The position numbers and the translations under genes are program-made. The notes beneath the pieces are model-generated. The model was not told the origin of the DNA. It was given only the letters and a program-made list of their open reading frames with translations, and did not search any database. A stretch of DNA of 64,000 nt. Source: Arenibacter certesii DSM 19833 (GTDB lineage: Bacteria > Bacteroidota > Bacteroidia > Flavobacteriales > Flavobacteriaceae). The stretch is taken from contig NZ_AUCB01000008.1 of assembly GCF_000429545.1 (NCBI RefSeq), forward strand, positions 62,001 through 126,000, in the 5' to 3' direction. Each line of letters opens with the position of its first letter. The stretch's first letter is position 1. Below, in pieces: positions 1-64,000 of the stretch.

Positions 1-905
1 ATCATAAGTCCACAAAACTGCAACCCAGTTGGCTCAAAGGTTTCTGTTTGATAGTTCCACAACCGTACCAACGCATAGTTATTTTTTAAATTAGAGTTAT
101 TGGAGCTTGCCCCAATATTACACCATTCCCCTAGAACAGAATTTCCTAAATAACCTTCATGCCCCTTACTGGAGTAACCAAAAATTACAGAATTACTGAG
201 TTCACCTGAAACCTTGCTATAGGGCCCCACAGTGGTAGCCCCATAAATCATAGTTCCCATTTTAACTACAGCCTTTTCACATAAGGCAAAGCCACCTCGA
301 ATAAGGTTACCTTCCCACACTTCGGAATTTTTCCCTAAATAGATAGGCCCATCAGTGGCATTTAACACACTAAACTCCACTTTTGCCCCCTCCTCAAGAA
401 ATATATTCTCGGGACATATAAGGTCGTTTGTTTTAGAAATAGGGGCACTTTTCCTACCATGAGTAATTAGATCAAAATCTGCCTGTAAAGCTTCGGCATT
501 TTTAGAAAATATATCCCAGGTGTTTTCTATTCTTAAAACATCTCCCACATAATCTATATGTCTATAGGTAGAAAAGTCTATTTCTTCTTGTGTCTCTGCA
601 GCATAAAAAGCAAGAATCTCCTCATTATATAAAATAATCTCGTTTTGCTTTAAGTTAGAAATTAAATCTACCAATAAGGGATTAGGTAAAAAGGAAGCAT
701 TTATCAATACGTTTTCTTCCATTTCTACTAAGGGAAATTTTTCCGATAAATAGTCTTCGGTAATCGTGGTAGTGGCACTACCAAGGTACTTCTCCCACTT
801 TTCACGAATGGTCAAAATCCCAATCCGTATTTCTGCTACTGGCCTAGTATATGTAAAAGGTAATAATGCTTTTCGTACTGTACCGTCAAAAAGAATATAG
901 TTCAT
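1..905 (-). CDS. GlmU-like sugar nucleotidyltransferase (C-terminus beyond window)
   Basis: On the minus strand a 301-codon open frame starts at the ATG at 905-903 (MNYILFDG) and runs off the left edge, so the C-terminus is missing. The first ~170 residues look like a degenerate nucleotidyltransferase: the stretch RPVAEIRIG near residue 22 stands where a GxGTRM loop would be expected. From about residue 180 the sequence becomes left-handed beta-helix hexapeptide repeats (IRGGFALCEKAVVKMGT, later GHEGYLGNSVLGEWCNIGA). This combination fits the Bacteroidota family often called GlmU-like or alternative UDP-GlcNAc diphosphorylase/GlcN-1-P acetyltransferase, usually about 390 residues. A role in sugar-nucleotide supply for the envelope is inferred from the family; the substrate is not visible. 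The gene follows rpmE2 on the same strand, only 17 nt after its terminator. Confidence 0.8.
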   Translation of the reverse strand, partial: MNYILFDGTVRKALLPFTYTRPVAEIRIGILTIREKWEKYLGSATTTITEDYLSEKFPLVEMEENVLINASFLPNPLLVDLISNLKQNEIILYNEEILAFYAAETQEEIDFSTYRHIDYVGDVLRIENTWDIFSKNAEALQADFDLITHGRKSAPISKTNDLICPENIFLEEGAKVEFSVLNATDGPIYLGKNSEVWEGNLIRGGFALCEKAVVKMGTMIYGATTVGPYSKVSGELSNSVIFGYSSKGHEGYLGNSVLGEWCNIGASSNNSNLKNNYALVRLWNYQTETFEPTGLQFCGLM

Positions 906-921
906 AAAACTAATTTAAAAC

Positions 922-950
922 AAAAAAAGTCACGCTAATGCGTGACTTTT
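922..950 (-). terminator. Intrinsic terminator of rpmE2
   Basis: A perfect 11-bp stem (925-935 with 940-950, arm GTCACGC plus AAAA) closes a TAAT tetraloop. Read on the minus strand it ends in a run of seven T. It lies 24 nt after the rpmE2 stop and just before the start of the GlmU-like gene, so that gene either depends on read-through or has a very short leader. Confidence 0.85.
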
Positions 951-973
951 GATCTTTTTAATAAAAAAAAAGA

Positions 974-1225
974 TTATTTTTTGAATTTATCGTATTTGCT
1001 CTTGAACTTATCGATACGACCAGCCGTATCCAATAATTTAGCTTTACCAGTATAGAACGGATGAGAAGTCCTAGAAATCTCTAATTTTATCAACGGGTAT
1101 TCAACTCCCTCAACATCTAAAGTTTCTTTGGTATCTGCTGCAGATTTCGTGATAAAAACCTCTTCATTGGACATATCCTTAAAGGCTACCAATCTATAAT
1201 TTTCTGGATGTATATCTTTTTTCAT
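974..1225 (-). CDS. rpmE2: 50S ribosomal protein L31, type B
   Basis: This 83-residue protein begins MKKDIHPENYRLVAFKD and contains the L31 core (SRTSHPFYTGKAK near residue 52) with a Lys-rich C-terminus. It has no cysteines, so it is the zinc-free type B form, which replaces or substitutes for the zinc-binding form on the large ribosomal subunit near the central protuberance. The length is normal for type B. The start is the ATG at 1225-1223. A good Bacteroidota promoter lies 36-65 nt upstream, and a strong terminator follows, so the gene is probably monocistronic. No Zur-like box was recognised by eye. Confidence 0.95.
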   Translation of the reverse strand: MKKDIHPENYRLVAFKDMSNEEVFITKSAADTKETLDVEGVEYPLIKLEISRTSHPFYTGKAKLLDTAGRIDKFKSKYDKFKK

Positions 1226-1260
1226 TGTAAAAACGTTAATTCCTTCTTGATTTCGAGGTG

Positions 1261-1290
1261 CAAATTTAATTATTTTTCTGATATGAACAA
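1261..1290 (-). promoter_or_regulatory. Promoter of rpmE2 (-33 TTG, -7 TAAATTTG)
   Basis: On the minus strand, TTG (1290-1288), a 19-nt spacer and TAAATTTG (1268-1261) match the Bacteroidota consensus TTG-N19-TAnnTTTG exactly. The predicted transcript starts about 30 nt before the rpmE2 ATG. Confidence 0.7.
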
Positions 1291-1393
1291 TTTATATTCT
1301 CAAAAAAGAAAAAATAAATATAACTTACCTTTATTTGTAACAAATATAGGCAAACAAATACATATTTGAAAACAACTAAAATATAAAAAAATC

Positions 1394-1918
1394 ATGGAAA
1401 TAGATAAACCCAATACTGGCAAATTCGCATTATCATACGGACTATTGCTTGGAGCACTAAGTGTAGTATTTGCATTAATGTTATATTCATTAGATATGCA
1501 TTTCCAAGGAGGTATGATGGTTATTGGGGTTAGTATCATTTTAACGATTTGCGTAATTGTTTTAGGGATGTTCCAATTTAGAAAAGCGAACAACGGTTAT
1601 ATGTCCTTTAGCCAAGCGCTAAGAATTGGAGTAGGTATTGGTTTAATAGGAGGTATTGTAGGAATTCTATTTAATCAACTGATGGCTGGGGTAATAGACC
1701 CAGATATGATGGAAAAGGCAATGACCTACCAGAAAGGGGTGCTATTAGAAACCACCGAAATGACTTCAGAGCAAGTGGATGCCCAAATAGAATCGGGGAA
1801 GAAATTTACTACACCCTCAATGCAAATTGCATTTGGGCTTATTTATAGTGTAGTAAGTAGTTTTATATTTTCCCTATTCCCTGCATTAATTTTAAAAAGA
1901 CCAGAAACTATTCAGTAA
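1394..1918 (+). CDS. DUF4199 domain membrane protein
   Basis: The 174-residue protein has four hydrophobic segments: about residues 11-33, 39-61, 75-96 and 141-165. The loop before the last segment is polar (residues ~100-140, rich in Glu, Met and Gln). Length, topology and the N-terminal FALSYGLLLGAL pattern fit the DUF4199 family of Bacteroidota inner-membrane proteins, whose function is unknown. It is the first gene of a co-directional run: glycosyltransferase (36 nt downstream), phosphohexomutase and ABC exporter. This order hints at an envelope role, but that is inference. The start is the ATG at 1394; no Shine-Dalgarno site is visible, as usual in this phylum. Confidence 0.85.
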   Translation: MEIDKPNTGKFALSYGLLLGALSVVFALMLYSLDMHFQGGMMVIGVSIILTICVIVLGMFQFRKANNGYMSFSQALRIGVGIGLIGGIVGILFNQLMAGVIDPDMMEKAMTYQKGVLLETTEMTSEQVDAQIESGKKFTTPSMQIAFGLIYSVVSSFIFSLFPALILKRPETIQ

Positions 1919-1922
1919 TTTG

Positions 1923-1930
1923 TACTTTTG
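1923..1930 (+). promoter_or_regulatory. Candidate -7 element TACTTTTG before the glycosyltransferase
   Basis: TACTTTTG matches TAnnTTTG and lies 23 nt before the glycosyltransferase ATG, immediately after the DUF4199 stop. No clear -33 TTG is found at 19 nt, so this may be a weak internal promoter. Confidence 0.4.
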
Positions 1931-1953
1931 AAAAGATTTTGCATTAGTACCGA

Positions 1954-2913
1954 ATGAATATATCTATAATAATTCCCTTACTTAACGAGGAAGAATCGTT
2001 AACAGAGCTACACGATTGGATTGTACGCGTAATGCATTCCAATCAATTTACATATGAAATCCTTTTTATTGATGATGGGAGCACGGATCGATCCTGGGAA
2101 ATTATCACCCATCTAGGAAAAAGCAATCCCAATGTAAAAGGACTTCGGTTTTTAAAAAACTTTGGTAAATCCCAAGCTTTACATGCTGGATTTAAAGCAG
2201 CCAAAGGTGATGTAATCATTACTATGGATGCAGATCTTCAGGATAATCCAGAAGAGATACCAGAACTATATGAGTTAATCCACGAAGATGGTTATGACCT
2301 AATATCAGGATGGAAGAAAAAAAGATATGATTCCATCCTCTCTAAAAACCTGCCCTCTAAATTATTCAATTGGGCGGCGAGAAAAACTTCTGGGGTTAAA
2401 CTTCACGATTTTAATTGTGGATTAAAAGCTTACAAAAAAGAGGTAGTAAAGACCATTGAAGTATCTGGAGAAATGCATCGCTATATTCCTGTTTTGGTAA
2501 AATCGGCAGGATTTTCTAAAATTGACGAGAAAGTAGTAAAACACCAAGCACGGAAATATGGAAAGACAAAATTTGGAATGGAACGCTTTATCAATGGATT
2601 CCTAGATCTAATCACCATTTGGTTTGTGTCCAAATTTGCCCGTAGGCCCATGCACCTCTTTGGGGCACTGGGCGTGTTGATGTTTACCATTGGATTTGGA
2701 TTCGCTATTTATTTAGGAGTGGATAAATTATTTATAAATCCTTTAGGGAGTCTCCTTACCGATCGTCCACAGTTCTTCTTTGCACTGATAGCCATGGTAA
2801 TAGGTTCTCAATTATTTTTAGCAGGTTTTCTGGGAGAAATTATGGTGAGGAACAGAAAAAATGAAACGCGATATACCATTTCTGAAGGTGTAAACCTTAA
2901 TCAAAATAAATAA
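1954..2913 (+). CDS. Family 2 glycosyltransferase, polyprenyl-phosphate hexose synthase-like
   Basis: This 319-residue protein has a GT-A domain (residues 1-220) with the opening pattern IIIPLLNEEESL and a metal-binding DxD region MDADLQDN at residues 91-98. Two C-terminal membrane segments follow (about 234-255 and 274-294). This is the architecture of dolichyl-phosphate-mannose-synthase/GtrB-like enzymes, which move a hexose from UDP- or GDP-sugar onto a polyprenyl phosphate at the inner membrane. Sugar and acceptor cannot be read from sequence. It lies 36 nt after DUF4199 and 43 nt before a phosphohexomutase, which would feed sugar-1-phosphate into nucleotide-sugar synthesis, a sensible pairing. 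A candidate promoter element overlaps the gap upstream. Confidence 0.88.
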   Translation: MNISIIIPLLNEEESLTELHDWIVRVMHSNQFTYEILFIDDGSTDRSWEIITHLGKSNPNVKGLRFLKNFGKSQALHAGFKAAKGDVIITMDADLQDNPEEIPELYELIHEDGYDLISGWKKKRYDSILSKNLPSKLFNWAARKTSGVKLHDFNCGLKAYKKEVVKTIEVSGEMHRYIPVLVKSAGFSKIDEKVVKHQARKYGKTKFGMERFINGFLDLITIWFVSKFARRPMHLFGALGVLMFTIGFGFAIYLGVDKLFINPLGSLLTDRPQFFFALIAMVIGSQLFLAGFLGEIMVRNRKNETRYTISEGVNLNQNK

Positions 2914-2956
2914 TAAATCTTTGTATTTTTAAATACATAATCAAACCAAAGAAACT

Positions 2957-4666
2957 ATGGAAGCTATAATGAACAATGCCAAAAGCTGGTTGACGGATTT
3001 TTTTGACCCTAAAACCAAAGCTGAAGTGAAAAATCTTATCGATAACAATACCGAAGAATTAAAAGATCGCTTCTATAAGGACTTGGAGTTTGGTACCGGT
3101 GGTATGCGTGGTATTATGGGTGCCGGCACCAACCGTATAAACAAATATACTTTGGGCAAGAGCACGCAAGGACTTAGCAACTACCTTAAAATAGCATATC
3201 CCAAGACCGATATAAAAGTGGTAATTGCATATGACTGTAGGCATAACAGTGATACCTTGGCACGGACAGTTGCGGAAGTATTTTCAGCAAACGGAATTAA
3301 GGTCTACCTTTTTTCTGAATTGCGTACCACTCCAGAGCTTTCATTCGCTGTACGCCACTTAAATTGTCATGCAGGTATTGTATTGACCGCTTCCCATAAC
3401 CCACCTGAATATAACGGATATAAGGTATACTGGACCGATGGTGGACAAATTGTGCCCCCACAGGACGGAAAAATTGTTGCAGAAATAAACAGTCTTTCTT
3501 TTGAAGACATTAAGTTCAAGGCCAATGAAGATCTTATACAATTTATAGATAAGGAAGTAGACGAGGCTTTTATTGATGCCTGTGTTGAAAACGGTAATTT
3601 TAATGCCAAGGGAAAGGATGACTTTAAGGTGGTTTTCACCTCCCTTCACGGCACGTCCATTACTGCGGTACCTGAAGTTTTAAAAAGAGCAGGCTATAAA
3701 AATGTTACAGTGATTGAGGAACAGGCTAAACCAAATGGGGATTTCCCAACAGTAAAATCGCCTAATCCCGAAGAACCTGAAGCCTTATCTATGGCCATAA
3801 AAAAAGCAGAAGAAATAGGGGCCGATATCGTTATTGGTACAGATCCCGACTGTGACCGTTTGGGAGTTGCAGTACGTAATCTAGAAGGGGAAATGGAAAT
3901 CTTGAATGGAAACCAATCCATGATCATGATGACTAAATTCTTATTGGATCAGCGAAAGGCCAAAGGAATTAATGGAAACGAGTTTGTCGCTTCCACCATT
4001 GTTTCTACCCCAATGATGGATTCTCTTGCCACAGCATATGGCGTGGAATGCAAAACTGCACTAACAGGCTTCAAATGGATCGCCAAAATGATTAAAGACT
4101 TCCCAGAGCAGCCCTTTATAGGTGGTGGTGAAGAAAGCTTTGGTTTTATGGTAGGCGATTTTGTTCGTGATAAAGACGCAGTAACGTCTACTCTGCTGGC
4201 CTGTGAGATAGGTGCAAGTGCCAAAGCAAAAGGTAGTTCTTTCTACAAAGACTTAATCGATTGCTATGTAGCGTATGGATTTTACAAGGAAAAGCTAATT
4301 TCTCTAACTAAAAAAGGAATGCAAGGCGCCGAAGAGATAAAGCAAATGATGATCGATTTTAAGGAGAATCCTGTTGAATCCATTGACGGCTCCAAAGTAA
4401 TTACCGTTGAGGATTATAATACAGCTACCTCTAAAAACGTGGTAACCGGTGAGGTTACTACCCTTGACATCCCCAAGTCTAACGTATTGATTTACATTGC
4501 TGAGGATGGCACCAAAATGGCAGCAAGACCTAGCGGAACGGAACCTAAGATTAAATTCTATTTCAGTATCAATGCTCCTTTGGAAAAGGCGGCCGACTTT
4601 AAAAAAGTAGATGCCCAATTAGACGCAAAGATCGATAGAATTCTAAATGAACTGAAAATTGATTAA
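2957..4666 (+). CDS. Phospho-sugar mutase (phosphoglucomutase/phosphomannomutase)
   Basis: This 569-residue alpha-D-phosphohexomutase interconverts hexose 6- and 1-phosphates in the cytoplasm. The phosphoserine loop TASHNP is at residues 144-149 (Ser146), the metal loop DPDCDRLG at about 296-303, the sugar-specificity region GGGEESFGF near residue 393, and the phosphate-binding RPSGTEPKIKFY near the C-terminus. The length is typical of the Bacteroidota/Firmicutes PgcA-like branch. Whether glucose, mannose or both are used cannot be decided. The ATG at 2957 is used; a second in-frame ATG 12 nt on (MNNAKSW) is also possible. The stop TAA (4664-4666) shares one base with the next ATG, so this gene is translationally coupled to the ABC exporter. 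Confidence 0.93.
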   Translation: MEAIMNNAKSWLTDFFDPKTKAEVKNLIDNNTEELKDRFYKDLEFGTGGMRGIMGAGTNRINKYTLGKSTQGLSNYLKIAYPKTDIKVVIAYDCRHNSDTLARTVAEVFSANGIKVYLFSELRTTPELSFAVRHLNCHAGIVLTASHNPPEYNGYKVYWTDGGQIVPPQDGKIVAEINSLSFEDIKFKANEDLIQFIDKEVDEAFIDACVENGNFNAKGKDDFKVVFTSLHGTSITAVPEVLKRAGYKNVTVIEEQAKPNGDFPTVKSPNPEEPEALSMAIKKAEEIGADIVIGTDPDCDRLGVAVRNLEGEMEILNGNQSMIMMTKFLLDQRKAKGINGNEFVASTIVSTPMMDSLATAYGVECKTALTGFKWIAKMIKDFPEQPFIGGGEESFGFMVGDFVRDKDAVTSTLLACEIGASAKAKGSSFYKDLIDCYVAYGFYKEKLISLTKKGMQGAEEIKQMMIDFKENPVESIDGSKVITVEDYNTATSKNVVTGEVTTLDIPKSNVLIYIAEDGTKMAARPSGTEPKIKFYFSINAPLEKAADFKKVDAQLDAKIDRILNELKID

Positions 4667-6486
4667 TGGAGTACTTTAAAAAGATCCTTCGCTTTGCGAA
4701 ACCATACCGTAAATACGGATTTTTAAATATTTTTTTTAACATCTTATACGCCCTTTTCAGCGCACTGAGCTTTGCGGCGTTGATTCCTATGTTAGACGTG
4801 CTGTTCACGCCCGATAAAAAGGTATTGGAAGAACCGGTTTATACCAGTTTTGGACAGTTGAAGGATTATCTGCAAGATTACATCAATTATAAGGTAACGG
4901 CCTTTTCTGGAGACGATGAAATGAAAGGTCTGATCTTAGTTATTGGGTTAGTTTTGGTGCTTTTCCTGCTAAAGAACCTCTTTAATTATTTGGCGATGTA
5001 TTTCATCACCTTTTTAAGAAATGGGGTGCTTAAGGATATCAGGAACAGCATGTATCAGAAAATAGTAAATCTGCCCATTTCCTTTTATTCTGAAAAGAGA
5101 AAGGGCGATGTGATTGCTAGGATAACTTCTGACGTATTAGAAATTCAACACTCCTTTCTTTCTGTGTTGGAACTCATTGTACGAGAACCGTTAACCATTC
5201 TATTCACTATCCTAATTATGTTCGGTATCAGTACGGAGCTCACCCTCTTTGTTTTTATCTTTATCCCCATCGCGGGTATGATTATTTCAAGAATAGGTAA
5301 ATCTCTTAAAAAGCAATCGGATCGAGTGCAACAGGAACAGGGTGAATTCCTTTCTATTGTAGAAGAAACGCTGGGCGGTCTCCGAGTGATAAAAGCGTTT
5401 AATTCCGAGTCTAGATTCTACAAAACTTTTAGTAATTCTACTAGCAGATTTTTCCTATATTCCAATCAGCTTCTAAACAGGCAGAACCTTGCTTCCCCTA
5501 CGGGAGAATTCCTTGGTATTTTGGTGATCGGAGTACTATTATGGTTTGGGGGAAAAATGGTATTGATAGATAAAACGCTAGATGCATCTTCATTTATTGC
5601 CTATATGGGGTTGGCCTATAACATTCTTACCCCAGCAAAATCTATAAGCAAAGCGTCTTTTGGAGTTAAAAAAGGAAATGCCGCTGCAGAAAGGGTTCTC
5701 GAAATTTTAGAAACAGAAAACCCTATTATTGAAAAGCCAAATGCCATCGCTAAAGAAGATTTCAACACCGGAATCAATATAAAGGATATCTCATTTAAAT
5801 ACGAGGATGAATACGTTTTAAAGAAATTTAACCTTACCGTACCCAAAGGCCATACAGTAGCCTTAGTAGGACAATCTGGAAGTGGTAAAAGTACCATCGC
5901 TAATTTAGTGACCAGGTTTTACGATGTAAACGAAGGAGACATCCTAATTGATGGGACCAATATTAAGGATCTTACTAAAAAATCCCTTCGGAATTTAATG
6001 GGACTAGTAACGCAAGACTCGATCCTATTTAATGACACCGTAAAAAACAATATTGGATTAGGAAAGGAAAATGCGACAGAGGAAGAAATTATTGACGCTG
6101 CGAAGATTGCCAATGCGCACGATTTTATTGTAGGACTTCCTAATGGGTATGACACTAATATTGGTGACAGCGGAAATAAATTAAGTGGGGGTCAAAAGCA
6201 ACGTTTATCAATTGCTAGAGCCGTCCTTAAAAATCCGCCTATCATGATACTGGATGAAGCTACTTCTGCCCTAGACACAGAAAGTGAACGTTTGGTACAG
6301 GATGCATTAGAAAAAATGATGAAGAACAGGACCTCTATTGTTATTGCTCACCGACTATCTACCATACAAAATGCAGATACTATTGTGGTCCTTCAAAGAG
6401 GAGAGATTGTGGAACAAGGTTCCCATACCGATCTTTTGGCAGCAAACGGCATATATAAAAAATTGGTGGCTATGCAGTCTCTTTAA
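4666..6486 (+). CDS. MsbA-like ABC exporter (fused permease and ATPase)
   Basis: This 606-residue half-transporter has six predicted membrane helices in the first ~330 residues and a nucleotide-binding domain after about residue 365. Visible motifs are Walker A GQSGSGKST at 402-410, signature LSGGQKQR near 506, Walker B IMILDEATSALD near 530, and the switch His in IAHRLST. It would act as a homodimer in the inner membrane. Lipid A precursor flipping (MsbA) is the closest well-known role, but many type IV exporters look alike, so the cargo is not assigned. The ATG overlaps the stop of the phosphohexomutase (TAATG), so this is the last gene of a coupled operon. A 13-bp stem terminator follows. 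Confidence 0.9.
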   Translation: MEYFKKILRFAKPYRKYGFLNIFFNILYALFSALSFAALIPMLDVLFTPDKKVLEEPVYTSFGQLKDYLQDYINYKVTAFSGDDEMKGLILVIGLVLVLFLLKNLFNYLAMYFITFLRNGVLKDIRNSMYQKIVNLPISFYSEKRKGDVIARITSDVLEIQHSFLSVLELIVREPLTILFTILIMFGISTELTLFVFIFIPIAGMIISRIGKSLKKQSDRVQQEQGEFLSIVEETLGGLRVIKAFNSESRFYKTFSNSTSRFFLYSNQLLNRQNLASPTGEFLGILVIGVLLWFGGKMVLIDKTLDASSFIAYMGLAYNILTPAKSISKASFGVKKGNAAAERVLEILETENPIIEKPNAIAKEDFNTGINIKDISFKYEDEYVLKKFNLTVPKGHTVALVGQSGSGKSTIANLVTRFYDVNEGDILIDGTNIKDLTKKSLRNLMGLVTQDSILFNDTVKNNIGLGKENATEEEIIDAAKIANAHDFIVGLPNGYDTNIGDSGNKLSGGQKQRLSIARAVLKNPPIMILDEATSALDTESERLVQDALEKMMKNRTSIVIAHRLSTIQNADTIVVLQRGEIVEQGSHTDLLAANGIYKKLVAMQSL

Positions 6487-6508
6487 GAAATTAGCCATTT
6501 CATTTGTG

Positions 6509-6554
6509 ATTAGCCCCTAGATAATTAAAATAAATTGTCTAGGGGCTAATTTTT
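6509..6554 (+). terminator. Intrinsic terminator after the ABC exporter
   Basis: Perfect 13-bp arms (6509-6521 and 6538-6550, core TAGCCCCTAGA) enclose a 16-nt A/T loop and are followed by T5 on the plus strand. The 3' end touches the stop codon of the convergent lipoprotein gene at 6553. Confidence 0.85.
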
Positions 6555-7602
6555 ATCGGGAAGCTTGATCTTGTAATAACCTATTTTGAGCCACTCTATA
6601 CTGCAGCACTTTTAAATATCTTAGGGCTTCCTTATTTTCATAATCTGTATAGGATTTTGAGGCCCAATCCATCGCAAGTTCTAGATCCCCATTAATTTCA
6701 TTTATAATAGCCATATTGTAGTAAGCTCTTCCCGCAATTTTAGATTTTGGGTTATCTATTTCTCGTTCCCAAAGTTGCGCAGCTCCCTCCCAGTCTCCCG
6801 TTTGGGCTCTTCTTTTTGCTACTTTAAAATTATCTGTGCCTCGCACAAAATAATCTCTCTTTACCCTTTGCCTAACTGGAGAAAGTCGCAATCCAAAAGT
6901 ATTTCCCATGTTTTTGCTATATTCAATAACCCTCTCGCTCCTATTTACTATAGCCTCTACCGCTTTCATAGGATTTATACCCCTACCCGAAGATACTAAC
7001 CCATCCGTATACACAAACTGGTCTAATACTACCCTATTTTTAGGATCGTAAATTCGCCATCCATTAGCAATTTGGGTATTTAAGGTAACTTCATGGCCTG
7101 GCACGGACACTTTTAACCCAAGCGGATTAGGAAGTTCATAGGTCCCCACACTATAGGAAACCTTAGTGTCCGTATCATAAAATTCCATTGAAAATAGTAG
7201 GTCTACGTCGTTCTCCTCACATAGTTTTTCTACTATATCCCAAGGAAGGGGTGCTGGAAGCACCCCTAAACCCTTTCTAATTTCAGGAGGACCATCCAAT
7301 ATTCTTATTTTCTGGAATCTATCTGTTGCCACCAAAGCATCGGATAAAGCCAATATTGCAGCCTCGGCTCCCTTTTCGTCTAGGTGTTGGCCTTCGGCAG
7401 ATAGTAATTTATCTATTTTATCTAAGGCCTGATTGCTTTCGGAAGGCAGACTCCTATTTATAATACCAATATTAGCCACCCCTTCGGGAATAGTTACGAA
7501 TGCGGGCTTAGTACCTCCCATTGTTAAAGTGTTAGTAGCGCTACACGATATTAGCAGTAAAAAAACAGTAGTGTAACTGAATAATTTTCGTAAGTTTTTC
7601 AT
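6553..7602 (-). CDS. Lipoprotein with C-terminal TPR-like region (DUF6340-like)
   Basis: The 349-residue product has a lipoprotein signal (hydrophobic residues 10-19, then Cys20 in LLISC). A globular domain spans residues ~35-240, and TPR-like helices lie at about 265-335 (WEGAAQLWEREIDNP, AYYNMAIINEINGDLELAMDWA). It resembles a Bacteroidota lipoprotein family I would place with DUF6340; that name is a recollection and was not checked. The likely place is the periplasmic or outer-membrane leaflet, possibly as part of an assembly, since TPR lipoproteins often bind partners. It stands alone: convergent with the ABC exporter and divergent from mutS2, with 324 nt between. No function is claimed. 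Confidence 0.75.
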   Translation of the reverse strand: MKNLRKLFSYTTVFLLLISCSATNTLTMGGTKPAFVTIPEGVANIGIINRSLPSESNQALDKIDKLLSAEGQHLDEKGAEAAILALSDALVATDRFQKIRILDGPPEIRKGLGVLPAPLPWDIVEKLCEENDVDLLFSMEFYDTDTKVSYSVGTYELPNPLGLKVSVPGHEVTLNTQIANGWRIYDPKNRVVLDQFVYTDGLVSSGRGINPMKAVEAIVNRSERVIEYSKNMGNTFGLRLSPVRQRVKRDYFVRGTDNFKVAKRRAQTGDWEGAAQLWEREIDNPKSKIAGRAYYNMAIINEINGDLELAMDWASKSYTDYENKEALRYLKVLQYRVAQNRLLQDQASR

Positions 7603-7900
7603 AGGTATATTTTATATGGAATTCTTTGGCAAAAAGTCAATTATTTCCGGACAAAGCTTTGAGGCATTGAACGGAAATTAACCATAACATTTTTACACAA
7701 GCGTTGGAGCTTTAAAATCTCACTTAATGAAAAAGCGCCCCATTTAACCTTACCCTAAAACACGTAATGCACCTATTATATTGCTCCAAAACAACAAAAT
7801 TCTTTTTTGATGCCTTATTAAGTAACACTACCCTATTAAAAACCAACAAAAGCAAAACATTACTTACTTTCTTAAAGCTTTTCATATCACTCCTATTCCT
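7603..7900. other. Non-coding gap between lipoprotein gene and mutS2
   Basis: This AT-rich spacer separates two divergent genes. I see no conserved gene or RNA. An imperfect inverted repeat ATTTCCG (7643-7649) / CGGAAAT (7672-7678) is the only structure noticed. Confidence 0.5.
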
Positions 7901-7908
7901 TACCTTTG
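7901..7908 (+). promoter_or_regulatory. -7 promoter element TACCTTTG of mutS2
   Basis: TACCTTTG fits TAnnTTTG exactly and lies 18 nt before the mutS2 ATG. A possible TTG start at 7906 falls inside this element, which argues for the ATG at 7927. The -33 region is poor. Confidence 0.6.
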
Positions 7909-7926
7909 AAGTGTTTAAAAGTAACT

Positions 7927-10104
7927 ATGGCAAAAATAAGCACCAAAACCCTTCAAGATTTAGAATTCAATACCGTACTTCAACAGTTATCCGTTAGATG
8001 TAATACGGAACTGGGAAAAGAAAATGTGCTTAATGTAAGCCCTATAGCGTCTAAGGAAGAACTTATGGCCACCCTCGGCCAAACATCGGAATACCTATCG
8101 TCCTTTTCTAATGACAATACAATTCCTAATCACGGTTTTGATGCCATAACCCATGAGTTAAAACTGATGAGAATTGAAAACACCACTTTAGAAATAGGTG
8201 GATTTAGAAGGATAACCACCATCTGTAATACGGTAGCCACACATATCAAATTTTTTACAAAGTTTAAAGCGTACTATCCGCTGCTACTTAAACTGACCGA
8301 ATCTATCACCTATCATCCGGAGATTGCTAAGTCTATCGATATCGTCATCGATAAATTTGGAGAAATAAAAAATACCGCTTCCCCAGATTTACAGGATATT
8401 CGATCACAAATGAGTGTTGTAAAGGTAAAGATAAACCAAAGTTTTGCCTCTGCTCTTACCACTTATCAGGCTGCAGACTTATTGGATGAAATAAAAGAAT
8501 CCGTCGTAGATAATAGACGTGTCTTGGCCGTAAAAAGCATGTACCGAAAAAAGATTAAAGGCTCTGTAATGGGGTCCTCTAAAACGGGAAGTATTGTTTA
8601 CATAGAACCGGAAGCTACCCTAAGGTACAGTAGGGAACTTAATAATCTGGAATTTGAGGAAAGGGAAGAAATCCAGAAAATATTGAAAGACCTAACCAAT
8701 AAGACTAGACCATTTGCCACACATTTGTACGATTATCAAAATTTCTTGGCGTACATGGATATTACAGCGGCAAAAGCTAAATATGCATTGGAAATGGACG
8801 CCCTATTGCCAGAAATCACAGAAAAAAGGGAACTCTATTTGAGAGACGCATATCACCCCTTACTATTCCTGAATAACAAGTATAAAAAAGAAAAAACATA
8901 CCCGCAGACGATTACCCTTCATCCAGAAAACAGGATAATTGTTATTTCGGGCCCCAATGCAGGAGGAAAAAGTATTACCCTTAAAACCATAGGACTTTTA
9001 CAATTAATGTTACAAAGCGGGTTACTTATCCCGGTGCATGAACGTTCTAAAGTTTGCCTGTTCGACAATATATTGACCGATATTGGGGATAACCAATCTA
9101 TTGAAAATCACCTAAGCACCTATAGTTATCGACTAAAAAACATGAATAATTTTTTGCGTAAGTGCAACGACAAAACTTTGTTTTTGATAGATGAATTTGG
9201 TACTGGTAGTGATCCGGAACTTGGTGGAGCCTTGGCAGAAACATTTTTAGAAGTGTTTTATGAGCGCGGCGCCTATGGTGTTATCACCACTCATTATTCA
9301 AACCTAAAGCTATTAGCTAATGAATTACCACATGTTACCAATGCTAATATGCTTTTTGATGGAAAATCACTGGAACCCACCTTTCAATTGGTCCTAGGAC
9401 AAGCAGGAAGTTCCTTTACCTTTGAGGTGGCCCAAAAAAATGGGATTCCCTATAGCCTAATTAACAAAGCAAAAAGGAAAATAGAACGCGGAAAAGTACG
9501 TTTTGATGCCACCATTGCGAAACTGCAAAAAGAGCGAAGCAAGATGGAGAAAACTGGTTCCAAGCTACAAGAAGAGGAATCCAAGGCTAGGATTGAAGCT
9601 CAAAAGTTGGAAGACCTCAACTCTAGGATCAAATCCAAGTTGGAGAATTACCAAGAACTCTACGACCATAACCAACGCATGATCTATTTGGGCAACAAAT
9701 TAAATACTGCTGCCGAAAAGTATTTTCAGGATAAAAAAAGGCGACCCTTAGTATCCGAATTACTTAAGATTGTAGAAACGGAAAACAGCAAACGTAAAAA
9801 ACAATCCCCAAAGGAGATAAAAGTTCAAAGGGAGAAAAAGGCAAAAGTAGAACAGGACGTCATAAAAAAAGTGGAAGTAATACGCGAAAAGAAAAAAGTA
9901 GAAAAAACGAAGGCAGAAGTCAAGGAGAAAAATAAGCCCCGACCTATTTTTAAAATTGGCGATCGTGTACGAATGGTAGATGGCAAGGCGGTAGGCACCA
10001 TAGATAATCTAGAAAAAAACAAAGCTATAGTAAATTACGGTATTTTCACCACTAATGTAAATGTAGATCAGTTAGAATTAGTAAAAGCAGCTAAAAAAAA
10101 GTGA
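7927..10104 (+). CDS. mutS2: MutS2-like ATPase lacking the Smr domain
   Basis: From the ATG at 7927 the protein is 725 residues. A MutS core/lever region fills residues ~10-320. Walker A GPNAGGKSI is at 342-350, and Walker B LFLIDEFGTGSDPELGG around 420. A long Lys/Glu-rich coiled coil (about 505-665) is followed by a KOW/SH3-like end (FKIGDRVRMVDGKAVGTIDN). Classical MutS2 is about 780 residues and ends in an Smr nuclease domain. Here that domain is absent and the protein ends soon after the KOW-like segment. MutS2 family members suppress recombination or act on collided ribosomes; without Smr, cleavage by this protein is unlikely. The alternative TTG start 21 nt upstream lies inside the promoter -7 box and is rejected. 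Confidence 0.9.
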   Translation: MAKISTKTLQDLEFNTVLQQLSVRCNTELGKENVLNVSPIASKEELMATLGQTSEYLSSFSNDNTIPNHGFDAITHELKLMRIENTTLEIGGFRRITTICNTVATHIKFFTKFKAYYPLLLKLTESITYHPEIAKSIDIVIDKFGEIKNTASPDLQDIRSQMSVVKVKINQSFASALTTYQAADLLDEIKESVVDNRRVLAVKSMYRKKIKGSVMGSSKTGSIVYIEPEATLRYSRELNNLEFEEREEIQKILKDLTNKTRPFATHLYDYQNFLAYMDITAAKAKYALEMDALLPEITEKRELYLRDAYHPLLFLNNKYKKEKTYPQTITLHPENRIIVISGPNAGGKSITLKTIGLLQLMLQSGLLIPVHERSKVCLFDNILTDIGDNQSIENHLSTYSYRLKNMNNFLRKCNDKTLFLIDEFGTGSDPELGGALAETFLEVFYERGAYGVITTHYSNLKLLANELPHVTNANMLFDGKSLEPTFQLVLGQAGSSFTFEVAQKNGIPYSLINKAKRKIERGKVRFDATIAKLQKERSKMEKTGSKLQEEESKARIEAQKLEDLNSRIKSKLENYQELYDHNQRMIYLGNKLNTAAEKYFQDKKRRPLVSELLKIVETENSKRKKQSPKEIKVQREKKAKVEQDVIKKVEVIREKKKVEKTKAEVKEKNKPRPIFKIGDRVRMVDGKAVGTIDNLEKNKAIVNYGIFTTNVNVDQLELVKAAKKK

Positions 10105-10261
10105 TAGTCCCTATTTCGCAATAGCCCTTTAAATTACTCCCTTCAATTGTAATTTAAAGGGTGACTTACATCAATATCACTACCAAAGTTTAAACTCAAT
10201 AGCTATCTTTTTCATAAAACGGATATGCTTTTTAATGTTAGTATTATTCTTTCTACCACAG

Positions 10262-10269
10262 TATCTTTG
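10262..10269 (+). promoter_or_regulatory. -7 promoter element TATCTTTG, 4 nt from the DCC-family start codon
   Basis: TATCTTTG matches TAnnTTTG, and the ATG of the downstream gene begins only four bases later (TATCTTTGtcccATG). Transcription would therefore start at or next to the ATG, giving a leaderless or near-leaderless mRNA. Confidence 0.6.
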
Positions 10270-10273
10270 TCCC

Positions 10274-10684
10274 ATGGAAACAAACCCAAAAACAATTTTA
10301 TTATTTGATGGCGTTTGCAATTTATGCAACAATGCTGTTCAATATGTAATTAAAAGAGATAAGGACGATTTATATAGGTATGCAGCTTTGCAGAGTGATA
10401 TAGGTCGCAAACTTACTTCCGAACGACATATTGATACCTCTCAAGTAGACTCTATAATATTAATAGAGCCCGGGGTAGCCTATTATACCAAATCTGCCGC
10501 CGCATTGAAAATAGCCAAGTCCTTCGGTGGAATTTGGGGGTTGGTTGCCATTTTGGAATGGATCCCGGATAGTATAAGCAATAAGGTATATGATTTTGTG
10601 GCCAGGAATCGCTATCGTTGGTATGGCAAAAAAGACAACTGCATGATACCTACCCCAGAATTAAAAGCCAAGTTTTTAGATTGA
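10274..10684 (+). CDS. DCC-family thiol-disulfide oxidoreductase (DUF393)
   Basis: From the ATG at 10274 the protein is 136 residues and begins METNPKTILLFDGVCNLCN. The DGxCxxC signature (DGVCNLC, about residues 12-18) and the later RYAALQSD and NRYRWYGKK blocks identify the DCC/DUF393 family, thought to be thioredoxin-like redox proteins. The partner and substrate are unknown. An in-frame ATG 39 nt upstream would add a hydrophobic stretch, but it lies upstream of a perfect -7 promoter box, so the shorter start is preferred. The gene sits between mutS2 and fumC with gaps of about 170 nt on each side and its own promoter, so it is probably monocistronic. Confidence 0.88.
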   Translation: METNPKTILLFDGVCNLCNNAVQYVIKRDKDDLYRYAALQSDIGRKLTSERHIDTSQVDSIILIEPGVAYYTKSAAALKIAKSFGGIWGLVAILEWIPDSISNKVYDFVARNRYRWYGKKDNCMIPTPELKAKFLD

Positions 10685-10816
10685 GATAAAAGGATGGCAA
10701 AATGTATGGACCACCCATACCGCATACCCTAAATTCGAATACATTAAATTGCTTTTTAAGAAAAGCTATAGCATAGAATGCTCGGCAATAAACTTTATTT
10801 CTTGGGCATATAAACG

Positions 10817-10824
10817 TAAATTTG
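10817..10824 (+). promoter_or_regulatory. -7 promoter element TAAATTTG of fumC
   Basis: TAAATTTG matches the consensus and lies 27 nt before the fumC ATG. A TTT rather than TTG is found at the expected -33 spacing. Confidence 0.55.
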
Positions 10825-10851
10825 TAATTATCACTAAACGGAATATTAATT

Positions 10852-12252
10852 ATGGAATATCGCATTGAAAAGGATACCATGGGCGAGGTAAAGGTATCGT
10901 CCAATAAGTATTGGGGTGCACAGACCGAACGCTCCAGAAACAATTTTAAAATTGGTCCACCGGCCTCTATGCCCTTGGACATTGTTTATGGATTTGCCTA
11001 TCTAAAAAAAGCGGCTGCTTTTACAAATCACGAACTTGGTGTTTTAGAAGTAGAAAAAAGAGATCTTATAGCGCAGGTCTGCGATGAGATTTTGGCAGGC
11101 AAGCATGATGACCAATTTCCGTTGGTAATTTGGCAGACAGGTTCTGGCACCCAGAGCAATATGAATGTGAACGAAGTTATTGCCAATAGGGCTCATGAAC
11201 TGGCCGGAAAAAAAATTGGCGAAGGGGAAAAGACCATTCAACCCAATGATGATGTAAACAAATCCCAGTCCTCTAACGATACTTTCCCTACCGGGATGCA
11301 TATTGCTGCATATAAAAAAATTGTGGAAACAACCATTCCGGGTATTACGCAGCTTAGAAATACATTGGACAAAAAGGCTAAGGAATTTGCTAAGGTGGTA
11401 AAGATAGGACGTACGCATCTAATGGATGCCACTCCCCTAACCTTGGGACAGGAAGTTTCTGGTTACGTTTCGCAATTGGACCACGGTCTGCGGGCACTGA
11501 ATAATACGCTAGACCATTTAAGTGAGGTAGCCTTAGGAGGTACCGCTGTTGGAACTGGTCTAAATACCCCAGAGGGCTATGACGTATTAGTAGCAGAGTA
11601 CATTGCGAAATTTACTGGATTGCCTTTTAAAACAGCTCCCAACAAGTTTGAGGCTTTAGCAGCCCACGATGCCCTTGTTGAATCTCACGGTGCATTAAAG
11701 CAACTGGCCGTAGCTTTAAATAAGATTGCCAATGATATAAGAATGATGGCTTCTGGTCCTAGGTCTGGAATTGGCGAAATAATAATTCCGGCTAATGAGC
11801 CTGGTAGTTCCATTATGCCAGGGAAAGTGAATCCTACCCAATGTGAAGCTTTAACTATGGTGTGCGCCCAAGTAATGGGGAACGATGTAGCTATTTCTGT
11901 CGGCGGAACACAAGGACATTATGAGTTAAATGTCTTTAAACCAATGATGGCGGCCAATTTACTACAATCTGCACAATTGTTGGGAGATGCGTGCGTAAGT
12001 TTTGATAAGCATTGTGCAGTAGGAATAGAACCTAACCATAGTGTAATAGAGCAGTTATTGAATAATTCTTTGATGTTGGTAACCGCCCTAAATACGAAAA
12101 TAGGATATTATAAGGCTGCTGAGATTGCCAATACGGCCCATAAAAATGGGACTACCTTAAAAGAGGAGGCTATTAACTTAGGGTATGTAACTGCAGCGCA
12201 GTATGACGAATGGGTTAAACCTGAAGAAATGGTGGGAACACTTAATAAGTAA
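10852..12252 (+). CDS. fumC: Class II fumarate hydratase
   Basis: The 466-residue protein catalyses reversible hydration of fumarate to malate in the TCA cycle as an oxygen-stable, iron-free homotetramer. Key blocks are seen in order: [13 protein letters not shown] (about 101-113), [11 protein letters not shown] (about 140-150), [16 protein letters not shown] (about 186-201), and the fumarase/aspartase signature [15 protein letters not shown] (about 317-331) with the mobile-loop catalytic serine. Length and all motifs are normal. It is transcribed alone: its own promoter lies 27 nt upstream and a strong bidirectional terminator follows 23 nt after the stop. Confidence 0.97.
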
Positions 12253-12270
12253 ACCAAAACACCAATAAAT

Positions 12271-12303
12271 AAAAAGGCCGATCTAAAACAGATCGGCCTT
12301 TTT
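12271..12303. terminator. Bidirectional terminator between fumC and the convergent gene
   Basis: A perfect 9-bp stem GGCCGATCT (12276-12284) / AGATCGGCC (12290-12298) encloses the loop aaaac, with A5 before and T5 after, so it can end transcription in both directions. Confidence 0.9.
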
Positions 12304-12324
12304 AATTGTATATGGTAGGGTGTG

Positions 12325-13212
12325 TTATTTTAATTCAAACTTGGAAGTTCCCAATAGCTTTAAACTATTGTCATAAACATTAACCATATAATTTCCTTTT
12401 TGAAAATCTCCGGCAGGCTTATCTATAAAATCACATACATCCAAAGCGCGGTTCTCATAATAAAAGTCGGTACTCTTGCTGTAGGTTACAGATGCCCCAG
12501 AATCAGCAGTCTGGGAAGAGCTAACTCCCAAAACATTTCCTTGTGGATCTAACACCTCAATGAAAAACTGTCTATCACCTGCTTGTGCAATAACATTATC
12601 AGCAACAGTGAAACAAACTTTTAATTTATCTGTAGCCCTAGCCCTTGAAGTAGAAACTAGCTTACCACTATTTCTTTCTTTTACCGCATCTACACTAAAC
12701 TTAGAAAGGTTTAAAGTAGATCCTTTTTCAACTACATCCGCCAATTGGGTATTCTGGACAACCAAAGAATCATTAAAAACAGTTTGTTTTTCTAATTCTA
12801 CATAAGTACTGTCCCTTTGCATGGCTAAAAAAGTATTGGATCTGGTTAGAGAATCTACCTTTCTCAGTAACTGCTCTCGTTCTTTGGTAAGTATACCTAC
12901 TTGTTTTCTATATCTGTATAAGCTAGCAATATCAGATTTCATGGTTTTTACGGAATCAATATATTTTGCTATATTATCCCTAGCGCTAACTAATTCTTCA
13001 TTAGTAGCATTGCTTTCTAAAATTGCTTTATCGTATTCAGATTTCAAACTGGTAAGGTCTTCAACCACCAATTCTTTTTCTTTAGTCAGTAAAGCAGTAT
13101 TCTTTTGTTTATCCTGATAAAGACTTACAGTGTAGATAATTACACCTAGTAAGATTACCGCTAGTAATCCGGCTATAACTTTCAATCCGTTATTGCTTTT
13201 TGTTTCAGTCAT
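12325..13212 (-). CDS. Membrane-anchored coiled-coil protein of unknown function
   Basis: The 295-residue protein has one N-terminal membrane helix (about residues 10-30, LKVIAGLLAVILLGVIIYTV). A long coiled coil runs from about 35 to 165 (heptads rich in Leu, Glu, Lys and Asp), and a compact beta-rich C-terminal domain covers about 180-295 (KVCFTVADNVIAQAGDRQFFIEV). Similar Flavobacteriia proteins are often labelled chromosome-partitioning protein, but no Walker motif is present and I do not support that label. The layout suggests a periplasmic rod with a small head. It is convergent with fumC, and 164 nt separate it from the divergent acetyltransferase. Confidence 0.75.
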   Translation of the reverse strand: MTETKSNNGLKVIAGLLAVILLGVIIYTVSLYQDKQKNTALLTKEKELVVEDLTSLKSEYDKAILESNATNEELVSARDNIAKYIDSVKTMKSDIASLYRYRKQVGILTKEREQLLRKVDSLTRSNTFLAMQRDSTYVELEKQTVFNDSLVVQNTQLADVVEKGSTLNLSKFSVDAVKERNSGKLVSTSRARATDKLKVCFTVADNVIAQAGDRQFFIEVLDPQGNVLGVSSSQTADSGASVTYSKSTDFYYENRALDVCDFIDKPAGDFQKGNYMVNVYDNSLKLLGTSKFELK

Positions 13213-13376
13213 AATTTAAAATGTTAAATAATTCTTTTGATTAACTCTAATGTTTGTTTGTATCAGTACTATATACGAAATAGTTTCATTCTTGGATTTT
13301 TTTAGCATTAAAAATAATTTATTGCTAAAATATTAAGATGCTTATCTTTACTTAATATAAATTAACATCAAACACC

Positions 13377-13850
13377 ATGTCCCTAGAAATTGTATCTTTT
13401 GAATCCAATAATTCCGAGCATATTGATAGTTTTAGGATGTTGAATGAAGCATGGTTAAAAAAGTACTTCTCTCTAGAACTAAATGATAGTAAGGTATTAT
13501 CGGATTCTAAAGCTAATATAATCAATAAAGGCGGATATATTTATTTTGCCCGATATAATGGGGATATTGTTGGTTGTTATGCGCTTTTACCTTACCATCA
13601 TAGGCAATATGAATTAAGTAAAATGGCAGTTGACCCTACCTATCAAGGATTAAAAATAGGTCAAACTCTATTAAAACATGCCATTGAGGTTGGTCAACGG
13701 AACAAATGGGAAAAGATTATATTATATTCCAACACCCTCTTGGAAAACGCCATCTACATGTATAAAAAGCATGGGTTTAAGGAAATTCTGTTAGAAGAAA
13801 ATTTGCCTTATAGCAGAAGTGATATTAAAATGGAATTGGTTTTAACCTAA
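13377..13850 (+). CDS. GNAT-family N-acetyltransferase
   Basis: The 157-residue protein has the GNAT fold. Motif A is KMAVDPTYQGLKIGQTLL (about residues 82-99), where QGLKIG is the acetyl-CoA pyrophosphate loop, and motif B-like sequence follows in ILYSNTLLENAIYMYKKHGF (about 122-141). It would transfer an acetyl group from acetyl-CoA to a small molecule or protein amine; the substrate is unknown. It is 12 nt upstream of a metallo-beta-lactamase-fold lipoprotein gene on the same strand, so the two are probably cotranscribed. The start is the ATG at 13377; length is normal. Confidence 0.87.
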   Translation: MSLEIVSFESNNSEHIDSFRMLNEAWLKKYFSLELNDSKVLSDSKANIINKGGYIYFARYNGDIVGCYALLPYHHRQYELSKMAVDPTYQGLKIGQTLLKHAIEVGQRNKWEKIILYSNTLLENAIYMYKKHGFKEILLEENLPYSRSDIKMELVLT

Positions 13851-13862
13851 ATATACAAGAAT

Positions 13863-14663
13863 ATGAATGTTATCCATCTATTTAGAGCAATACTAGTATT
13901 AAGCACAGTTCTTATTTTAGGCTGTAAGGAAAAGTCTAAATCTGCCTCCACATTAATAAACGAAACTGTAGCAAGCAAGGAAGACCCAGTTGTTGATATC
14001 GAAATTATTCCCATTGAGCATGCATCGGCGGTCCTCATAATGGACGATATAACCATCTATATAGACCCAGTTGGGAAAATAGACTATTATAATGATGTTC
14101 CCGAACCAGATTTAATACTCATCACCGATATTCATGGGGATCATTTTAGCTTAGAGACCCTAGAGGCTTTAAATACCCAGAAATCTAAAATAATCCTTCC
14201 TCAGGCGGTGGCCGAAAAACTGCCAGAAAAATTTACACCACAAATTGATATATTAAACAATGGAGACCAAAAAGAACGTTTTGGAATTAATGTTGAGGCC
14301 ATTCCAATGTATAATTTAAGAGAAGAGGCAAAAGACTTTCATCCTAAAGGCAGGGGCAATGGTTATGTAATCAGTAAAAACAACCAACGCATTTATTTCT
14401 CCGGAGATACCGAAGATATCCCTGAAATGAGAGGACTTTCACATATTGATAAGGCTTTTATATGTATGAACCTTCCCTATACGATGACTGTTGAAAGTGC
14501 TGCTGATGCGGTACTAGAATTTAGACCCAAACAGGTCTACCCCTATCACTACCGTGGCAAACCAGATGTAAGCGATGTAACCTTATTTAATGAATTAATT
14601 AAAAAAGAAAGACCAGATATAGAAGTCGTACAATTAGATTGGTACCCTAGGGAGGATTATTAA
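13863..14663 (+). CDS. Metallo-beta-lactamase-fold lipoprotein
   Basis: The 266-residue protein has a lipoprotein signal (hydrophobic residues ~6-20, Cys21 in LILGCKEK) and an UlaG-like MBL domain from about 45 onward. The pattern is IEHASAVLIMDDITIYIDP, then the metal motif region ITDIHGDHF near residue 88, YFSGDTED near 178, and a late His in YPYHYRG near 221. The usual HxHxDH reads DIHGDH, with Asp for the first His. It is likely a periplasm-facing hydrolase of unknown substrate. It follows the acetyltransferase by 12 nt. A second MBL protein at 24066-24746 keeps the canonical motif. Confidence 0.82.
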   Translation: MNVIHLFRAILVLSTVLILGCKEKSKSASTLINETVASKEDPVVDIEIIPIEHASAVLIMDDITIYIDPVGKIDYYNDVPEPDLILITDIHGDHFSLETLEALNTQKSKIILPQAVAEKLPEKFTPQIDILNNGDQKERFGINVEAIPMYNLREEAKDFHPKGRGNGYVISKNNQRIYFSGDTEDIPEMRGLSHIDKAFICMNLPYTMTVESAADAVLEFRPKQVYPYHYRGKPDVSDVTLFNELIKKERPDIEVVQLDWYPREDY

Positions 14664-14682
14664 ATTTACCAATAGAAAAAAA

Positions 14683-14718
14683 AATCCGCCATACACCAGT
14701 TAAAGGTGAAGGCGGATT
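14683..14718. terminator. Bidirectional terminator between the MBL lipoprotein and ettA
   Basis: Outer arms AATCCGCC (14683-14690) and GGCGGATT (14711-14718) pair perfectly. An inner CACC (14694-14697) / GGTG (14705-14708) stem continues the hairpin. An A-run precedes it, giving a T-run for the minus strand, which suits termination of ettA; the plus strand lacks a long T-run. Confidence 0.75.
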
Positions 14719-14739
14719 TAGTGCTATAGTAATTACAAT

Positions 14740-16431
14740 TTATCGAATCAACTTCTTATACTTTAGACGCTTCGGAACAAGGTCTCCTCCTAGTCGTTTC
14801 TTTTTATTTTCTTCATATTCAGAGAATGATCCTTCAAAGAAATAAACCTGTGAATCCCCTTCAAAGGCAAGAATATGGGTACATATTCTATCTAAAAACC
14901 ATCTGTCGTGGGAAATAACCACTGCACAGCCCGCAAAGTTTTCCAATCCTTCTTCCAGCGCACGTAGGGTATTTACGTCCAAATCGTTAGTAGGCTCATC
15001 TAAGAGCAATACGTTTCCTTCTTCCTTCAAGGTCATAGCAAGGTGCAAACGGTTTCGCTCCCCCCCTGAAAGCATACTTACTTTTTTGTTCTGTTCACTT
15101 CCAGAGAAATTAAATCGACTTAAATAAGCCCTAGAATTTACCTGTCTCCCTCCCATTAGGATAAGCTCTTGCTCATCACTAAAATTTTGCCAAATCGTTT
15201 TTTCTGGATCAATATTGGAATGACTTTGATCCACATAGGCTATTTTAGCTGTTTCTCCGACCATAAACACACCCTTATCCGGAGTTTCTTCTCCCATGAT
15301 CATACGGAAGATAGTGGTTTTACCCGCCCCGTTAGGTCCTATAATCCCCACTATACCAGCTTGCGGAAGTTTAAAGTTGAGGTCTTCATATAACAATTTA
15401 TCCCCATACCCCTTACTTACTCCCTGGGCCTCAATAACATTGGTTCCCAATCTAGGACCGTTAGGGATATATATTTCCAACTTTTCGTCCAGTTGTTTTT
15501 GGTCTTGGCTCAATAATTTATCATAGTTCTGCAAACGGGCTTTCTGCTTTGTCTGTCGACCTTTAGCACCCTGTCTTACCCAATCTAGCTCCCTTTCCAG
15601 TACCTTTTGATGTTTGGAAGCTGTCTTGCTTTCCTGAGCCATACGTTTCGACTTCTGGTCTAACCAACTAGAATAATTTCCTTTCCACGGAATTCCTTCT
15701 CCGCGATCTAGCTCCAAGATCCATCCTGCCACATTATCCAAAAAGTACCTATCGTGAGTTACTGCGATCACCGTACCTTTGTATGCTGCTAAATGATGCT
15801 CTAACCAATGTACGGATTCCGCATCCAAGTGGTTAGTTGGCTCATCTAACAATAAGATTTCTGGTTCCTGCAATAACAATCTACATAAGGCAACACGTCT
15901 ACGCTCGCCTCCAGAGAGGATACCAATCTTTTTATCGGAATCCGGGGTACGCAAGGCATCCATCGCAATTTCCAATTTTGTATCTAATTCCCATGCGTTG
16001 CTAGCATCTATCTGATCCTGAAGTACGGCCTGACGATCCATTAGTTTTTGCATCTTATCTGCATCTTCGTACACCTCTGGAAGACCGAACATATCGTTGA
16101 TCTTATTATATTCGTCCAATATTGCAACGGTCTCTGCAACACCTTCCTTTACCACCTCCAAGACGGTTTTATTCTCGTCTAGTTGTGGCTCTTGTTCTAG
16201 ATATCCTACTTTATATCCCGGAGAAAAAACTACATCACCCTGGAAATTTTTATCCACACCAGCAATAATCCTCAATAGGGTAGATTTACCCGAACCGTTA
16301 AGCCCTAAAATTCCAATTTTAGCTCCATAAAAAAAGCTCAAATAAATATTCTTTAATACTGGGGTATTAGCAGTCTTATAGGTTTTGGTTACCCCAGACA
16401 TGGAAAATATTACTTTCTTATCGTCTGACAT
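14740..16431 (-). CDS. ettA: Energy-dependent translational throttle protein EttA (ABC-F)
   Basis: The 563-residue ABC-F protein has two ATPase cassettes: Walker A GLNGSGKST (about 42-50) and GPNGAGKTT (about 350-358), signatures LSGGERRRVAL and LSGGERNRLHL, and Walker B segments ILLLDEPTNHLD and VLLLDEPTNDLD. The linker between them (about 245-320) is the long charged P-site tRNA interaction motif region. EttA binds the ribosomal E site and gates the first elongation step according to ATP/ADP level. The length matches EttA (about 555) and there is no C-terminal extension. It is monocistronic by context: convergent with the MBL gene and isolated upstream by 319 nt. Confidence 0.94.
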   Translation of the reverse strand: MSDDKKVIFSMSGVTKTYKTANTPVLKNIYLSFFYGAKIGILGLNGSGKSTLLRIIAGVDKNFQGDVVFSPGYKVGYLEQEPQLDENKTVLEVVKEGVAETVAILDEYNKINDMFGLPEVYEDADKMQKLMDRQAVLQDQIDASNAWELDTKLEIAMDALRTPDSDKKIGILSGGERRRVALCRLLLQEPEILLLDEPTNHLDAESVHWLEHHLAAYKGTVIAVTHDRYFLDNVAGWILELDRGEGIPWKGNYSSWLDQKSKRMAQESKTASKHQKVLERELDWVRQGAKGRQTKQKARLQNYDKLLSQDQKQLDEKLEIYIPNGPRLGTNVIEAQGVSKGYGDKLLYEDLNFKLPQAGIVGIIGPNGAGKTTIFRMIMGEETPDKGVFMVGETAKIAYVDQSHSNIDPEKTIWQNFSDEQELILMGGRQVNSRAYLSRFNFSGSEQNKKVSMLSGGERNRLHLAMTLKEEGNVLLLDEPTNDLDVNTLRALEEGLENFAGCAVVISHDRWFLDRICTHILAFEGDSQVYFFEGSFSEYEENKKKRLGGDLVPKRLKYKKLIR

Positions 16432-16750
16432 ATCTTAATTTTCGTATTAATTGTTAAATTATTATTCTTAGGACACTTATCCTTAGGATTCAAAATTTTT
16501 ATAATGGCTCTACTGCGTTGCTTTGAATCTATTATTCAAGACCAAATGTAGCATTGGATTTTCTTAAATTATTAGAGGGGCTATCCCGATTGGCATTTGG
16601 TTATAAAGAAAATCTTGTGCACTACTCTTAAGTTGGACACTGAAAAACTATTCCAGCAATTTAGTTAACCATCCTATCAACTCCTTTTATTATACCGTAT
16701 ATAACCAATGCCTCTATAATCCAAAAGGTGTTTTTGCTTGTTAAAATAAG
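16432..16750. other. Non-coding gap upstream of ettA
   Basis: 319 nt without a supported gene. It holds the presumed ettA promoter region, but no consensus -7 box was found by eye, and no RNA or strong hairpin was recognised. Confidence 0.5.
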
Positions 16751-16933
16751 CTACACCCTGCCCTTAAGTGCATTAAATACCCATGCAATGGCAAAAAAAC
16801 CGATCCCAACCGAGGCAAAGCCCCAACCGGCAACATCATCGTACCTAAATGCACCCAATGCGATAAGTGCAAGCCCTACTATTATCATTATAAAGGTTGC
16901 CCATGCAAGCACCGTATTCTTATTCATTCCCAT
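16751..16933 (-). CDS. Small two-helix membrane protein (CAL67264-like)
   Basis: The 60-residue protein consists almost wholly of two membrane helices: about 9-28 (VLAWATFIMIIVGLALIAL) and 34-54 (VAGWGFASVGIGFFAIAW), joined by a short FRYDD loop. I recall it as the CAL67264 family of small Flavobacteriia membrane proteins; the name was not checked. Its clean coding start (MGMNKNTVLA) and Bacteroidota-style hydrophobic pattern support a real gene. It lies 81 nt downstream-facing from the Gfo/Idh gene start region on the opposite flank with no obvious operon. Function unknown. Confidence 0.75.
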   Translation of the reverse strand: MGMNKNTVLAWATFIMIIVGLALIALGAFRYDDVAGWGFASVGIGFFAIAWVFNALKGRV

Positions 16934-17014
16934 ATTAAATTTGGTTTAATTTGTAGAAGGTCAAATATCGTAATTTTTATAAGATTATATCTGTCAAAAT
17001 GCACTTTATTCCTA

Positions 17015-17989
17015 CTATGAAAAGCGTATCCCATTTTGACCTCGCACCGTATCTATTAATCCGATAAGATCTAAGCTATTTTGATGGCTCCAAAGATTGC
17101 TTTCTAATTTCCCCGCTGCAAGACAGGCGTGCACTTCTTTAATTTCATAAAAATACCCCTTTCCTTGGGTGGGCAATTCAAACGCTTCCTCAACGTCTTC
17201 TTTATGCACCCTATATCCTTGGGCTTGGTGCCATCTATTAGGAATAGTAATAGTCCCTTTTTCTCCTGATATCTGCGCCATCATGGCTGATTTACCAGTA
17301 AATCCAGAATATAATACAGCATGGGTTTCTGGATATTTAAAAATCATGGAAGTTTGGATCTCGGCACCATTTGCATGAAAACTGGAGGTAGATATGACCT
17401 CATTAGGCTTTCCTAAAAGGAGATACGCCAGAAAAATTGGGTAAATACCGATATCTAAAAGTGATCCTCCCCCCAATTTTGGATTTAAAACGCGGCCTTG
17501 CAGATCCCTATCCATCGCATAAAAAGCAAAATCGGCATGTAAATAGGTGACATTACCAATTTCCCCAGCTTCAACCAATGATTTTACCTTGCGTATGGCA
17601 GGATTGAACCTACTCCAAAGCGCCTCCATTAAAAACACCTTATTTTTCTTTGCCGATGTTAACATTTTTTCAACCTCCTCCCTATTTATACCCATAGGTT
17701 TTTCACAGAGCACATGTTTTCCATAATCCATCGCCATAATAGATAAATTAGCATGGAAACTGTGCGGAGTGGCAATATAGACTATATCCACATCCTTGCA
17801 TTCTAAAAGCTCTTCATAGCTCCCAAATGCTAAGGGCACTTGGTATTCTTTAGCGAATAATTTAGCTTTCTCAATACTTCTGGAAGCTACTGCAGCGATC
17901 TCAGCATCGTTAACCAATGCTAAGTCCTTAACAAAAGAATTTGCAATATTGCCCAAACCTAAAATTCCCCATCTAATTTTTTTACCCAT
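17015..17989 (-). CDS. Gfo/Idh/MocA family oxidoreductase
   Basis: The 324-residue protein has an N-terminal Rossmann domain with GLGNIANSF (about 11-19) for NAD(P) binding, and the family signature CEKPMGINREEVEKM (about 94-108) containing the conserved EKP. A C-terminal alpha/beta substrate domain follows, with GGGSLLDIGIYPIFLAY near 171-187, where Asp and the following region form the active site. Such enzymes oxidise or reduce sugars, inositols or related alcohols. Here the substrate is unknown; the length and GGSLLDIGIYP pattern fit the trans-1,2-dihydrobenzene-1,2-diol dehydrogenase-like branch. Stand-alone gene, divergent from the acyl-CoA carboxylase gene across 228 nt. Confidence 0.88.
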   Translation of the reverse strand: MGKKIRWGILGLGNIANSFVKDLALVNDAEIAAVASRSIEKAKLFAKEYQVPLAFGSYEELLECKDVDIVYIATPHSFHANLSIMAMDYGKHVLCEKPMGINREEVEKMLTSAKKNKVFLMEALWSRFNPAIRKVKSLVEAGEIGNVTYLHADFAFYAMDRDLQGRVLNPKLGGGSLLDIGIYPIFLAYLLLGKPNEVISTSSFHANGAEIQTSMIFKYPETHAVLYSGFTGKSAMMAQISGEKGTITIPNRWHQAQGYRVHKEDVEEAFELPTQGKGYFYEIKEVHACLAAGKLESNLWSHQNSLDLIGLIDTVRGQNGIRFS

Positions 17990-18217
17990 TTTATTTTTAA
18001 AAATTTAAACGTTGTTCTGCATTTTATACTACTTACTATCTTGAATTTTTCATCTCAAAACAAAATAACACGCATCCTCAAAATCCTTAATTCACAGCGC
18101 CCTTACATTAATAAGCGAATCCATCTATTATGGAAAATGAAATTAATGACAATTATTTAATTTAAGTTAATAAATATAACTCCTTATCTTTAGGGCGCAA
18201 AGTAAACCCACTACTAC

Positions 18218-19846
18218 ATGGATATCAACTTCAACAAAAACGAAGACTACAATAAACTATTACTTTCAGAATTAAAGCGCAAACTAGCCAAAGTAAAAAT
18301 TGGTGGAGGTAAACAGCGCTTGGAAAAACAACATGCCCTTGGAAAAATGAGTGCTAGAGAGCGTATAGATTTCCTTTTGGATGAGGGTTCGGATAGTATA
18401 GAAATCGGCGCTTTTGTAGGGGAGGGAATGTATGAGGAACATGGTGGATGTCCTTCTGGAGGGGTCATTGTAAAAATTGGATACGTGAAAGGGAAACAAT
18501 GTATTGTTGTAGCAAATGATGCTACAGTAAAAGCGGGCGCTTGGTTTCCTATAACTGCTAAAAAGAATTTACGGGCACAGGAAATCGCCATGGAAAATCG
18601 CCTTCCCATCATTTATTTGGTAGATAGTGCCGGTGTGTATCTTCCTTTGCAGGACGAAATTTTCCCCGACAAAGAACACTTTGGAAGGATCTTTAGAAAT
18701 AATGCCATTATGAGCAGTATGGGAATTACCCAAATTGCAGCGGTAATGGGTAGCTGCGTAGCTGGGGGTGCCTACTTGCCCATAATGAGCGATGAAGCAT
18801 TGATAGTTGATAAAACTGGTAGTATTTTTTTGGCTGGAAGCTATTTAGTAAAAGCCGCTGTTGGAGAAGTAATTGACAACGAAACCCTAGGTGGCGCTAC
18901 CACGCATTGTGAAATTAGCGGAGTAACAGACTACAAAGCAAAGGACGATAAGGATGCATTGGAGACCATAAAAAATATTGTTGATAAAATTGGGGACTTT
19001 AACAAGGCTGGTTATAATAGAACAGCATCCCATAGGCCAAAGGAGAAGGAGAAGGACATTTATGGTATACTTCCCAAATCTAGATCCGAACAGTATGATA
19101 TGCTAGAAATTATTAAACGCTTGGTAGATGATTCGGAGTTTGAACAATATAAGGAAGGCTACGGAAAATCGATACTTACCGGATATGCCCGCATAGATGG
19201 ATGGGCAGTAGGAATCGTAGCCAACCAACGTAAAGTGGTGAAAACAAAAAAAGGAGAAATGCAATTTGGGGGTGTAATCTACTCCGATTCTGCAGATAAG
19301 GCCACCCGATTTATTGCCAATTGCAACCAAAAGAAAATTCCCCTTGTATTTTTACAGGATGTGACAGGATTTATGGTAGGCAGCAAGAGCGAGCATGGCG
19401 GTATTATTAAGGATGGGGCTAAAATGGTGAATGCAGTAAGTAATTCCGTTGTGCCTAAATTTACCATTGTTATAGGGAACAGTTACGGTGCTGGGAATTA
19501 CGCTATGTGCGGAAAGGCTTACGACCCTAGGTTGATTGTAGCCTGGCCTAGTGCAGAATTAGCTGTGATGAGCGGAAATTCTGCAGCAAAAGTATTATTG
19601 CAAATAGAAACAGCGTCTCTAAAGAAAAAAGGAGAAAAAATTACCCCAGAAAAAGAAGAGGAACTTTTCAATAAAATAAAACAACGTTACGACCATCAAA
19701 TCTCTCCCTATTACGCTGCCTCGAGGTTGTGGACAGACGCGGTAATTGATCCCTTGGAAACCCGAAAATGGATTTCTATGGGTATTGAAGCCGCCAACCA
19801 CGCTCCTATAGAGAAACCCTTTAATTTAGGTGTGATTCAGGTGTAA
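18218..19846 (+). CDS. Acyl-CoA carboxylase beta (carboxyltransferase) subunit
   Basis: The 542-residue protein has the tandem crotonase-like fold of carboxyltransferase subunits. An N-terminal half begins at KMSARERIDFLLDEGS (about 47-62) with GGCPSGGVIVKIG near 75; a C-terminal half has the acyl-CoA/biotin-pocket GFMVGSKSEHGGIIKDGAKM (about 385-404) and GNSYGAGNYAMCGKAYDPR. Overall it resembles methylcrotonyl- or geranyl-CoA carboxylase beta more than propionyl-CoA carboxylase, but substrate choice is not certain. The partner biotin-carboxylase/BCCP subunit is not in the window, so it is encoded elsewhere. A near-consensus -7 box TATCTTTA lies 26 nt upstream. No neighbour is in its pathway. 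Confidence 0.9.
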   Translation: MDINFNKNEDYNKLLLSELKRKLAKVKIGGGKQRLEKQHALGKMSARERIDFLLDEGSDSIEIGAFVGEGMYEEHGGCPSGGVIVKIGYVKGKQCIVVANDATVKAGAWFPITAKKNLRAQEIAMENRLPIIYLVDSAGVYLPLQDEIFPDKEHFGRIFRNNAIMSSMGITQIAAVMGSCVAGGAYLPIMSDEALIVDKTGSIFLAGSYLVKAAVGEVIDNETLGGATTHCEISGVTDYKAKDDKDALETIKNIVDKIGDFNKAGYNRTASHRPKEKEKDIYGILPKSRSEQYDMLEIIKRLVDDSEFEQYKEGYGKSILTGYARIDGWAVGIVANQRKVVKTKKGEMQFGGVIYSDSADKATRFIANCNQKKIPLVFLQDVTGFMVGSKSEHGGIIKDGAKMVNAVSNSVVPKFTIVIGNSYGAGNYAMCGKAYDPRLIVAWPSAELAVMSGNSAAKVLLQIETASLKKKGEKITPEKEEELFNKIKQRYDHQISPYYAASRLWTDAVIDPLETRKWISMGIEAANHAPIEKPFNLGVIQV

Positions 19847-19849
19847 TGG

Positions 19850-20125
19850 ATGTAATGTAGAATGAAGTAATGTGAAAATGTGCCAATTACCGAAAGCAAT
19901 AATATTAATTTGAAAATGAACCAATGTCGTTAATGTGAATATGTATCAATTTGATGATTTGATGATTTGAAAGTATAATGCAAGAAAAAGCAACCATATC
20001 AATAATAAAACTTTAAATCTTAATGGTTACCGCCCTACTGAAGACCTTTTACCGAATACCCAATACTGACCCACTACCCGTTGATTACCGATTATTGGCG
20101 ACCAGCTATGGATTACCGTTTACTG
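19850..20125. repeat. Low-complexity intergenic repeat zone
   Basis: The gap between the carboxylase and menE is built of degenerate reiterated words. The first half holds variants of aatgtgaaaatgtgccaatt, including three copies of gatttgat or gatgattt in a row near 19950-19970. The second half has five copies of a TTACCG-like word (near 19888, 20026, 20048, 20085 and 20113). It is non-coding on all frames and contains no hairpin terminator that I can see. Confidence 0.5.
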
Positions 20126-20138
20126 AATCCAGAATACT

Positions 20139-21236
20139 TTAATTTAGTCCCAAAGCTCGTAGCGATTCTGCCCTATTTACTTTACCACTTCCTGTTTCTA
20201 TAAGCTTGGGGAGGGTGTAAATTTCCTTAGGAATTTGATATTTATTAAGGGAATTCATGGATTTAATATCCTTTAATAAGGAAGAACTGTCTACCTGTCC
20301 TTCCACCACAAGAATTAATTTTTGTCCCAAGGTGGCATCTGTAATCCCAGTAACAAAAAACCTATTCGTTACTATTGTAGCCAATTGGGTTTCTATTTGC
20401 TCGGGGATTAATTTTAGGCCTCCAGAATTAATCACATTATCGTATCGTCCCAACCACTCAAATTCCGTATTGGAAATTAGGTTTACTAGATCGTTTGTTA
20501 CTACAACAACATCAGAAATATGTGGGGCCTCTATAACTAAACATCCTCTATGGTCCTTAGAGAATGCAACCTCGGGTAGCGCATTAAAGTTTAAACTACT
20601 TTCATTATGAATATTGTTTTCCTGGGCAACATTTATTCTTTTAGCAGCTATATGGGTAATGGTTTCCGTCATTCCATACGTTTCGAATACTACCGTAGAA
20701 ATTGAGGCCATTTTAGATATTAATTTACCCGACATGGGTGCTCCACCAACGATTAGGGTGTCAATTTGATCTATACTCGTAAGGGAATTTTCTACCTGTA
20801 GTGGTACCATAGCCACAAAATCGTAATATCCCTTAGCCAAATCCATTGGATGGGAATTGGGTACTACACACTGTAAATCCCATCCCAGCACTATAGCCCT
20901 AACTAACATCATTTTACCCGCAATAAAACTAGTGGGCAAACAATGTAGTGCTTTTGTTCCTGCCTTCATTTTAAAAAATTCACCTGTAGCCAATGCAGAA
21001 TTGACCATGTGATTTTTTTGCAAGGGAATTATTTTAGGAACACCCGTAGAACCAGAGGTACTCACATGTACGGTTTTAGAACCATCAAGCCAATCCAACA
21101 GAAAATCTCCAATGGCCATCTCATAATCTTCGCCTTCTTTAACTAAGCTATATGCTAGCTCTAAAAGCTCCTGATAATCGTAATGGTTCCCGTTGAATTT
21201 AAACTTAGGGTGAATAAATTTATAAGTTAACTCCAT
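20139..21236 (-). CDS. menE: o-Succinylbenzoate-CoA ligase (AMP-binding), short form
   Basis: The 365-residue AMP-forming ligase carries the ATP-binding loop STSGSTGVPKIIPL (about 60-73), the GGAPMSGKLIS block (about 164-174), ETYGMTETITH (about 188-198), and the C-terminal hinge YDNVINSGGLKLIPEQIE (about 279-296). It is shorter than canonical MenE (about 450) by lacking much of the N-terminal domain, which is usual in Bacteroidota. It activates o-succinylbenzoate to its CoA thioester in menaquinone synthesis. The menC gene two places upstream supports this over other acyl-CoA ligases. Its start overlaps the stop of the CPBP gene by 17 nt, so translation is coupled. Confidence 0.87.
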   Translation of the reverse strand: MELTYKFIHPKFKFNGNHYDYQELLELAYSLVKEGEDYEMAIGDFLLDWLDGSKTVHVSTSGSTGVPKIIPLQKNHMVNSALATGEFFKMKAGTKALHCLPTSFIAGKMMLVRAIVLGWDLQCVVPNSHPMDLAKGYYDFVAMVPLQVENSLTSIDQIDTLIVGGAPMSGKLISKMASISTVVFETYGMTETITHIAAKRINVAQENNIHNESSLNFNALPEVAFSKDHRGCLVIEAPHISDVVVVTNDLVNLISNTEFEWLGRYDNVINSGGLKLIPEQIETQLATIVTNRFFVTGITDATLGQKLILVVEGQVDSSSLLKDIKSMNSLNKYQIPKEIYTLPKLIETGSGKVNRAESLRALGLN

Positions 21237-22179
21237 TTTCTTCTAGTGATAGAAATTCCTCCTTCGACATAACCTTTCCGGATAGTCGCTCTTTCCAATT
21301 GCTCCAGCCATATTTTTTAGAAAACACATATATAAGGATAGGATAAATCACTAATACCGGGACAAATACATCCCACCCCAGTACAGGTTCGGACACATCT
21401 CTATATATTGATTCTGTCTGAAAGGCGGTCCAATCTGCCGTAACTAATAAAGCAGTAAGTAAATTATTAGCGGCATGAAAACCAATAGCAAGTTCTAGTC
21501 CTTTGTCCATTAAAGTTATTATTCCCAAGAAAAATCCAGTCCCTATATAATAGACCATAATGCCATACCCTAATTTTTCCACTTCGGGATTAAATAGATG
21601 CAACAGTCCAAAAATTAAGGAGGTAATAACCAAGGGTATCCATCTATTTCCTGCCAAAAGGCCAATACCTTGCATTAGATATCCACGCATAAAATATTCC
21701 TCAAAACTAGTCTGTAAGGGAATAAAAAAAATAGATATAGCACAAAGGATTAAAAATGGTCCCAGTTTAAAATTGAGTTCATAATCCGCTGGGGAAAGGA
21801 AAACATCGATACCTAATATCACTAGCGTAATTACAGCCCATATCCCGAAGGCATAAAACACCCTCTTCCAATCTATCTTACTCCTGCTAGTAGTTAGCGC
21901 TACAATCGTTTGTTTGTGTAAAAATTTTACGGTAATAAAAGTTGCCAGCAATCCAAAAGCAAAAGATAGTAACATCAGAAATAAAAACATATTACTTCCT
22001 AGTAGCTCGGACATTCCCCCTATATCCATGGGCATCGTTCCGGATCCTATGGATTTGACAACTAAGGCAACCATAAGTGGAATCATTCCAATTACCTGCC
22101 AACCCACAAAAATTAATAAGACGCCAACTAAATACCTCCAAGAATCATGATTTCCTTTATATCCCTGTTCTATATACAT
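21220..22179 (-). CDS. CPBP family intramembrane metalloprotease
   Basis: From the ATG at 22179 the protein is 319 residues with about eight membrane segments. The CAAX-protease/bacteriocin-processing (Abi, Rce1-like) motifs are complete: EEYFMRG, the EExxxR motif, mid-protein; FGLLHLF with a metal-ligand His; and HAANNLL with His and Asn. A TTG 27 nt upstream is possible, but ATG is preferred. The end of menC overlaps this gene by 10 nt and it overlaps menE by 17 nt, so it is embedded in the menaquinone operon. What it cleaves, if anything, is unknown; the tight coupling suggests coordinated expression with menaquinone synthesis rather than a proven role in it. Confidence 0.88.
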   Translation of the reverse strand: MYIEQGYKGNHDSWRYLVGVLLIFVGWQVIGMIPLMVALVVKSIGSGTMPMDIGGMSELLGSNMFLFLMLLSFAFGLLATFITVKFLHKQTIVALTTSRSKIDWKRVFYAFGIWAVITLVILGIDVFLSPADYELNFKLGPFLILCAISIFFIPLQTSFEEYFMRGYLMQGIGLLAGNRWIPLVITSLIFGLLHLFNPEVEKLGYGIMVYYIGTGFFLGIITLMDKGLELAIGFHAANNLLTALLVTADWTAFQTESIYRDVSEPVLGWDVFVPVLVIYPILIYVFSKKYGWSNWKERLSGKVMSKEEFLSLEENGVNL

Positions 22180-23222
22180 ATTTTTTTCAATAACTTTTCT
22201 TCCCAATTTATATTTTTTGCATATCCCAAATGACCATTTTTAACCTTTAACGGGCTAGTAAAATTATTGGTATATAGCCCACCGGTACCTAGACCCTGAG
22301 GCAGGTTGTTTTGTAAAGTATATGTCCACTGTGCAATAGCATTTAGCCCAATATTACTTTCTAGGGCACTGGTTACCCACCATTGAATATTGAATTTATC
22401 TGCAACAGAAATCCACTCTTCACTTCCTATAAATCCGCCTACCAAACTTGGCTTTAAGATTATATATTGCGGTTGTATAGTTTGTAGCAATTTTTCTTTG
22501 TTTGTTACATCGCTAACCCCAATAAGTTCTTCATCCAAGGCAATTGGGACTGGGGTATTACTACATAACTCTTTCATCGCTGCAGCTTGGCCTGCTTTAA
22601 TTGGCTGTTCTATAGAATGAATATCAAAAGGCGCCAAAAGATGTAACTTCTCCATAGCCTCGGAAGGCGAAAACGCACCGTTGGCGTCAACTCTTAATTC
22701 GATTTGGTTTTGATCATAGGCTTCTCGTATAGAAGCTAATATTGATAATTCCTTTTCAAACTCAATCGCTCCGATCTTCATTTTAATACAACGAAAACCC
22801 TCGTCTAGCTTTTGTTTTATTTGCTGGTGCATAAACTCCTCATTCCCCATCCACACCAAGCCATTTATGGGAATTACCATATCTCCTTTTGTAAATTCCG
22901 AAGGATATAGAGAGAACATATCTTTGGCATTAAGCGATAGAAACGCTTGCTCCACTCCGAATTGTATACTAGGATAATCAATAAGTGCTTCCCAAAGTTT
23001 TTCTTTCCCTAGATGTATATGATCACAGGTCCATCTTAGTTTCTCCTCATAATTAGGAACATCGTCAATACTTAACCCTCTTAAGATGCCACATTCACCA
23101 ATTGCGAAACGGGCGTTATTTTCCAAAATAAGAAACCAGGTTTCTTTTTGGGTCATTATTCCTCTAGAAGTGCCGCTGGGTCTTTTAAACTCCAGAATAT
23201 ATTTTTTATAAGTAGCTTTCAT
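22170..23222 (-). CDS. menC: o-Succinylbenzoate synthase
   Basis: From the ATG at 23222 the product is 350 residues, an enolase-superfamily enzyme that dehydrates SHCHC to o-succinylbenzoate in menaquinone synthesis. The barrel residues are visible: acid-base Lys in CIKMKIGA (about 160), metal ligands in RVDANGAFS (Asp), SIEQPI (Glu) and ALDEELI (Asp), and the second Lys in IILKPSLVGGF (about 255). The upstream TTG at 23237 is inside a -7 promoter element and is rejected. First gene of menC-CPBP-menE; menA, menB, menD and menF are not in the window. Related muconate-lactonising or epimerase roles are possible, but the neighbouring menE makes MenC the best call. Confidence 0.88.
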   Translation of the reverse strand: MKATYKKYILEFKRPSGTSRGIMTQKETWFLILENNARFAIGECGILRGLSIDDVPNYEEKLRWTCDHIHLGKEKLWEALIDYPSIQFGVEQAFLSLNAKDMFSLYPSEFTKGDMVIPINGLVWMGNEEFMHQQIKQKLDEGFRCIKMKIGAIEFEKELSILASIREAYDQNQIELRVDANGAFSPSEAMEKLHLLAPFDIHSIEQPIKAGQAAAMKELCSNTPVPIALDEELIGVSDVTNKEKLLQTIQPQYIILKPSLVGGFIGSEEWISVADKFNIQWWVTSALESNIGLNAIAQWTYTLQNNLPQGLGTGGLYTNNFTSPLKVKNGHLGYAKNINWEEKLLKKICI

Positions 23223-23234
23223 AATCAATAAGGC

Positions 23235-23242
23235 CAAATTTA
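23235..23242 (-). promoter_or_regulatory. -7 element TAAATTTG of the menC operon, in a divergent promoter region
   Basis: TAAATTTG on the minus strand ends 12 nt before the menC ATG. A one-mismatch plus-strand box TATCTTTT (23244-23251) lies next to it, 19 nt before the SDR start, so two promoters face each other within a 48-nt gap. Confidence 0.5.
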
Positions 23243-23270
23243 ACTATCTTTTTCTTTTTAATCTGATAAA

Positions 23271-24065
23271 ATGGCAACAAACGAAAATAAGATCATTTGG
23301 ATCACAGGAGCCTCCTCCGGACTAGGCAAAGCGCTAACGTCATCGCTTAGCAAGGAAGGCCATAAATTAATTATATCTTCTAGAAACAAAGAACAACTCC
23401 ACAAAGTAAAAAGAAGTTGCTCTAATTCGGAAAATATTGAGGTACTCCCTCTAGATTTGGAGGAACTTAGTTTAATGCCCATTCAAGTGGATAAAGCGCT
23501 AAGAATTTATGGCTCAATTGACATTTTAATCAACAATGCAGGAATAAGTCAACGCTCACTAATTATAGATACGGAGATATGCGTCTATCAAAGGCTTATG
23601 GATTTAAATTATATGGGAACCATTGCTTTGACCAAAGCCGTACTCCCCCATTTTGTAAGCCAAAAGCAAGGTCACTTTGTTACTGTAACCAGTCTAATGG
23701 GCAAGTTTAGCTCTCCCTATCGGTCTGGTTATTGTGGAGCCAAACACGCGTTGCACGGTTTTTTTGATGCCCTTAGAATGGAGCATGCCAAAGACAATAT
23801 AAGTGTTACACTGATCTGTCCAGGATTTATAAATACCGAGGTAGCCAGAAATGCGCTCACCGCTTCGGGAACACCCCAAAAAGAGAATGACAATGCTACC
23901 CAGAATGGAATGTCCCCAGAGAAATTTGCAAATAAAATGGTGAGGGCAATACAAAACAAGAAGTTTGAAGCCTATATTGGTAAGCGGGAAATAATGGGCG
24001 TATATGTAAAACGCTTTTTTCCCAAGCTTTTACACCGAATGGTTTTAAAGAGTCCGGTACGCTAA
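23271..24065 (+). CDS. Short-chain dehydrogenase/reductase (SDR)
   Basis: The 264-residue protein is a classical SDR: cofactor motif TGASSGLGKAL (about 11-21), NNAGISQ (about 88-94), catalytic Ser in VTSLMGK (about 142) and the YxxxK pair in GYCGAKHAL (about 154-162). An Arg near the first strand end (IISSRNK) suggests NADP(H). The C-terminus (YVKRFFPKLLHRMVLKSP) is hydrophobic/basic, as in the DltE/11-beta-HSD-like cSDR group. Substrate unknown. It is divergent from menC and its stop abuts the stop of the convergent UPF0173 gene with no spacing. Confidence 0.88.
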   Translation: MATNENKIIWITGASSGLGKALTSSLSKEGHKLIISSRNKEQLHKVKRSCSNSENIEVLPLDLEELSLMPIQVDKALRIYGSIDILINNAGISQRSLIIDTEICVYQRLMDLNYMGTIALTKAVLPHFVSQKQGHFVTVTSLMGKFSSPYRSGYCGAKHALHGFFDALRMEHAKDNISVTLICPGFINTEVARNALTASGTPQKENDNATQNGMSPEKFANKMVRAIQNKKFEAYIGKREIMGVYVKRFFPKLLHRMVLKSPVR

Positions 24066-24746
24066 TTATATATCCAAATTCTCCCCTATATTCAATAAAA
24101 CAAGCTCCTTCCCCGCATCGGCGAAAGTTTTTATTGCCTTTTCATGGTCTATTTCTATGAAGCCAAAGGTATCGAAGTGATATCCCAAAACCTTATTACA
24201 GTCTACAAAGTCTGCTGCTATAACTGCGTCTTTGGGACCCATGGTGAAATTATCCCCGACGGGTAAAATAGCTAGATCCAATTTTGCAAATAACGGTATC
24301 AGTTTCATATCCATGGATAAGGCCGTATCCCCGGCAATATAGATATGCTTATTTTCCGAACTTAATATAAAGCCTCCTGGCTGCCCCCCATAGGAGCCAT
24401 CGGGAAAAGAAGAAGTATGGATAGCGTTCACATATTTTAAATCCCCAAAATCGAAGCTCCAACTACCACCATGGTTCATGGGGTGAATGGCGATACCTTT
24501 ATCCTCGTAATATGAGGCTATTTCAAAATTACTGACTACAACCGCTTTGCTCCTCTTAGCTATAGCTTCAACATCCAAGATATGGTCTTGATGTGCATGA
24601 GTAATCAGAATATAATCGGGATTAAGATCATTTATATTTATTATCCCATTCGCTTTTTCGTTTCCAGATATAAATGGGTCCACCAAAAGTGTCTTCCCTC
24701 CTACGGTTATTAATAGGGAAGCATGACCTAAAAATGTAATTTGCAT
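24066..24746 (-). CDS. UPF0173 metal-dependent hydrolase (MBL fold)
   Basis: The 226-residue protein starts MQITFLGHASLLITVGGK and has the canonical metallo-beta-lactamase motif THAHQDHI (HxHxDH, about 55-60). A later His is in NAIHTSSF, an Asp in IYIAGDTALS (about 131-140), and the last His in VLGYHFDTF (about 196-204). All ligands for two metals are present. Length and opening match UPF0173 cytoplasmic hydrolases of unknown substrate. No signal peptide. Genes of this family often sit near menaquinone genes in Flavobacteriia; that is a recollection. A -7 box lies just upstream, overlapping the stop of the sensor kinase. Confidence 0.88.
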   Translation of the reverse strand: MQITFLGHASLLITVGGKTLLVDPFISGNEKANGIININDLNPDYILITHAHQDHILDVEAIAKRSKAVVVSNFEIASYYEDKGIAIHPMNHGGSWSFDFGDLKYVNAIHTSSFPDGSYGGQPGGFILSSENKHIYIAGDTALSMDMKLIPLFAKLDLAILPVGDNFTMGPKDAVIAADFVDCNKVLGYHFDTFGFIEIDHEKAIKTFADAGKELVLLNIGENLDI

Positions 24747-24764
24747 ATAGAACTAGTTTTAACC

Positions 24765-24772
24765 CAAAGTTA
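24765..24772 (-). promoter_or_regulatory. -7 element TAACTTTG of the UPF0173 gene
   Basis: TAACTTTG on the minus strand matches TAnnTTTG and lies 18 nt before the ATG. It overlaps the stop codon of the upstream sensor kinase. No -33 TTG was found at the normal distance. Confidence 0.45.
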
Positions 24773-26758
24773 TTTAAAATTGAACCAATAACGAACACCT
24801 TCTGAAGTTTTATCGACATTTAGGGTGGATTGCAGTTGATTAACCAATCGATTCATAAGGCGTATTCCCATAGAACCATTGTGATTTGTATCGGTTTCAT
24901 CGGGTAAGCCTACTCCATTATCAGAATATTCAAAATAGCCTTTCTCGGCATTTTTACTCAAATAGATAGTTATCTTTTCTCCTGAATCTTTCCTTAGTTC
25001 ATCCGGGAATGCATATTTAAAGGAGTTAGAAACCAATTCGTTTAATATAAGTCCAAAAGGTATGGCCCTATCGATATCCAATTCCACGCCTTCTGCATCT
25101 ATGATTATATTAATATTATGACCTCCCTTTTTGTATACAGATTGCACACTATTTATTAGGCTTTCTATATATCCCTGCATTTCAATTACGGAAAGATCTT
25201 CGTTTTGATACAACTTTTGATGAATCAATGCCATTGCCTTAACCCTGCTCTTCCCTTCCTCAAGCGCCTGTATTGCAGCTTTGCTCCTAGTATTTTTTGT
25301 CTGCAGACTAAGTAGACTAGATACCATTTGTAAATTATTTTTTACCCTGTGATGTATTTCTTTTAGAAGCGAATCTTTTTCTACTAATGAAGCTTCTATA
25401 ATCTCTTTCTGATTCTCAATAAGTCGTTGATTTTTAATACTTTTTATATATGCATACACTAATCCGGCAAATCCTAAAAGAGTGAATATTAAAGAGATAA
25501 ATACAATATTTATTCGTTCTTCCTTTGCTAGGAGGTCAATTTTAGATTTATCCAGATCCAGTTTTTGCTCCTCCATCATTTTTTTAGAGTATTCAATTTC
25601 CTGTCCAGCTACAGCGGCCAACTGCTGTTTTTTCATTGAAGATTCATTTTTAACCAATGAATCATTTATTCGCACATTTCTTTTTAAATAATCTACAGAA
25701 CTTTTATAATCACTGGTTTTAGCGAAATATGCAGCCAACAATCCATTTCTTCTAATGGCATTTTCAATATTCGTAGGAGCTACTACCTTTAGTAGCAAAT
25801 TCTTTGCCTTGTCATACTTTTCCTTTTGCAGGTAACAGTCGGACAACTCCAAGGTATTTACCATCAACTCATTAGAGGAATATCCTGAATTATATTCTTC
25901 TAGAGCAGCAATGGAAGTTTCTAACAGAGGAATGGCAAGATCAAACTCTTTCAAGAGCGCATAACATTTACCTATATTTCCCTGAATAATTGCCTTTAGC
26001 AAATTGCCTTTTTCTATTTCCTGTTCAGTTTTTTGTCTAGTAATATCATTTAAATATATGTTAATAAAGCTCTCGGCTTTTTTATAGTAGGTAAGTGCGG
26101 TAGGCGTAGACATATCTAAAAATAAATAGGTCCCCACATTACTATGATATTCTGCTTGCCCATAATAATCGAACTCGCCCACTGTTTTCAACATCTCCTT
26201 AATGTAATCGTCCATCGCCTTTCTATGAAGGCCTAGATTGGAGTAGATGTCATAAAAAACTACCTTTTCGGAAAGTCCTAATTCTCTTTTTTTATTCCTT
26301 ATCTCAAATTGGCGATCATAAAGACCTAGCTTTGCATAATTGTTGTCTATCAAGTCCAAAATAATCCTTTTGGACTCTAAGTCCATAGCTTCCCACTTGT
26401 CGTATAATTCGTTAGCAATGGCTACACTTTTACTGAAATCTCCTATATCATAAAACAACTGCGCCTGCATTATCTCATATTTCAATACACTTAATGAATC
26501 ATTGATCAGCTGAGCATCCTTATGATACTTATTTACCATAGCCTGCCAATCATAGGCAGAGTTATCTTTATAACGATTAGCGGTATTAAAGAAATGTTGA
26601 AATTTGTCTTCAGCGATTTGCATACTCTGAAATTCCTGAAGAATATTGGGCTCCACAACCTCCTTTTGTGCCAAGGCGCCCCATAGACTCAAGGAGTACA
26701 GGACACTTACCATCAGCATTTTTATTAAGAAATTATTCGTTGTATAGTTGTGCTTCAT
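24770..26758 (-). CDS. TPR-repeat sensor histidine kinase, HisKA_2 type
   Basis: The 662-residue protein has a signal peptide (hydrophobic to ~residue 30, ending ALAQK) and a periplasmic region with TPR-like helices (about 60-390; e.g. KGNLLKAIIQGNIGKCYALL). One membrane helix lies around 413-436. The cytoplasmic kinase has H-box EIHHRVKNNLQMVSSLLSLQ (His near 468), N-box LILNELVSNSFKYAF, and G-box SDNGVGLPD with GSMGIRLMNRLV. The HRVKNN form marks the HisKA_2/HWE-related class. No response regulator gene is adjacent. What its TPR domain senses is unknown. A second TPR kinase, of classical HisKA type and frameshifted, lies at 57895-59980. Confidence 0.9.
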   Translation of the reverse strand: MKHNYTTNNFLIKMLMVSVLYSLSLWGALAQKEVVEPNILQEFQSMQIAEDKFQHFFNTANRYKDNSAYDWQAMVNKYHKDAQLINDSLSVLKYEIMQAQLFYDIGDFSKSVAIANELYDKWEAMDLESKRIILDLIDNNYAKLGLYDRQFEIRNKKRELGLSEKVVFYDIYSNLGLHRKAMDDYIKEMLKTVGEFDYYGQAEYHSNVGTYLFLDMSTPTALTYYKKAESFINIYLNDITRQKTEQEIEKGNLLKAIIQGNIGKCYALLKEFDLAIPLLETSIAALEEYNSGYSSNELMVNTLELSDCYLQKEKYDKAKNLLLKVVAPTNIENAIRRNGLLAAYFAKTSDYKSSVDYLKRNVRINDSLVKNESSMKKQQLAAVAGQEIEYSKKMMEEQKLDLDKSKIDLLAKEERINIVFISLIFTLLGFAGLVYAYIKSIKNQRLIENQKEIIEASLVEKDSLLKEIHHRVKNNLQMVSSLLSLQTKNTRSKAAIQALEEGKSRVKAMALIHQKLYQNEDLSVIEMQGYIESLINSVQSVYKKGGHNINIIIDAEGVELDIDRAIPFGLILNELVSNSFKYAFPDELRKDSGEKITIYLSKNAEKGYFEYSDNGVGLPDETDTNHNGSMGIRLMNRLVNQLQSTLNVDKTSEGVRYWFNFK

Positions 26759-27284
26759 AGTTATTTATCCCATCTATATTCTATGCTAATTCTGGCTAAC
26801 AGTAAAGATGTACAAATTAAGTTTATAATCCAACGTAAAATAACCTGTATTGTTGCCACAATTAAATCAAAAAATGGGAAGGTTAATTTTAAGTATTTCA
26901 ACACTATAGCATGTTTTTTTTTTGCAATTAAATAGTATGGTGCACACTATTCGCTTTACTATCTATTTATATAGGTGCGAACAACTTCGTCATACCATTT
27001 AAATAATTGGCAATTTAGATTATCGCATTACTCCATATAGTATTGATCTTTCTATACTAGAACAATCAATAAAAAAGGCAATACAAATAAATTGCAGTGC
27101 CTTTAAATATATGTGAAATGATAAGATTTGGGATCTTTAATCGGGATTAAAAATAAGTTCTAGTTGGTTATAAAGCTACAATATTGTTGTGTAACCATCC
27201 AGTTTTGTGGTGAACTTTAGTGTTTACCACAAAATTACAATCTTGGTTTTCTAAAAATTTTAACAATACCTACACCATTAATTG
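26759..27284. other. AT-rich non-coding gap with inverted repeats
   Basis: 525 nt between the kinase start and the repressor gene end. Two hairpins stand out. AAAGGCA (27074-27080) / TGCCTTT (27098-27104) has an A-run that reads as a T-run on the minus strand. TTTTGTGGT (27203-27211) / ACCACAAAA (27226-27234) is a perfect 9-bp stem 51 nt after the repressor stop. Either could terminate the repressor transcript. No gene seen. Confidence 0.5.
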
Positions 27285-28052
27285 CTAATTATTCACCCTT
27301 CTAATCTGGCTTTTTAACTCCTCCATGGATTCCTGCAATTGCCTCAACAGTCCACTTTCTGAAGTAGCATCTACGCCAAAGGTTATTTTACTTCCCACTT
27401 GCCACAGTTCTTGCAACTCATTAGTCTTAACTCGATAGGGTGGATAATTCTCATTAATGGAGATTAGGTAGATTTCAGTAGGATCCGGGGATTTCTCCAA
27501 TTTCTTTACTAAGACGGCATCTTGCAGAACCACTACGTAGATTTTATTTGGGCTAATGTCCTGTAACCCTTCCACTGCTTTAGCCAACACCCATTCCCCA
27601 GGGCGTAAATTTGGCAACATACTGTCCCCCTCTACTTGGAAGCCCCGATAGGTAGCATTTCTAAATTCCGGAAGCGGTATATCGAATGCGGGAAGCTGCC
27701 TATACCAACTTGTGTCTTGAATATTTTGAGGATATCCCGCAGCAGCTTTTGCATTTACCAATACCATATTCTCATTGTCCGATGAATCTACGGTTACTAC
27801 TTTTGGCATAACACTACTGTTTGAAGTAGATAAGTGTCTTTGAATACTATCTCCATACAACCAAAGCGGATTTACATTAAATTGCTTAAGCAACTGGGCA
27901 ACTACAGTTCCTGATAATTTAGTTCTACCTCGCTCTATATCAGCGGTGGTATTGGAAACCCCTAATAGCTTAGCGAATTCTGCTTGTGTAAATCCAAGTT
28001 CCCTACGTACTTCTGTAAAACGTTTGACTGCAATCTCTAAGTTATCGTTCAT
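27285..28052 (-). CDS. LexA/cI-like self-cleaving repressor (XRE HTH + S24 peptidase)
   Basis: The 255-residue protein joins an XRE/cI-type helix-turn-helix (residues ~5-66, GFTQAEFAKLLGVSNTTADIE) to a LexA-like S24 protease domain. Visible are a cleavage-type Ala105-Gly106 (AKAAAGYP), nucleophile Ser144 (VEGDSMLP) and general-base Lys183 (VLVKKLEK). The Ser-Lys spacing (39) is close to that of LexA (37). This predicts RecA-stimulated or damage-linked autocleavage and derepression. Divergent from a small-ORF/DUF4130 operon and separated from it by an array of GGA-N5-TCC operator-like palindromes that overlap its own promoter, implying autorepression. It could instead be a domesticated phage repressor; no other phage gene is near. 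Confidence 0.88.
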   Translation of the reverse strand: MNDNLEIAVKRFTEVRRELGFTQAEFAKLLGVSNTTADIERGRTKLSGTVVAQLLKQFNVNPLWLYGDSIQRHLSTSNSSVMPKVVTVDSSDNENMVLVNAKAAAGYPQNIQDTSWYRQLPAFDIPLPEFRNATYRGFQVEGDSMLPNLRPGEWVLAKAVEGLQDISPNKIYVVVLQDAVLVKKLEKSPDPTEIYLISINENYPPYRVKTNELQELWQVGSKITFGVDATSESGLLRQLQESMEELKSQIRRVNN

Positions 28053-28122
28053 ATTCCAAAGTTTAAATTACAATGCCAAATAATATCCCAAGCGCTAAAT
28101 TGGAATAATCAATTGACAGATT

Positions 28123-28151
28123 CAAATATACGTGTTTTGGAGTATATCCAA
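28123..28151 (-). promoter_or_regulatory. Promoter of the LexA-like gene
   Basis: On the minus strand TTG (28151-28149), an 18-nt spacer and TATATTTG (28130-28123) fit the Bacteroidota consensus. The perfect palindrome at 28135-28153 covers the -33 box and most of the spacer, the right place for autorepression. Confidence 0.6.
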
Positions 28152-28209
28152 AAATTATATTGGATTATTTCCATAATTAGGAAATATTCCATATATTTGG
28201 ATTAATTAC
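28135..28209. promoter_or_regulatory. Array of GGA-N5-TCC operator-like palindromes
   Basis: Three palindromes and a half-site lie in the divergent gap: TTTTGGA-gtata-TCCAAAA (28135-28153, perfect 7-bp arms), TGGA-ttatt-TCCA (28161-28173), GGA-aatat-TCC (28180-28190, also read GGAA-ata-TTCC), and a half-site TTTGGA (28196-28201) fused to the -7 box of the right-hand promoter. Centres are 18-23 bp apart, about two helical turns. Further half-sites (TTGGA at 28100-28104, TTCCAAA near 28054) flank the repressor start. They are the likely binding sites of the adjacent repressor. Confidence 0.65.
28192..28199 (+). promoter_or_regulatory. -7 element TATATTTG of the damage-type operon
   Basis: TATATTTG matches TAnnTTTG and lies 15 nt before the first ATG (28215) of the small ORF. 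Its last bases form the operator half-site TTTGGA, and a GGA-N5-TCC palindrome sits directly upstream, so repressor binding would block it. No -33 TTG is present. Confidence 0.55.
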
Positions 28210-28214
28210 AAATC

Positions 28215-28400
28215 ATGTTAATTATGACTATTGATGAGCTACACCTAAAATTAAGCCAATTAGCGTTTTCTGCAATTGGAGATGAACCCTTTGCCCTACA
28301 TAAGCCGCGTAATGGAGAATCTATAGTAAAAAGACGTAGAACATCCAAACCTAAAAAGGCAGAAATTAAAACCTATATACAAATTAGTTTATTCGATTAA
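28215..28400 (+). CDS. Small basic protein ending in a beta-clamp-binding-like motif
   Basis: This 61-residue ORF (58 if the second ATG at 28224 is used) has an amphipathic N-terminus (MTIDELHLKLSQLAF). A central basic stretch follows (KRRRTSKPKK, residues 39-48), and the C-terminus is TYIQISLFD. QISLF (56-60) fits the bacterial sliding-clamp-binding consensus QL(S/D)LF, and C-terminal position is typical for clamp-binding peptides. No family was recognised. It lies directly downstream of the operator array and only 2 nt upstream of the DUF4130/TIGR03915 gene, so the two are cotranscribed and probably damage-inducible. It could also be a remnant of a larger repair protein with a clamp-binding tail; clamp binding is inference. 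Confidence 0.6.
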   Translation: MLIMTIDELHLKLSQLAFSAIGDEPFALHKPRNGESIVKRRRTSKPKKAEIKTYIQISLFD

Positions 28401-28402
28401 AT

Positions 28403-29116
28403 ATGGAAAATGTAAAAATTTTACGATATGATGGAAGTTTAAATGGATTCTTATGTGCGGTATACCGGGCCTTCGAATCGAAATTAAGAGTAATAGATAT
28501 TCAGAAAATCGAAAAGTCTCAAAAAGGCCTCTTTACAGAAGTAGAGACAGTTTTTACGGATATAAATAAGGCCAGACGTGTATGGACCGGGATACAGAAA
28601 AAAAATAATGTTGCGGTCAAAACAATCTATTTTTCTTTTTTGAGCGAAACCAAGGGTATTGAAATACAGCTATATAAATACATCTGTTCCCTTTACATTA
28701 CTTCCTCTGAAGACGAATCGGAAGAATTGCATGCCATTAGAATAAAACTGTACCAGTATGCAGGCATGGTATCTAGGGAGAAACTCCGAATAGAGTCAAT
28801 CGCGAAATTCAGAGTTTCCCAAGATGATATTTATTTTTCTGCTGTCTCTCCTCATTACGATGTATTACCATTGATATCCAAATACTACCGATCAAAATTT
28901 CCGCATAAGGAGTTTGTGATCTACGATCTTAAAAGACGCTATGCCATTTATTATGACCTAGAAACAACACAGATCATTAAGTTAGATCTTTCCCACATCC
29001 ATACTTCTGGGCCACTATCCAACACAACTATACAACCCTTGATCACCACCGAGCTAATTGCTCACCACATTACTTCCCACGCAGCTCACTTTTACAGTCA
29101 AAAAACTGCCGTCTAA
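28403..29116 (+). CDS. TIGR03915/DUF4130-type DNA metabolism protein
   Basis: The 237-residue protein begins MENVKILRYDGSLNGFLCAVY. It shows the family pattern: KARRVWTGIQKKNNV (about 55-69), LYKYICSLY (about 92-100), VSREKLRIESIAKFRVSQDDIYFS (mid-protein, part only) and FVIYDLKRRYAIYYDLE (about 173-189). I recognise this as the TIGR03915/SAM_7 DUF4130 family, a putative DNA repair or modification protein that normally accompanies a radical-SAM enzyme (TIGR03916). No radical-SAM gene is adjacent or elsewhere in the window. It is second in the operator-controlled operon after a 61-residue clamp-motif protein, 2 nt apart. Biochemical activity is unknown. Confidence 0.82.
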   Translation: MENVKILRYDGSLNGFLCAVYRAFESKLRVIDIQKIEKSQKGLFTEVETVFTDINKARRVWTGIQKKNNVAVKTIYFSFLSETKGIEIQLYKYICSLYITSSEDESEELHAIRIKLYQYAGMVSREKLRIESIAKFRVSQDDIYFSAVSPHYDVLPLISKYYRSKFPHKEFVIYDLKRRYAIYYDLETTQIIKLDLSHIHTSGPLSNTTIQPLITTELIAHHITSHAAHFYSQKTAV

Positions 29117-29249
29117 AAAATGTAAGACATTGGTCTAAGTTATAGCCTAAATTTCACCAAAAGACGATTGGCAACTTTTACCAAACAGCGTAAAATTATA
29201 ATTTAAGCGACTATATAGACACTAGGTTTCAGGATATTTTTTGATGGAT

Positions 29250-29777
29250 CTATTTACTTTTCTCTCCTACAAAATTATCGCTTTGATTCTTAAACAAGAC
29301 ATTAAAAGTAGTTAAGCTACCATAAATACGGGTAATGTATTGTTGCAAATCAATTTTTTCTTGATCGTCCAAATTAGAACTACTATTAATTTTCTGCTCC
29401 ATCACCCTTATACGATCTCGTACCATAACAATTTTATGAAAAAAAGTATCAATTGGAATTTTCTTTTCCGACAAATTGGCTTCCCCAGGCATTAACACTA
29501 AAGACCCACCCTTCCATTTATCTGCTATGGGTGTTACCGAACTGGCATCGCTCCATCTTCTAAGTATCCCTATTAAAGATTGTTCAACTTCAGAAAAACT
29601 TATAGAATCTACCTCACTTTCCAAGGCTTCAATAACTTCAAAATCTGAATCAATATCAATTGTTTCAAGTCCACTATCCATAAATGTAATCCAATAATGT
29701 TTGGAGGTTACATTGGTGACTACCCCTTTGCCTAATTCCTTATGAAGGATTCGTGATCCTATTCCTAAAAGCTGCAT
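29250..29777 (-). CDS. Unknown protein with UvrD-C-terminus-like (Tudor/CarD-like) N-terminal domain
   Basis: The 175-residue protein has an N-terminal module GSRILHKELGKGVVTNV, then WITFMDSGLETIDIDSDFEVIE (part; residues ~6-50). Its pattern of H, G-G-V, I-F and hydrophobic end resembles the last 50 residues of the UvrD in this window (VNHTRFGRGQVIKIEG, then IKFDKGDVKKLLLRFAKLEVL). The rest (55-175) is acidic-helical with no motif recognised (SLIGILRRWSDAS, then FFHKIVMVRDRIRVMEQ). It is divergent from uvrA (110 nt) and convergent with the DUF4130 gene. A repair or RNA-polymerase link is inferred from context and the shared module only. Start ATG at 29777. Confidence 0.7.
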   Translation of the reverse strand: MQLLGIGSRILHKELGKGVVTNVTSKHYWITFMDSGLETIDIDSDFEVIEALESEVDSISFSEVEQSLIGILRRWSDASSVTPIADKWKGGSLVLMPGEANLSEKKIPIDTFFHKIVMVRDRIRVMEQKINSSSNLDDQEKIDLQQYITRIYGSLTTFNVLFKNQSDNFVGEKSK

Positions 29778-29889
29778 ATAATATTATTTTAAATTAATCT
29801 CGCTAATTTATAGCTAAGCCATTAAATAACAAAAAACTAAATTCTGCCGTCTTCATTTTTAAAGGTCAATATCGTAACTTCGCGCATTG

Positions 29890-32733
29890 ATGACAAAAAT
29901 GATGGCATACGAAGAAAATATTGAGGTTCAGGGAGCCCGGGTACATAACCTAAAAAATATAGATGTTACTATCCCTAGGGAAAAACTAGTTGTAATTACC
30001 GGTCTTTCCGGCAGTGGCAAATCCTCCTTGGCCTTCGACACCATTTATGCAGAAGGGCAACGAAGATATATTGAAACCTTTTCGGCTTATGCAAGACAAT
30101 TTTTAGGAGGATTGGAACGTCCCGACGTCGATAAAATAGACGGACTTTCTCCTGTAATCGCTATTGAGCAGAAAACTACTTCTAAATCCCCACGATCTAC
30201 AGTAGGCACCATCACAGAAATATATGACTTTCTTAGATTGTTGTTCGCTAGAGCCAGCGACGCCTACAGTTTCAATACTGGGGAGAAAATGGTAAGTTAC
30301 GATGATGAGCAGATAAAGGACCTCATTATAACAACTTACGAAGACAAAAGGATTAATATTCTAGCGCCCGTAATTAGGTCCAGAAAAGGACACTATAGGG
30401 AACTCTTTGAACAAATTGCCAAACAAGGGTTTGTTAAAGTAAGAATAGACGGCGAAATAAAGGATATTGTAAAGGGCATGAAAGTGGATCGTTACAAAAC
30501 CCATGACATTGAAATTGTCATAGACCGACTTAAAATTACACCCAGTCCTGAATTGGACAAGCGTATTTCCGAGAGTATCAATACCGCTATGTACAGTGGA
30601 GACAATATATTAATGATTTTAGAGGAAGGCACTGAAGAGCCCCGCTATTTCAGCAGGGATTTAATGTGCCCCACAACAGGTATTTCCTATCCCTCCCCAG
30701 AACCAAATACCTTTTCATTTAATTCTCCCAAAGGAATGTGCCCCGATTGCAATGGCTTGGGACATGTTTATGAGGTGAACGAAAACAAAATATTCCCCAA
30801 TAGAAAATTATCGATTACTGCTGGGGGCATCGCTCCATTAGGACCTTATAAAAAGTCTTGGGCCTTTAAACAAATAGAGATCATTGCCCAACGCTATAAT
30901 TTTAAACTAGACGACCCCATTTCTGAGATTTCTGAGGAAGCCATTAAAATATTGTTATATGGTGGCAAGGAGAGCTTTGAAGTTGACTCAAAGGCACTAG
31001 GTGTAAAAAGACAGTATAAAATTGATTATGAAGGCATATCACATTTTATAAAAAGTCAGTTCCACGAAGCTAATACCACTTCTATCAAAAGATGGGCTAA
31101 AGAGTATATGGACAAAATTAAATGTCCAACCTGCGAGGGCACTCGTTTAAAACAAGCATCTTTAAATTTTAAGATAGATGACAGAAACATTGCCCAATTA
31201 TCCAATTTAGATATTTCCGAACTAGCGAAATTTTTCAAGGATTTAGAAACTAAACTATCGGGAAATCAATTAAAGATTGCTGAAGAGATAATTAAAGAAA
31301 TTAGGAGCAGAATCCAATTTTTATTGGATGTAGGATTAAATTACCTCTCTTTAAACCGTAGCAGCAAGTCCTTATCTGGTGGGGAGGCCCAACGAATTAG
31401 ATTAGCTACCCAAATAGGTTCGCAATTAGTGGGGGTGCTTTATATTTTAGACGAACCCAGCATTGGATTGCATCAAAGGGACAACGAACGGTTAATAACA
31501 TCCTTAGAATCACTTAGGGATATAGGAAATTCCGTGATTGTAGTAGAACATGACCGGGATATGATAGAGCGTGCAGACCATGTTATAGATATTGGTCCAA
31601 AGGCTGGGAAACACGGTGGGGAAATAATTTCACAAGGAAGTCCGGCTGAGCTTAAAAACCAACATACCCTTACCGCAGCATATATAAACGGGGACCTGAA
31701 AATTGAGGTTCCCAAATCTAGAAGGCCAGGCAATGGTAAATCTATAAAACTAACCGGTTGTACCGGCAATAACCTTAAGAATATCTCAGTTGAATTCCCT
31801 TTAGGAAAAATGATAGGGGTAACTGGGGTTTCGGGAAGCGGAAAATCTACCTTGATAAGTGAAACATTATATCCTATTTTGAACGCTCATTATTTTAATG
31901 GGGTAAAAGAACCAATGCCCTTTAAAAAAATAAGTGGCCTAGAGCATATAGATAAGGTTATAGATATTAATCAATCTCCTATTGGTAGGACCCCAAGATC
32001 CAATCCTGCCACCTATACCGGAGTATTTAGCGAAATTAGGGCTTTGTTTGCTAAGACCCAAGAAGCCGCAATTAGGGGCTACAAGCCTGGGCGATTTAGT
32101 TTTAATGTTACAGGCGGACGTTGTGAAACCTGTAAAGGCGGAGGTTTACGGGTTATAGAAATGAATTTTCTGCCAGATGTGTATGTTGATTGCGAAACAT
32201 GTAACGGAAAACGATTCAATCGTGAAACCCTAGAAATTAGATATAAAGGGAAGTCTATTGCAGATGTCTTGGAAATGACCATTAATGAATCGGTAGGATT
32301 TTTTGAAAACATCCCTAAAATCCATAGAAAACTTAAAACAATACAAGATGTGGGATTAGGTTATATCTCACTAGGACAGCAATCTACCACCCTATCTGGA
32401 GGAGAGGCACAACGTATTAAACTGGCCACTGAATTATCGAAAAAAGATACTGGAAATACATTCTATATCTTAGACGAACCCACAACTGGGCTGCATTTTG
32501 AAGATATTAGAGTGCTCATGAATGTCTTAAACAAGCTTGTAGACCAAGGTAATACTGTTTTAGTAATAGAACACAATATGGATGTTATCAAAATGATGGA
32601 CCATATTTTGGATATTGGCTATGAAGGTGGCAGAAGTGGTGGAATGGTCGTTGCAAAAGGTACTCCTGAGGAGGTTGCAAAGGATAAAAAAAGTCATACT
32701 TCCAAGTATCTGAGAAAAGAATTAGGTTTGTAA
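29890..32733 (+). CDS. uvrA: Excinuclease ABC subunit A
   Basis: From the ATG at 29890 the protein is 947 residues, normal for UvrA. It is the damage-recognition ATPase of nucleotide excision repair, acting as a dimer with UvrB. Two ABC modules are seen: Walker [10 protein letters not shown] near 38 and GVSGSGKST near 650, and signatures [15 protein letters not shown] and [15 protein letters not shown]. Zinc-binding pairs are [18 protein letters not shown], and CETCKGGG with [12 protein letters not shown] three bases upstream and ATGs 9-12 bases downstream are also possible starts. A one-mismatch -7 box TAACTTCG lies about 10 nt upstream. No GGA-N5-TCC operator was found at this promoter. Divergent neighbour: the Tudor/CarD-like protein. 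Confidence 0.97.
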
Positions 32734-32843
32734 CTTTAGTGGATTTGGTATCAGCAAAATTGCCATACCCAACTTAATTTTGGACGGAGAAAGAATTTTT
32801 AGCACATTTAGCAGAGTTTAAAATAAAAGATTTACGATATATT

Positions 32844-33530
32844 ATGAGAAAAGAACAGCATCACAAGGGATGGAACGAGATTAAGACCAATGATTCATGG
32901 GCCCTTTTTAAAATAATGGGTGAATTTGTAAACGGTTTTGAAAAAATGAGCGCTATTGGTCCTTGTGTTTCCATCTTTGGCTCTGCACGTACCAAACCAG
33001 GAGATCCATATTATGAACTTGCCGTTAGGGTATCTAGAAGTATTTCTGAAGCTGGTTATGGAATTATCACGGGAGGGGGTCCAGGAATTATGGAGGCAGG
33101 AAATAAAGGAGCCCATTTAGCTGGTGGCACATCGGTGGGATTAAATATAGACTTGCCCTTTGAACAGCACGACAACCCTTATATTGATAGCGATAAAAGT
33201 TTGGATTTCGATTATTTCTTTGTTCGTAAGGTGATGTTCGTAAAGTATTCTCAAGGATTTGTGGTAATGCCAGGTGGCTTTGGCACATTAGATGAGCTAT
33301 TCGAGGCCATTACCCTTATACAGACCAATAAAATTGAAAAATTTCCAATTATTTTGGTAGGGACGGAGTTTTGGGGCGGATTGCTCGATTGGATTAAAAG
33401 CTCTTTACTTAAAGTTGGAAATATTAGTCCAAACGATCTAGATTTAGTTCAAATTGTGGATTCTGAGGAAGAAGTAGTAGATATTATAGATGCATTTTAC
33501 AAAGGCAACCTACTTACCCCAAACTTCTAA
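32844..33530 (+). CDS. LOG-family (TIGR00730) Rossmann-fold protein
   Basis: The 228-residue protein has the lysine decarboxylase-like/LOG fold: SIFGSARTKPGDPYY (about 43-57), GGGPGIMEAGNKGAH (about 76-90), and the active PGGFGTLDELFEA motif (about 144-156, PGGxGTxxE). LOG enzymes release cytokinin bases from nucleoside monophosphates or act as nucleotide 5'-phosphoribohydrolases; in bacteria the physiological role is usually purine-nucleotide turnover. The N-terminal WALFKIMGEFVNGFEKM segment is typical of the Bacteroidota type. It follows uvrA by 110 nt and precedes the M1-like/barrel gene by 12 nt, suggesting cotranscription with the latter. Confidence 0.87.
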   Translation: MRKEQHHKGWNEIKTNDSWALFKIMGEFVNGFEKMSAIGPCVSIFGSARTKPGDPYYELAVRVSRSISEAGYGIITGGGPGIMEAGNKGAHLAGGTSVGLNIDLPFEQHDNPYIDSDKSLDFDYFFVRKVMFVKYSQGFVVMPGGFGTLDELFEAITLIQTNKIEKFPIILVGTEFWGGLLDWIKSSLLKVGNISPNDLDLVQIVDSEEEVVDIIDAFYKGNLLTPNF

Positions 33531-33542
33531 AATCCATTTTAC

Positions 33543-36389
33543 TTGAAAAAATTGTTGAAAAACAACCTTTTTATCCTAACCCTAATCGTTTTGTTGTGGG
33601 CTAAACTTGGTTATTCCCAACACAGCAATAAGATTACTGCTGCATTGGATGAGGAATTAAAGGAAATTATTATCCAACAAGAACTCAAATATTACAATCA
33701 ATCCCAGGACACCTTAAATAGTATATATTTTAATGATTGGGCCAATGCCTATGCCGACAAGAATACGGTATTGGCCAAAAGGTTTGCCGAGGAGTTTAAA
33801 AAAAGCCTACACCTGGCAACGGAGGAAGAACGGGGACATACTAAAATAATAAGCGCGGTAGATCACGAACAAAAAGGATTAGCTTGGAACTATAATTCTG
33901 GGCGAGACCTCGTTAAGATAGATCTTAACCATCCCTTGCCACCGAAGTCCGCTATTAAATTATTTATCACCTATAAGGTTAAACTACCTCCCAATAAGTT
34001 TACCCCCTATGGTTTTAGTAGCAATAGGGAATACTTTCTTAAAGACTGGTATTTAACTCCCGCAGTATATGATGGAGAGTGGCACTTGTATTCCAATAAA
34101 AATTTGGAAGATCTGTACACGGTAATTACCAATACTTCCATAGAATTCACTTTACCAAAGGATTTATACGTGGTTTCCAATTTTCACGAATCACAAAAGT
34201 CGATATTTGAAAATAAACAACAAATTACCCTGCTCGGATCAGATCAAAAAAGTGGGGAATTAATTATTAGTCCTAATAGACGTTTCACCAAACATATTAC
34301 ACCAGAGCTTACGGTAATTACAGATCTACAATCCATTAGATATGATGAAATATCCTCTGGAATTTCAATAAATAAAATTACTAAATTCCTGCAGGAAAGT
34401 TTAGGGGATTTTCCTCATCCACATTTGCTCGTTAGCGAATGGGACTATAATAAGGATCCTCTATATGGAATAAACCAATTACCGAAATTCATAAGGCCCT
34501 ACGAGGAGCAGTTTCAGTTTGAAATGAAGTTTTTAAAAACTGCCCTAAACAGTCTTGTTAAGGAAACCATGTTCCTAAACCCAAGAAAAGAAAAATGGGT
34601 AACCGATGCCATCACAAATTATCTAATGATAAATTTTGTGATGAAACATTATCCGGATCAAAAACTACTGGGAAAACTATCGAACATTTGGGGTATACGT
34701 GGCTTTCACTTGGCAGAAATGAGTTTTAACGAGCAATATCCCTTACTGCATATGTTATCTGCTCGTAGAAATGTTGATCAAGCATTGACTACCCCCAATG
34801 ATTCCTTGATCAAATTCAACCAAAAAATCGCAAACAGATATAAGGCTGGATTAGGTTTAGCCTATTTAGCAGATTATACAGGTAAAAGCAACGTAGATCA
34901 AAGTGTTAGGGAGTTTTATGAATTCTATAGACTGAAAGAGTCCACTGCAGCAGATTTTAAATTTATTGTAGTAGAAAACTCTGAAAAGGATATCAATTGG
35001 TTTTTTGACGAATATGTATCTACTACCAAGAAAATCGATTTTAAAATAACCAAGGTTCTTAAAACTCAGGATTCATTATCGGTAACTTTAAGAAACAAAC
35101 AAGGCACAAATGTACCCATATCACTTTTTGGAATTAAGAATGATTCTGTAGTCTCTAAATATTGGTTCACCAATATTAAAGATGAAAAAACCTTCCATAT
35201 CCCTAGAAAAAAGGAAGAGAGATTGGTGCTAAATTACGATCAGACGATTCCAGAATTTAACCAGCGAGATAATTGGAAATCACTCAATGGATTCTTTTCT
35301 AGCAATAAAAGGCTGAAATTTCAGTTCTTTAAGGACGCAGAGGATCCTTATTTTAATCAGGTTTTTTATGTTCCGGTACTCAATTTCAATAAATACGACG
35401 GACTATCCCCTGGAATACGCCTCCATAACAAAACCTTATTAGAGCGGCCTTTCGTTTTTGATTTTGCCCCTACCTATGCCCCCAATGAAAAAACTTTTGT
35501 TGGTTATGGAAATTTTAATTTCAGACAGTACCACGGAAAAAAAAGACTATACGTTACCAATTACTCACTTAGAGGATCTACCTCTCATTTTCAAAGAAAT
35601 TCACGCTACACCACTATTAGCCCATCAATTGGATTTGGCTGGAGGCCAGACAACTTGTTATTAAACAAACGGAATTCATTGGTTTTTAGGTCTGTAAACG
35701 TATTTAGAACAATTGATAATACCTTAGAGAGTGCTGGTCTAGAGACAGATCCAGATTACAATGTCTTTAATGCAAAGTACACCCATACTACCAACAATAT
35801 TTTAAATTATCTTTCTTGGTCTCTAGATGCGCAGCATTCCAATGTTTTTACAAAAGTGGCTTATGAATTGGAGTATCGTAAGCTTTTTCAAAACAACACC
35901 CAATTTAATATACGATTCTTCGCTGGAAAATTTATAAGCAACAAGACCCCGGGTGATAGCAACTTTTTCAGTTTTTCTTTGGATAGGCCTACAGATTATC
36001 TGTTTGATTACAATTACCTGGGTAGGTCTGAAGGGTCTGGAATTTATAGTCAGCAAATTATTGTGGCAGAAGGAGGATTTAAATCCAAATTTGAAAACCC
36101 GTTTGCCAATGACTGGATGGCCACTATAAACTCTAGTGTCAACGTATGGAGGTGGATAGAACTTTATGGTGATATTGGCTTGGTAAAGAACAGGGGGCTA
36201 AACGAACGGTTCGTATACGATTCTGGGGTACGGCTAAACCTCTTGACCGATTATTTTGAGCTGTACTTCCCAATCTACTCCAACAACGGTTGGGAAATAT
36301 CCCAACCTCAGTACGACCAAAAAATTAGGTTTGTCATTACTTTTAGTCCTAGGACCCTAACCGGGTTATTTACGAGGAAATGGTTTTAA
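33543..36389 (+). CDS. M1-peptidase-like domain fused to an outer-membrane beta-barrel (no HExxH)
   Basis: The 948-residue protein starts at a TTG: the next usable ATG (near 33649) lies after the signal peptide MKKLLKNNLFILTLIVLLWA, so TTG is required. Residues ~30-500 look like the N-terminal beta-sandwich and catalytic region of M1 aminopeptidases. Where the zinc HExxH-and-Glu helices should be, it reads KETMFLNPRKEKWVTDAI, so zinc ligands are absent. From about 600 to the aromatic end (RTLTGLFTRKWF) the sequence alternates as transmembrane beta strands (e.g. FNFRQYHGKKRLYVTNYSL), ending in W-F as outer-membrane barrels do. Function is unknown, probably a non-enzymatic binding or export role at the outer membrane. 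The LOG gene ends 12 nt upstream. Confidence 0.85.
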   Translation: MKKLLKNNLFILTLIVLLWAKLGYSQHSNKITAALDEELKEIIIQQELKYYNQSQDTLNSIYFNDWANAYADKNTVLAKRFAEEFKKSLHLATEEERGHTKIISAVDHEQKGLAWNYNSGRDLVKIDLNHPLPPKSAIKLFITYKVKLPPNKFTPYGFSSNREYFLKDWYLTPAVYDGEWHLYSNKNLEDLYTVITNTSIEFTLPKDLYVVSNFHESQKSIFENKQQITLLGSDQKSGELIISPNRRFTKHITPELTVITDLQSIRYDEISSGISINKITKFLQESLGDFPHPHLLVSEWDYNKDPLYGINQLPKFIRPYEEQFQFEMKFLKTALNSLVKETMFLNPRKEKWVTDAITNYLMINFVMKHYPDQKLLGKLSNIWGIRGFHLAEMSFNEQYPLLHMLSARRNVDQALTTPNDSLIKFNQKIANRYKAGLGLAYLADYTGKSNVDQSVREFYEFYRLKESTAADFKFIVVENSEKDINWFFDEYVSTTKKIDFKITKVLKTQDSLSVTLRNKQGTNVPISLFGIKNDSVVSKYWFTNIKDEKTFHIPRKKEERLVLNYDQTIPEFNQRDNWKSLNGFFSSNKRLKFQFFKDAEDPYFNQVFYVPVLNFNKYDGLSPGIRLHNKTLLERPFVFDFAPTYAPNEKTFVGYGNFNFRQYHGKKRLYVTNYSLRGSTSHFQRNSRYTTISPSIGFGWRPDNLLLNKRNSLVFRSVNVFRTIDNTLESAGLETDPDYNVFNAKYTHTTNNILNYLSWSLDAQHSNVFTKVAYELEYRKLFQNNTQFNIRFFAGKFISNKTPGDSNFFSFSLDRPTDYLFDYNYLGRSEGSGIYSQQIIVAEGGFKSKFENPFANDWMATINSSVNVWRWIELYGDIGLVKNRGLNERFVYDSGVRLNLLTDYFELYFPIYSNNGWEISQPQYDQKIRFVITFSPRTLTGLFTRKWF

Positions 36390-36499
36390 AACATTGCTAT
36401 ATTCTTAGAATATACCCTGTTTTTTGCTATATTAACAATATTTTATTTTTCAACACCCAAAACGTTAGGGAATTATTAAGTGATATCGTATTTTACAGG

Positions 36500-36530
36500 T
36501 TGCAAAAACCATAATGATTTGATACTTTTG
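36500..36530 (+). promoter_or_regulatory. Promoter of the fused E1 dehydrogenase gene
   Basis: TTG (36500-36502), a 20-nt spacer and TACTTTTG (36523-36530) fit the Bacteroidota consensus. The ATG is 29 nt downstream. Confidence 0.65.
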
Positions 36531-36559
36531 CGTAAACCATAAATTCCGTTGATTCCGTA

Positions 36560-38971
36560 ATGAATACAGATTCTGAAACAAGTAGCGACATTTCATTTGA
36601 TGATTTTCAAATTCAAATTTTGAAGGATTACGAAATTGCAGTAACCAGTAGGGAGTGTAGTTTATTAGGGAGAAGGGAAGTTCTAACGGGAAAGGCAAAA
36701 TTTGGAATTTTTGGTGATGGGAAGGAGCTGCCACAACTCGCTATGGCACGGTCCTTTATGGACGGGGATTTTAGAAGTGGCTATTACCGGGACCAAACCT
36801 TTATGATGGCTTTAGGCCTACTCACTCCCAAGCAATTTTTTCATGGTCTTTATGCCACTACCGATATCACCAAAGATATTATGAGTGCCGGCAGGCAAAT
36901 GGGAGGGCATTTCACTACTTTCAGCTTAAATGAAGATGGTAGTTGGAAAAATCTTACCGAGCAAAAAAATAGTAGCGCGGACATCTCTTGTACAGCAGGG
37001 CAGATGCCCAGGCTTTTAGGCTTAGCACAAGCCTCTAAAATCTATAGAAACGTTAAAGGAATTGATAGTGAAAAGTTTTCTAAAAATGGTAACGAAGTTG
37101 CTTGGGGAACCATTGGAAACGCCAGTACAAGTGAAGGTGCGTTTTTTGAAACTATAAATGCTGCTGGAGTTCTCCAAGTACCGATGGTAATCAGTATTTG
37201 GGATGATGAATACGGTATATCCGTCCATGCCAAACACCAAACCACAAAAGAAGATATATCCAAAATATTAGCCGGTTTTCAACGGGACAAAAAGGATGCA
37301 GGATATGAAATTATTAAGGTTAAGGGATGGGATTATACAGCGCTGATACACGCTTATGAAAATGCCGCAGATATTGCGAGAGAACAGCACGTTCCTGTAA
37401 TTATCCATGTTATAGAGCTAACCCAACCACAGGGACATTCCACCTCTGGTTCCCACGAAAGATATAAAAGCGAAGAGAGGTTAACATGGGAAAGGGATAA
37501 CGATTGTAATAAACGGTTTCGAGAATGGATCCTTTCCAATAAAATTGCAACGGAAGAGGAATTAAAAAATATAGAGAAGAATATAAAAAGACTGGTACGA
37601 AGCGCACGGAAAGAAGCTTGGGAAGAATTTCTGTCTCCACATAGGGAGCATAAAAAAACATTGGTGAACCTACTAGATAATGTCGCCAATTCTAGCCCTA
37701 ATAAAAATTTTATTGAAAAACTTAAGAATGACCTAATTGCTAAGGAGGACCCAATAAAAAAGGATCTAGCCTCTGCCGCAAGAAAATCTATGCGCTACCT
37801 ATTGGGTGAAAACACCAAGGAAAAAGAAGCTTTGGCCAATTGGATAGACACTTTCATGGAGGAATCCCAATCTAAATTCAGTTCCTTCCTCTACAATGAA
37901 CAAGAAAATAGCGCTCTATTTGTGCCTGAGGTAAAGGCCACTTACGACCAAGATGCTACTGCCGTTGATGGTAGGGTAATATTAAGGGATAATTTTGATC
38001 GATTATTTGAAAAGTATCCAGAAGCATTAATTTTTGGGGAAGATACAGGGGCCATTGGGGATGTTAACCAAGGACTAGAAGGTTTACAGAAAAAATATGG
38101 TGAACTAAGAGTCGCCGATACGGGGATTAGAGAAGCAACTATTATTGGCCAGGGTATAGGTATGGCTATGCGTGGACTACGTCCAATTGCCGAAATTCAA
38201 TATTTAGATTATATTTTTTATGCCTTATATACCTTAACCGATGATCTGGCAACCTTATTATACAGGTCTGTAGGGAAACAACGCGCTCCATTAATCGTAA
38301 GGACCCGAGGCCATAGATTGGAAGGCATATGGCATTCCGGATCACAAATGGGTGGTTTAATTCATTTGTTACGAGGAATGTATATTTTAACCCCCAGAAA
38401 TATGACTAAAGCAGCAGGCTTTTATAATACCTTAATGAAAGGAAATGAACCTGCTCTACTAATAGAAAGCTTAAACGGATATCGCCTTAAAGAGGAAAAA
38501 CCAAACAATTTAGGCGAATTATGTACTCCAATAGGAGTTGTAGAAGTAATAAAGCCAGGAAAAGATATAACCCTTCTGTCTTATGGGTCTACCTTGCGAA
38601 TTGTGATGAAGGTTGCCCAGGAACTTAAACAAGTAGGGATAGATGCAGAAGTAGTAGATGCGCAAAGCCTTCTGCCTTTCGATCTAAAACACGACGTTTT
38701 AAAGAGTATTAAAAAGACCAATCGACTTTTGATTATAGACGAGGATGTTCCTGGGGGTTGTTCTGCTTATCTAACTCACGAAATAATGGAAAAACAAGGT
38801 GCATATCAGTATTTGGATAGCGCCCCGCAAACTTTGACCGCTAAACCACATAGGCCAGCTTACGCTACAGATGGGGATTATTTTTCCAAACCCAATGCAG
38901 AAGATATGTTTGAAAAAGTCTACTCTATAATGCGAGAATCCAATCCCGATGAATTTCCAAAATTAAGATGA
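36560..38971 (+). CDS. 2-oxoacid dehydrogenase E1, alpha and beta subunits fused
   Basis: The 803-residue protein joins an E1-alpha half and an E1-beta half. In the alpha half (about 1-400), the TPP-binding GNASTSEGAFFETINAA (near 190) is followed by WDDEYGISVHAKHQT. In the beta half (about 470-803), FGEDTGAIGDVNQGLEGLQ (near 490) is followed by IREATIIGQGIGMAMRGLRP and a transketolase C-terminal part with LSYGSTLRIVMKVAQEL. It decarboxylates branched-chain 2-oxoacids or pyruvate and passes the acyl group to an E2 lipoyl enzyme, which is not in the window. Fused E1 proteins of this size are usual in Bacteroidota, where they are annotated as branched-chain 2-oxoacid dehydrogenase. Substrate is not proven. 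It has its own promoter. Confidence 0.92.
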   Translation: MNTDSETSSDISFDDFQIQILKDYEIAVTSRECSLLGRREVLTGKAKFGIFGDGKELPQLAMARSFMDGDFRSGYYRDQTFMMALGLLTPKQFFHGLYATTDITKDIMSAGRQMGGHFTTFSLNEDGSWKNLTEQKNSSADISCTAGQMPRLLGLAQASKIYRNVKGIDSEKFSKNGNEVAWGTIGNASTSEGAFFETINAAGVLQVPMVISIWDDEYGISVHAKHQTTKEDISKILAGFQRDKKDAGYEIIKVKGWDYTALIHAYENAADIAREQHVPVIIHVIELTQPQGHSTSGSHERYKSEERLTWERDNDCNKRFREWILSNKIATEEELKNIEKNIKRLVRSARKEAWEEFLSPHREHKKTLVNLLDNVANSSPNKNFIEKLKNDLIAKEDPIKKDLASAARKSMRYLLGENTKEKEALANWIDTFMEESQSKFSSFLYNEQENSALFVPEVKATYDQDATAVDGRVILRDNFDRLFEKYPEALIFGEDTGAIGDVNQGLEGLQKKYGELRVADTGIREATIIGQGIGMAMRGLRPIAEIQYLDYIFYALYTLTDDLATLLYRSVGKQRAPLIVRTRGHRLEGIWHSGSQMGGLIHLLRGMYILTPRNMTKAAGFYNTLMKGNEPALLIESLNGYRLKEEKPNNLGELCTPIGVVEVIKPGKDITLLSYGSTLRIVMKVAQELKQVGIDAEVVDAQSLLPFDLKHDVLKSIKKTNRLLIIDEDVPGGCSAYLTHEIMEKQGAYQYLDSAPQTLTAKPHRPAYATDGDYFSKPNAEDMFEKVYSIMRESNPDEFPKLR

Positions 38972-39102
38972 GGTGAATTAATCTAAATAGGGATAATTTC
39001 CCTGTAAGTACTAAATTATATCAAAAAAAAACATCTGCTTTTTATAATCAATTAGTTATTTTTAGCAACTAAAAATAATAAATAATCCAAATACACCCCC
39101 TA

Positions 39103-39465
39103 ATGAAAGATTTTGGCTTACTGCTTTTACGAGTTGGTTTTTCTGCATTAATGCTTACCCACGGAATTCCAAAGTTTTTAAAACTAATACAAGGTAATTT
39201 TGAGTTTGGCGACCCTTTCGGAATTGGAGCAGCTCCCTCCCTATTTTTAGCCGTTATTGGAGAGGCAATATGTCCTATTTTGGTTATCATAGGCATAAAG
39301 ACCCGTTGGGCCTCTATACCAGTTATCATCACCATGTTAGTAGCTGCATTTTTGATTCACGCCAATGATCCATTTTCAGTTAAGGAAAAGGCACTTTTAT
39401 TTCTGATTGGTTTCACCAGTATATTATTGTTGGGACCTGGCAAATTTAGTCTGGACAAAAAATAG
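39103..39465 (+). CDS. DoxX family membrane protein
   Basis: The 120-residue protein has four membrane segments (about 4-20, 46-64, 70-88 and 97-115). The DoxX patterns are LLLRVGFSALMLTHGIPKF and, later, FLAVIGEAICPILVIIGIKTR. DoxX-family proteins are small inner-membrane proteins linked to redox or thiosulfate-type oxidation in some organisms; the Bacteroidota members are of unknown function. It lies 131 nt after the E1 gene, with an AT-only hairpin TTATTTTTA (39056-39064) / TAAAAATAA (39070-39078) in the gap, and is convergent with holA 9 nt away. Confidence 0.9.
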   Translation: MKDFGLLLLRVGFSALMLTHGIPKFLKLIQGNFEFGDPFGIGAAPSLFLAVIGEAICPILVIIGIKTRWASIPVIITMLVAAFLIHANDPFSVKEKALLFLIGFTSILLLGPGKFSLDKK

Positions 39466-39474
39466 TGGAAATGG

Positions 39475-40476
39475 CTATCGGAATAGCTTCACCACCAATT
39501 CCTTCAATAGGTCTTGGTGGGAAATACTAGCACCCACCCCCTTACCTTTTAAATCCAACTCCCTGAGCTCCGATATAATTTCGCTAACCCGTCTCATAGG
39601 ATAATTTCTCGCGGCGATCTGGATCTCTTCAACAAAAAAGGGTCTTATTCCCAAGGCACTAGATACGTTTTTAGGCGAATGATCTTTTAAACCGTGGTAG
39701 TTTAACAACTGATTAAAAAAGGAATAGAGTAAGGTAACTGTCAATACAAAGGGATTGTCTTTGGGATTCTGAGCAAAATAGTTAACTATTCTTGTAGCTT
39801 TCACTACATCTCTTTCCCCAATAGCCTTTTTCAACTCAAAATTATTATAGTCTTTACTAATTCCTATATTTTCTTCGATAGCTTCTGGTGTAATTTGCGT
39901 ACCCTTAGGCACTACAAGACATAGTTTTTCTAGTTCTTTGTCTATTTTTCCCAAATCCGTACCCAAGAATTCAACCAGAAGATTGGCTGCCTTAAAGGTG
40001 ATATCGTACCCCCTAGATTTTAGCACAGTTCTAATCCAATCTGCTACCTTATTTTCATAAAGCTTTTTACTTTCAAATATAATCCCAGTTTTATTGATAG
40101 CCTTGTACAACTTCTTGCGTTTATCAAGCTTATTGTACTTATAACAAATCACCAAAACAGTAGATGGTTGCGGGTTTAATGCATAGGAAACTAAATTTTC
40201 AATAGTTCGGGACAAATGCTGAGCCTCCTTTATAATTACTACTTGTCTTTCGGCCATCATAGGATATCTCTTAGCATTCCCTACAATATCATCTACACCT
40301 ATATCCTTTCCATAAAGAATCACTTGATTAAAACCACGCTCCTCTTCGGTAAGCACATTTTTTTCTATAAACTCCGAAATTTTGTCGATATAAAAAGGTT
40401 CTTCTCCGGTCAGGAAATATATTGGTGCTATATTTCCTTTTTTTATATTGCCTACAATTTGTTTTACCTCGTCCAT
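39475..40476 (-). CDS. holA: DNA polymerase III subunit delta
   Basis: The 333-residue protein begins MDEVKQIVGNIKKGNIAPIYF, then LTGEEPFYIDKI, the usual delta-subunit opening (domain I lacks a true P-loop). The helical domain II ends near 210 and a collar domain III covers about 215-333 (NNFELKKAIGERDVVKATRIV, then LLYSFFNQLLNYHG). HolA is the clamp-loader wrench that opens the sliding clamp. Length is standard (about 340). Divergent from the PD-(D/E)XK protein with just 26 nt between the two ATG codons, so the promoters overlap. Its neighbour's identity is informative: this pair seems fixed in Bacteroidota (recollection, not checked). Confidence 0.92.
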   Translation of the reverse strand: MDEVKQIVGNIKKGNIAPIYFLTGEEPFYIDKISEFIEKNVLTEEERGFNQVILYGKDIGVDDIVGNAKRYPMMAERQVVIIKEAQHLSRTIENLVSYALNPQPSTVLVICYKYNKLDKRKKLYKAINKTGIIFESKKLYENKVADWIRTVLKSRGYDITFKAANLLVEFLGTDLGKIDKELEKLCLVVPKGTQITPEAIEENIGISKDYNNFELKKAIGERDVVKATRIVNYFAQNPKDNPFVLTVTLLYSFFNQLLNYHGLKDHSPKNVSSALGIRPFFVEEIQIAARNYPMRRVSEIISELRELDLKGKGVGASISHQDLLKELVVKLFR

Positions 40477-40502
40477 TTAAAAAAATTCGTCAACTTTGCA
40501 TC

Positions 40503-40949
40503 ATGGAGCCATTAAACTTTCCATCATATCCGTTTCGCTTCAAAAATAGGGAAAATAAACTCTATATTTTTGATGTAATCCGCAAAAAGTTCGTGGTCTT
40601 ACAACCAGAAGAATGGGTGCGTCAACACGTAGTGCATTATTTACTAAACGACAAAAATTACCCGCTAAGTCATATCAATGTAGAAAAGCAACTCTTAGTC
40701 AACAATTTAAAAAAAAGATATGATGTGGTGGTCTATCGCCCCGATGGTGAAATTCTATTATTAGTAGAGTGTAAATCACCCCAAATTAATATATCACAAG
40801 ATGTTTTTGATCAAATAGCCAGATACAACCTTCAACTAAAAGCAAATTATCTAATGGTGACTAACGGTCAGAATCATTACTATTGCAAAATGGATTTAGA
40901 AGAGGAGATGTACACCTTTCTCAAAACGATCCCCAAGTACGGCCCATAA
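40503..40949 (+). CDS. Stand-alone HsdR-N-like PD-(D/E)XK domain protein
   Basis: From the ATG at 40503 the protein is 148 residues, a single restriction-endonuclease-fold domain like the N-terminus of type I HsdR. The catalytic pattern is complete: Asp in KKRYDVVVYRPDG (near 77), then LLLVECKSPQINISQ (near 87-101) with the ExK pair Glu-Cys-Lys. No helicase, methylase or specificity gene is present, so it is not a type I system. A longer in-frame start 81 nt upstream lies inside holA and is rejected. A one-mismatch -7 box CAACTTTG (40491-40498) sits 4 nt before the ATG. Role unknown; the head-to-head pairing with holA hints at replication or repair. Confidence 0.82.
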   Translation: MEPLNFPSYPFRFKNRENKLYIFDVIRKKFVVLQPEEWVRQHVVHYLLNDKNYPLSHINVEKQLLVNNLKKRYDVVVYRPDGEILLLVECKSPQINISQDVFDQIARYNLQLKANYLMVTNGQNHYYCKMDLEEEMYTFLKTIPKYGP

Positions 40950-41106
40950 ACAATCAAGAAATTTTATTTTTTTTAATTTAACTAATAGTTACGTTAGCGA
41001 AAGGTGCGCAAAATAGAATCTCGCTAAAAAATATTCACTTACTTTGCCACGTTAATTTATCCTTTACAAATCCTTAAAAATCCCATAACATACTGGGAAT
41101 TATTAA

Positions 41107-42111
41107 ATGTTAAAAATTGCAGTTGTAATACTAAATTGGAATGGGGAAGCACTTTTAGAAAAGTTTCTACCATCGGTAACCGCTTACTCCAAGGAGTCCG
41201 AAATTTACGTGGCGGATAATGCTTCCACTGATACTTCTATAGAGTTCTTAAGAAAACACTATCCAGAGATTAAAATCATTCGCAATAACAGCAATGGCGG
41301 ATATGCCAAGGGGTATAACGAGGCCTTAGCTCATATCAAGGCTGACGTGTATTGTTTATTAAATTCAGACGTTGCAGTTACCAAGGATTGGCTAGTGCCC
41401 ATTACCAATGAATTTTTAAACAATCCGAAGGCTGCTATCATTCAGCCCAAAATATTGGATTATAAGAAAAAGACCCATTTTGAGTATGCTGGAGCCGCAG
41501 GTGGATTTATTGATAAATTTGGATATCCCTTTTGCAGAGGTCGCATTTTTCAAGAACTAGAGCAGGACAATGGTCAGTACAATGATACCTCAGAAATTTT
41601 TTGGGCAAGTGGAGCCTGTATGTTTATAAGAAGTAATGTTTTTCAAGAACTACAGGGTTTTGATGAAGATTATTTTGCCCATCAAGAGGAAATAGATCTT
41701 TGTTGGAGAGCTAAAAACAAGGGGTATGCTGTATATTATGTGGGAAGCTCTGAAATATTCCATTTAGGAGGTGCTACTTTAAGTAATATGGACCCCAAAA
41801 AAACCTTTTTCAACTTTAGAAACTCCTTGTTTTCTATCCTAAAAAACCTCCCTCCCAAGAAAAGTTTTCCTATAATTTTTTTACGATTCCTATTGGACGG
41901 AATAGCAGGGATTCGATTTGTACTGCAAGCAAAACCTCAGCACTGCTGGGCTATTGTACGCGCGCATTTCAGTTTTTACAAGCACTGTAATACGATGTAT
42001 AAAAAACGAGAACGTCATAATTTTACTATGGAATATTATAGCACTTATTCTATAGTATGGTCCCATTTTTTCAAGCACATTAATTTTTTTAACATTTTAA
42101 TAAAAGATTAA
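41107..42111 (+). CDS. Family 2 glycosyltransferase (rhamnosyltransferase-like)
   Basis: The 334-residue protein has a GT-A domain: IAVVILNWNGEALLEKFL (about 3-20), NASTDTS (about 40-46), NSNGGYAKGYNEAL (about 65-78), and DxD-like LLNSDVAVT (about 88-96). A late acceptor/catalytic region reads GFDEDYFAHQEEIDLCWRAK (about 187-206). A hydrophobic stretch near 250-270 (FPIIFLRFLLDGIAG) may attach it to the membrane. It would add sugar to a surface polysaccharide or glycolipid; donor and acceptor are unknown. No other polysaccharide genes flank it, and the next gene (100 nt on) is an OmpA-family lipoprotein with its own promoter. Confidence 0.87.
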   Translation: MLKIAVVILNWNGEALLEKFLPSVTAYSKESEIYVADNASTDTSIEFLRKHYPEIKIIRNNSNGGYAKGYNEALAHIKADVYCLLNSDVAVTKDWLVPITNEFLNNPKAAIIQPKILDYKKKTHFEYAGAAGGFIDKFGYPFCRGRIFQELEQDNGQYNDTSEIFWASGACMFIRSNVFQELQGFDEDYFAHQEEIDLCWRAKNKGYAVYYVGSSEIFHLGGATLSNMDPKKTFFNFRNSLFSILKNLPPKKSFPIIFLRFLLDGIAGIRFVLQAKPQHCWAIVRAHFSFYKHCNTMYKKRERHNFTMEYYSTYSIVWSHFFKHINFFNILIKD

Positions 42112-42125
42112 CTATCTTAGCCCTT

Positions 42126-42152
42126 AAAATGTGAACATTTTATATATTTTTG
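42126..42152 (+). promoter_or_regulatory. Promoter region of the OmpA-family lipoprotein gene with overlapping palindrome
   Basis: TATTTTTG (42145-42152) matches the -7 consensus, 60 nt before the ATG at 42212. Just upstream the palindrome AAAATGT-ga-ACATTTT (42126-42141) covers the -33 region and is a candidate operator. Confidence 0.45.
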
Positions 42153-42211
42153 GTTCCGTGCTAAAACATCTTTTGAAAGTATCAAAAACATTATTAATTA
42201 TTAGAATAACT

Positions 42212-43060
42212 ATGAAGAAAATTATTTTAGGCTGTTTAGGAGCAACACTTTTATTGTCCTCCTGTGTATCACAAAAAAAGTATGCTAACCTAGAAGCCAA
42301 GGCTAAAGAAACTCAAGATTTACTGAATTCTGCAACTGTTAAGTTAAATACATGTTTAGAGGACAAAGCTGCAGCAATGTCCAAAATGCAGACTTTAGAA
42401 GATCAAAACGCATTTTTAAAGGCAAACAATCAAGATTTAATCAACAACATGGGTAACCTTACTACATTAACTAGTAAAGGAGCTGATAATTTAGAGAAAT
42501 CTTTAGAGAGTCTTAGAGAAAAAGATCTTACTATTAGAAAACTTAATGACGCACTTACAAGAAGAGATTCTGTTAACCTTTCTTTAGTTCAAAGTTTAAA
42601 AGGGGTGCTTGGAAACTTGGATGATGAGGATATCGAAATTAGTGTAGAAAAAGGTGTTGTTTTTGTTTCTATTTCTGATAAATTACTATTTAGAAGTGGC
42701 AGTTATACTGTTACTAACAAGGCTAAGGATATTTTAGGAAAAGTTGCCCAAGTAGTGAACAACAAGCCAGATTTCGAATTTATGGTTGAAGGTCATACCG
42801 ATCCTGTTCCATACAGAAGCGGTGTATTATTGGATAACTGGGATTTAAGTGTTAAGCGCGCTACCTCTGTTGTTCGTATCTTACAGAATGATTACAAGGT
42901 AGATCCTACTCGTATGACTGCTGCAGGAAGATCTCAGTACATCCCTGTATCTGATACGGATAAAGCTAAGAACAGAAGAACTCGTATTGTAGTACTTCCA
43001 AAAATTGATCAGTTCTACAGTATGATCGAAGAAGGAATGAAAGATCCTGCAATCAACTAA
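42212..43060 (+). CDS. OmpA-family peptidoglycan-associated lipoprotein
   Basis: From the ATG at 42212 the protein is 282 residues (a GTG 81 nt upstream is rejected because it precedes the -7 box). The lipoprotein signal MKKIILGCLGATLLLSSC puts the lipid-modified Cys at 18. A coiled coil (about 25-120, heptads in ANLEAKAKETQDLLNSA) leads to an OmpA/Pal domain (about 145-275). The peptidoglycan-binding Asp in GHTDPVPY (near 195) and Arg in LSVKRATSV are both intact. It would tie the outer membrane to the cell wall. A second family member at 49016 has lost these residues. A hairpin terminator follows. Confidence 0.9.
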   Translation: MKKIILGCLGATLLLSSCVSQKKYANLEAKAKETQDLLNSATVKLNTCLEDKAAAMSKMQTLEDQNAFLKANNQDLINNMGNLTTLTSKGADNLEKSLESLREKDLTIRKLNDALTRRDSVNLSLVQSLKGVLGNLDDEDIEISVEKGVVFVSISDKLLFRSGSYTVTNKAKDILGKVAQVVNNKPDFEFMVEGHTDPVPYRSGVLLDNWDLSVKRATSVVRILQNDYKVDPTRMTAAGRSQYIPVSDTDKAKNRRTRIVVLPKIDQFYSMIEEGMKDPAIN

Positions 43061-43086
43061 GGAGTACTTCCTATAAAATATAAATT

Positions 43087-43115
43087 AAAAAGCGACCAAA
43101 TGGTCGCTTTTTTTA
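43087..43115 (+). terminator. Intrinsic terminator of the OmpA-family lipoprotein gene
   Basis: Stem AGCGACC (43091-43097) / GGTCGCT (43102-43108) with a 4-nt loop, preceded by A4 and followed by T7. Confidence 0.85.
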
Positions 43116-43308
43116 TGCCTTGTTTAAATATAATTTCTTTAAAATGAAGTCTAACAACCATTAGTTTTTTGCCTTCAGCTGGTTTGATATGAATAATACA
43201 AATTTTATTAGGACCACTTCTACATCTCCTATAAATTCAAAAACCAGATGTAACGATGATATATTCGATAATTCTTTAGTGTATCCCTAGGTTTACAGAC
43301 TGTTTAAG

Positions 43309-43929
43309 TTAAAACACATCTATGTCTCCTTTGCCTTCCCTAACAATTATGGGTTCGTCTTCGGACATATCTATTACTGTAGAGGCAACATTGTCACCGT
43401 AGCCACCGTCTATAACAATATCTACCAGATTCTTCCATTTTTCGTAAATCAATTCTGGATCAGTAGTATATTCTATTAACGTATCCTCATCCCTAATAGA
43501 GGTAGATACTATAGGGTTTCCCAATGCCTCTACCAAAGTCCTGGCAATAGAATTATCTGGAACTCTTATCCCGACGGTTTTCTTGTTTTTAAACGCTTTT
43601 GGCAGGTTATTGTTCCCTGGAAGTATAAAGGTATAGGGACCAGGCAAAGCTCTCTTAAGAACCTTAAAAGTGGCCGTATCTATCTGTCGCACATAGTCAG
43701 ACAAATTACTTAAGTCCGCACAGATAAAGGACCAATTTGCCTTGGCTAATTTTATTCCCTTAATCCGAGCAAGCTTTTCCAAGGCTTTCGTATTGGTAAT
43801 ATCACAACCCAAACCATACACCGTATCCGTAGGGTATATGATTAATCCGCCTTTGCGCAGAACATTGACTACCTTATTAATTTCTCTAGGATTAGGGTTC
43901 TCTGGATAAATTTTAATAAATTCAGACAT
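43309..43929 (-). CDS. yciO: YciO-type Sua5/YrdC-family protein
   Basis: The 206-residue protein matches the YciO branch along its length: opening FIKIYPENPNPREINKVV, KGGLIIYPTDTVYGLGCDI (about 28-46), LSDYVRQIDTATFKVLKRA, GPYTFILPGN (about 98-107), TVGIRVPDNSIARTLVEALG, and the end EPIIVREGKGDIDVF. The family binds ATP and carbonates threonine for t6A in TsaC/Sua5, but YciO proteins are weak or inactive as TsaC substitutes. The KxR-type loop is not obvious (GIKLAKANWSFIC), so t6A function is uncertain; another copy elsewhere is expected. It is divergent from the alpha/beta hydrolase gene. Confidence 0.88.
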   Translation of the reverse strand: MSEFIKIYPENPNPREINKVVNVLRKGGLIIYPTDTVYGLGCDITNTKALEKLARIKGIKLAKANWSFICADLSNLSDYVRQIDTATFKVLKRALPGPYTFILPGNNNLPKAFKNKKTVGIRVPDNSIARTLVEALGNPIVSTSIRDEDTLIEYTTDPELIYEKWKNLVDIVIDGGYGDNVASTVIDMSEDEPIIVREGKGDIDVF

Positions 43930-43977
43930 ATTAAATGTTCAAAATAAACGTTATGAATAATAAGAAATCAAAGTATT

Positions 43978-44823
43978 ATGCGTAAAATACCGTTTATCCT
44001 TATTCTAAGCTTCCTTTTAAGCATTTCTACATCTTGTTCAAAAGATAATGATGATACGGATACAAGTCCGCTGGAAGCAAAAAGCATGCTGAATGTGGAA
44101 TACGGTTCCTCCTCACATCAAAAATATGACATTTATCTTCCAAAAAATAGAACTAAAGACACTAAAGTGTTGATTTTGATCCATGGAGGGGGATGGAACG
44201 CTGGTGACAAGTCCGAAATGGATGCATTTAAAGATTTTATTAGAGAACAATTGCCTGAAATTGCGGTGGTGAATATGAACTATAGATTGGCCGATATGAA
44301 CCATCCTCCATATCCCATGCAAATAAATGATATAGATAACGTAGTCAACGAATTACGAAAAAAAGCAAAAGAATTTCATATCTCCACTGAAATAGGATTT
44401 ATTGGCGCCAGTGCAGGGGCACATCTATCCCTTTTATGGAGCTACGCCCATGATACCCAAAAACAAGTAAAGATGGTATGTAGCATAGTAGGCCCCACTA
44501 ATTTTTTAGACAAGGCCTATCTAAACACCACTAATCAAGATTTAAGGGGTCTTTTAGATCAGTTTGGGAATAGTTCAGAGTTATTGAAAGAGGCAAGTCC
44601 ATTATACCAATTAACGTCCAATGCCCCGCCTACCATACTGTTTTATGGAGCTAAAGATCCATTAATTCCCATTTCGCAGGGAATAGATTTAAGAGACAAA
44701 TTAATGGAATTAAATGTAAAACACCAATTTACCCTATACCCTGAAGGTGGTCATGGGTGGGTTGGAATAGACCTCATGGACACCTCCCTAAAATTAAAGG
44801 CTTTTATACAAGAAAACCTATAG
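43978..44823 (+). CDS. Alpha/beta hydrolase lipoprotein (esterase-like)
   Basis: The 281-residue protein has a lipoprotein signal with Cys20 (LSISTSCSKD) and an alpha/beta hydrolase domain. The oxyanion-hole motif is IHGGGWNAGDKSEMDAF (about 72-88), the nucleophile elbow GASAGAHLS (about 142-150) gives Ser144, an Asp is in YGAKDPLIPISQG (about 224-236), and the catalytic His in PEGGHGW (about 261-267). The HGGG plus GxSxG type belongs to the BD-FAE/acetyl-esterase-like group acting on acylated sugars or peptides. Substrate unknown. The lipid anchor and Flavobacteriia context suggest outer-membrane or periplasmic display. No polysaccharide-utilisation genes flank it. Confidence 0.88.
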   Translation: MRKIPFILILSFLLSISTSCSKDNDDTDTSPLEAKSMLNVEYGSSSHQKYDIYLPKNRTKDTKVLILIHGGGWNAGDKSEMDAFKDFIREQLPEIAVVNMNYRLADMNHPPYPMQINDIDNVVNELRKKAKEFHISTEIGFIGASAGAHLSLLWSYAHDTQKQVKMVCSIVGPTNFLDKAYLNTTNQDLRGLLDQFGNSSELLKEASPLYQLTSNAPPTILFYGAKDPLIPISQGIDLRDKLMELNVKHQFTLYPEGGHGWVGIDLMDTSLKLKAFIQENL

Positions 44824-44864
44824 ACGCCTACATCGGGAAATAAATTTTCTAATTTCATAATAAC

Positions 44865-47186
44865 CTAAAGCACCTCCAATTTAGCAAAGCGGAGCAATAG
44901 TTTCTTTACATCCCCTTTATCAAATTTTATTTCTGCTTTTTTATCATCGCCTACCCCTTCTATTTTAATCACTTGCCCTCTACCAAATCTGGTGTGATTT
45001 ACCATAACCCCTTCTGCAAGATCTGGATTTATAGTATTGGTATTACCCACGGGAACGCCCAATTCTGGTTTCAACTTGCGTAGCTTACGCAGTTGACTTT
45101 CCTTAGGAGAATTTACACTTGGCGGATTTCCTTTTACTGGTTTTACCTGTCGCAGCCTACTTTTATCCACGTCGCCAAAAATATCTACGTCAATTAGTGG
45201 TGTATATCTATGACTTTTTATGGGAGTTAAATTCTCCACATATTTCTCATCTATTTCTTCTATAAATCTACTCGGTTCCGCGTCTATCAATTTCCCCCAT
45301 CGATACCTGTTCTGAGTAAAAGTGAGGTACGCTTGCTTTTCAGCTCTTGTAAGGGCAACATAAAATAATCTTCTCTCTTCTTCCAATTCACTTCTGGTAC
45401 TCATACTCATGGCTGATGGAAATAAATCTTCTTCCATTCCCACAATATATACGTAAGGGAATTCTAATCCCTTTGCCAAGTGAATAGTCATTAATGCAAC
45501 TCGATCATCATCTCCTGTATCTTTATCCAAATCCGTCGCTAAAGCTACATCTTCCAAAAATTCCCCAATATCCCCTTTGGCATCTGCAATCTCCTTTTGG
45601 CCTTCTACAAAGTCCTTTATCCCGTTCAGCAGTTCTTCAATATTCTCCATTTTGCCAATTCCCTCTGGCGTACCGTCCTTTTTAAACTCTAATAACAGGC
45701 CGGTTTTTTTGGCAACATGTTCGGACAGTTCAAAAGCATCTGCGCTTTCGTTCATAATCTGAAAACTTTTGACCATGTTTACAAAATCGCTCAATTTCCT
45801 TTTAGTACCTGCATTAATTTTAAGGTCTATACGATCTAGGTTCTCTATAACCTCAAATATTGATCGGTTATAGTGGTTGGCAGCCACGGTTAGTTTATCC
45901 ATGGTGCTCTGCCCAATTCCTCTTGCCGGAAAGTTTATAACACGTTTTATTGCCTCCTCGTCCTTCGGATTGATAACTAACCTAAGATAAGAAAGTACAT
46001 CCTTAATCTCCTTGCGTTGATAGAAAGAGAGTCCACCATAAATCCGATACGGTATATCTCTTTTACGTAATGCGTCCTCAATTGCCCTAGATTGGGAGTT
46101 GGTTCTATAAAGAACAGCAAAGTTTCCATTGGGCAATTGCTCTTGCATTTTATGCTCAAAAATAGAACCAGCTACAAACCTGCCCTCTTCAGCATCGGTG
46201 GGACTCTGATGCACCTTAATCAACGGTCCATCGTCATTGCTGGTCCAAACCACTTTTTCTAGCTGATTTTTATTATTAGCGATTATGGAGTTGGCCGCAT
46301 TTACAATATTTTTAGTGGACCTGTAGTTCTGTTCCAAACGGTACATACCCACATTGTCATAATCTTTTTGGAAATTCAGAATATTACTAATATTAGCACC
46401 TCTAAAAGAATAGATACTCTGAGCATCATCCCCTACCACACATATATTTTGAAATCTATCGGACAAAGCCTTAATAATCAAATACTGAGAATGGTTGGTA
46501 TCTTGGTACTCATCCACCAAAATATATCGAAACCTATCTTGATATTTTGCCAATACTTCAGGAAACCTCGTAAGCAACTCATTGGTACGCAAAAGTAAAT
46601 CATCAAAATCCATTGCTCCTGCCTTAAAGCAGCGATCTACGTAATTCTGATAAATCTCTCCCATTCGGGGTCTTTTCGCCATAGCATCGGCTTCTAAAAG
46701 ATCAGGGTTATTATAGTATGCTTTTACTGTAATCAGACTGTTTTTATAGGAAGAAATCCTATTCTGCACCTGTTTGTATTTATAGATATCCTTATCAAGC
46801 CCCATCTCCTTTATGATTGCTGAAATAAGACGTTGAGAGTCCTGGGTATCGTAAATAGTGAAATTACTAGGGAATCCCAATTTATCTCCGTCAAAGCGTA
46901 ATAGCTTGGCAAAAACAGAATGGAAGGTTCCCATCATTAAATTTTTGGACTCTGACGTACCCACGATTTGGGAAATACGACTCTTCATTTCCCGAGCAGC
47001 CTTATTGGTAAAGGTAAGTGACAAAATATTAAAGGCATCTACCCCCTGGTTCATAAGGTAAGCGATACGATAGGTAAGTACCCTAGTCTTTCCCGAACCA
47101 GCTCCGGCAATCACCATTAATGGGCCGTCCTTATGAAGGACGGGGGCTCTTTGAGCCTCATTCAACTCATTTAAATATTTCTCCAA
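44865..47186 (-). CDS. uvrD: UvrD/PcrA family DNA helicase
   Basis: The 773-residue SF1A 3'-5' helicase shows all motifs: Walker A GAGSGKT (28-34), motif II DEYQDTNHSQY (near 228), motif III VVGDDAQSIYSFRGANI, motif IV NYRSTKNI, motif V LMTIHLAKGLEF (near 590) and VALTRAEKQAYLTFTQNR. The C-terminus (~700-773) ends in a Tudor-like RNA-polymerase-binding type module VNHTRFGRGQVIKIEG then IKFDKGDVKKLLLRFAKLEVL. It acts in nucleotide excision and mismatch repair. Length is slightly above PcrA (about 720-750). A perfect palindrome ATGTTCAT-taatt-ATGAACAT lies 68 nt upstream of the start (47254-47274). Confidence 0.95.
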   Translation of the reverse strand: MEKYLNELNEAQRAPVLHKDGPLMVIAGAGSGKTRVLTYRIAYLMNQGVDAFNILSLTFTNKAAREMKSRISQIVGTSESKNLMMGTFHSVFAKLLRFDGDKLGFPSNFTIYDTQDSQRLISAIIKEMGLDKDIYKYKQVQNRISSYKNSLITVKAYYNNPDLLEADAMAKRPRMGEIYQNYVDRCFKAGAMDFDDLLLRTNELLTRFPEVLAKYQDRFRYILVDEYQDTNHSQYLIIKALSDRFQNICVVGDDAQSIYSFRGANISNILNFQKDYDNVGMYRLEQNYRSTKNIVNAANSIIANNKNQLEKVVWTSNDDGPLIKVHQSPTDAEEGRFVAGSIFEHKMQEQLPNGNFAVLYRTNSQSRAIEDALRKRDIPYRIYGGLSFYQRKEIKDVLSYLRLVINPKDEEAIKRVINFPARGIGQSTMDKLTVAANHYNRSIFEVIENLDRIDLKINAGTKRKLSDFVNMVKSFQIMNESADAFELSEHVAKKTGLLLEFKKDGTPEGIGKMENIEELLNGIKDFVEGQKEIADAKGDIGEFLEDVALATDLDKDTGDDDRVALMTIHLAKGLEFPYVYIVGMEEDLFPSAMSMSTRSELEEERRLFYVALTRAEKQAYLTFTQNRYRWGKLIDAEPSRFIEEIDEKYVENLTPIKSHRYTPLIDVDIFGDVDKSRLRQVKPVKGNPPSVNSPKESQLRKLRKLKPELGVPVGNTNTINPDLAEGVMVNHTRFGRGQVIKIEGVGDDKKAEIKFDKGDVKKLLLRFAKLEVL

Positions 47187-47514
47187 CTGTCTATTAGATT
47201 TAATCCTTTAGGAGCGGTGAATTTAGCCATAAATAGCCTTATCCAAAAATGGAATGTTCATTAATTATGAACATCACTTTTAAAAGCTATCCCTAATTTC
47301 AATATATTTATAAAACAATTTAGATGTATAATTCTCCACATTAACCCCATTTTAAAAATTACAGCATGTAAAGAGTTTTAAAAAACCTAGCCATTCGATT
47401 ATTGGAAGTTAAAGGATGGCGTTGTTATAAATCCGAATTTCTAGGATTATTTATCTATGTTTTTCTTTGCTGATAAGGTATAAGTAAATAATCGATTTTA
47501 AAGAACAAATTTAT
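47187..47514. other. Divergent non-coding gap with palindrome, uvrD / amidohydrolase
   Basis: 328 nt without a gene. It contains the perfect 21-bp palindrome ATGTTCAT (47254-47261) taatt ATGAACAT (47267-47274), closer to uvrD. The rest is AT-rich with no promoter box identified with confidence. Confidence 0.6.
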
Positions 47515-48789
47515 ATGAAGCATTATTTGATCGCCACCGTATTTCTCTACAGTTTTTGTATGACCGCCCAAAAATATAATTTAGAAAAAGATTACAAAGG
47601 AATTGAACAGAAGGTGATTGATTGGAGGCGTGATATTCACCAAAACCCAGAGCTCTCCAATAGAGAGTTTAAAACTGCAGAAAAAATTGCCACCCATCTT
47701 CGATCCTTAGGAGTAGCGATACAAACAGAAGTAGCTAAAACTGGCGTTGTTGGAGTGCTCAAAGGAAATAAACCCGGAAAAGTAATCGCCTTACGCGCCG
47801 ATATTGATGCCCTTCCTGTGGTAGAACGAAACGATCTTCCATATAAGTCAACTGTAGTCTCCGAGTTTTTAGGACAAGAGGTAGGCGTTATGCATGCTTG
47901 CGGACACGATACCCATACTGCTATCTTAATGGGTGTAGCGGAGATTCTGTCCAAGAATAAGGACAAGATTAAAGGCACTGTAAAGTTCATTTTTCAACCC
48001 GCAGAGGAAGGTCCTCCACCAGGAGAAGAAGGTGGTGCCTTATTGATGGTGAAAGAGGGTGTACTTAAAAATCCAGATGTTGACGCCATATTTGGATTGC
48101 ACATTAATTCCCAGACCCCAGTTGGAGTTATCCGATATAAATCTGGAGGCACTATGGCCGCCGCTCAAAGCTTTGAGATTAATGTGAAAGGCAAACAAAG
48201 TCATGGTTCCCAACCTTGGGCGGGAATAGATCCCATATTGATAAGTGCCAAGATAATTGATGGATTACAGACCATTATAAGTAGGGAAGCAGAACTTACA
48301 AATGAGGCTGCTGTTATAACCGTAGGTAAAATTAACTCAGGGGTAAGATTTAATATTATCCCCGAAACTGCCGAAATGATAGGCACTATCAGAACATTGG
48401 ATTACGATATGAAAGAGCTAATAAATCGCAGAATGAAGGAAATGGTCCCTGCAATTGCTAAGGCTTATGGTGGAGAAGCTACCATAGAAATTAAAGAAGC
48501 CACGGAAATTACCTATAATGACCCTGACTTGGTGAATATAATGCTCCCCACCCTTAATAGGGTAGCTGGCAACACCAACGTACAAACTCAAAAAGCGGTA
48601 ACTGGAGCCGAAGATTTCTCCTACTATCAGAAAGAAGTGCCAGGTTTCTTTTTCTTTTTGGGTGGTATGACGCCCGGATCAAAAGAATCCTTTCCCCACC
48701 ACACCCCCGATTTTATGATAGATGACAGTGGTTTGCTACTTGGCGTAAGGGCTATGACAGAAATGAGTTTGGACTTTTTGAATCAATAA
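47515..48789 (+). CDS. M20 family metallo-amidohydrolase, secreted
   Basis: The 424-residue protein has a signal peptide (about 1-20, ending MTAQKYN) and the M20D aminoacylase/IAA-amidohydrolase domains. Metal and catalytic motifs are HACGHDTHTAILMG (about 119-132), FQPAEEGPPPGEEGG (about 160-174), the dimerisation lid around SHGSQPWAGIDP (about 225-236), and TGAEDFSYYQKEVPGFFFFLG near 363-383. It would hydrolyse N-acyl amino acids or peptides in the periplasm. The signal peptide indicates secretion. It is the divergent partner of uvrD; the next gene, 178 nt on, is an OmpA-like paralogue with its own promoter. Confidence 0.92.
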   Translation: MKHYLIATVFLYSFCMTAQKYNLEKDYKGIEQKVIDWRRDIHQNPELSNREFKTAEKIATHLRSLGVAIQTEVAKTGVVGVLKGNKPGKVIALRADIDALPVVERNDLPYKSTVVSEFLGQEVGVMHACGHDTHTAILMGVAEILSKNKDKIKGTVKFIFQPAEEGPPPGEEGGALLMVKEGVLKNPDVDAIFGLHINSQTPVGVIRYKSGGTMAAAQSFEINVKGKQSHGSQPWAGIDPILISAKIIDGLQTIISREAELTNEAAVITVGKINSGVRFNIIPETAEMIGTIRTLDYDMKELINRRMKEMVPAIAKAYGGEATIEIKEATEITYNDPDLVNIMLPTLNRVAGNTNVQTQKAVTGAEDFSYYQKEVPGFFFFLGGMTPGSKESFPHHTPDFMIDDSGLLLGVRAMTEMSLDFLNQ

Positions 48790-48972
48790 TAAATTTCAGA
48801 TTAATCCATAATTAAAAAAGAGGCAAGGATACCGAAAGTAAGTTTCTTTTTCCTTTTGATCCCTATAGCTCCCAGAGTTCATTAATCAACCAACTTAACT
48901 ACCCTAATGGAAACTAGGAGCATCGATACTATTTCTAGTTTTAAATTAACCCTTATAATTAAAGTATTTGGT

Positions 48973-48980
48973 TAAATTTG
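48973..48980 (+). promoter_or_regulatory. -7 element TAAATTTG of the second OmpA-like gene
   Basis: TAAATTTG matches TAnnTTTG, 35 nt before the ATG at 49016. A TTG start at 48968 would overlap this box and is rejected. Confidence 0.5.
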
Positions 48981-49015
48981 CTCTTTTCAATAAAAAAATA
49001 AATTTTATATTATAT

Positions 49016-49822
49016 ATGAAAAAGAATATAGTTACAGCCGTAGTCTTATTGCTTACGATTACAATTACACAGGCCCAAAACAGAAGGGAGTTAATACAGG
49101 AAGTAGAAGATCTTGAATTGCGTTTGCGCGAAGCCGAAAATGCATTGTCCGAAGCTAGGCGTCAAGAAAGGATTAATTTTGCTAAAGCAGCTTCATACGA
49201 AGCGCAAGTAGAGGAATTAAAATCTACCAATAATAGTCTCTTGCAAAACTTAAACAATTTCACAGAAGCCTCTACCAGACGATCTGAAAACATTAACAGC
49301 ACTTTGACTAGTCTACGGGAAAAAGAAGGGCAATTGAGTACGATAAAAGATGCCTTAACGAGTAGGGACTCCATAAACTTGGCTGTTTTTACCTTATTCA
49401 AACAAACTTTAGGCCCAGATCCTAAAATTACCATGAGCAAAGGTGCCATTACAGTAAGTTTAGATAATGATTTCCTTTTTGGAGGTCAATCTAAAAGTGG
49501 AAAGGTATCTCCTTCGGCAGAGACTATAATAAGTAAGATTGGTAATATATTAAAAGCGAATCCTACCATGGATATAGAAGTTGTTACCAACAGTAATTTA
49601 GTTAATTCAGATGGAAAGAAAAACAACAACTGGCAGATAGCTACCCAGCAGGCTGCTACAGTTGCATACGTTTTGGAAGACAAATACGAAGTAGAACCTA
49701 AGAGAATCCGGGCAACCGGCAAATCAGAACTAGGACTGTATAGCATTGAAACCGCCACAGAAATCATCGTTCAACCAAAATTTTATGAGTTCTATCAAAT
49801 GGTAAAAGATACCATGAAATAG
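49016..49822 (+). CDS. OmpA-like coiled-coil protein lacking peptidoglycan-binding residues
   Basis: From the ATG at 49016 the protein is 268 residues. It has a signal peptide (MKKNIVTAVVLLLTITITQA), a coiled coil (about 22-120, LIQEVEDLELRLREAENAL) and an OmpA-like fold (about 130-268). It aligns along its whole length with the OmpA lipoprotein at 42212, including LREKEGQLSTIKDALTSRDS versus LREKDLTIRKLNDALTRRDS. At the ligand sites, the Asp of GHTD is replaced (VVTNSNLV) and the Arg of LSVKRA is replaced (IATQQA). So it probably does not bind peptidoglycan like its paralogue. No lipobox Cys is present. Function unknown. Confidence 0.85.
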   Translation: MKKNIVTAVVLLLTITITQAQNRRELIQEVEDLELRLREAENALSEARRQERINFAKAASYEAQVEELKSTNNSLLQNLNNFTEASTRRSENINSTLTSLREKEGQLSTIKDALTSRDSINLAVFTLFKQTLGPDPKITMSKGAITVSLDNDFLFGGQSKSGKVSPSAETIISKIGNILKANPTMDIEVVTNSNLVNSDGKKNNNWQIATQQAATVAYVLEDKYEVEPKRIRATGKSELGLYSIETATEIIVQPKFYEFYQMVKDTMK

Positions 49823-49885
49823 GTAATAACCTTATTTCAAAGAATTTCAGAAGACATTAAATTCCTGAAAGCACAACTAAGAATC

Positions 49886-49927
49886 AAAATTATGGCCCGC
49901 AAATTATTTGAGTGGGCCATAATTTTT
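49886..49927 (+). terminator. Intrinsic terminator after the second OmpA-like gene
   Basis: Perfect 13-bp arms AAAATTATGGCCC (49886-49898) and GGGCCATAATTTT (49914-49926) enclose a 15-nt loop, and T-rich sequence follows. Confidence 0.85.
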
Positions 49928-49977
49928 TAGAGATTAACCCGTTTAATCAACTACAAACCAAAAACACTTAAATAATT

Positions 49978-50496
49978 ATGAACGAAGTTGATATTTTGCA
50001 ACTCTTTGCGTATCTCTTACCAGCTGTGGTGACAGGCGTAGTAGCATTTTACTTTTTTAGACTACATACCAAAAATGAAGACGGCAGAAGAAGATACTTA
50101 TTACATAAAGATTCACAAACCAAAACACTTCCCATACGCTTACAGGCCTACGAAAGAATGGCTTTGTTCCTAGAAAGAATCTCCATTCCAAGTTTAGTAG
50201 TACGTGTTTCCCCAACCTCCAACAACAAGAACGATTATGAAAACTTATTGATTAAGAGCATAGAAAACGAATTTGATCATAATCTTTCCCAACAGATATA
50301 CATGACCGATGAATGTTGGAACATTATAAAAGCTGCCAAAAGCGCTACTATTCAGATTATTCGCAAAGCAGGTATGAGCGAATCTGATACTGCCGATAAA
50401 TTTAGAGAGGATATTTTAAATGCTAGCATGGACAAGGCTTCACCCTCTGCTACTGCACTTTCCTATGTAAAAAAGGAAATTAGTGATCTATGGTAG
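49978..50496 (+). CDS. Membrane-anchored protein of unknown function (DUF7935-like)
   Basis: The 172-residue protein has one N-terminal membrane helix (about 9-28, LFAYLLPAVVTGVVAFYFF). A cytoplasmic-type domain follows: QTKTLPIRLQAYERMALFLE (about 45-64), then a helical part with FDHNLSQQIYMTDECWNIIKAAK (part). I recall similar Flavobacteriia proteins as DUF7935, unchecked. Length and conserved opening MNEVDILQLFAYLLPA support a real gene. It lies 155 nt after the OmpA-like paralogue and beyond its terminator. No operon partner and no function assigned. Confidence 0.75.
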   Translation: MNEVDILQLFAYLLPAVVTGVVAFYFFRLHTKNEDGRRRYLLHKDSQTKTLPIRLQAYERMALFLERISIPSLVVRVSPTSNNKNDYENLLIKSIENEFDHNLSQQIYMTDECWNIIKAAKSATIQIIRKAGMSESDTADKFREDILNASMDKASPSATALSYVKKEISDLW

Positions 50497-50731
50497 ACTT
50501 ACTTATTGGTACGAGCATACTAAAATTAGAATATAACTTGACTTATATCTAAATCAATTGAGCAGATGAGAAGAAGTAGAATTAAGTGAGCATAGTTCTT
50601 CTAGCACACTTTTACGATATCGCTACAGGAGAATGAACAGCAGCATTAAACCCCTTAGCTATACAAGTGCGAATTTTTATTTTTATCCCACTTTAAGCTT
50701 AGTGCGATATAACTATAGTGTTTAGATAATT

Positions 50732-51649
50732 CTATTTCCCTGTTGGACTTAAATCTTTTTCTGGGGAGCTAGAAAATTTATCCTCGGCGTAACTATATCC
50801 TTGTTGCCACCATTTGGTCATTAATTTTTTATTAAAGATCAGAGAGTTTTCTGTTAACCTAGTAGGCGTATAATACAGATTTAATTGAACGCCACGATGT
50901 TTTGCTGCTAATACACCTTCGGAAATATCGTGATATTCTATTTGATCCAGTACAAAACCATAAATACTCAACATTAAGGAGAACGGATTTTTACCCAATA
51001 CTTTATTATGTTCCATATTTTCTGATTCCAATACAATGGCATCGATTTCCGTTGCACCTCGTCTTATAGCTTCCCTTATTGGAACTACACAACCCAAACC
51101 ACCATCACCATATTCAAATCCATCCTTTTTCACCAAGGACATAAAAGGAATATAATTGCAAGATATCCATATCCAGTCGCAGAATTCGGCATAGGTAAAG
51201 TCTTTTATTGATTTATATTCCACCCTGTTTTTAGACAAGTTGGATACGGTGACCACTACTTCCTTTCCTGTTCTTTTAATAGCGTCGAATTCTTGGAGGG
51301 AGAAGTTTTTTTTAATGGTCCTGCGCAGTGCTTTGCTTTCGCCAAAAGTCCTTCTTTTTTTTACAAACTGAAGAATAGAGGTCAGGTAATTTATGGATAC
51401 ATACTCCCTACCCTCCTTTTTCCGTACCACAAAAGGGTTAAGACTAAAAATGGAGCGCTGATTAACATTGGTATACAAATCATGAAGTTTATCAATTTTG
51501 TCCAATGCCAATTGGGGAATCAGCAGACTTCCGGTAGAGGTACCCACTAAGATATCATATTCCCGTTTCTCTACTTCCATAAGATACTGTGCCACTCCCC
51601 CAGCAAAAGCGCCTTTACTCCCTCCCCCACTAATTACCAATGCCCTCAT
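50732..51649 (-). CDS. Patatin-like phospholipase, copy 1
   Basis: The 305-residue protein has the patatin fold of cytoplasmic serine acyl hydrolases. The oxyanion-hole GGGSKGAFAGG is at 8-18, the GxSxG nucleophile in VGTSTGS (about 37-43, Ser39-41 region), and the catalytic Asp in YGDGGLG (about 176-182). Both catalytic residues are present. It lies as the third gene of an operon M1 peptidase - patatin copy 2 - patatin copy 1: its ATG overlaps the stop of copy 2 by 4 nt (ATGA type). The two patatins align end to end (e.g. DWIWISCNYIPFMSLVKK in both). It is a lipid hydrolase with unknown substrate. Confidence 0.9.
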   Translation of the reverse strand: MRALVISGGGSKGAFAGGVAQYLMEVEKREYDILVGTSTGSLLIPQLALDKIDKLHDLYTNVNQRSIFSLNPFVVRKKEGREYVSINYLTSILQFVKKRRTFGESKALRRTIKKNFSLQEFDAIKRTGKEVVVTVSNLSKNRVEYKSIKDFTYAEFCDWIWISCNYIPFMSLVKKDGFEYGDGGLGCVVPIREAIRRGATEIDAIVLESENMEHNKVLGKNPFSLMLSIYGFVLDQIEYHDISEGVLAAKHRGVQLNLYYTPTRLTENSLIFNKKLMTKWWQQGYSYAEDKFSSSPEKDLSPTGK

Positions 51650-52557
51650 ACTATTGCGGTTTCTATTTGATTGGTTTCTGCATTTTTATATTTGGCAAAA
51701 TTAAAGCCACTTTCCCACCACAGTGTCATTCTTTCTTTTTCAAAAATAAGAGAGTTGGTAGTGAGTACCGTAGGCGTGTAATAAAAATTAATTATTGCAT
51801 CATTGTGGGTAGCAGAAAACTTGCCTATTCTAATGTTCTGTTGTTCTATCCTATCTAACATAAAAGCAAACATATTGGTAAGCAGTGAAAAAGCATTTTT
51901 AGAAGGCATTCTATTAAGTTGGGTAATCTCAGTCTGCAATATAATTGCATCTACTACTTTTGCTCCTCTTTTTATAGCCTCTTCTATCGGTACCATACAG
52001 CCCAAACCACCATCTGCATATTCACAACCATTTCGCTTAACCAAGCTCATAAATGGCGTATAATTACAGGATATCCAAATCCAATCACAAAATTCCTCAT
52101 AGGTATAATCCTTAATGGACTTGTATTCTACCTGATTTAAAGATAGGTTAGAAACGGTAACTACAATATCTAGGGCTTTCCGCTTTAATTCCTCAAATTC
52201 ACTTACCGAAAGCGTGTGTTTTATCAATTTTAATAAATTATGACTTTCTCCAAAGGTTTTACTCCCCTTTAAAAAGTTTTTCATTACGTTATAATGACTA
52301 ATCGCAATGGTTTCTATTCCATGTTTTTTAGTGATTACAAATGGACAATTACTAAAGATTTGATTTTGATCTACCGAAGTGTAAACCTGTTTTATCTTTT
52401 CAATCTTATCAAGGGCAAGATGTGAAATTAATAAACTTCCGGTAGAAGTTCCAAGAAACAGATCATAGTTTAGATTCATTTCCTCTATAAGATACTGAGC
52501 CACGCCACCTGCAAAAGCACCTTTACTACCACCACCCGAAATTATCATTGCTCTCAT
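51646..52557 (-). CDS. Patatin-like phospholipase, copy 2
   Basis: The 303-residue protein is a paralogue of copy 1 along its length, with GGGSKGAFAGG (8-18), the GTSTGS nucleophile region (about 36-41) and YADGGLG (about 175-181) intact. It follows the M1 aminopeptidase gene with a 4-nt overlap and overlaps the next patatin by 4 nt, so all three are translationally coupled. Tandem duplication of a Ser/Asp lipase beside a periplasmic aminopeptidase is unusual. Nothing in the sequence marks a membrane anchor or signal peptide on the patatins, so they are probably cytoplasmic. Substrate unknown. Confidence 0.9.
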   Translation of the reverse strand: MRAMIISGGGSKGAFAGGVAQYLIEEMNLNYDLFLGTSTGSLLISHLALDKIEKIKQVYTSVDQNQIFSNCPFVITKKHGIETIAISHYNVMKNFLKGSKTFGESHNLLKLIKHTLSVSEFEELKRKALDIVVTVSNLSLNQVEYKSIKDYTYEEFCDWIWISCNYTPFMSLVKRNGCEYADGGLGCMVPIEEAIKRGAKVVDAIILQTEITQLNRMPSKNAFSLLTNMFAFMLDRIEQQNIRIGKFSATHNDAIINFYYTPTVLTTNSLIFEKERMTLWWESGFNFAKYKNAETNQIETAIV

Positions 52558-54671
52558 TCCTCTATTAATTTATTATTAACATAACGCAATTCCTCGCCCT
52601 TTAGTTTTCCCTTTAAACTTTCCATTCTCTTTTTCATTCCATCCTCTAACAAAAGCTGGTCAATCAGTCTCCGGGAAAACTGTTTAAATTGCCAAGAGTG
52701 ATGTTGTGCCGCTTCTATCAAATCCAATAGATTTTTATCAGAAAACCCAATCACCTCCTGCAACATTCCAAAAGCATTCTGTCGTACATCAAAAGGGTAG
52801 CTTGCATCAGTGTAACCACTGAGCTCCTCATAGTAACTCCTGCTTTTCTGAGTTTCGTAATCCTTGGTTACCAAGGCTAAAGTCAGCCACAATATCCGAA
52901 TATTTTTATCGGAAAAGCCAAAGATATTTTTGGTTCTTTTTAAGTAATTCGCTCTATCCTCTGGGAAATATATCCATAATTTATACAATATATGCTCTAA
53001 AGTAAGGTAACTTTTATCTTCTAAAAGGGATTCAAATTCCTCTTTTAATCCCATTGGAATCTGTACGGCCGCAATTGCAATGGCTTGTCTAATGGTAACG
53101 TCACCTGTTTCAATTGCTGCTTTAATAAACTCTTCGGTCAAGAGTTCATAATAGGTAGAGATTATTTTAGCTTTTAGTTGTACCGATTCAGCTTGGTTCC
53201 AATATTTGAGTATAACGGACTCCTTTTGCACTTTTGAAGTTGCTAACTCATCTTGAAGTGTAAAGAAATCTCTTAACACTTTGGATTCGGAAATCAATAT
53301 ATCCTTGGCTTCAGGATAGGGAAATTCCGTACCGTTTAACCATTTTTCCTTAAACCAATCAAGATTAGTCCCACTGGCTAGTTTCATTTCCCTTAAATAA
53401 TCATCTATGTCTACATTTCCATATTTATATCGCATTAAGTATTGTGCAGTTCCAACTTTATAAGTTTTATCTCCTAGTTGTCTTCGTAAAACATGCAAAG
53501 CCCACGCACCTTTTTCATAAAATGTGAGACTACTAGATTTAGGGTCTGTTAAGGCCTCTCCCATTTTATTTTTGGAGGATTCATTTAGCTTTTGAGCCGA
53601 CTCATAAAGTTTCCAGTAATAATATTCCTCACCAAAAATTTCCTTTTCTGCTAAAAGAGCGTAATAAGTGGCGAACCCTTCATGTAACCAATGAGAGCGA
53701 CTATCTGTTTGGGTTACCAAGTTGCCAAACCATTGGTGAGCCATTTCATGTGCATTTACGTTTACATAGTTCCTATCCTTAAAAGCAATAGAATCCAAAA
53801 AGAAACTGTCTGAAAATATCGTTGTTGCCGTATTTTCCATTCCTGCATAAAGGAAATCGCGCACCGGTACTTGATCGTATTTCAACCATGGGTAAGCTAC
53901 CCCGATCTCTTGCTCTAAAAATTCAAAAATCCGTTTCGTATATCTATAAGTAGGTTCACTTAAAAGGGAGTCTTCTGGGTAATAATATAAATGTATAGGA
54001 ATTCCGCTTTTCGAAAAGAGTTGCTTTTTATAATACTTTCCAATTGCAAAGGCTAAGAGGTAGCTACTCATTGGCTGGTCCATATTGAACTCCCATTTTT
54101 TAAGTTCCCCAAATTCTTTGGTGCCAAGCAACGCTCCATTAGCGATTACCTGATATTCCTTATCGAAACTAATACTTAGGTCAAATTCTACCTTTTGGCG
54201 CATATCATCAAAACTAGGGAGCCAATGACTGGTATATTTACCCTGTCCTTGTGTCCATACCTGATTAGTTGTAGACAAGCTATCCCATCCTATAAAATAT
54301 ACCGTTTGTTTTGGCTTGGCAGTATAGGCAATTTCCAAAGTGTAATTTCTATTTTTTCTGAAACGATGGTAAATAGTAATAGTTTTTCCGCTGTTCTGAT
54401 ATTTTGCCTTTTTGTTATCAAGAAGTACGGAACTTATATCCAGATTTTGGGCATCTAGAAAAACAGTATCCAAATGCTGAAGGATATTCATATGGTAATT
54501 CACCTTTCCAGATATCAGTTTTTTTGGCGCATCTACAAAAAGTGCCACCTTTGCATGGGTAAAATTCACCTTGTCCTGATGCTGTGCTGCAAGCCCTAGA
54601 ATATGTAGTAGGAGGATAGTAATTATGGTAAGTCTCATAGATGCGGACAAAGATCTTTTCAAATTTAACAT
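52554..54671 (-). CDS. M1 family aminopeptidase
   Basis: The 705-residue protein has a signal peptide (M12 onward: MRLTIITILLLHILGLAAQ) and an intact gluzincin active site: GMEN-type exopeptidase loop YAGMENTATTIFSD (about 280-293), HEMAHQWFGN (308-317, zinc HExxH) and a following Glu in HEGFATYYAL. It is a periplasmic zinc aminopeptidase. A start at M12 (54638) is favoured by a -7 box TAAATTTG (54667-54660) that covers the upstream ATG; the promoter lacks a -33 TTG, so the start is uncertain. It is the first gene of the coupled M1-patatin-patatin operon. Its M1 domain contrasts with the degenerate one at 33543. Confidence 0.92.
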   Translation of the reverse strand: MLNLKRSLSASMRLTIITILLLHILGLAAQHQDKVNFTHAKVALFVDAPKKLISGKVNYHMNILQHLDTVFLDAQNLDISSVLLDNKKAKYQNSGKTITIYHRFRKNRNYTLEIAYTAKPKQTVYFIGWDSLSTTNQVWTQGQGKYTSHWLPSFDDMRQKVEFDLSISFDKEYQVIANGALLGTKEFGELKKWEFNMDQPMSSYLLAFAIGKYYKKQLFSKSGIPIHLYYYPEDSLLSEPTYRYTKRIFEFLEQEIGVAYPWLKYDQVPVRDFLYAGMENTATTIFSDSFFLDSIAFKDRNYVNVNAHEMAHQWFGNLVTQTDSRSHWLHEGFATYYALLAEKEIFGEEYYYWKLYESAQKLNESSKNKMGEALTDPKSSSLTFYEKGAWALHVLRRQLGDKTYKVGTAQYLMRYKYGNVDIDDYLREMKLASGTNLDWFKEKWLNGTEFPYPEAKDILISESKVLRDFFTLQDELATSKVQKESVILKYWNQAESVQLKAKIISTYYELLTEEFIKAAIETGDVTIRQAIAIAAVQIPMGLKEEFESLLEDKSYLTLEHILYKLWIYFPEDRANYLKRTKNIFGFSDKNIRILWLTLALVTKDYETQKSRSYYEELSGYTDASYPFDVRQNAFGMLQEVIGFSDKNLLDLIEAAQHHSWQFKQFSRRLIDQLLLEDGMKKRMESLKGKLKGEELRYVNNKLIEE

Positions 54672-54782
54672 GTTTATTGCAGTTAATTATAGTAAGTCCT
54701 ATTTTAGTACAATAATTAAACAAGGTTGGGATTATTCCCAAAAATCATTCCCAATTTCCGGCATATTAATTATTATAAATAA

Positions 54783-56882
54783 ATGAACCCCAATATACTC
54801 CAATCGCCAATCGCCTATTTAAAAGGTGTGGGACCCAATAGAGCGGAAACACTTAAGTCGGAACTTGGAATAGAAACTTGTCAGGACTTACTACACCTGT
54901 TCCCTAATAGGTATATAGACAAAACTCAATATTATAAAATTACGCAACTACAAAGGTCCAGTGCCGATGTTCAAATAATAGGAAAAATAATAAATATTAG
55001 GACCGTAGAACAAAAAAAAGGCAAACGTTTAGTGGCTAAATTTACCGATGGACAAGGGGAAATGGAATTGGTATGGTTCCGCGGGCAAAAGTGGATCCGT
55101 GAGAATCTGATAATAAATGTCCCCTACGTAATATTTGGCAAGACAAATTGGTTTAATGGCACCTTTTCTATGCCACATCCAGATATGGAATTATTGGAAG
55201 ATCATAAAAAAGGACTTAAGATAGGAATGCAGCCAGTATATCCCTCCACTGAAAAGTTATCCAACAAGGGAATTACAAATAGAGTGGTAGGGAAACTTAT
55301 ACAGCAATTATTCATAGAGACCAAGGGTAGATTCTCGGAAACCCTATCCCCAAAGATTTTGACCGAGTTAAATCTGCTTCCAAAAAATGAAGCACTTTTT
55401 AATATTCATTTCCCTAAAAACCAAGAATTATTAGCGAAGGCGCAGTTTCGGCTAAAGTTTGAAGAGCTGTTCTATATACAATTACAGCTTATTGTTAAAA
55501 ATATGCTACATAAACAGCGTATAAAGGGCTATTCTTTTAACAAAGTTGGATTATTATTTAATGAATTTTACAAAAATCACCTTCCATTCGATCTTACAAA
55601 TGCTCAAAAAAGGGTGATAAAAGAAATACGTGCAGATCTTGGCAGTAATGCGCAAATGAATAGATTATTGCAGGGCGATGTAGGTTCCGGAAAAACTATA
55701 GTAGCATTAATGACTATGCTACTAGCTATAGATAATGGCTTTCAGGCTTGTTTGATGGCCCCTACAGAAATATTGGCAAATCAACATTATACTGGAATAA
55801 AGGAACTTTTAAATGATATTGGGGTAAATATTGCACTACTTACCGGATCGGTCAAAAAAAGAGATCGTAAAATAATACATGACCAGTTGGAAAGTGGAGA
55901 ACTTCATATTTTAATTGGCACGCACGCACTTTTAGAAGATAAAGTACAATATAAAAATCTAGGTTTGGCAATCATAGATGAACAGCATCGATTTGGGGTA
56001 GCCCAAAGGGCCAAGTTATGGCACAAGAACGATATTCCCCCTCATATTTTAGTCATGACCGCTACCCCTATTCCCAGAACTCTTGCCATGAGTTTATATG
56101 GTGATTTGGATATCTCTACTATTGATGAACTTCCCCCAGGTAGGAAACCAATAAAAACGGTACACCGGTACGATTCCAATAGATTAAAAGTATTTAAGTT
56201 TATAAGGGATGAGATTAAAAAAGGGCGTCAAATTTATGTAGTATATCCATTGATCCAGGAATCTGAAGCCTTAGATTACAAAGATTTAATGGATGGATAT
56301 GAAAGTATTGTGAGGGATTTCCCTATGCCAGAATATCAAATTTCTATTGTTCATGGGAAAATGAAACCCGCAGACAAAGATTATGAAATGGATCGTTTTG
56401 TAAGGGGGGAAACACAAATAATGGTTGCAACCACCGTTATAGAAGTGGGCGTAAACGTTCCCAATGCATCAGTTATGATTATAGAGAGTGCGGAAAGATT
56501 TGGACTTTCCCAGCTCCATCAGTTAAGAGGACGAGTTGGCCGAGGTGCCGATCAGAGTTTTTGTATTTTAATGACCAGCCACAAACTATCTTCCGATTCC
56601 AAAACACGATTAGAAACTATGGTGCGGACTACGGATGGTTTTGAGATTGCCGAGGTTGACCTAAAGTTACGTGGACCGGGAGATTTAATGGGAACACAAC
56701 AAAGCGGGGTGTTAAACCTAAAAATAGCAGATTTAATAAAGGACAACGAGATACTAAAAACTGCGCGATATTATGCCCTTACACTACTAAAGGAAGATAG
56801 TCTACTAGAGCATCACCCAGCAATTAGACATACTTATGCCCAGATTGTAAAGCATAAAAATATTTGGAATTACATTAGTTAA
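54783..56882 (+). CDS. recG: ATP-dependent DNA helicase RecG
   Basis: The 699-residue protein has an N-terminal wedge/OB domain (about 1-260) and SF2 helicase motifs: Walker A GDVGSGKT (298-305), DEQHRFGVAQR (about 400-410), the MTATPIPRTLAM motif III (near 425), and motif VI QLHQLRGRVGRGADQ. RecG reverses replication forks and processes R-loops and recombination intermediates. Length is normal (E. coli 693). Divergent from the M1 aminopeptidase gene with 111 nt between. The long, hairpin-rich non-coding region starts 6 nt after its stop. Confidence 0.96.
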   Translation: MNPNILQSPIAYLKGVGPNRAETLKSELGIETCQDLLHLFPNRYIDKTQYYKITQLQRSSADVQIIGKIINIRTVEQKKGKRLVAKFTDGQGEMELVWFRGQKWIRENLIINVPYVIFGKTNWFNGTFSMPHPDMELLEDHKKGLKIGMQPVYPSTEKLSNKGITNRVVGKLIQQLFIETKGRFSETLSPKILTELNLLPKNEALFNIHFPKNQELLAKAQFRLKFEELFYIQLQLIVKNMLHKQRIKGYSFNKVGLLFNEFYKNHLPFDLTNAQKRVIKEIRADLGSNAQMNRLLQGDVGSGKTIVALMTMLLAIDNGFQACLMAPTEILANQHYTGIKELLNDIGVNIALLTGSVKKRDRKIIHDQLESGELHILIGTHALLEDKVQYKNLGLAIIDEQHRFGVAQRAKLWHKNDIPPHILVMTATPIPRTLAMSLYGDLDISTIDELPPGRKPIKTVHRYDSNRLKVFKFIRDEIKKGRQIYVVYPLIQESEALDYKDLMDGYESIVRDFPMPEYQISIVHGKMKPADKDYEMDRFVRGETQIMVATTVIEVGVNVPNASVMIIESAERFGLSQLHQLRGRVGRGADQSFCILMTSHKLSSDSKTRLETMVRTTDGFEIAEVDLKLRGPGDLMGTQQSGVLNLKIADLIKDNEILKTARYYALTLLKEDSLLEHHPAIRHTYAQIVKHKNIWNYIS

Positions 56883-56888
56883 AGATTG

Positions 56889-57216
56889 ATCACTACGGAT
56901 TTTCTACTGCCGCAGCATCCAGGCCGCTTTCACTAAGGTGAAATGCGCTATGAACACCTACCTCTGGTAGGTAAACCTTCCTTTGGCCAACGTAGAAACC
57001 CCTTGATTTACTACTAAAAGAGAAAGTAGGCCGAAAACCCTTTGTAGGAAGCCTCTTGTATTGTCTTCCTGATCCGCAGAATAGGACTTAATCCCGACGC
57101 ATCGGGACCGAGATTCAGCTTTTTGATTTGATATAAAAAATTCGTCAGGACCGATCGGAAAATGCAACGATTTGCATTTGTAGACAAAGGCCAGTTGGCG
57201 CGTTGGCCATCACTAC
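56889..57216. other. Hairpin-dense non-coding block between recG and tRNA-His
   Basis: About 330 nt hold a series of stable short hairpins: CGC-TTTCAC-taag-GTGAAA with a GCG side (around 56928-56943), ACCTACC (56956-56962)/GGTAGGT (56966-56972), AGGAAG (57046-57051)/CTTCCT (57065-57070), TCCCGA (57092-57097)/TCGGGA (57102-57107), palindrome CCGATCGG (57151-57158), AAATGCAA (57160-57167)/TTGCATTT (57172-57179), GGCCA (57189-57193)/TGGCC (57204-57208). An 8-bp direct repeat ATCACTAC (56889-56896 and 57209-57216) flanks it. No family was recognised: not tmRNA, RNase P or an integron attC by eye. A decayed mobile or repeat element or a structured RNA are the options. Confidence 0.55.
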
Positions 57217-57417
57217 AGCCGGCTCCTTAAATCAAAGGCACACAGTACCTTCGCTTTCAAGCCCTGTTCGTTTTATTCATTGTCTATTATTTTTTGCTAA
57301 GGTATTCATGAATCTCCTTCGTCGGTTTCATTGGACAAGCAAAGAAAATGAAAGAATATATTTGGGTAAGTCTCAGTTAAACGTAAATGGAAGACTTCCT
57401 TTACAGATTAACTACAA

Positions 57418-57483
57418 TTTTTGCATAAACACAACAATTGGTCATGATCCTTTTTGCATAAACACAACAATTGGTCATGATCC
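57418..57483. repeat. Perfect 33-bp tandem duplication
   Basis: Two exact 33-nt copies, 57418-57450 and 57451-57483 (beginning tttttgcataaac and ending tcatgatcc). No third copy or spacer is present, so this is not CRISPR. It is a local duplication in the non-coding gap before the tRNA. Confidence 0.85.
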
Positions 57484-57533
57484 CTTTAAACCTGATTACC
57501 AGATTATTAACAAAAGTACCAGACACTTATATC

Positions 57534-57568
57534 CACAAAAAAAGCCTCATCCGTTAAGGATAAGGCTT
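57534..57568 (-). terminator. Terminator of the tRNA-His transcript
   Basis: On the minus strand: stem AAGCCT (57542-57547)/AGGCTT (57563-57568) with inner ATCC/GGAT and a C-A mismatch, followed in the minus direction by a run of seven T. It lies 10 nt downstream of the tRNA 3' end. Confidence 0.8.
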
Positions 57569-57577
57569 GTATTTTTG

Positions 57578-57652
57578 GGTGGAAGACCGGGTTCGAACCG
57601 GCGACCTCTGGAACCACAATCCAGCGCTCTAACCAGCTGAGCTACAACCACC
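57578..57652 (-). tRNA. tRNA-His (anticodon GTG)
   Basis: Read on the minus strand: acceptor G(-1)GTGGTTG, D arm GCTC-loop-GAGC, anticodon arm CTGGA-TT-GTG-GT-TCCAG (anticodon GTG, His), variable AGGTC, T arm GCCGG-TTCGAAC-CCGGT, discriminator C73. G-1, the tRNA-His identity element, pairs with C73. CCA is not encoded. The acceptor stem has two adjacent U-U mispairs (positions 5-68 and 6-67), which is unusual. A complete promoter lies upstream and a terminator downstream, so it appears to be expressed. The flanking region is noncoding. Confidence 0.9.
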
Positions 57653-57667
57653 ATTTGTAAGCGATGG

Positions 57668-57697
57668 CAAAGATAATTTTTTTGTTTCATCGGGCAA
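57668..57697 (-). promoter_or_regulatory. Promoter of tRNA-His
   Basis: On the minus strand TTG (57697-57695), 19-nt spacer and TATCTTTG (57675-57668) match the Bacteroidota consensus perfectly. The -7 box ends 16 nt before the tRNA G-1. Confidence 0.7.
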
Positions 57698-57894
57698 AAT
57701 AAAATCACTTTTATTTTTTATAATAGTGACTAATTAAACGTTTATCGCTTTCCTCAATCAAATATCATGTCAATCATCGATAAATAACTCCTTTTTAATG
57801 TTAAAACAACTATAAAACTTACTTTCACAACAATTCTTATTTTTTCCTTTAGTAGGATAATATATTTATCATAAAATGTAGTGAATTCTTATTT

Positions 57895-59980
57895 ATGCAT
57901 AGCCTAGGAGATATCATTTATTGGTGGCGGAAATTAAAAGTAATTGCCATAGCCCTAATTTTATTTTTTCATGGACATTCTCTATTGGGCCAAGAGAGCC
58001 TTGCAAAAGAATTAATTAATCAGATAAATGAAGTTAGAAATGGAGCAAGTATTATCAACAAGGAAACGTATTATGCTTCCCTTTTAAACGATTTAGGAAG
58101 CGCCTTGCGATTTGTTAATCCCGATAGCCTATTAATAGTGTCCAAAGAAGCGCTTTCATTAAGTAAGAAAATAGGAGACAAAAAAGAAGAAAGTTGGGCA
58201 TTAATTAATATTGGGGACTACTATTCTGATAGAGGTGAACATGCAAATGCGATTAATACATATGAACAGGCCATAGTTTTGGCAAAAAATATTGATGACG
58301 CTGAATTAATCATTAGCATTGGGAACAACTTGGCCTCCGAACATATGTATAACGGAGATTATTCTTTAGCTTTAAAAGGATATTTAGAAAATTTAGAACT
58401 GGCAGAGCTAAAGGGCGATAAAACAATGGAGTCTATCCTTAATGAAAACATCGCAAATTTATACACCTCACAAAAGGACTATAGCCAGGCCATATATTTT
58501 TTCGAAAAAGTTAAACATATTAACGAAAGTATCGGCAATAACATCACCTCTGCCCAAACCCTGAGCAATTTAGCGTACACCTATACGGAAATGCATAATT
58601 TTAAAGATGCTATTATATATATTGACAAGAGTATTGCCATATTCAAAAAAAATGAAGTTTGGGACTGGCTTGCACATTCCTATATGGTAAAAGGTAAAAT
58701 ATATTTAATGCAGAAAAAATATTCATTGGCACTTTATTGGTATGGTGAAAGCAATTTACTGCATAAGGATTTTCAAGATGAAAGAGGCATTATTGACTTA
58801 TACAATGGTATGGCTGAAGCACATTTTGCCCTTAAAAACGACAGTTTGGCATTAGACCTAGCTTTAAAGTCCTATGGCACTGCCAAGAAAATAAAATCTA
58901 TGCAAGGATCAATGGATGGTTCACATACCCTTTATAAGATTTATAAAAAAAGACAAGATTATGCCACGGCCCTAAAATATCATGAGATTTATCAAGAAAT
59001 ATCGGACAACTTATCTAGAGATGAGAATAGAAATAGCCTAAATTTATTAAAAACGAAAATTGATCATAAGATTCAACAAGAGGCACTTATAGAAGAGAAT
59101 GAAAAAGCCTTGGCCAAGCAGAAAATCTATATCTACTTTTCCTTAGCTATAATTCTAATAATGGCCATTGTTGCGTTTATTGTTATTAGGGCAGAAAAAA
59201 CCCAAAAAAGATTGATCCAAGAATTAAAAAAGCAAAAGGAAGATCTAGAGCAAAGGAAATTGGAACTACAAGCGTCCAATGAAACCAAAAACAAACTTTT
59301 CTCGATTATTGCCCACGACCTGCGTGGTCCTATAGGAGCATTAGAAAACGTATTGAGAATGTTTAATAGCGGAGACCTGAATAGGGAGGAGTTTATTTCG
59401 TTTGTCCCAAAATTAAAAAAGGATGTGAATAATATTTCCTTTACCCTAAACAACTTACTTACCTGGGGTAAATCACAAATGAATGCATCTACAACAAACC
59501 CTTCCAATGTGCTATTAGCAAACCTAGTACAGACCAATATAGATCTTCTGAACGAGCTTGCTAGTTCTAAAATGATCACAGTAGAAAATTTAATACCCGA
59601 TGGTACTTGTATAAGGGCAGATAAGAATCAGCTATCTATAGTGTTTCGTAATCTATTGAGCAATGCAATAAAATTCACTCCTAACAATGGCCACATCACC
59701 TTTGGCGCCTCTGAAAAGAAAGATTGTGTAGAGGTCTTTATAAAGGACACCGGCAAAGGTATTTCTCCCGATATTCAGGAGATAATTCTAAATGAGAATG
59801 CTAATTATACTACCTATGGTACCAACAATGAAAAAAGGTACTGGTCTTGGTCTATCCCTATGCAAAGAAATGGTGGCCAAGAACGGAGGCACCTTATGGG
59901 TACATAGTGAAGTTGACAAGGGCTCCACTTTTTACATTACCCTTCCCAACGGGAAAGTACAATCTAGAAAATCGGCTTAA
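57895..59980 (+). pseudogene. TPR sensor histidine kinase, frameshifted in the ATP-binding domain
   Basis: Residues 1-645 in frame: signal peptide (about 11-30), TPR region (about 55-370), one membrane helix (about 408-428), coiled linker, H-box IIAHDLRGPIGALENV with His474, N-box VFRNLLSNAIKF, G1 DTGKGI. After a run of six A at 59831-59836, frame 1 reads nonsense to a stop at 59907. The conserved G2 and C-terminal part [20 protein letters not shown] then [10 protein letters not shown] continues in the next frame to 59980; one A fewer would restore it. Thus a one-base insertion in a homopolymer breaks the ATP lid. It may be a sequencing error, a real null, or a phase-variable site. It ends 4 nt into the convergent bshB1. 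Confidence 0.85.
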
Positions 59981-60699
59981 ATAAGGCTTTCCAAATCTTT
60001 TACTGCTATACATCTTTCTACCGTAAAACCTTCTCCATACTCCACACCAACTAGTCGTCCTAGATCACGGGCTCTATAGTTAATACTATCAGTAAAGGTT
60101 TTACTACTTATAGGTGTTTCAGGCTCGTTGCTTTTCGGATCGTAAAATTGGGAGCCATAGGCCATAATTGCTTGTGTCTTCACTTCAATAAAATCGGATA
60201 CATCTACGATAAAATCAGGTTTCAGATTTTTCCATTGTATATAATGATACACCAATTTAGGCCTCCATGCGGATTGCACTTGGCTTTCACCTTCCAATTT
60301 AGTCACCACTTTTATTAATCCACTTAAAAAACAAGCATCACTCACCAATTTACTTCCTTTCGCATGGTCTATATGACGATCATCAATTGCGTTACATAAA
60401 ACAATATTTGGCTGATATTTACGAATCATCTTAATTATCTCTAATTGATGTTCCCTATCGTTAACAAAGAAACCATCTGCAAAACCAAGGTTTTCTCGCA
60501 CGGCTACCCCCAGAATTTTTGCTGCCTCTGCAGCTTCTTGATCCCTAATTTCCGCAGACCCACGCGTACCAAGTTCACCACGCGTTAAATCTACAATTCC
60601 TACTTTTTTACCATTTGCTACTTCTTTTGCAATCGTAGCACCTGCACCTAACTCTGCATCATCCGGATGTGCTCCGAACACTAATATATCTAATTTCAT
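59977..60699 (-). CDS. bshB1: Bacillithiol biosynthesis deacetylase BshB1
   Basis: From the ATG at 60699 the protein is 240 residues (a TTG one codon upstream is less likely). It is a LmbE/PIG-L zinc deacetylase: AHPDDAELG (9-17) and [11 protein letters not shown] (about 108-118) bring the metal ligands. It removes acetyl from N-acetylglucosaminyl-malate in bacillithiol synthesis. The opening [23 protein letters not shown] is characteristic of BshB1 of Bacteroidota. bshA and bshC are not in the window. Its 3' end overlaps the frameshifted kinase by 4 nt and its start region is 89 nt downstream of the PLP gene end, so no clear operon. Confidence 0.9.
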
Positions 60700-60788
60700 C
60701 AATGAATATTATAGTTTTATATCTAGAAAAACCAGATTGTATCTGTCTTTAAATTATAAGTTCTAGTACTTATTAGCTATCATAATTT

Positions 60789-61961
60789 TTAAACCGACTG
60801 TTCACGTTCCTCTTTCACCTTTTTCAAGGCTTGCTCTATATCTTGTATAAGATCCTCAGTTTCTTCAATACCTACCGAAAAACGAATTAAACCATCTGCA
60901 ATTCCTTGTCTTTTTCGTTCCTCCGCACTCAATAAGGAATGTGAGGTCAGTGCTGGGGTAAGCGTAGTGCTTTCTACACCGGCAAGGCTCATAGAGGGTT
61001 TTATCAATCTTAAGGATTTTTGGAATCTGGAAGCACTTAGTTCGGGTTTAAGTTCAAAGGACAGCATACCTCCATACCCTTTCATTTGCGATTTAGCAAT
61101 TTCATGGTCTGGATGAGAAGGCAGTCCTGGATAGTAAACGGTTTCAATATCCTTATGATCCAACAAATATTGAGCCATCCGCAACGCATTCTCATTCTGA
61201 GCTTTTACCCTAATACCCATAGTTTTAATACTTCTTTCTAATAACCAAACTGTATAATCACTTAGACTACCTCCTAAATTTTTAGCCAAATGGAAAATAC
61301 GTTGCATATTCTTTTCCGAAGAGGCAACCGCCCCTGCACAGATATCCGAATGCCCTCCCATATATTTAGTGGCACTGTGAATCGTGATATCAATTCCAAA
61401 ATCCAACGGATTCTGATTTACCGGACTAGCAAATGTATTGTCTATCATAGATACAATTCCGTGCTTTTTGCAAATATTGGATACGATTTTCAGGTCCGTT
61501 ATCGTCAATAAGGGATTGGACGGAGTCTCTATGTAAATAACTTTCGTGTTATCCTGTATTTTCTCCTCAAAATGAGCTGCTTTCAACCCTTCTGTAAAAG
61601 AATATGAAATACCAAATTTTTCAAATTCTTCCGTAACCAGGTTATAAGTACCACCGTATAAGGTTTTTTGTAGAACAATATGATCACCGGCCCTAAGAAA
61701 TGCAAGAAGGGAAGTACTAATTGCAGCCATTCCACTACCGAAAATCAGGGCAGCTTCCGCTTTTTCCAAGGCCGCAATCTTTTTTGCCAACCCTATTTGA
61801 TTAGGGGTATTAAAATATCTAGGATACCGTTTTACATCTACGTCTTCAAATGCATAGGACGTACCCATATACAGAGGAGAAACAGCCCCTTTATATGTTT
61901 TATCTTCTAATTGCCCTGTATGGGTGCAAACCGTGTTCAAACCTTTTTTATCTTGATCCAT
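60789..61961 (-). CDS. Cys/Met-metabolism PLP enzyme (trans-sulfuration family)
   Basis: The 390-residue PLP enzyme has the gamma-family motifs: TSYAFEDVDVKRYPRYFNTPNQ (part), GSGMAAISTSLLAFLRAGDH (about 75-94), and the PLP-Lys region HSATKYMGGHSDICAGAV (about 195-212, Lys in SATKY). Candidates are methionine gamma-lyase, cystathionine gamma-lyase/synthase or O-acetyl/succinyl-homoserine sulfhydrylase; the sequence alone does not choose. A promoter with the palindrome GACTATAGTC at its start site lies upstream (61983-62023). No methionine genes are adjacent. Its length is normal for the family. Confidence 0.87.
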   Translation of the reverse strand: MDQDKKGLNTVCTHTGQLEDKTYKGAVSPLYMGTSYAFEDVDVKRYPRYFNTPNQIGLAKKIAALEKAEAALIFGSGMAAISTSLLAFLRAGDHIVLQKTLYGGTYNLVTEEFEKFGISYSFTEGLKAAHFEEKIQDNTKVIYIETPSNPLLTITDLKIVSNICKKHGIVSMIDNTFASPVNQNPLDFGIDITIHSATKYMGGHSDICAGAVASSEKNMQRIFHLAKNLGGSLSDYTVWLLERSIKTMGIRVKAQNENALRMAQYLLDHKDIETVYYPGLPSHPDHEIAKSQMKGYGGMLSFELKPELSASRFQKSLRLIKPSMSLAGVESTTLTPALTSHSLLSAEERKRQGIADGLIRFSVGIEETEDLIQDIEQALKKVKEEREQSV

Positions 61962-61982
61962 ATTACCGACTTATGTTAAAGA

Positions 61983-62023
61983 GACTATAGTCGCTAAAGT
62001 TACAAAAAATGCTTGTACACCAA
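61983..62023 (-). promoter_or_regulatory. Promoter of the PLP gene with palindrome at the start site
   Basis: On the minus strand TTG (62023-62021), 18-nt spacer, TAACTTTA (62002-61995, one mismatch to TAnnTTTG). Downstream of it the perfect palindrome GACTATAGTC (61983-61992) sits at the expected transcription start, a possible operator for sulfur-amino-acid control. Confidence 0.45.
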
Positions 62024-62159
62024 TTTACTCAAGTTACCTATTGCAGCAAAAAATAAATTTAAAGTATCGCACAGCAAAACTCAATATATATCGGCAGTAA
62101 AAATATCCGTTTGGCTAAACAAAATCAATAAAGCCTAATTTCTAATCCCTAAGTTGATG

Positions 62160-64000
62160 TTATTTGGCATAATGCTTCTTATATCGCCAATAACTTACAG
62201 CTCCTAATACAAATACGCCAAAGACCGTATAATAGATAAAGGTTGGGGTAATTACCTGTGCCCCACTCGCGTAGCTATGCAGACCTACTAAATAGAAATT
62301 CACCCCAAAATAGGTCATCATGATACTTGCAAAAGCAATAACACTTAAAAAGTTAAAGGTCCAATTGCCCCTCAATCCAGGAACTAGTCTAACGTGAAGA
62401 ACAAAGGCATATACCATAATTGAAATCAATGCCCAAGTTTCTTTTGGATCCCAACCCCAATAACGCCCCCAACTCTCATTGGCCCACTGTCCACCAAGGA
62501 AATTTCCTATGGTCAACATTGCCAATCCTACAGTAAGGGAGAGTTCGTTGATTATGGTAAGTTCCTGAATATTCAATTTCATTTTTTCTTTGTTCTTTTC
62601 ATTGGTCAGTGTTATTAAGATAAGACAGACCACTCCTAATATCATTCCCACTGTTAATGGTCCATAGCTACCAACAATAATAGACACGTGTACCATTAAC
62701 CAATAGCTATCCAGAACTGGCACCAAATTAGAAATTGATGGATCTACCCAACTTTGGTGCGCCACAAATAATAACATAGACGTTACAAATGTAGAGGCGG
62801 CAACTGTCATATCGCTCTTTTTAGCGAACAATAATCCCATTCCTAAGGTTGCCCAAGAAACATAAAGAATACTCTCATAGGCGTCACTCCAAGGGGCATG
62901 TCCAGATATATACCAACGGAGACCCAAACCAAGGGTATGAGCAATGAAGAAGAGGTAAATCATTATCTTTATAGCTGAAATACCAAAGCGAAGCGCCTTT
63001 CTATCTCTAATAATCTGAAAGACTAAAAGGGTAAACATTAACAATCCTGTCAACGCATAATATTTATATAGCCTATTATAGATATCAGCTTTATTGTAGA
63101 AAATTTCAGCTTTAACTTTATTCTTGCTAGGTAACACTTCGCTACCGTGATTTTCTTGATTCTTTTTAAATGCTGCCAATAACTTATCGGCTTCTGAATA
63201 GTCTCCAGTATTTACAGCTTTCTCCAAGCTCATTAAATAAAATGGTACTGCATTTTTTATGAAGTTTGCATATAGGGAATCAGAAACTTGATATTGTCCG
63301 CCCCTAAACTCCACAGCGGAAATCCATTTGTTATTTTCATCGTTCAACAGGGGAAAAATCTTTACAATTTCACCTCCTAGAGCTCTATTTAATAGAATTA
63401 ATCGCTCATCAATACTCTTAAAGTCTTTCTGAAACTGGTTTGGAGTATTTGTACTATATGCATCTTTTAGATAGGGAGATAATTTATACTGACCCTGTGC
63501 ATCAAAAAAATCGGTTGCCTTAACATATTTTTTATCGTGCGGTACCCCTATAATATTTCTAAGACTATCATTCTGTCCTTTTTTGTCCAATGCAATAAAC
63601 TCCGCATTATACCATGCTGGTGCGTTTAACATCATGGAAAGGAATACTTGATCCGAGTTAAAGTCGGTATACTTATCCCTAAGGCTTAGTTTTCGCAATA
63701 GTTCCGATGAGAAGGTGTTAATAGGCTTCATACGACCACCCGCATCCTGTATAACCAATTCCGCAAATTTTGCAGCATGTTCCTTGGAAGGGGTTATGGC
63801 ATGTAACAGGGAATCTATCTGTTCTGCTGTTGGCGTATTCCTATGAGCGTGATCTGTTGCAGCTGCTGGATTTTGTGCCGTCATGGTAAATCCGGCTCCC
63901 AACAAAAGCAAGGTCGTCATTTTCGCCTGTTTCTTTTTTAATTTTTCTAAGGAAGCCCCTAGATCTTTAAACCTAGTCTTTCCAAAAAACATTATCCCCA
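62160..64000 (-). CDS. CcsA-type cytochrome c biogenesis protein, N-terminus beyond window
   Basis: At least 610 residues, reaching the right edge with no stop upstream of the ATG at 63992, so the real start is probably outside. The middle part has a hydrophobic segment (KMTTLLLLGAGFTMTA), a periplasmic region (about 45-310, DAGGRMKPINTFSSELLRKL), and then a CcsA/CcmC-type heme-handling membrane domain with about eight helices. It includes the WWD-like heme motif WGRYWGWDPKETWALI (about 515-530) and the flanking His residues in LGLRWYISGHAPWSDAYES. In Bacteroidota such proteins are ResB-CcsA fusions of about 1050 residues (system II cytochrome c maturation), so the ResB half is expected beyond the edge. 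Confidence 0.87.
   Translation of the reverse strand, partial: GIMFFGKTRFKDLGASLEKLKKKQAKMTTLLLLGAGFTMTAQNPAAATDHAHRNTPTAEQIDSLLHAITPSKEHAAKFAELVIQDAGGRMKPINTFSSELLRKLSLRDKYTDFNSDQVFLSMMLNAPAWYNAEFIALDKKGQNDSLRNIIGVPHDKKYVKATDFFDAQGQYKLSPYLKDAYSTNTPNQFQKDFKSIDERLILLNRALGGEIVKIFPLLNDENNKWISAVEFRGGQYQVSDSLYANFIKNAVPFYLMSLEKAVNTGDYSEADKLLAAFKKNQENHGSEVLPSKNKVKAEIFYNKADIYNRLYKYYALTGLLMFTLLVFQIIRDRKALRFGISAIKIMIYLFFIAHTLGLGLRWYISGHAPWSDAYESILYVSWATLGMGLLFAKKSDMTVAASTFVTSMLLFVAHQSWVDPSISNLVPVLDSYWLMVHVSIIVGSYGPLTVGMILGVVCLILITLTNEKNKEKMKLNIQELTIINELSLTVGLAMLTIGNFLGGQWANESWGRYWGWDPKETWALISIMVYAFVLHVRLVPGLRGNWTFNFLSVIAFASIMMTYFGVNFYLVGLHSYASGAQVITPTFIYYTVFGVFVLGAVSYWRYKKHYAK

Follow-up and report, generated by a model that had tools for sequence, protein, structure and literature searches.

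Non-canonical LexA proteins have been described in the Flavobacteriaceae, and GGA-N5-TCC was reported as their operator in 2021 (PMC8565304). The main sections of that paper describe EMSA with mutated sites, which showed GGA-N5-TCC binding by the homologue of S. agarivorans DSM 23515, together with mitomycin C induction for this homologue and no apparent induction of recA in S. agarivorans; they place the GGA-N5-TCC group primarily in Flavobacteriaceae and give DinB, DnaE, SplB, COG1573-COG4277, SRAP and GIY-YIG genes as the regulon. We read the COG4277-COG1573 operon of that account as the pair of a radical-SAM enzyme (TIGR03916) and a DUF4130 protein (TIGR03915), the latter of which a figure legend in PMC3765255 calls a 'predicted mutagenesis-related enzyme'. 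A further point of comparison is the bacterial clamp-binding consensus QxxLF, given in PMC12309361 with B. subtilis PolC (QLSLF) and DnaE (QMGLF) as examples. Beyond PMC8565304, the only later paper found in the open-licence literature was a review of the resistance genes that plastic waste carries, and no paper on an Arenibacter LexA was found there.

The window analysed here is a stretch of 64,000 nucleotides from Arenibacter certesii DSM 19833. Its intergenic region 28053-28214, flanked by a minus-strand repressor gene on one side and two plus-strand genes on the other (Table 1), is, we are confident, an operator and divergent promoter region that a non-canonical LexA shares with a small SOS operon. 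Set against the main sections of PMC8565304, nothing essential differs in the repressor, which probably belongs to the GGA-N5-TCC group: the two have in common HTH_3 and S24 domains (here PF01381 at 38.3 bits and PF00717 at 50.2 bits, both above cut-off), an Ala-Gly pair with a Ser-Lys dyad (here Ala105-Gly106, Ser144 and Lys183), GGA-N5-TCC in the repressor's own promoter, and the motif at SOS genes, namely those for a Y-family polymerase, DnaE, SRAP, a GIY-YIG nuclease and an SplB-type radical-SAM protein. The XRE-type HTH and the complete S24 residues had been recognised in the initial annotation and were borne out here; the LexA-type wHTH PF01726 is absent from the repressor's listed domain matches. 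As the repressor is the single S24 family match in the whole genome, no UmuD was found there. The self-regulated SOS-like circuit proposed earlier is supported both by the sites shared with repair genes in this genome and by the published binding and induction of the homologue (PMC8565304). The circuit is real but, as that binding and induction had been reported before, already known, and the operator observation is mostly explained. The operator does differ from the LexA boxes of E. coli and Bacillus, but its description as 'Bacteroidota-specific' was too wide for a group reported primarily from Flavobacteriaceae (PMC8565304). Neither the small gene nor the fixed triple array that precedes it, with its pair of -7 boxes, appears in the main sections of that paper, and the small protein beside the known circuit appears to be a new part.

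Table 1. Features of the LexA locus (positions in the window) and paired operator sites elsewhere in the genome
Feature	Position	Strand	Detail
Non-canonical LexA, 255 aa	27285..28052	minus	XRE-type HTH and S24 autoprotease domain
Repressor promoter -7 box (TAnnTTTG)	28123..28130	minus	TATATTTG
Operator site 1	28135..28153		core GGA-N5-TCC 28139-28149, perfect 7-bp arms
Operator site 2	28160..28174		core GGA-N5-TCC 28162-28172
Operator site 3	28178..28192		core GGA-N5-TCC 28180-28190; abuts right-hand -7 box
Divergent-operon -7 box (TAnnTTTG)	28192..28199	plus	TATATTTG; continues into TTGGA
Degenerate fourth site, GGA-N5-TAC	28197..28211		TTGGATTAATTACAA; fused to right-hand -7 box
Small protein, 58 aa	28224..28400	plus	short conserved segment at the N-terminus, variable basic linker, clamp-type tail QISLFD at the C-terminus
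DUF4130/TIGR03915 putative DNA repair protein, 237 aa	28403..29116	plus	
Paired site	C1		precedes Y-family polymerase gene
Paired site	C13		precedes Y-family polymerase-DnaE operon
Paired site	C1		precedes SRAP gene
Paired site	C21		precedes GIY-YIG nuclease gene

The three GGA-N5-TCC palindromes that had been read from this region are all present, the perfect 7-bp arms of one of them were correctly described, and their starts lie 23 and then 18 bp apart, in agreement with the spacing of 18-23 bp given before. The GGA of a degenerate fourth site, at 28199, lies 19 bp beyond the start of site 3, and TTTGGAtTaatTAC of this site is prominent in the consensus of 79 loci. The additional half-sites mentioned in the initial annotation could be located as TTGGA/TCCAA at 28055, 28100, 28137, 28147, 28160 and 28197. 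The array lies at both divergent promoters, as claimed, the palindromes and the degenerate fourth site being placed between or over the two -7 boxes: to judge from the spacing, site 1 probably lies partly over the -33 expected for the repressor promoter, and at the right-hand promoter a half-site is fused with the -7 box. Rfam gave no match within 27000-30000, and matches in sigma-70 and terminator scans were not above chance. Single GGA-N5-TCC sites carry little meaning, because the window holds 23 of them against 12.85 expected, a mild enrichment; TTGGA-N5-TCCAA with up to two mismatches was observed 59 times against 44.5 expected. The three-site cluster is not chance. The window has one such cluster within 55 bp, whereas 300 windows simulated with a first-order Markov model had none, and among 20,000 simulated 162-mers with the spacer's own dinucleotide make-up none reached three sites.

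Conservation of the array was followed at the loci of the best 80 of 486 repressor relatives, which come from many genera of Flavobacteriaceae and among which the closest relative is that of Arenibacter amylolyticus (91% identity). At 79 of these 80 loci the triple recurs, its second start 22-23 bp after the first (23 bp in 55, 22 bp in 24) and its third 18 bp further on; the sole exception, L094, has two sites. Its position relative to the promoters is equally fixed, the offset of the lexA -7 box from site 1 (16) being constant in 77 of the 79 triple loci and that of the right-hand -7 box from site 3 (12) in all 79. All 18 Arenibacter genomes, the window's own included, carry the 23/18 triple, as does L023. 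Two sites each were found at L024 (64% identity) and L025 (42%), and none in the 400 bases scanned at the nine loci L026-L034, where identity is 31% or less and the repressor match often starts inside the protein.

The initial annotation had suggested a genome scan for TTGGA-N5-TCCAA near TAnnTTTG promoters, to see whether repair genes share the operator; repair genes do share it, in the form of paired GGA-N5-TCC sites, but the strict palindrome discriminates poorly. When the whole genome was searched for TGGA-N5-TCC-N2..30-GGA-N5-TCC, with the reversed pattern as control, 10 forward and 13 reverse matches were obtained against 3 and 1, at 16 distinct places. Seven of the 13 places examined lie inside open frames of at least 150 aa and six outside; the window accounts for two of these six, and the remaining four are upstream of repair genes (Table 1), each pair having starts 19 bp apart and ending 13-72 bp ahead of the first ATG. 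A fifth pair with the 19-bp spacing is within a gene on C8, and a single strict palindrome adjoins a PA0069-type radical-SAM gene (C14), just upstream. The regulon is partial, since no GGA-N5-TCC was found just upstream of recA (L165), of a third Y-family gene (L164) or of a second radical-SAM/DUF4130 pair (L116, C12). The strict TTGGA-N5-TCCAA occurs at 23 places genome-wide against 11 for its reversed control and was rejected as a test of the regulon, since 20 of its 22 sites outside the window fall within open frames of 120 aa or more; the remaining two lie ahead of the PA0069-type gene and of a SusC/RagA-type gene. The site ahead of the SusC/RagA-type receptor ORF (C5, L003:1501-1515) is 66 bp before it, with a second GGA-N5-TCC 84 bp on, and is probably due to chance. 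A combination of TTGGA-N5-TCC with TAnnTTTG within the next 40 bases (5 forward and 2 reverse matches against 1 and 0) was also set aside; its seven rows include two from the window, one from the C13 polymerase operon and, on C18, one in an open frame. Paired sites do better than the strict palindrome.

It is very improbable that the repressor is instead a CI-type protein of a prophage or mobile element that controls its own locus only, with the array as a phage-type operator: it matches phage repressor families in PHROGs (phrog_4, 93 bits) with a CI-like HTH, and three operators at a divergent promoter resemble lambda OR, but place, geometry and neighbour family are constant in 79 of 80 loci from many Flavobacteriaceae genera, the repressor is the sole S24 protein found, and its sites stand at repair genes elsewhere in the genome. 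The published homologues, moreover, control SOS genes (PMC8565304). For the SOS circuit of this organism, we infer binding, cooperativity, cleavage and induction as follows. Repressor dimers would occupy the three palindromes, probably side by side, and keep both promoters shut, with site 1 covering the lexA -33 and site 3 and the degenerate fourth site lying at the right-hand -7 box. Once DNA is damaged, RecA filaments would trigger self-cleavage of the repressor between Ala105 and Gly106 by the Ser144/Lys183 dyad, and the regulon would be switched on: lexA, the 58-aa protein together with DUF4130, both Y-family polymerases (one accompanied by DnaE), SRAP, the GIY-YIG nuclease and the PA0069-type radical-SAM protein.

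What had been called a divergent repair operon was found to contain two genes, that of the 58-aa small protein, which comes first, and that of the DUF4130/TIGR03915 putative repair protein. An alternative in-frame ATG lies at 28215, and relatives favour 28224 as the start; across 44 loci, among which some genomes are represented twice, the small-gene start codon follows the -7 box by 18-27 nt. No Pfam, NCBIfam or PHROGs family matches the protein, which contains neither a cysteine nor a radical-SAM core and is not a member of TIGR03916. Aligned small proteins have a start of the form xxIxxKLxxxAxxGxxD, followed by a basic variable linker, and end in QxxLF, whose Q, L and F do not vary across the 26 rows of the alignment; the tail is assumed to be free. 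The protein thus looks built to bind the sliding clamp by this tail. A C-terminal QxxLF is common to the small proteins and the radical-SAM enzymes; unlike the known QxxLF clamp binders described in PMC12309361, the putative binder here has no recognised domain. Judged by title or abstract, no paper found in the open-licence literature on DUF4130, TIGR03915 or TIGR03916, or on small SOS clamp-binding proteins, deals with this protein.

Opposite lexA, a full radical-SAM gene is present at 32 of the 80 loci, the small ORF with DUF4130 at 27, DUF4130 alone at 20 and neither at one; L077 and L083, counted among the 32, have the small ORF too. Loci were sorted by the tail pattern, which odd tails can escape; outside these 80 it passed over L008 (tail QPSLF), which was restored by hand. 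The small ORF is found in 17 of 18 Arenibacter genomes; A. amylolyticus (L007/L035) has no open frame for it and has kept the array and DUF4130. A profile search of 249 genomes of the family found the small protein in 13, with one match each, in every case beside a lexA relative and in 12 with the full triple array; the next gene is that of DUF4130 or, in L178, a radical-SAM/DUF4130 pair. Among 296 genomes of the order there were four matches, all within Flavobacteriaceae, three of them shared with the family search and the fourth at the same lexA-array place. Missed small proteins are likely, because the search profile is short. Members of this unannotated family include the window's protein and those of L168-L180 and L188, and a LexA array is adjacent in every match examined. 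The ends of the small protein look selected: as uncorrected proportions with high pS, pN/pS over 136 pairs of 17 Arenibacter sequences is 0.27 for the ends, 0.82 for the linker and 0.57 overall, and over the 31 closer pairs 0.18, 0.42 and 0.33.

The locus shares its DUF4130 partner with the TIGR03916 operon, the enzyme of which stands beside lexA in 32 of the 80 loci, but the window has a 58-aa protein without a radical-SAM core in the enzyme's place. A profile of 38 small-protein starts was scored against 700 ORFs from the 80 loci, each at whichever ATG scored best, and 28 of the 29 flagged radical-SAM ORFs scored above all 671 other ORFs, the one remaining flagged ORF scoring low. The C-terminal clamp-type motif is likewise present in 28 of the 29 radical-SAM ORFs and in 4 of the 671 others, and at least two of these four are radical-SAM ORFs read from another start. 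Both ends of the small protein thus match the enzyme, which suggests that the small gene may be what remained of a radical-SAM gene, perhaps a duplicate, after an internal deletion. Our confidence in this origin is moderate, because the shared start covers about 19 residues. Deletion of the radical-SAM gene in place as the sole origin is weakened by L077, L083, L178 and L188, which carry both genes. On the DUF4130 tree, eight changes of the small-gene label are needed, with starred branches forcing at least two of them, and the small gene may have arisen once or several times. The full enzyme (TIGR03916) is found in 3 of the 18 Arenibacter genomes, including the window's own, which holds a complete radical-SAM/DUF4130 pair elsewhere (L116:7521-9565, on C12); the structure model of the radical-SAM protein was poor (pLDDT 46.5) and was left out. 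Of 13 gaps examined between a radical-SAM gene and the DUF4130 gene, 9 hold a second small ORF of about 50-76 aa (L057, L064, L066, L076, L081, L093, L097, L104 and L113); these ORFs look alike and have a core like RxAILxLGYxFIxFKS.

The DUF4130 protein itself scores 130.8 bits with TIGR03915, above the cut-off of 112.25, and 59.2 bits with PF13566, and its structure model reached a pLDDT of 84. Among solved structures the model is best matched by a PAP phosphatase and then by pyrophosphatases and RecJ-type proteins, which we take to be of the DHH family. With TM-scores of at most 0.43 and no histidine invariant in the DUF4130 alignment, we assign no function to DUF4130. Solved structures searched by profile yielded no match below E 0.7. 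Residues 40-44 read QxxLF and lie in a loop of the model; Q40 and L43 are nearly invariant and F44 is invariant in 41 rows. It is possible that this loop is an internal clamp motif.

With less weight than we give to the circuit, we infer that the 58-aa protein would be a clamp-binding adaptor or competitor made during the SOS response. For the Flavobacteriaceae at large, we put forward tentatively, as somewhat short of probable, that an SOS-induced clamp-binding protein of about 60 residues, consisting of hardly more than the two ends of a radical-SAM DNA-repair enzyme, may tether DUF4130, or a change of polymerase, to the replication clamp. The likeliest use of the protein, though one that we can only call possible, would be as an adaptor that tethers DUF4130 to the clamp and stands in for the lost radical-SAM enzyme, with the N-terminal segment common to the radical-SAM partner binding DUF4130 or another partner and the tail binding the clamp. 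The resemblance of its start to that of the radical-SAM ORFs and the QxxLF ending of both are consistent with this, as is the position of the gene, which in all 13 family genomes with a match lies between the array and DUF4130 or the radical-SAM/DUF4130 pair; furthermore, of the 15 Arenibacter genomes without a TIGR03916 match, 14 keep the small protein. On the other hand, DUF4130 occurs with neither partner at 20 of the 80 loci, A. amylolyticus among them, and DUF4130 may have a QxxLF loop of its own. The small protein is not simply a stand-in, since it coexists with the radical-SAM gene in the four loci that hold both. The tail test adds no support, because none of 94 DUF4130 proteins has a clamp tail in its last 15 residues, and no DUF4130 of the loci without the small protein has gained one.

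The main rival to the adaptor is a clamp competitor, which during the SOS response would slow the replicative polymerase or pass the clamp to Y-family polymerases independently of DUF4130. We consider this rather unlikely: a short protein, basic in its linker and ending in a clamp motif, encoded by the first gene after an SOS promoter, is what such a competitor might look like, but all 13 matches examined are beside DUF4130, and the N-terminal segment, which a bare competitor would not need, is also conserved. Another possibility is that the small ORF is a decaying, functionless remnant of a radical-SAM gene, as the likeness of its ends to those of the enzyme, its loss in A. amylolyticus and its absence beside DUF4130 at 20 of the 80 loci could indicate; this is improbable, as the frame is open in 17 of 18 Arenibacter genomes, the other two frames have 2-9 stops each, and pN/pS, uncorrected and with high pS, is low at the ends and higher in the linker among all pairs and close pairs alike.

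The array brings a compact SOS regulon to a genus that is not named in the main text of PMC8565304. As a rigid operator-promoter block, in which about 90 bp hold both -7 boxes and three or four sites, it would be well suited to the study of how a non-canonical LexA represses cooperatively. The main interest of the locus, however, is the neighbour that the initial annotation had passed over. A conserved, unannotated clamp-tail protein, apparently under SOS control, may provide a handle on DUF4130, a repair family without known activity, and on access to the clamp after damage in bacteria in which, as here, no UmuD is found.
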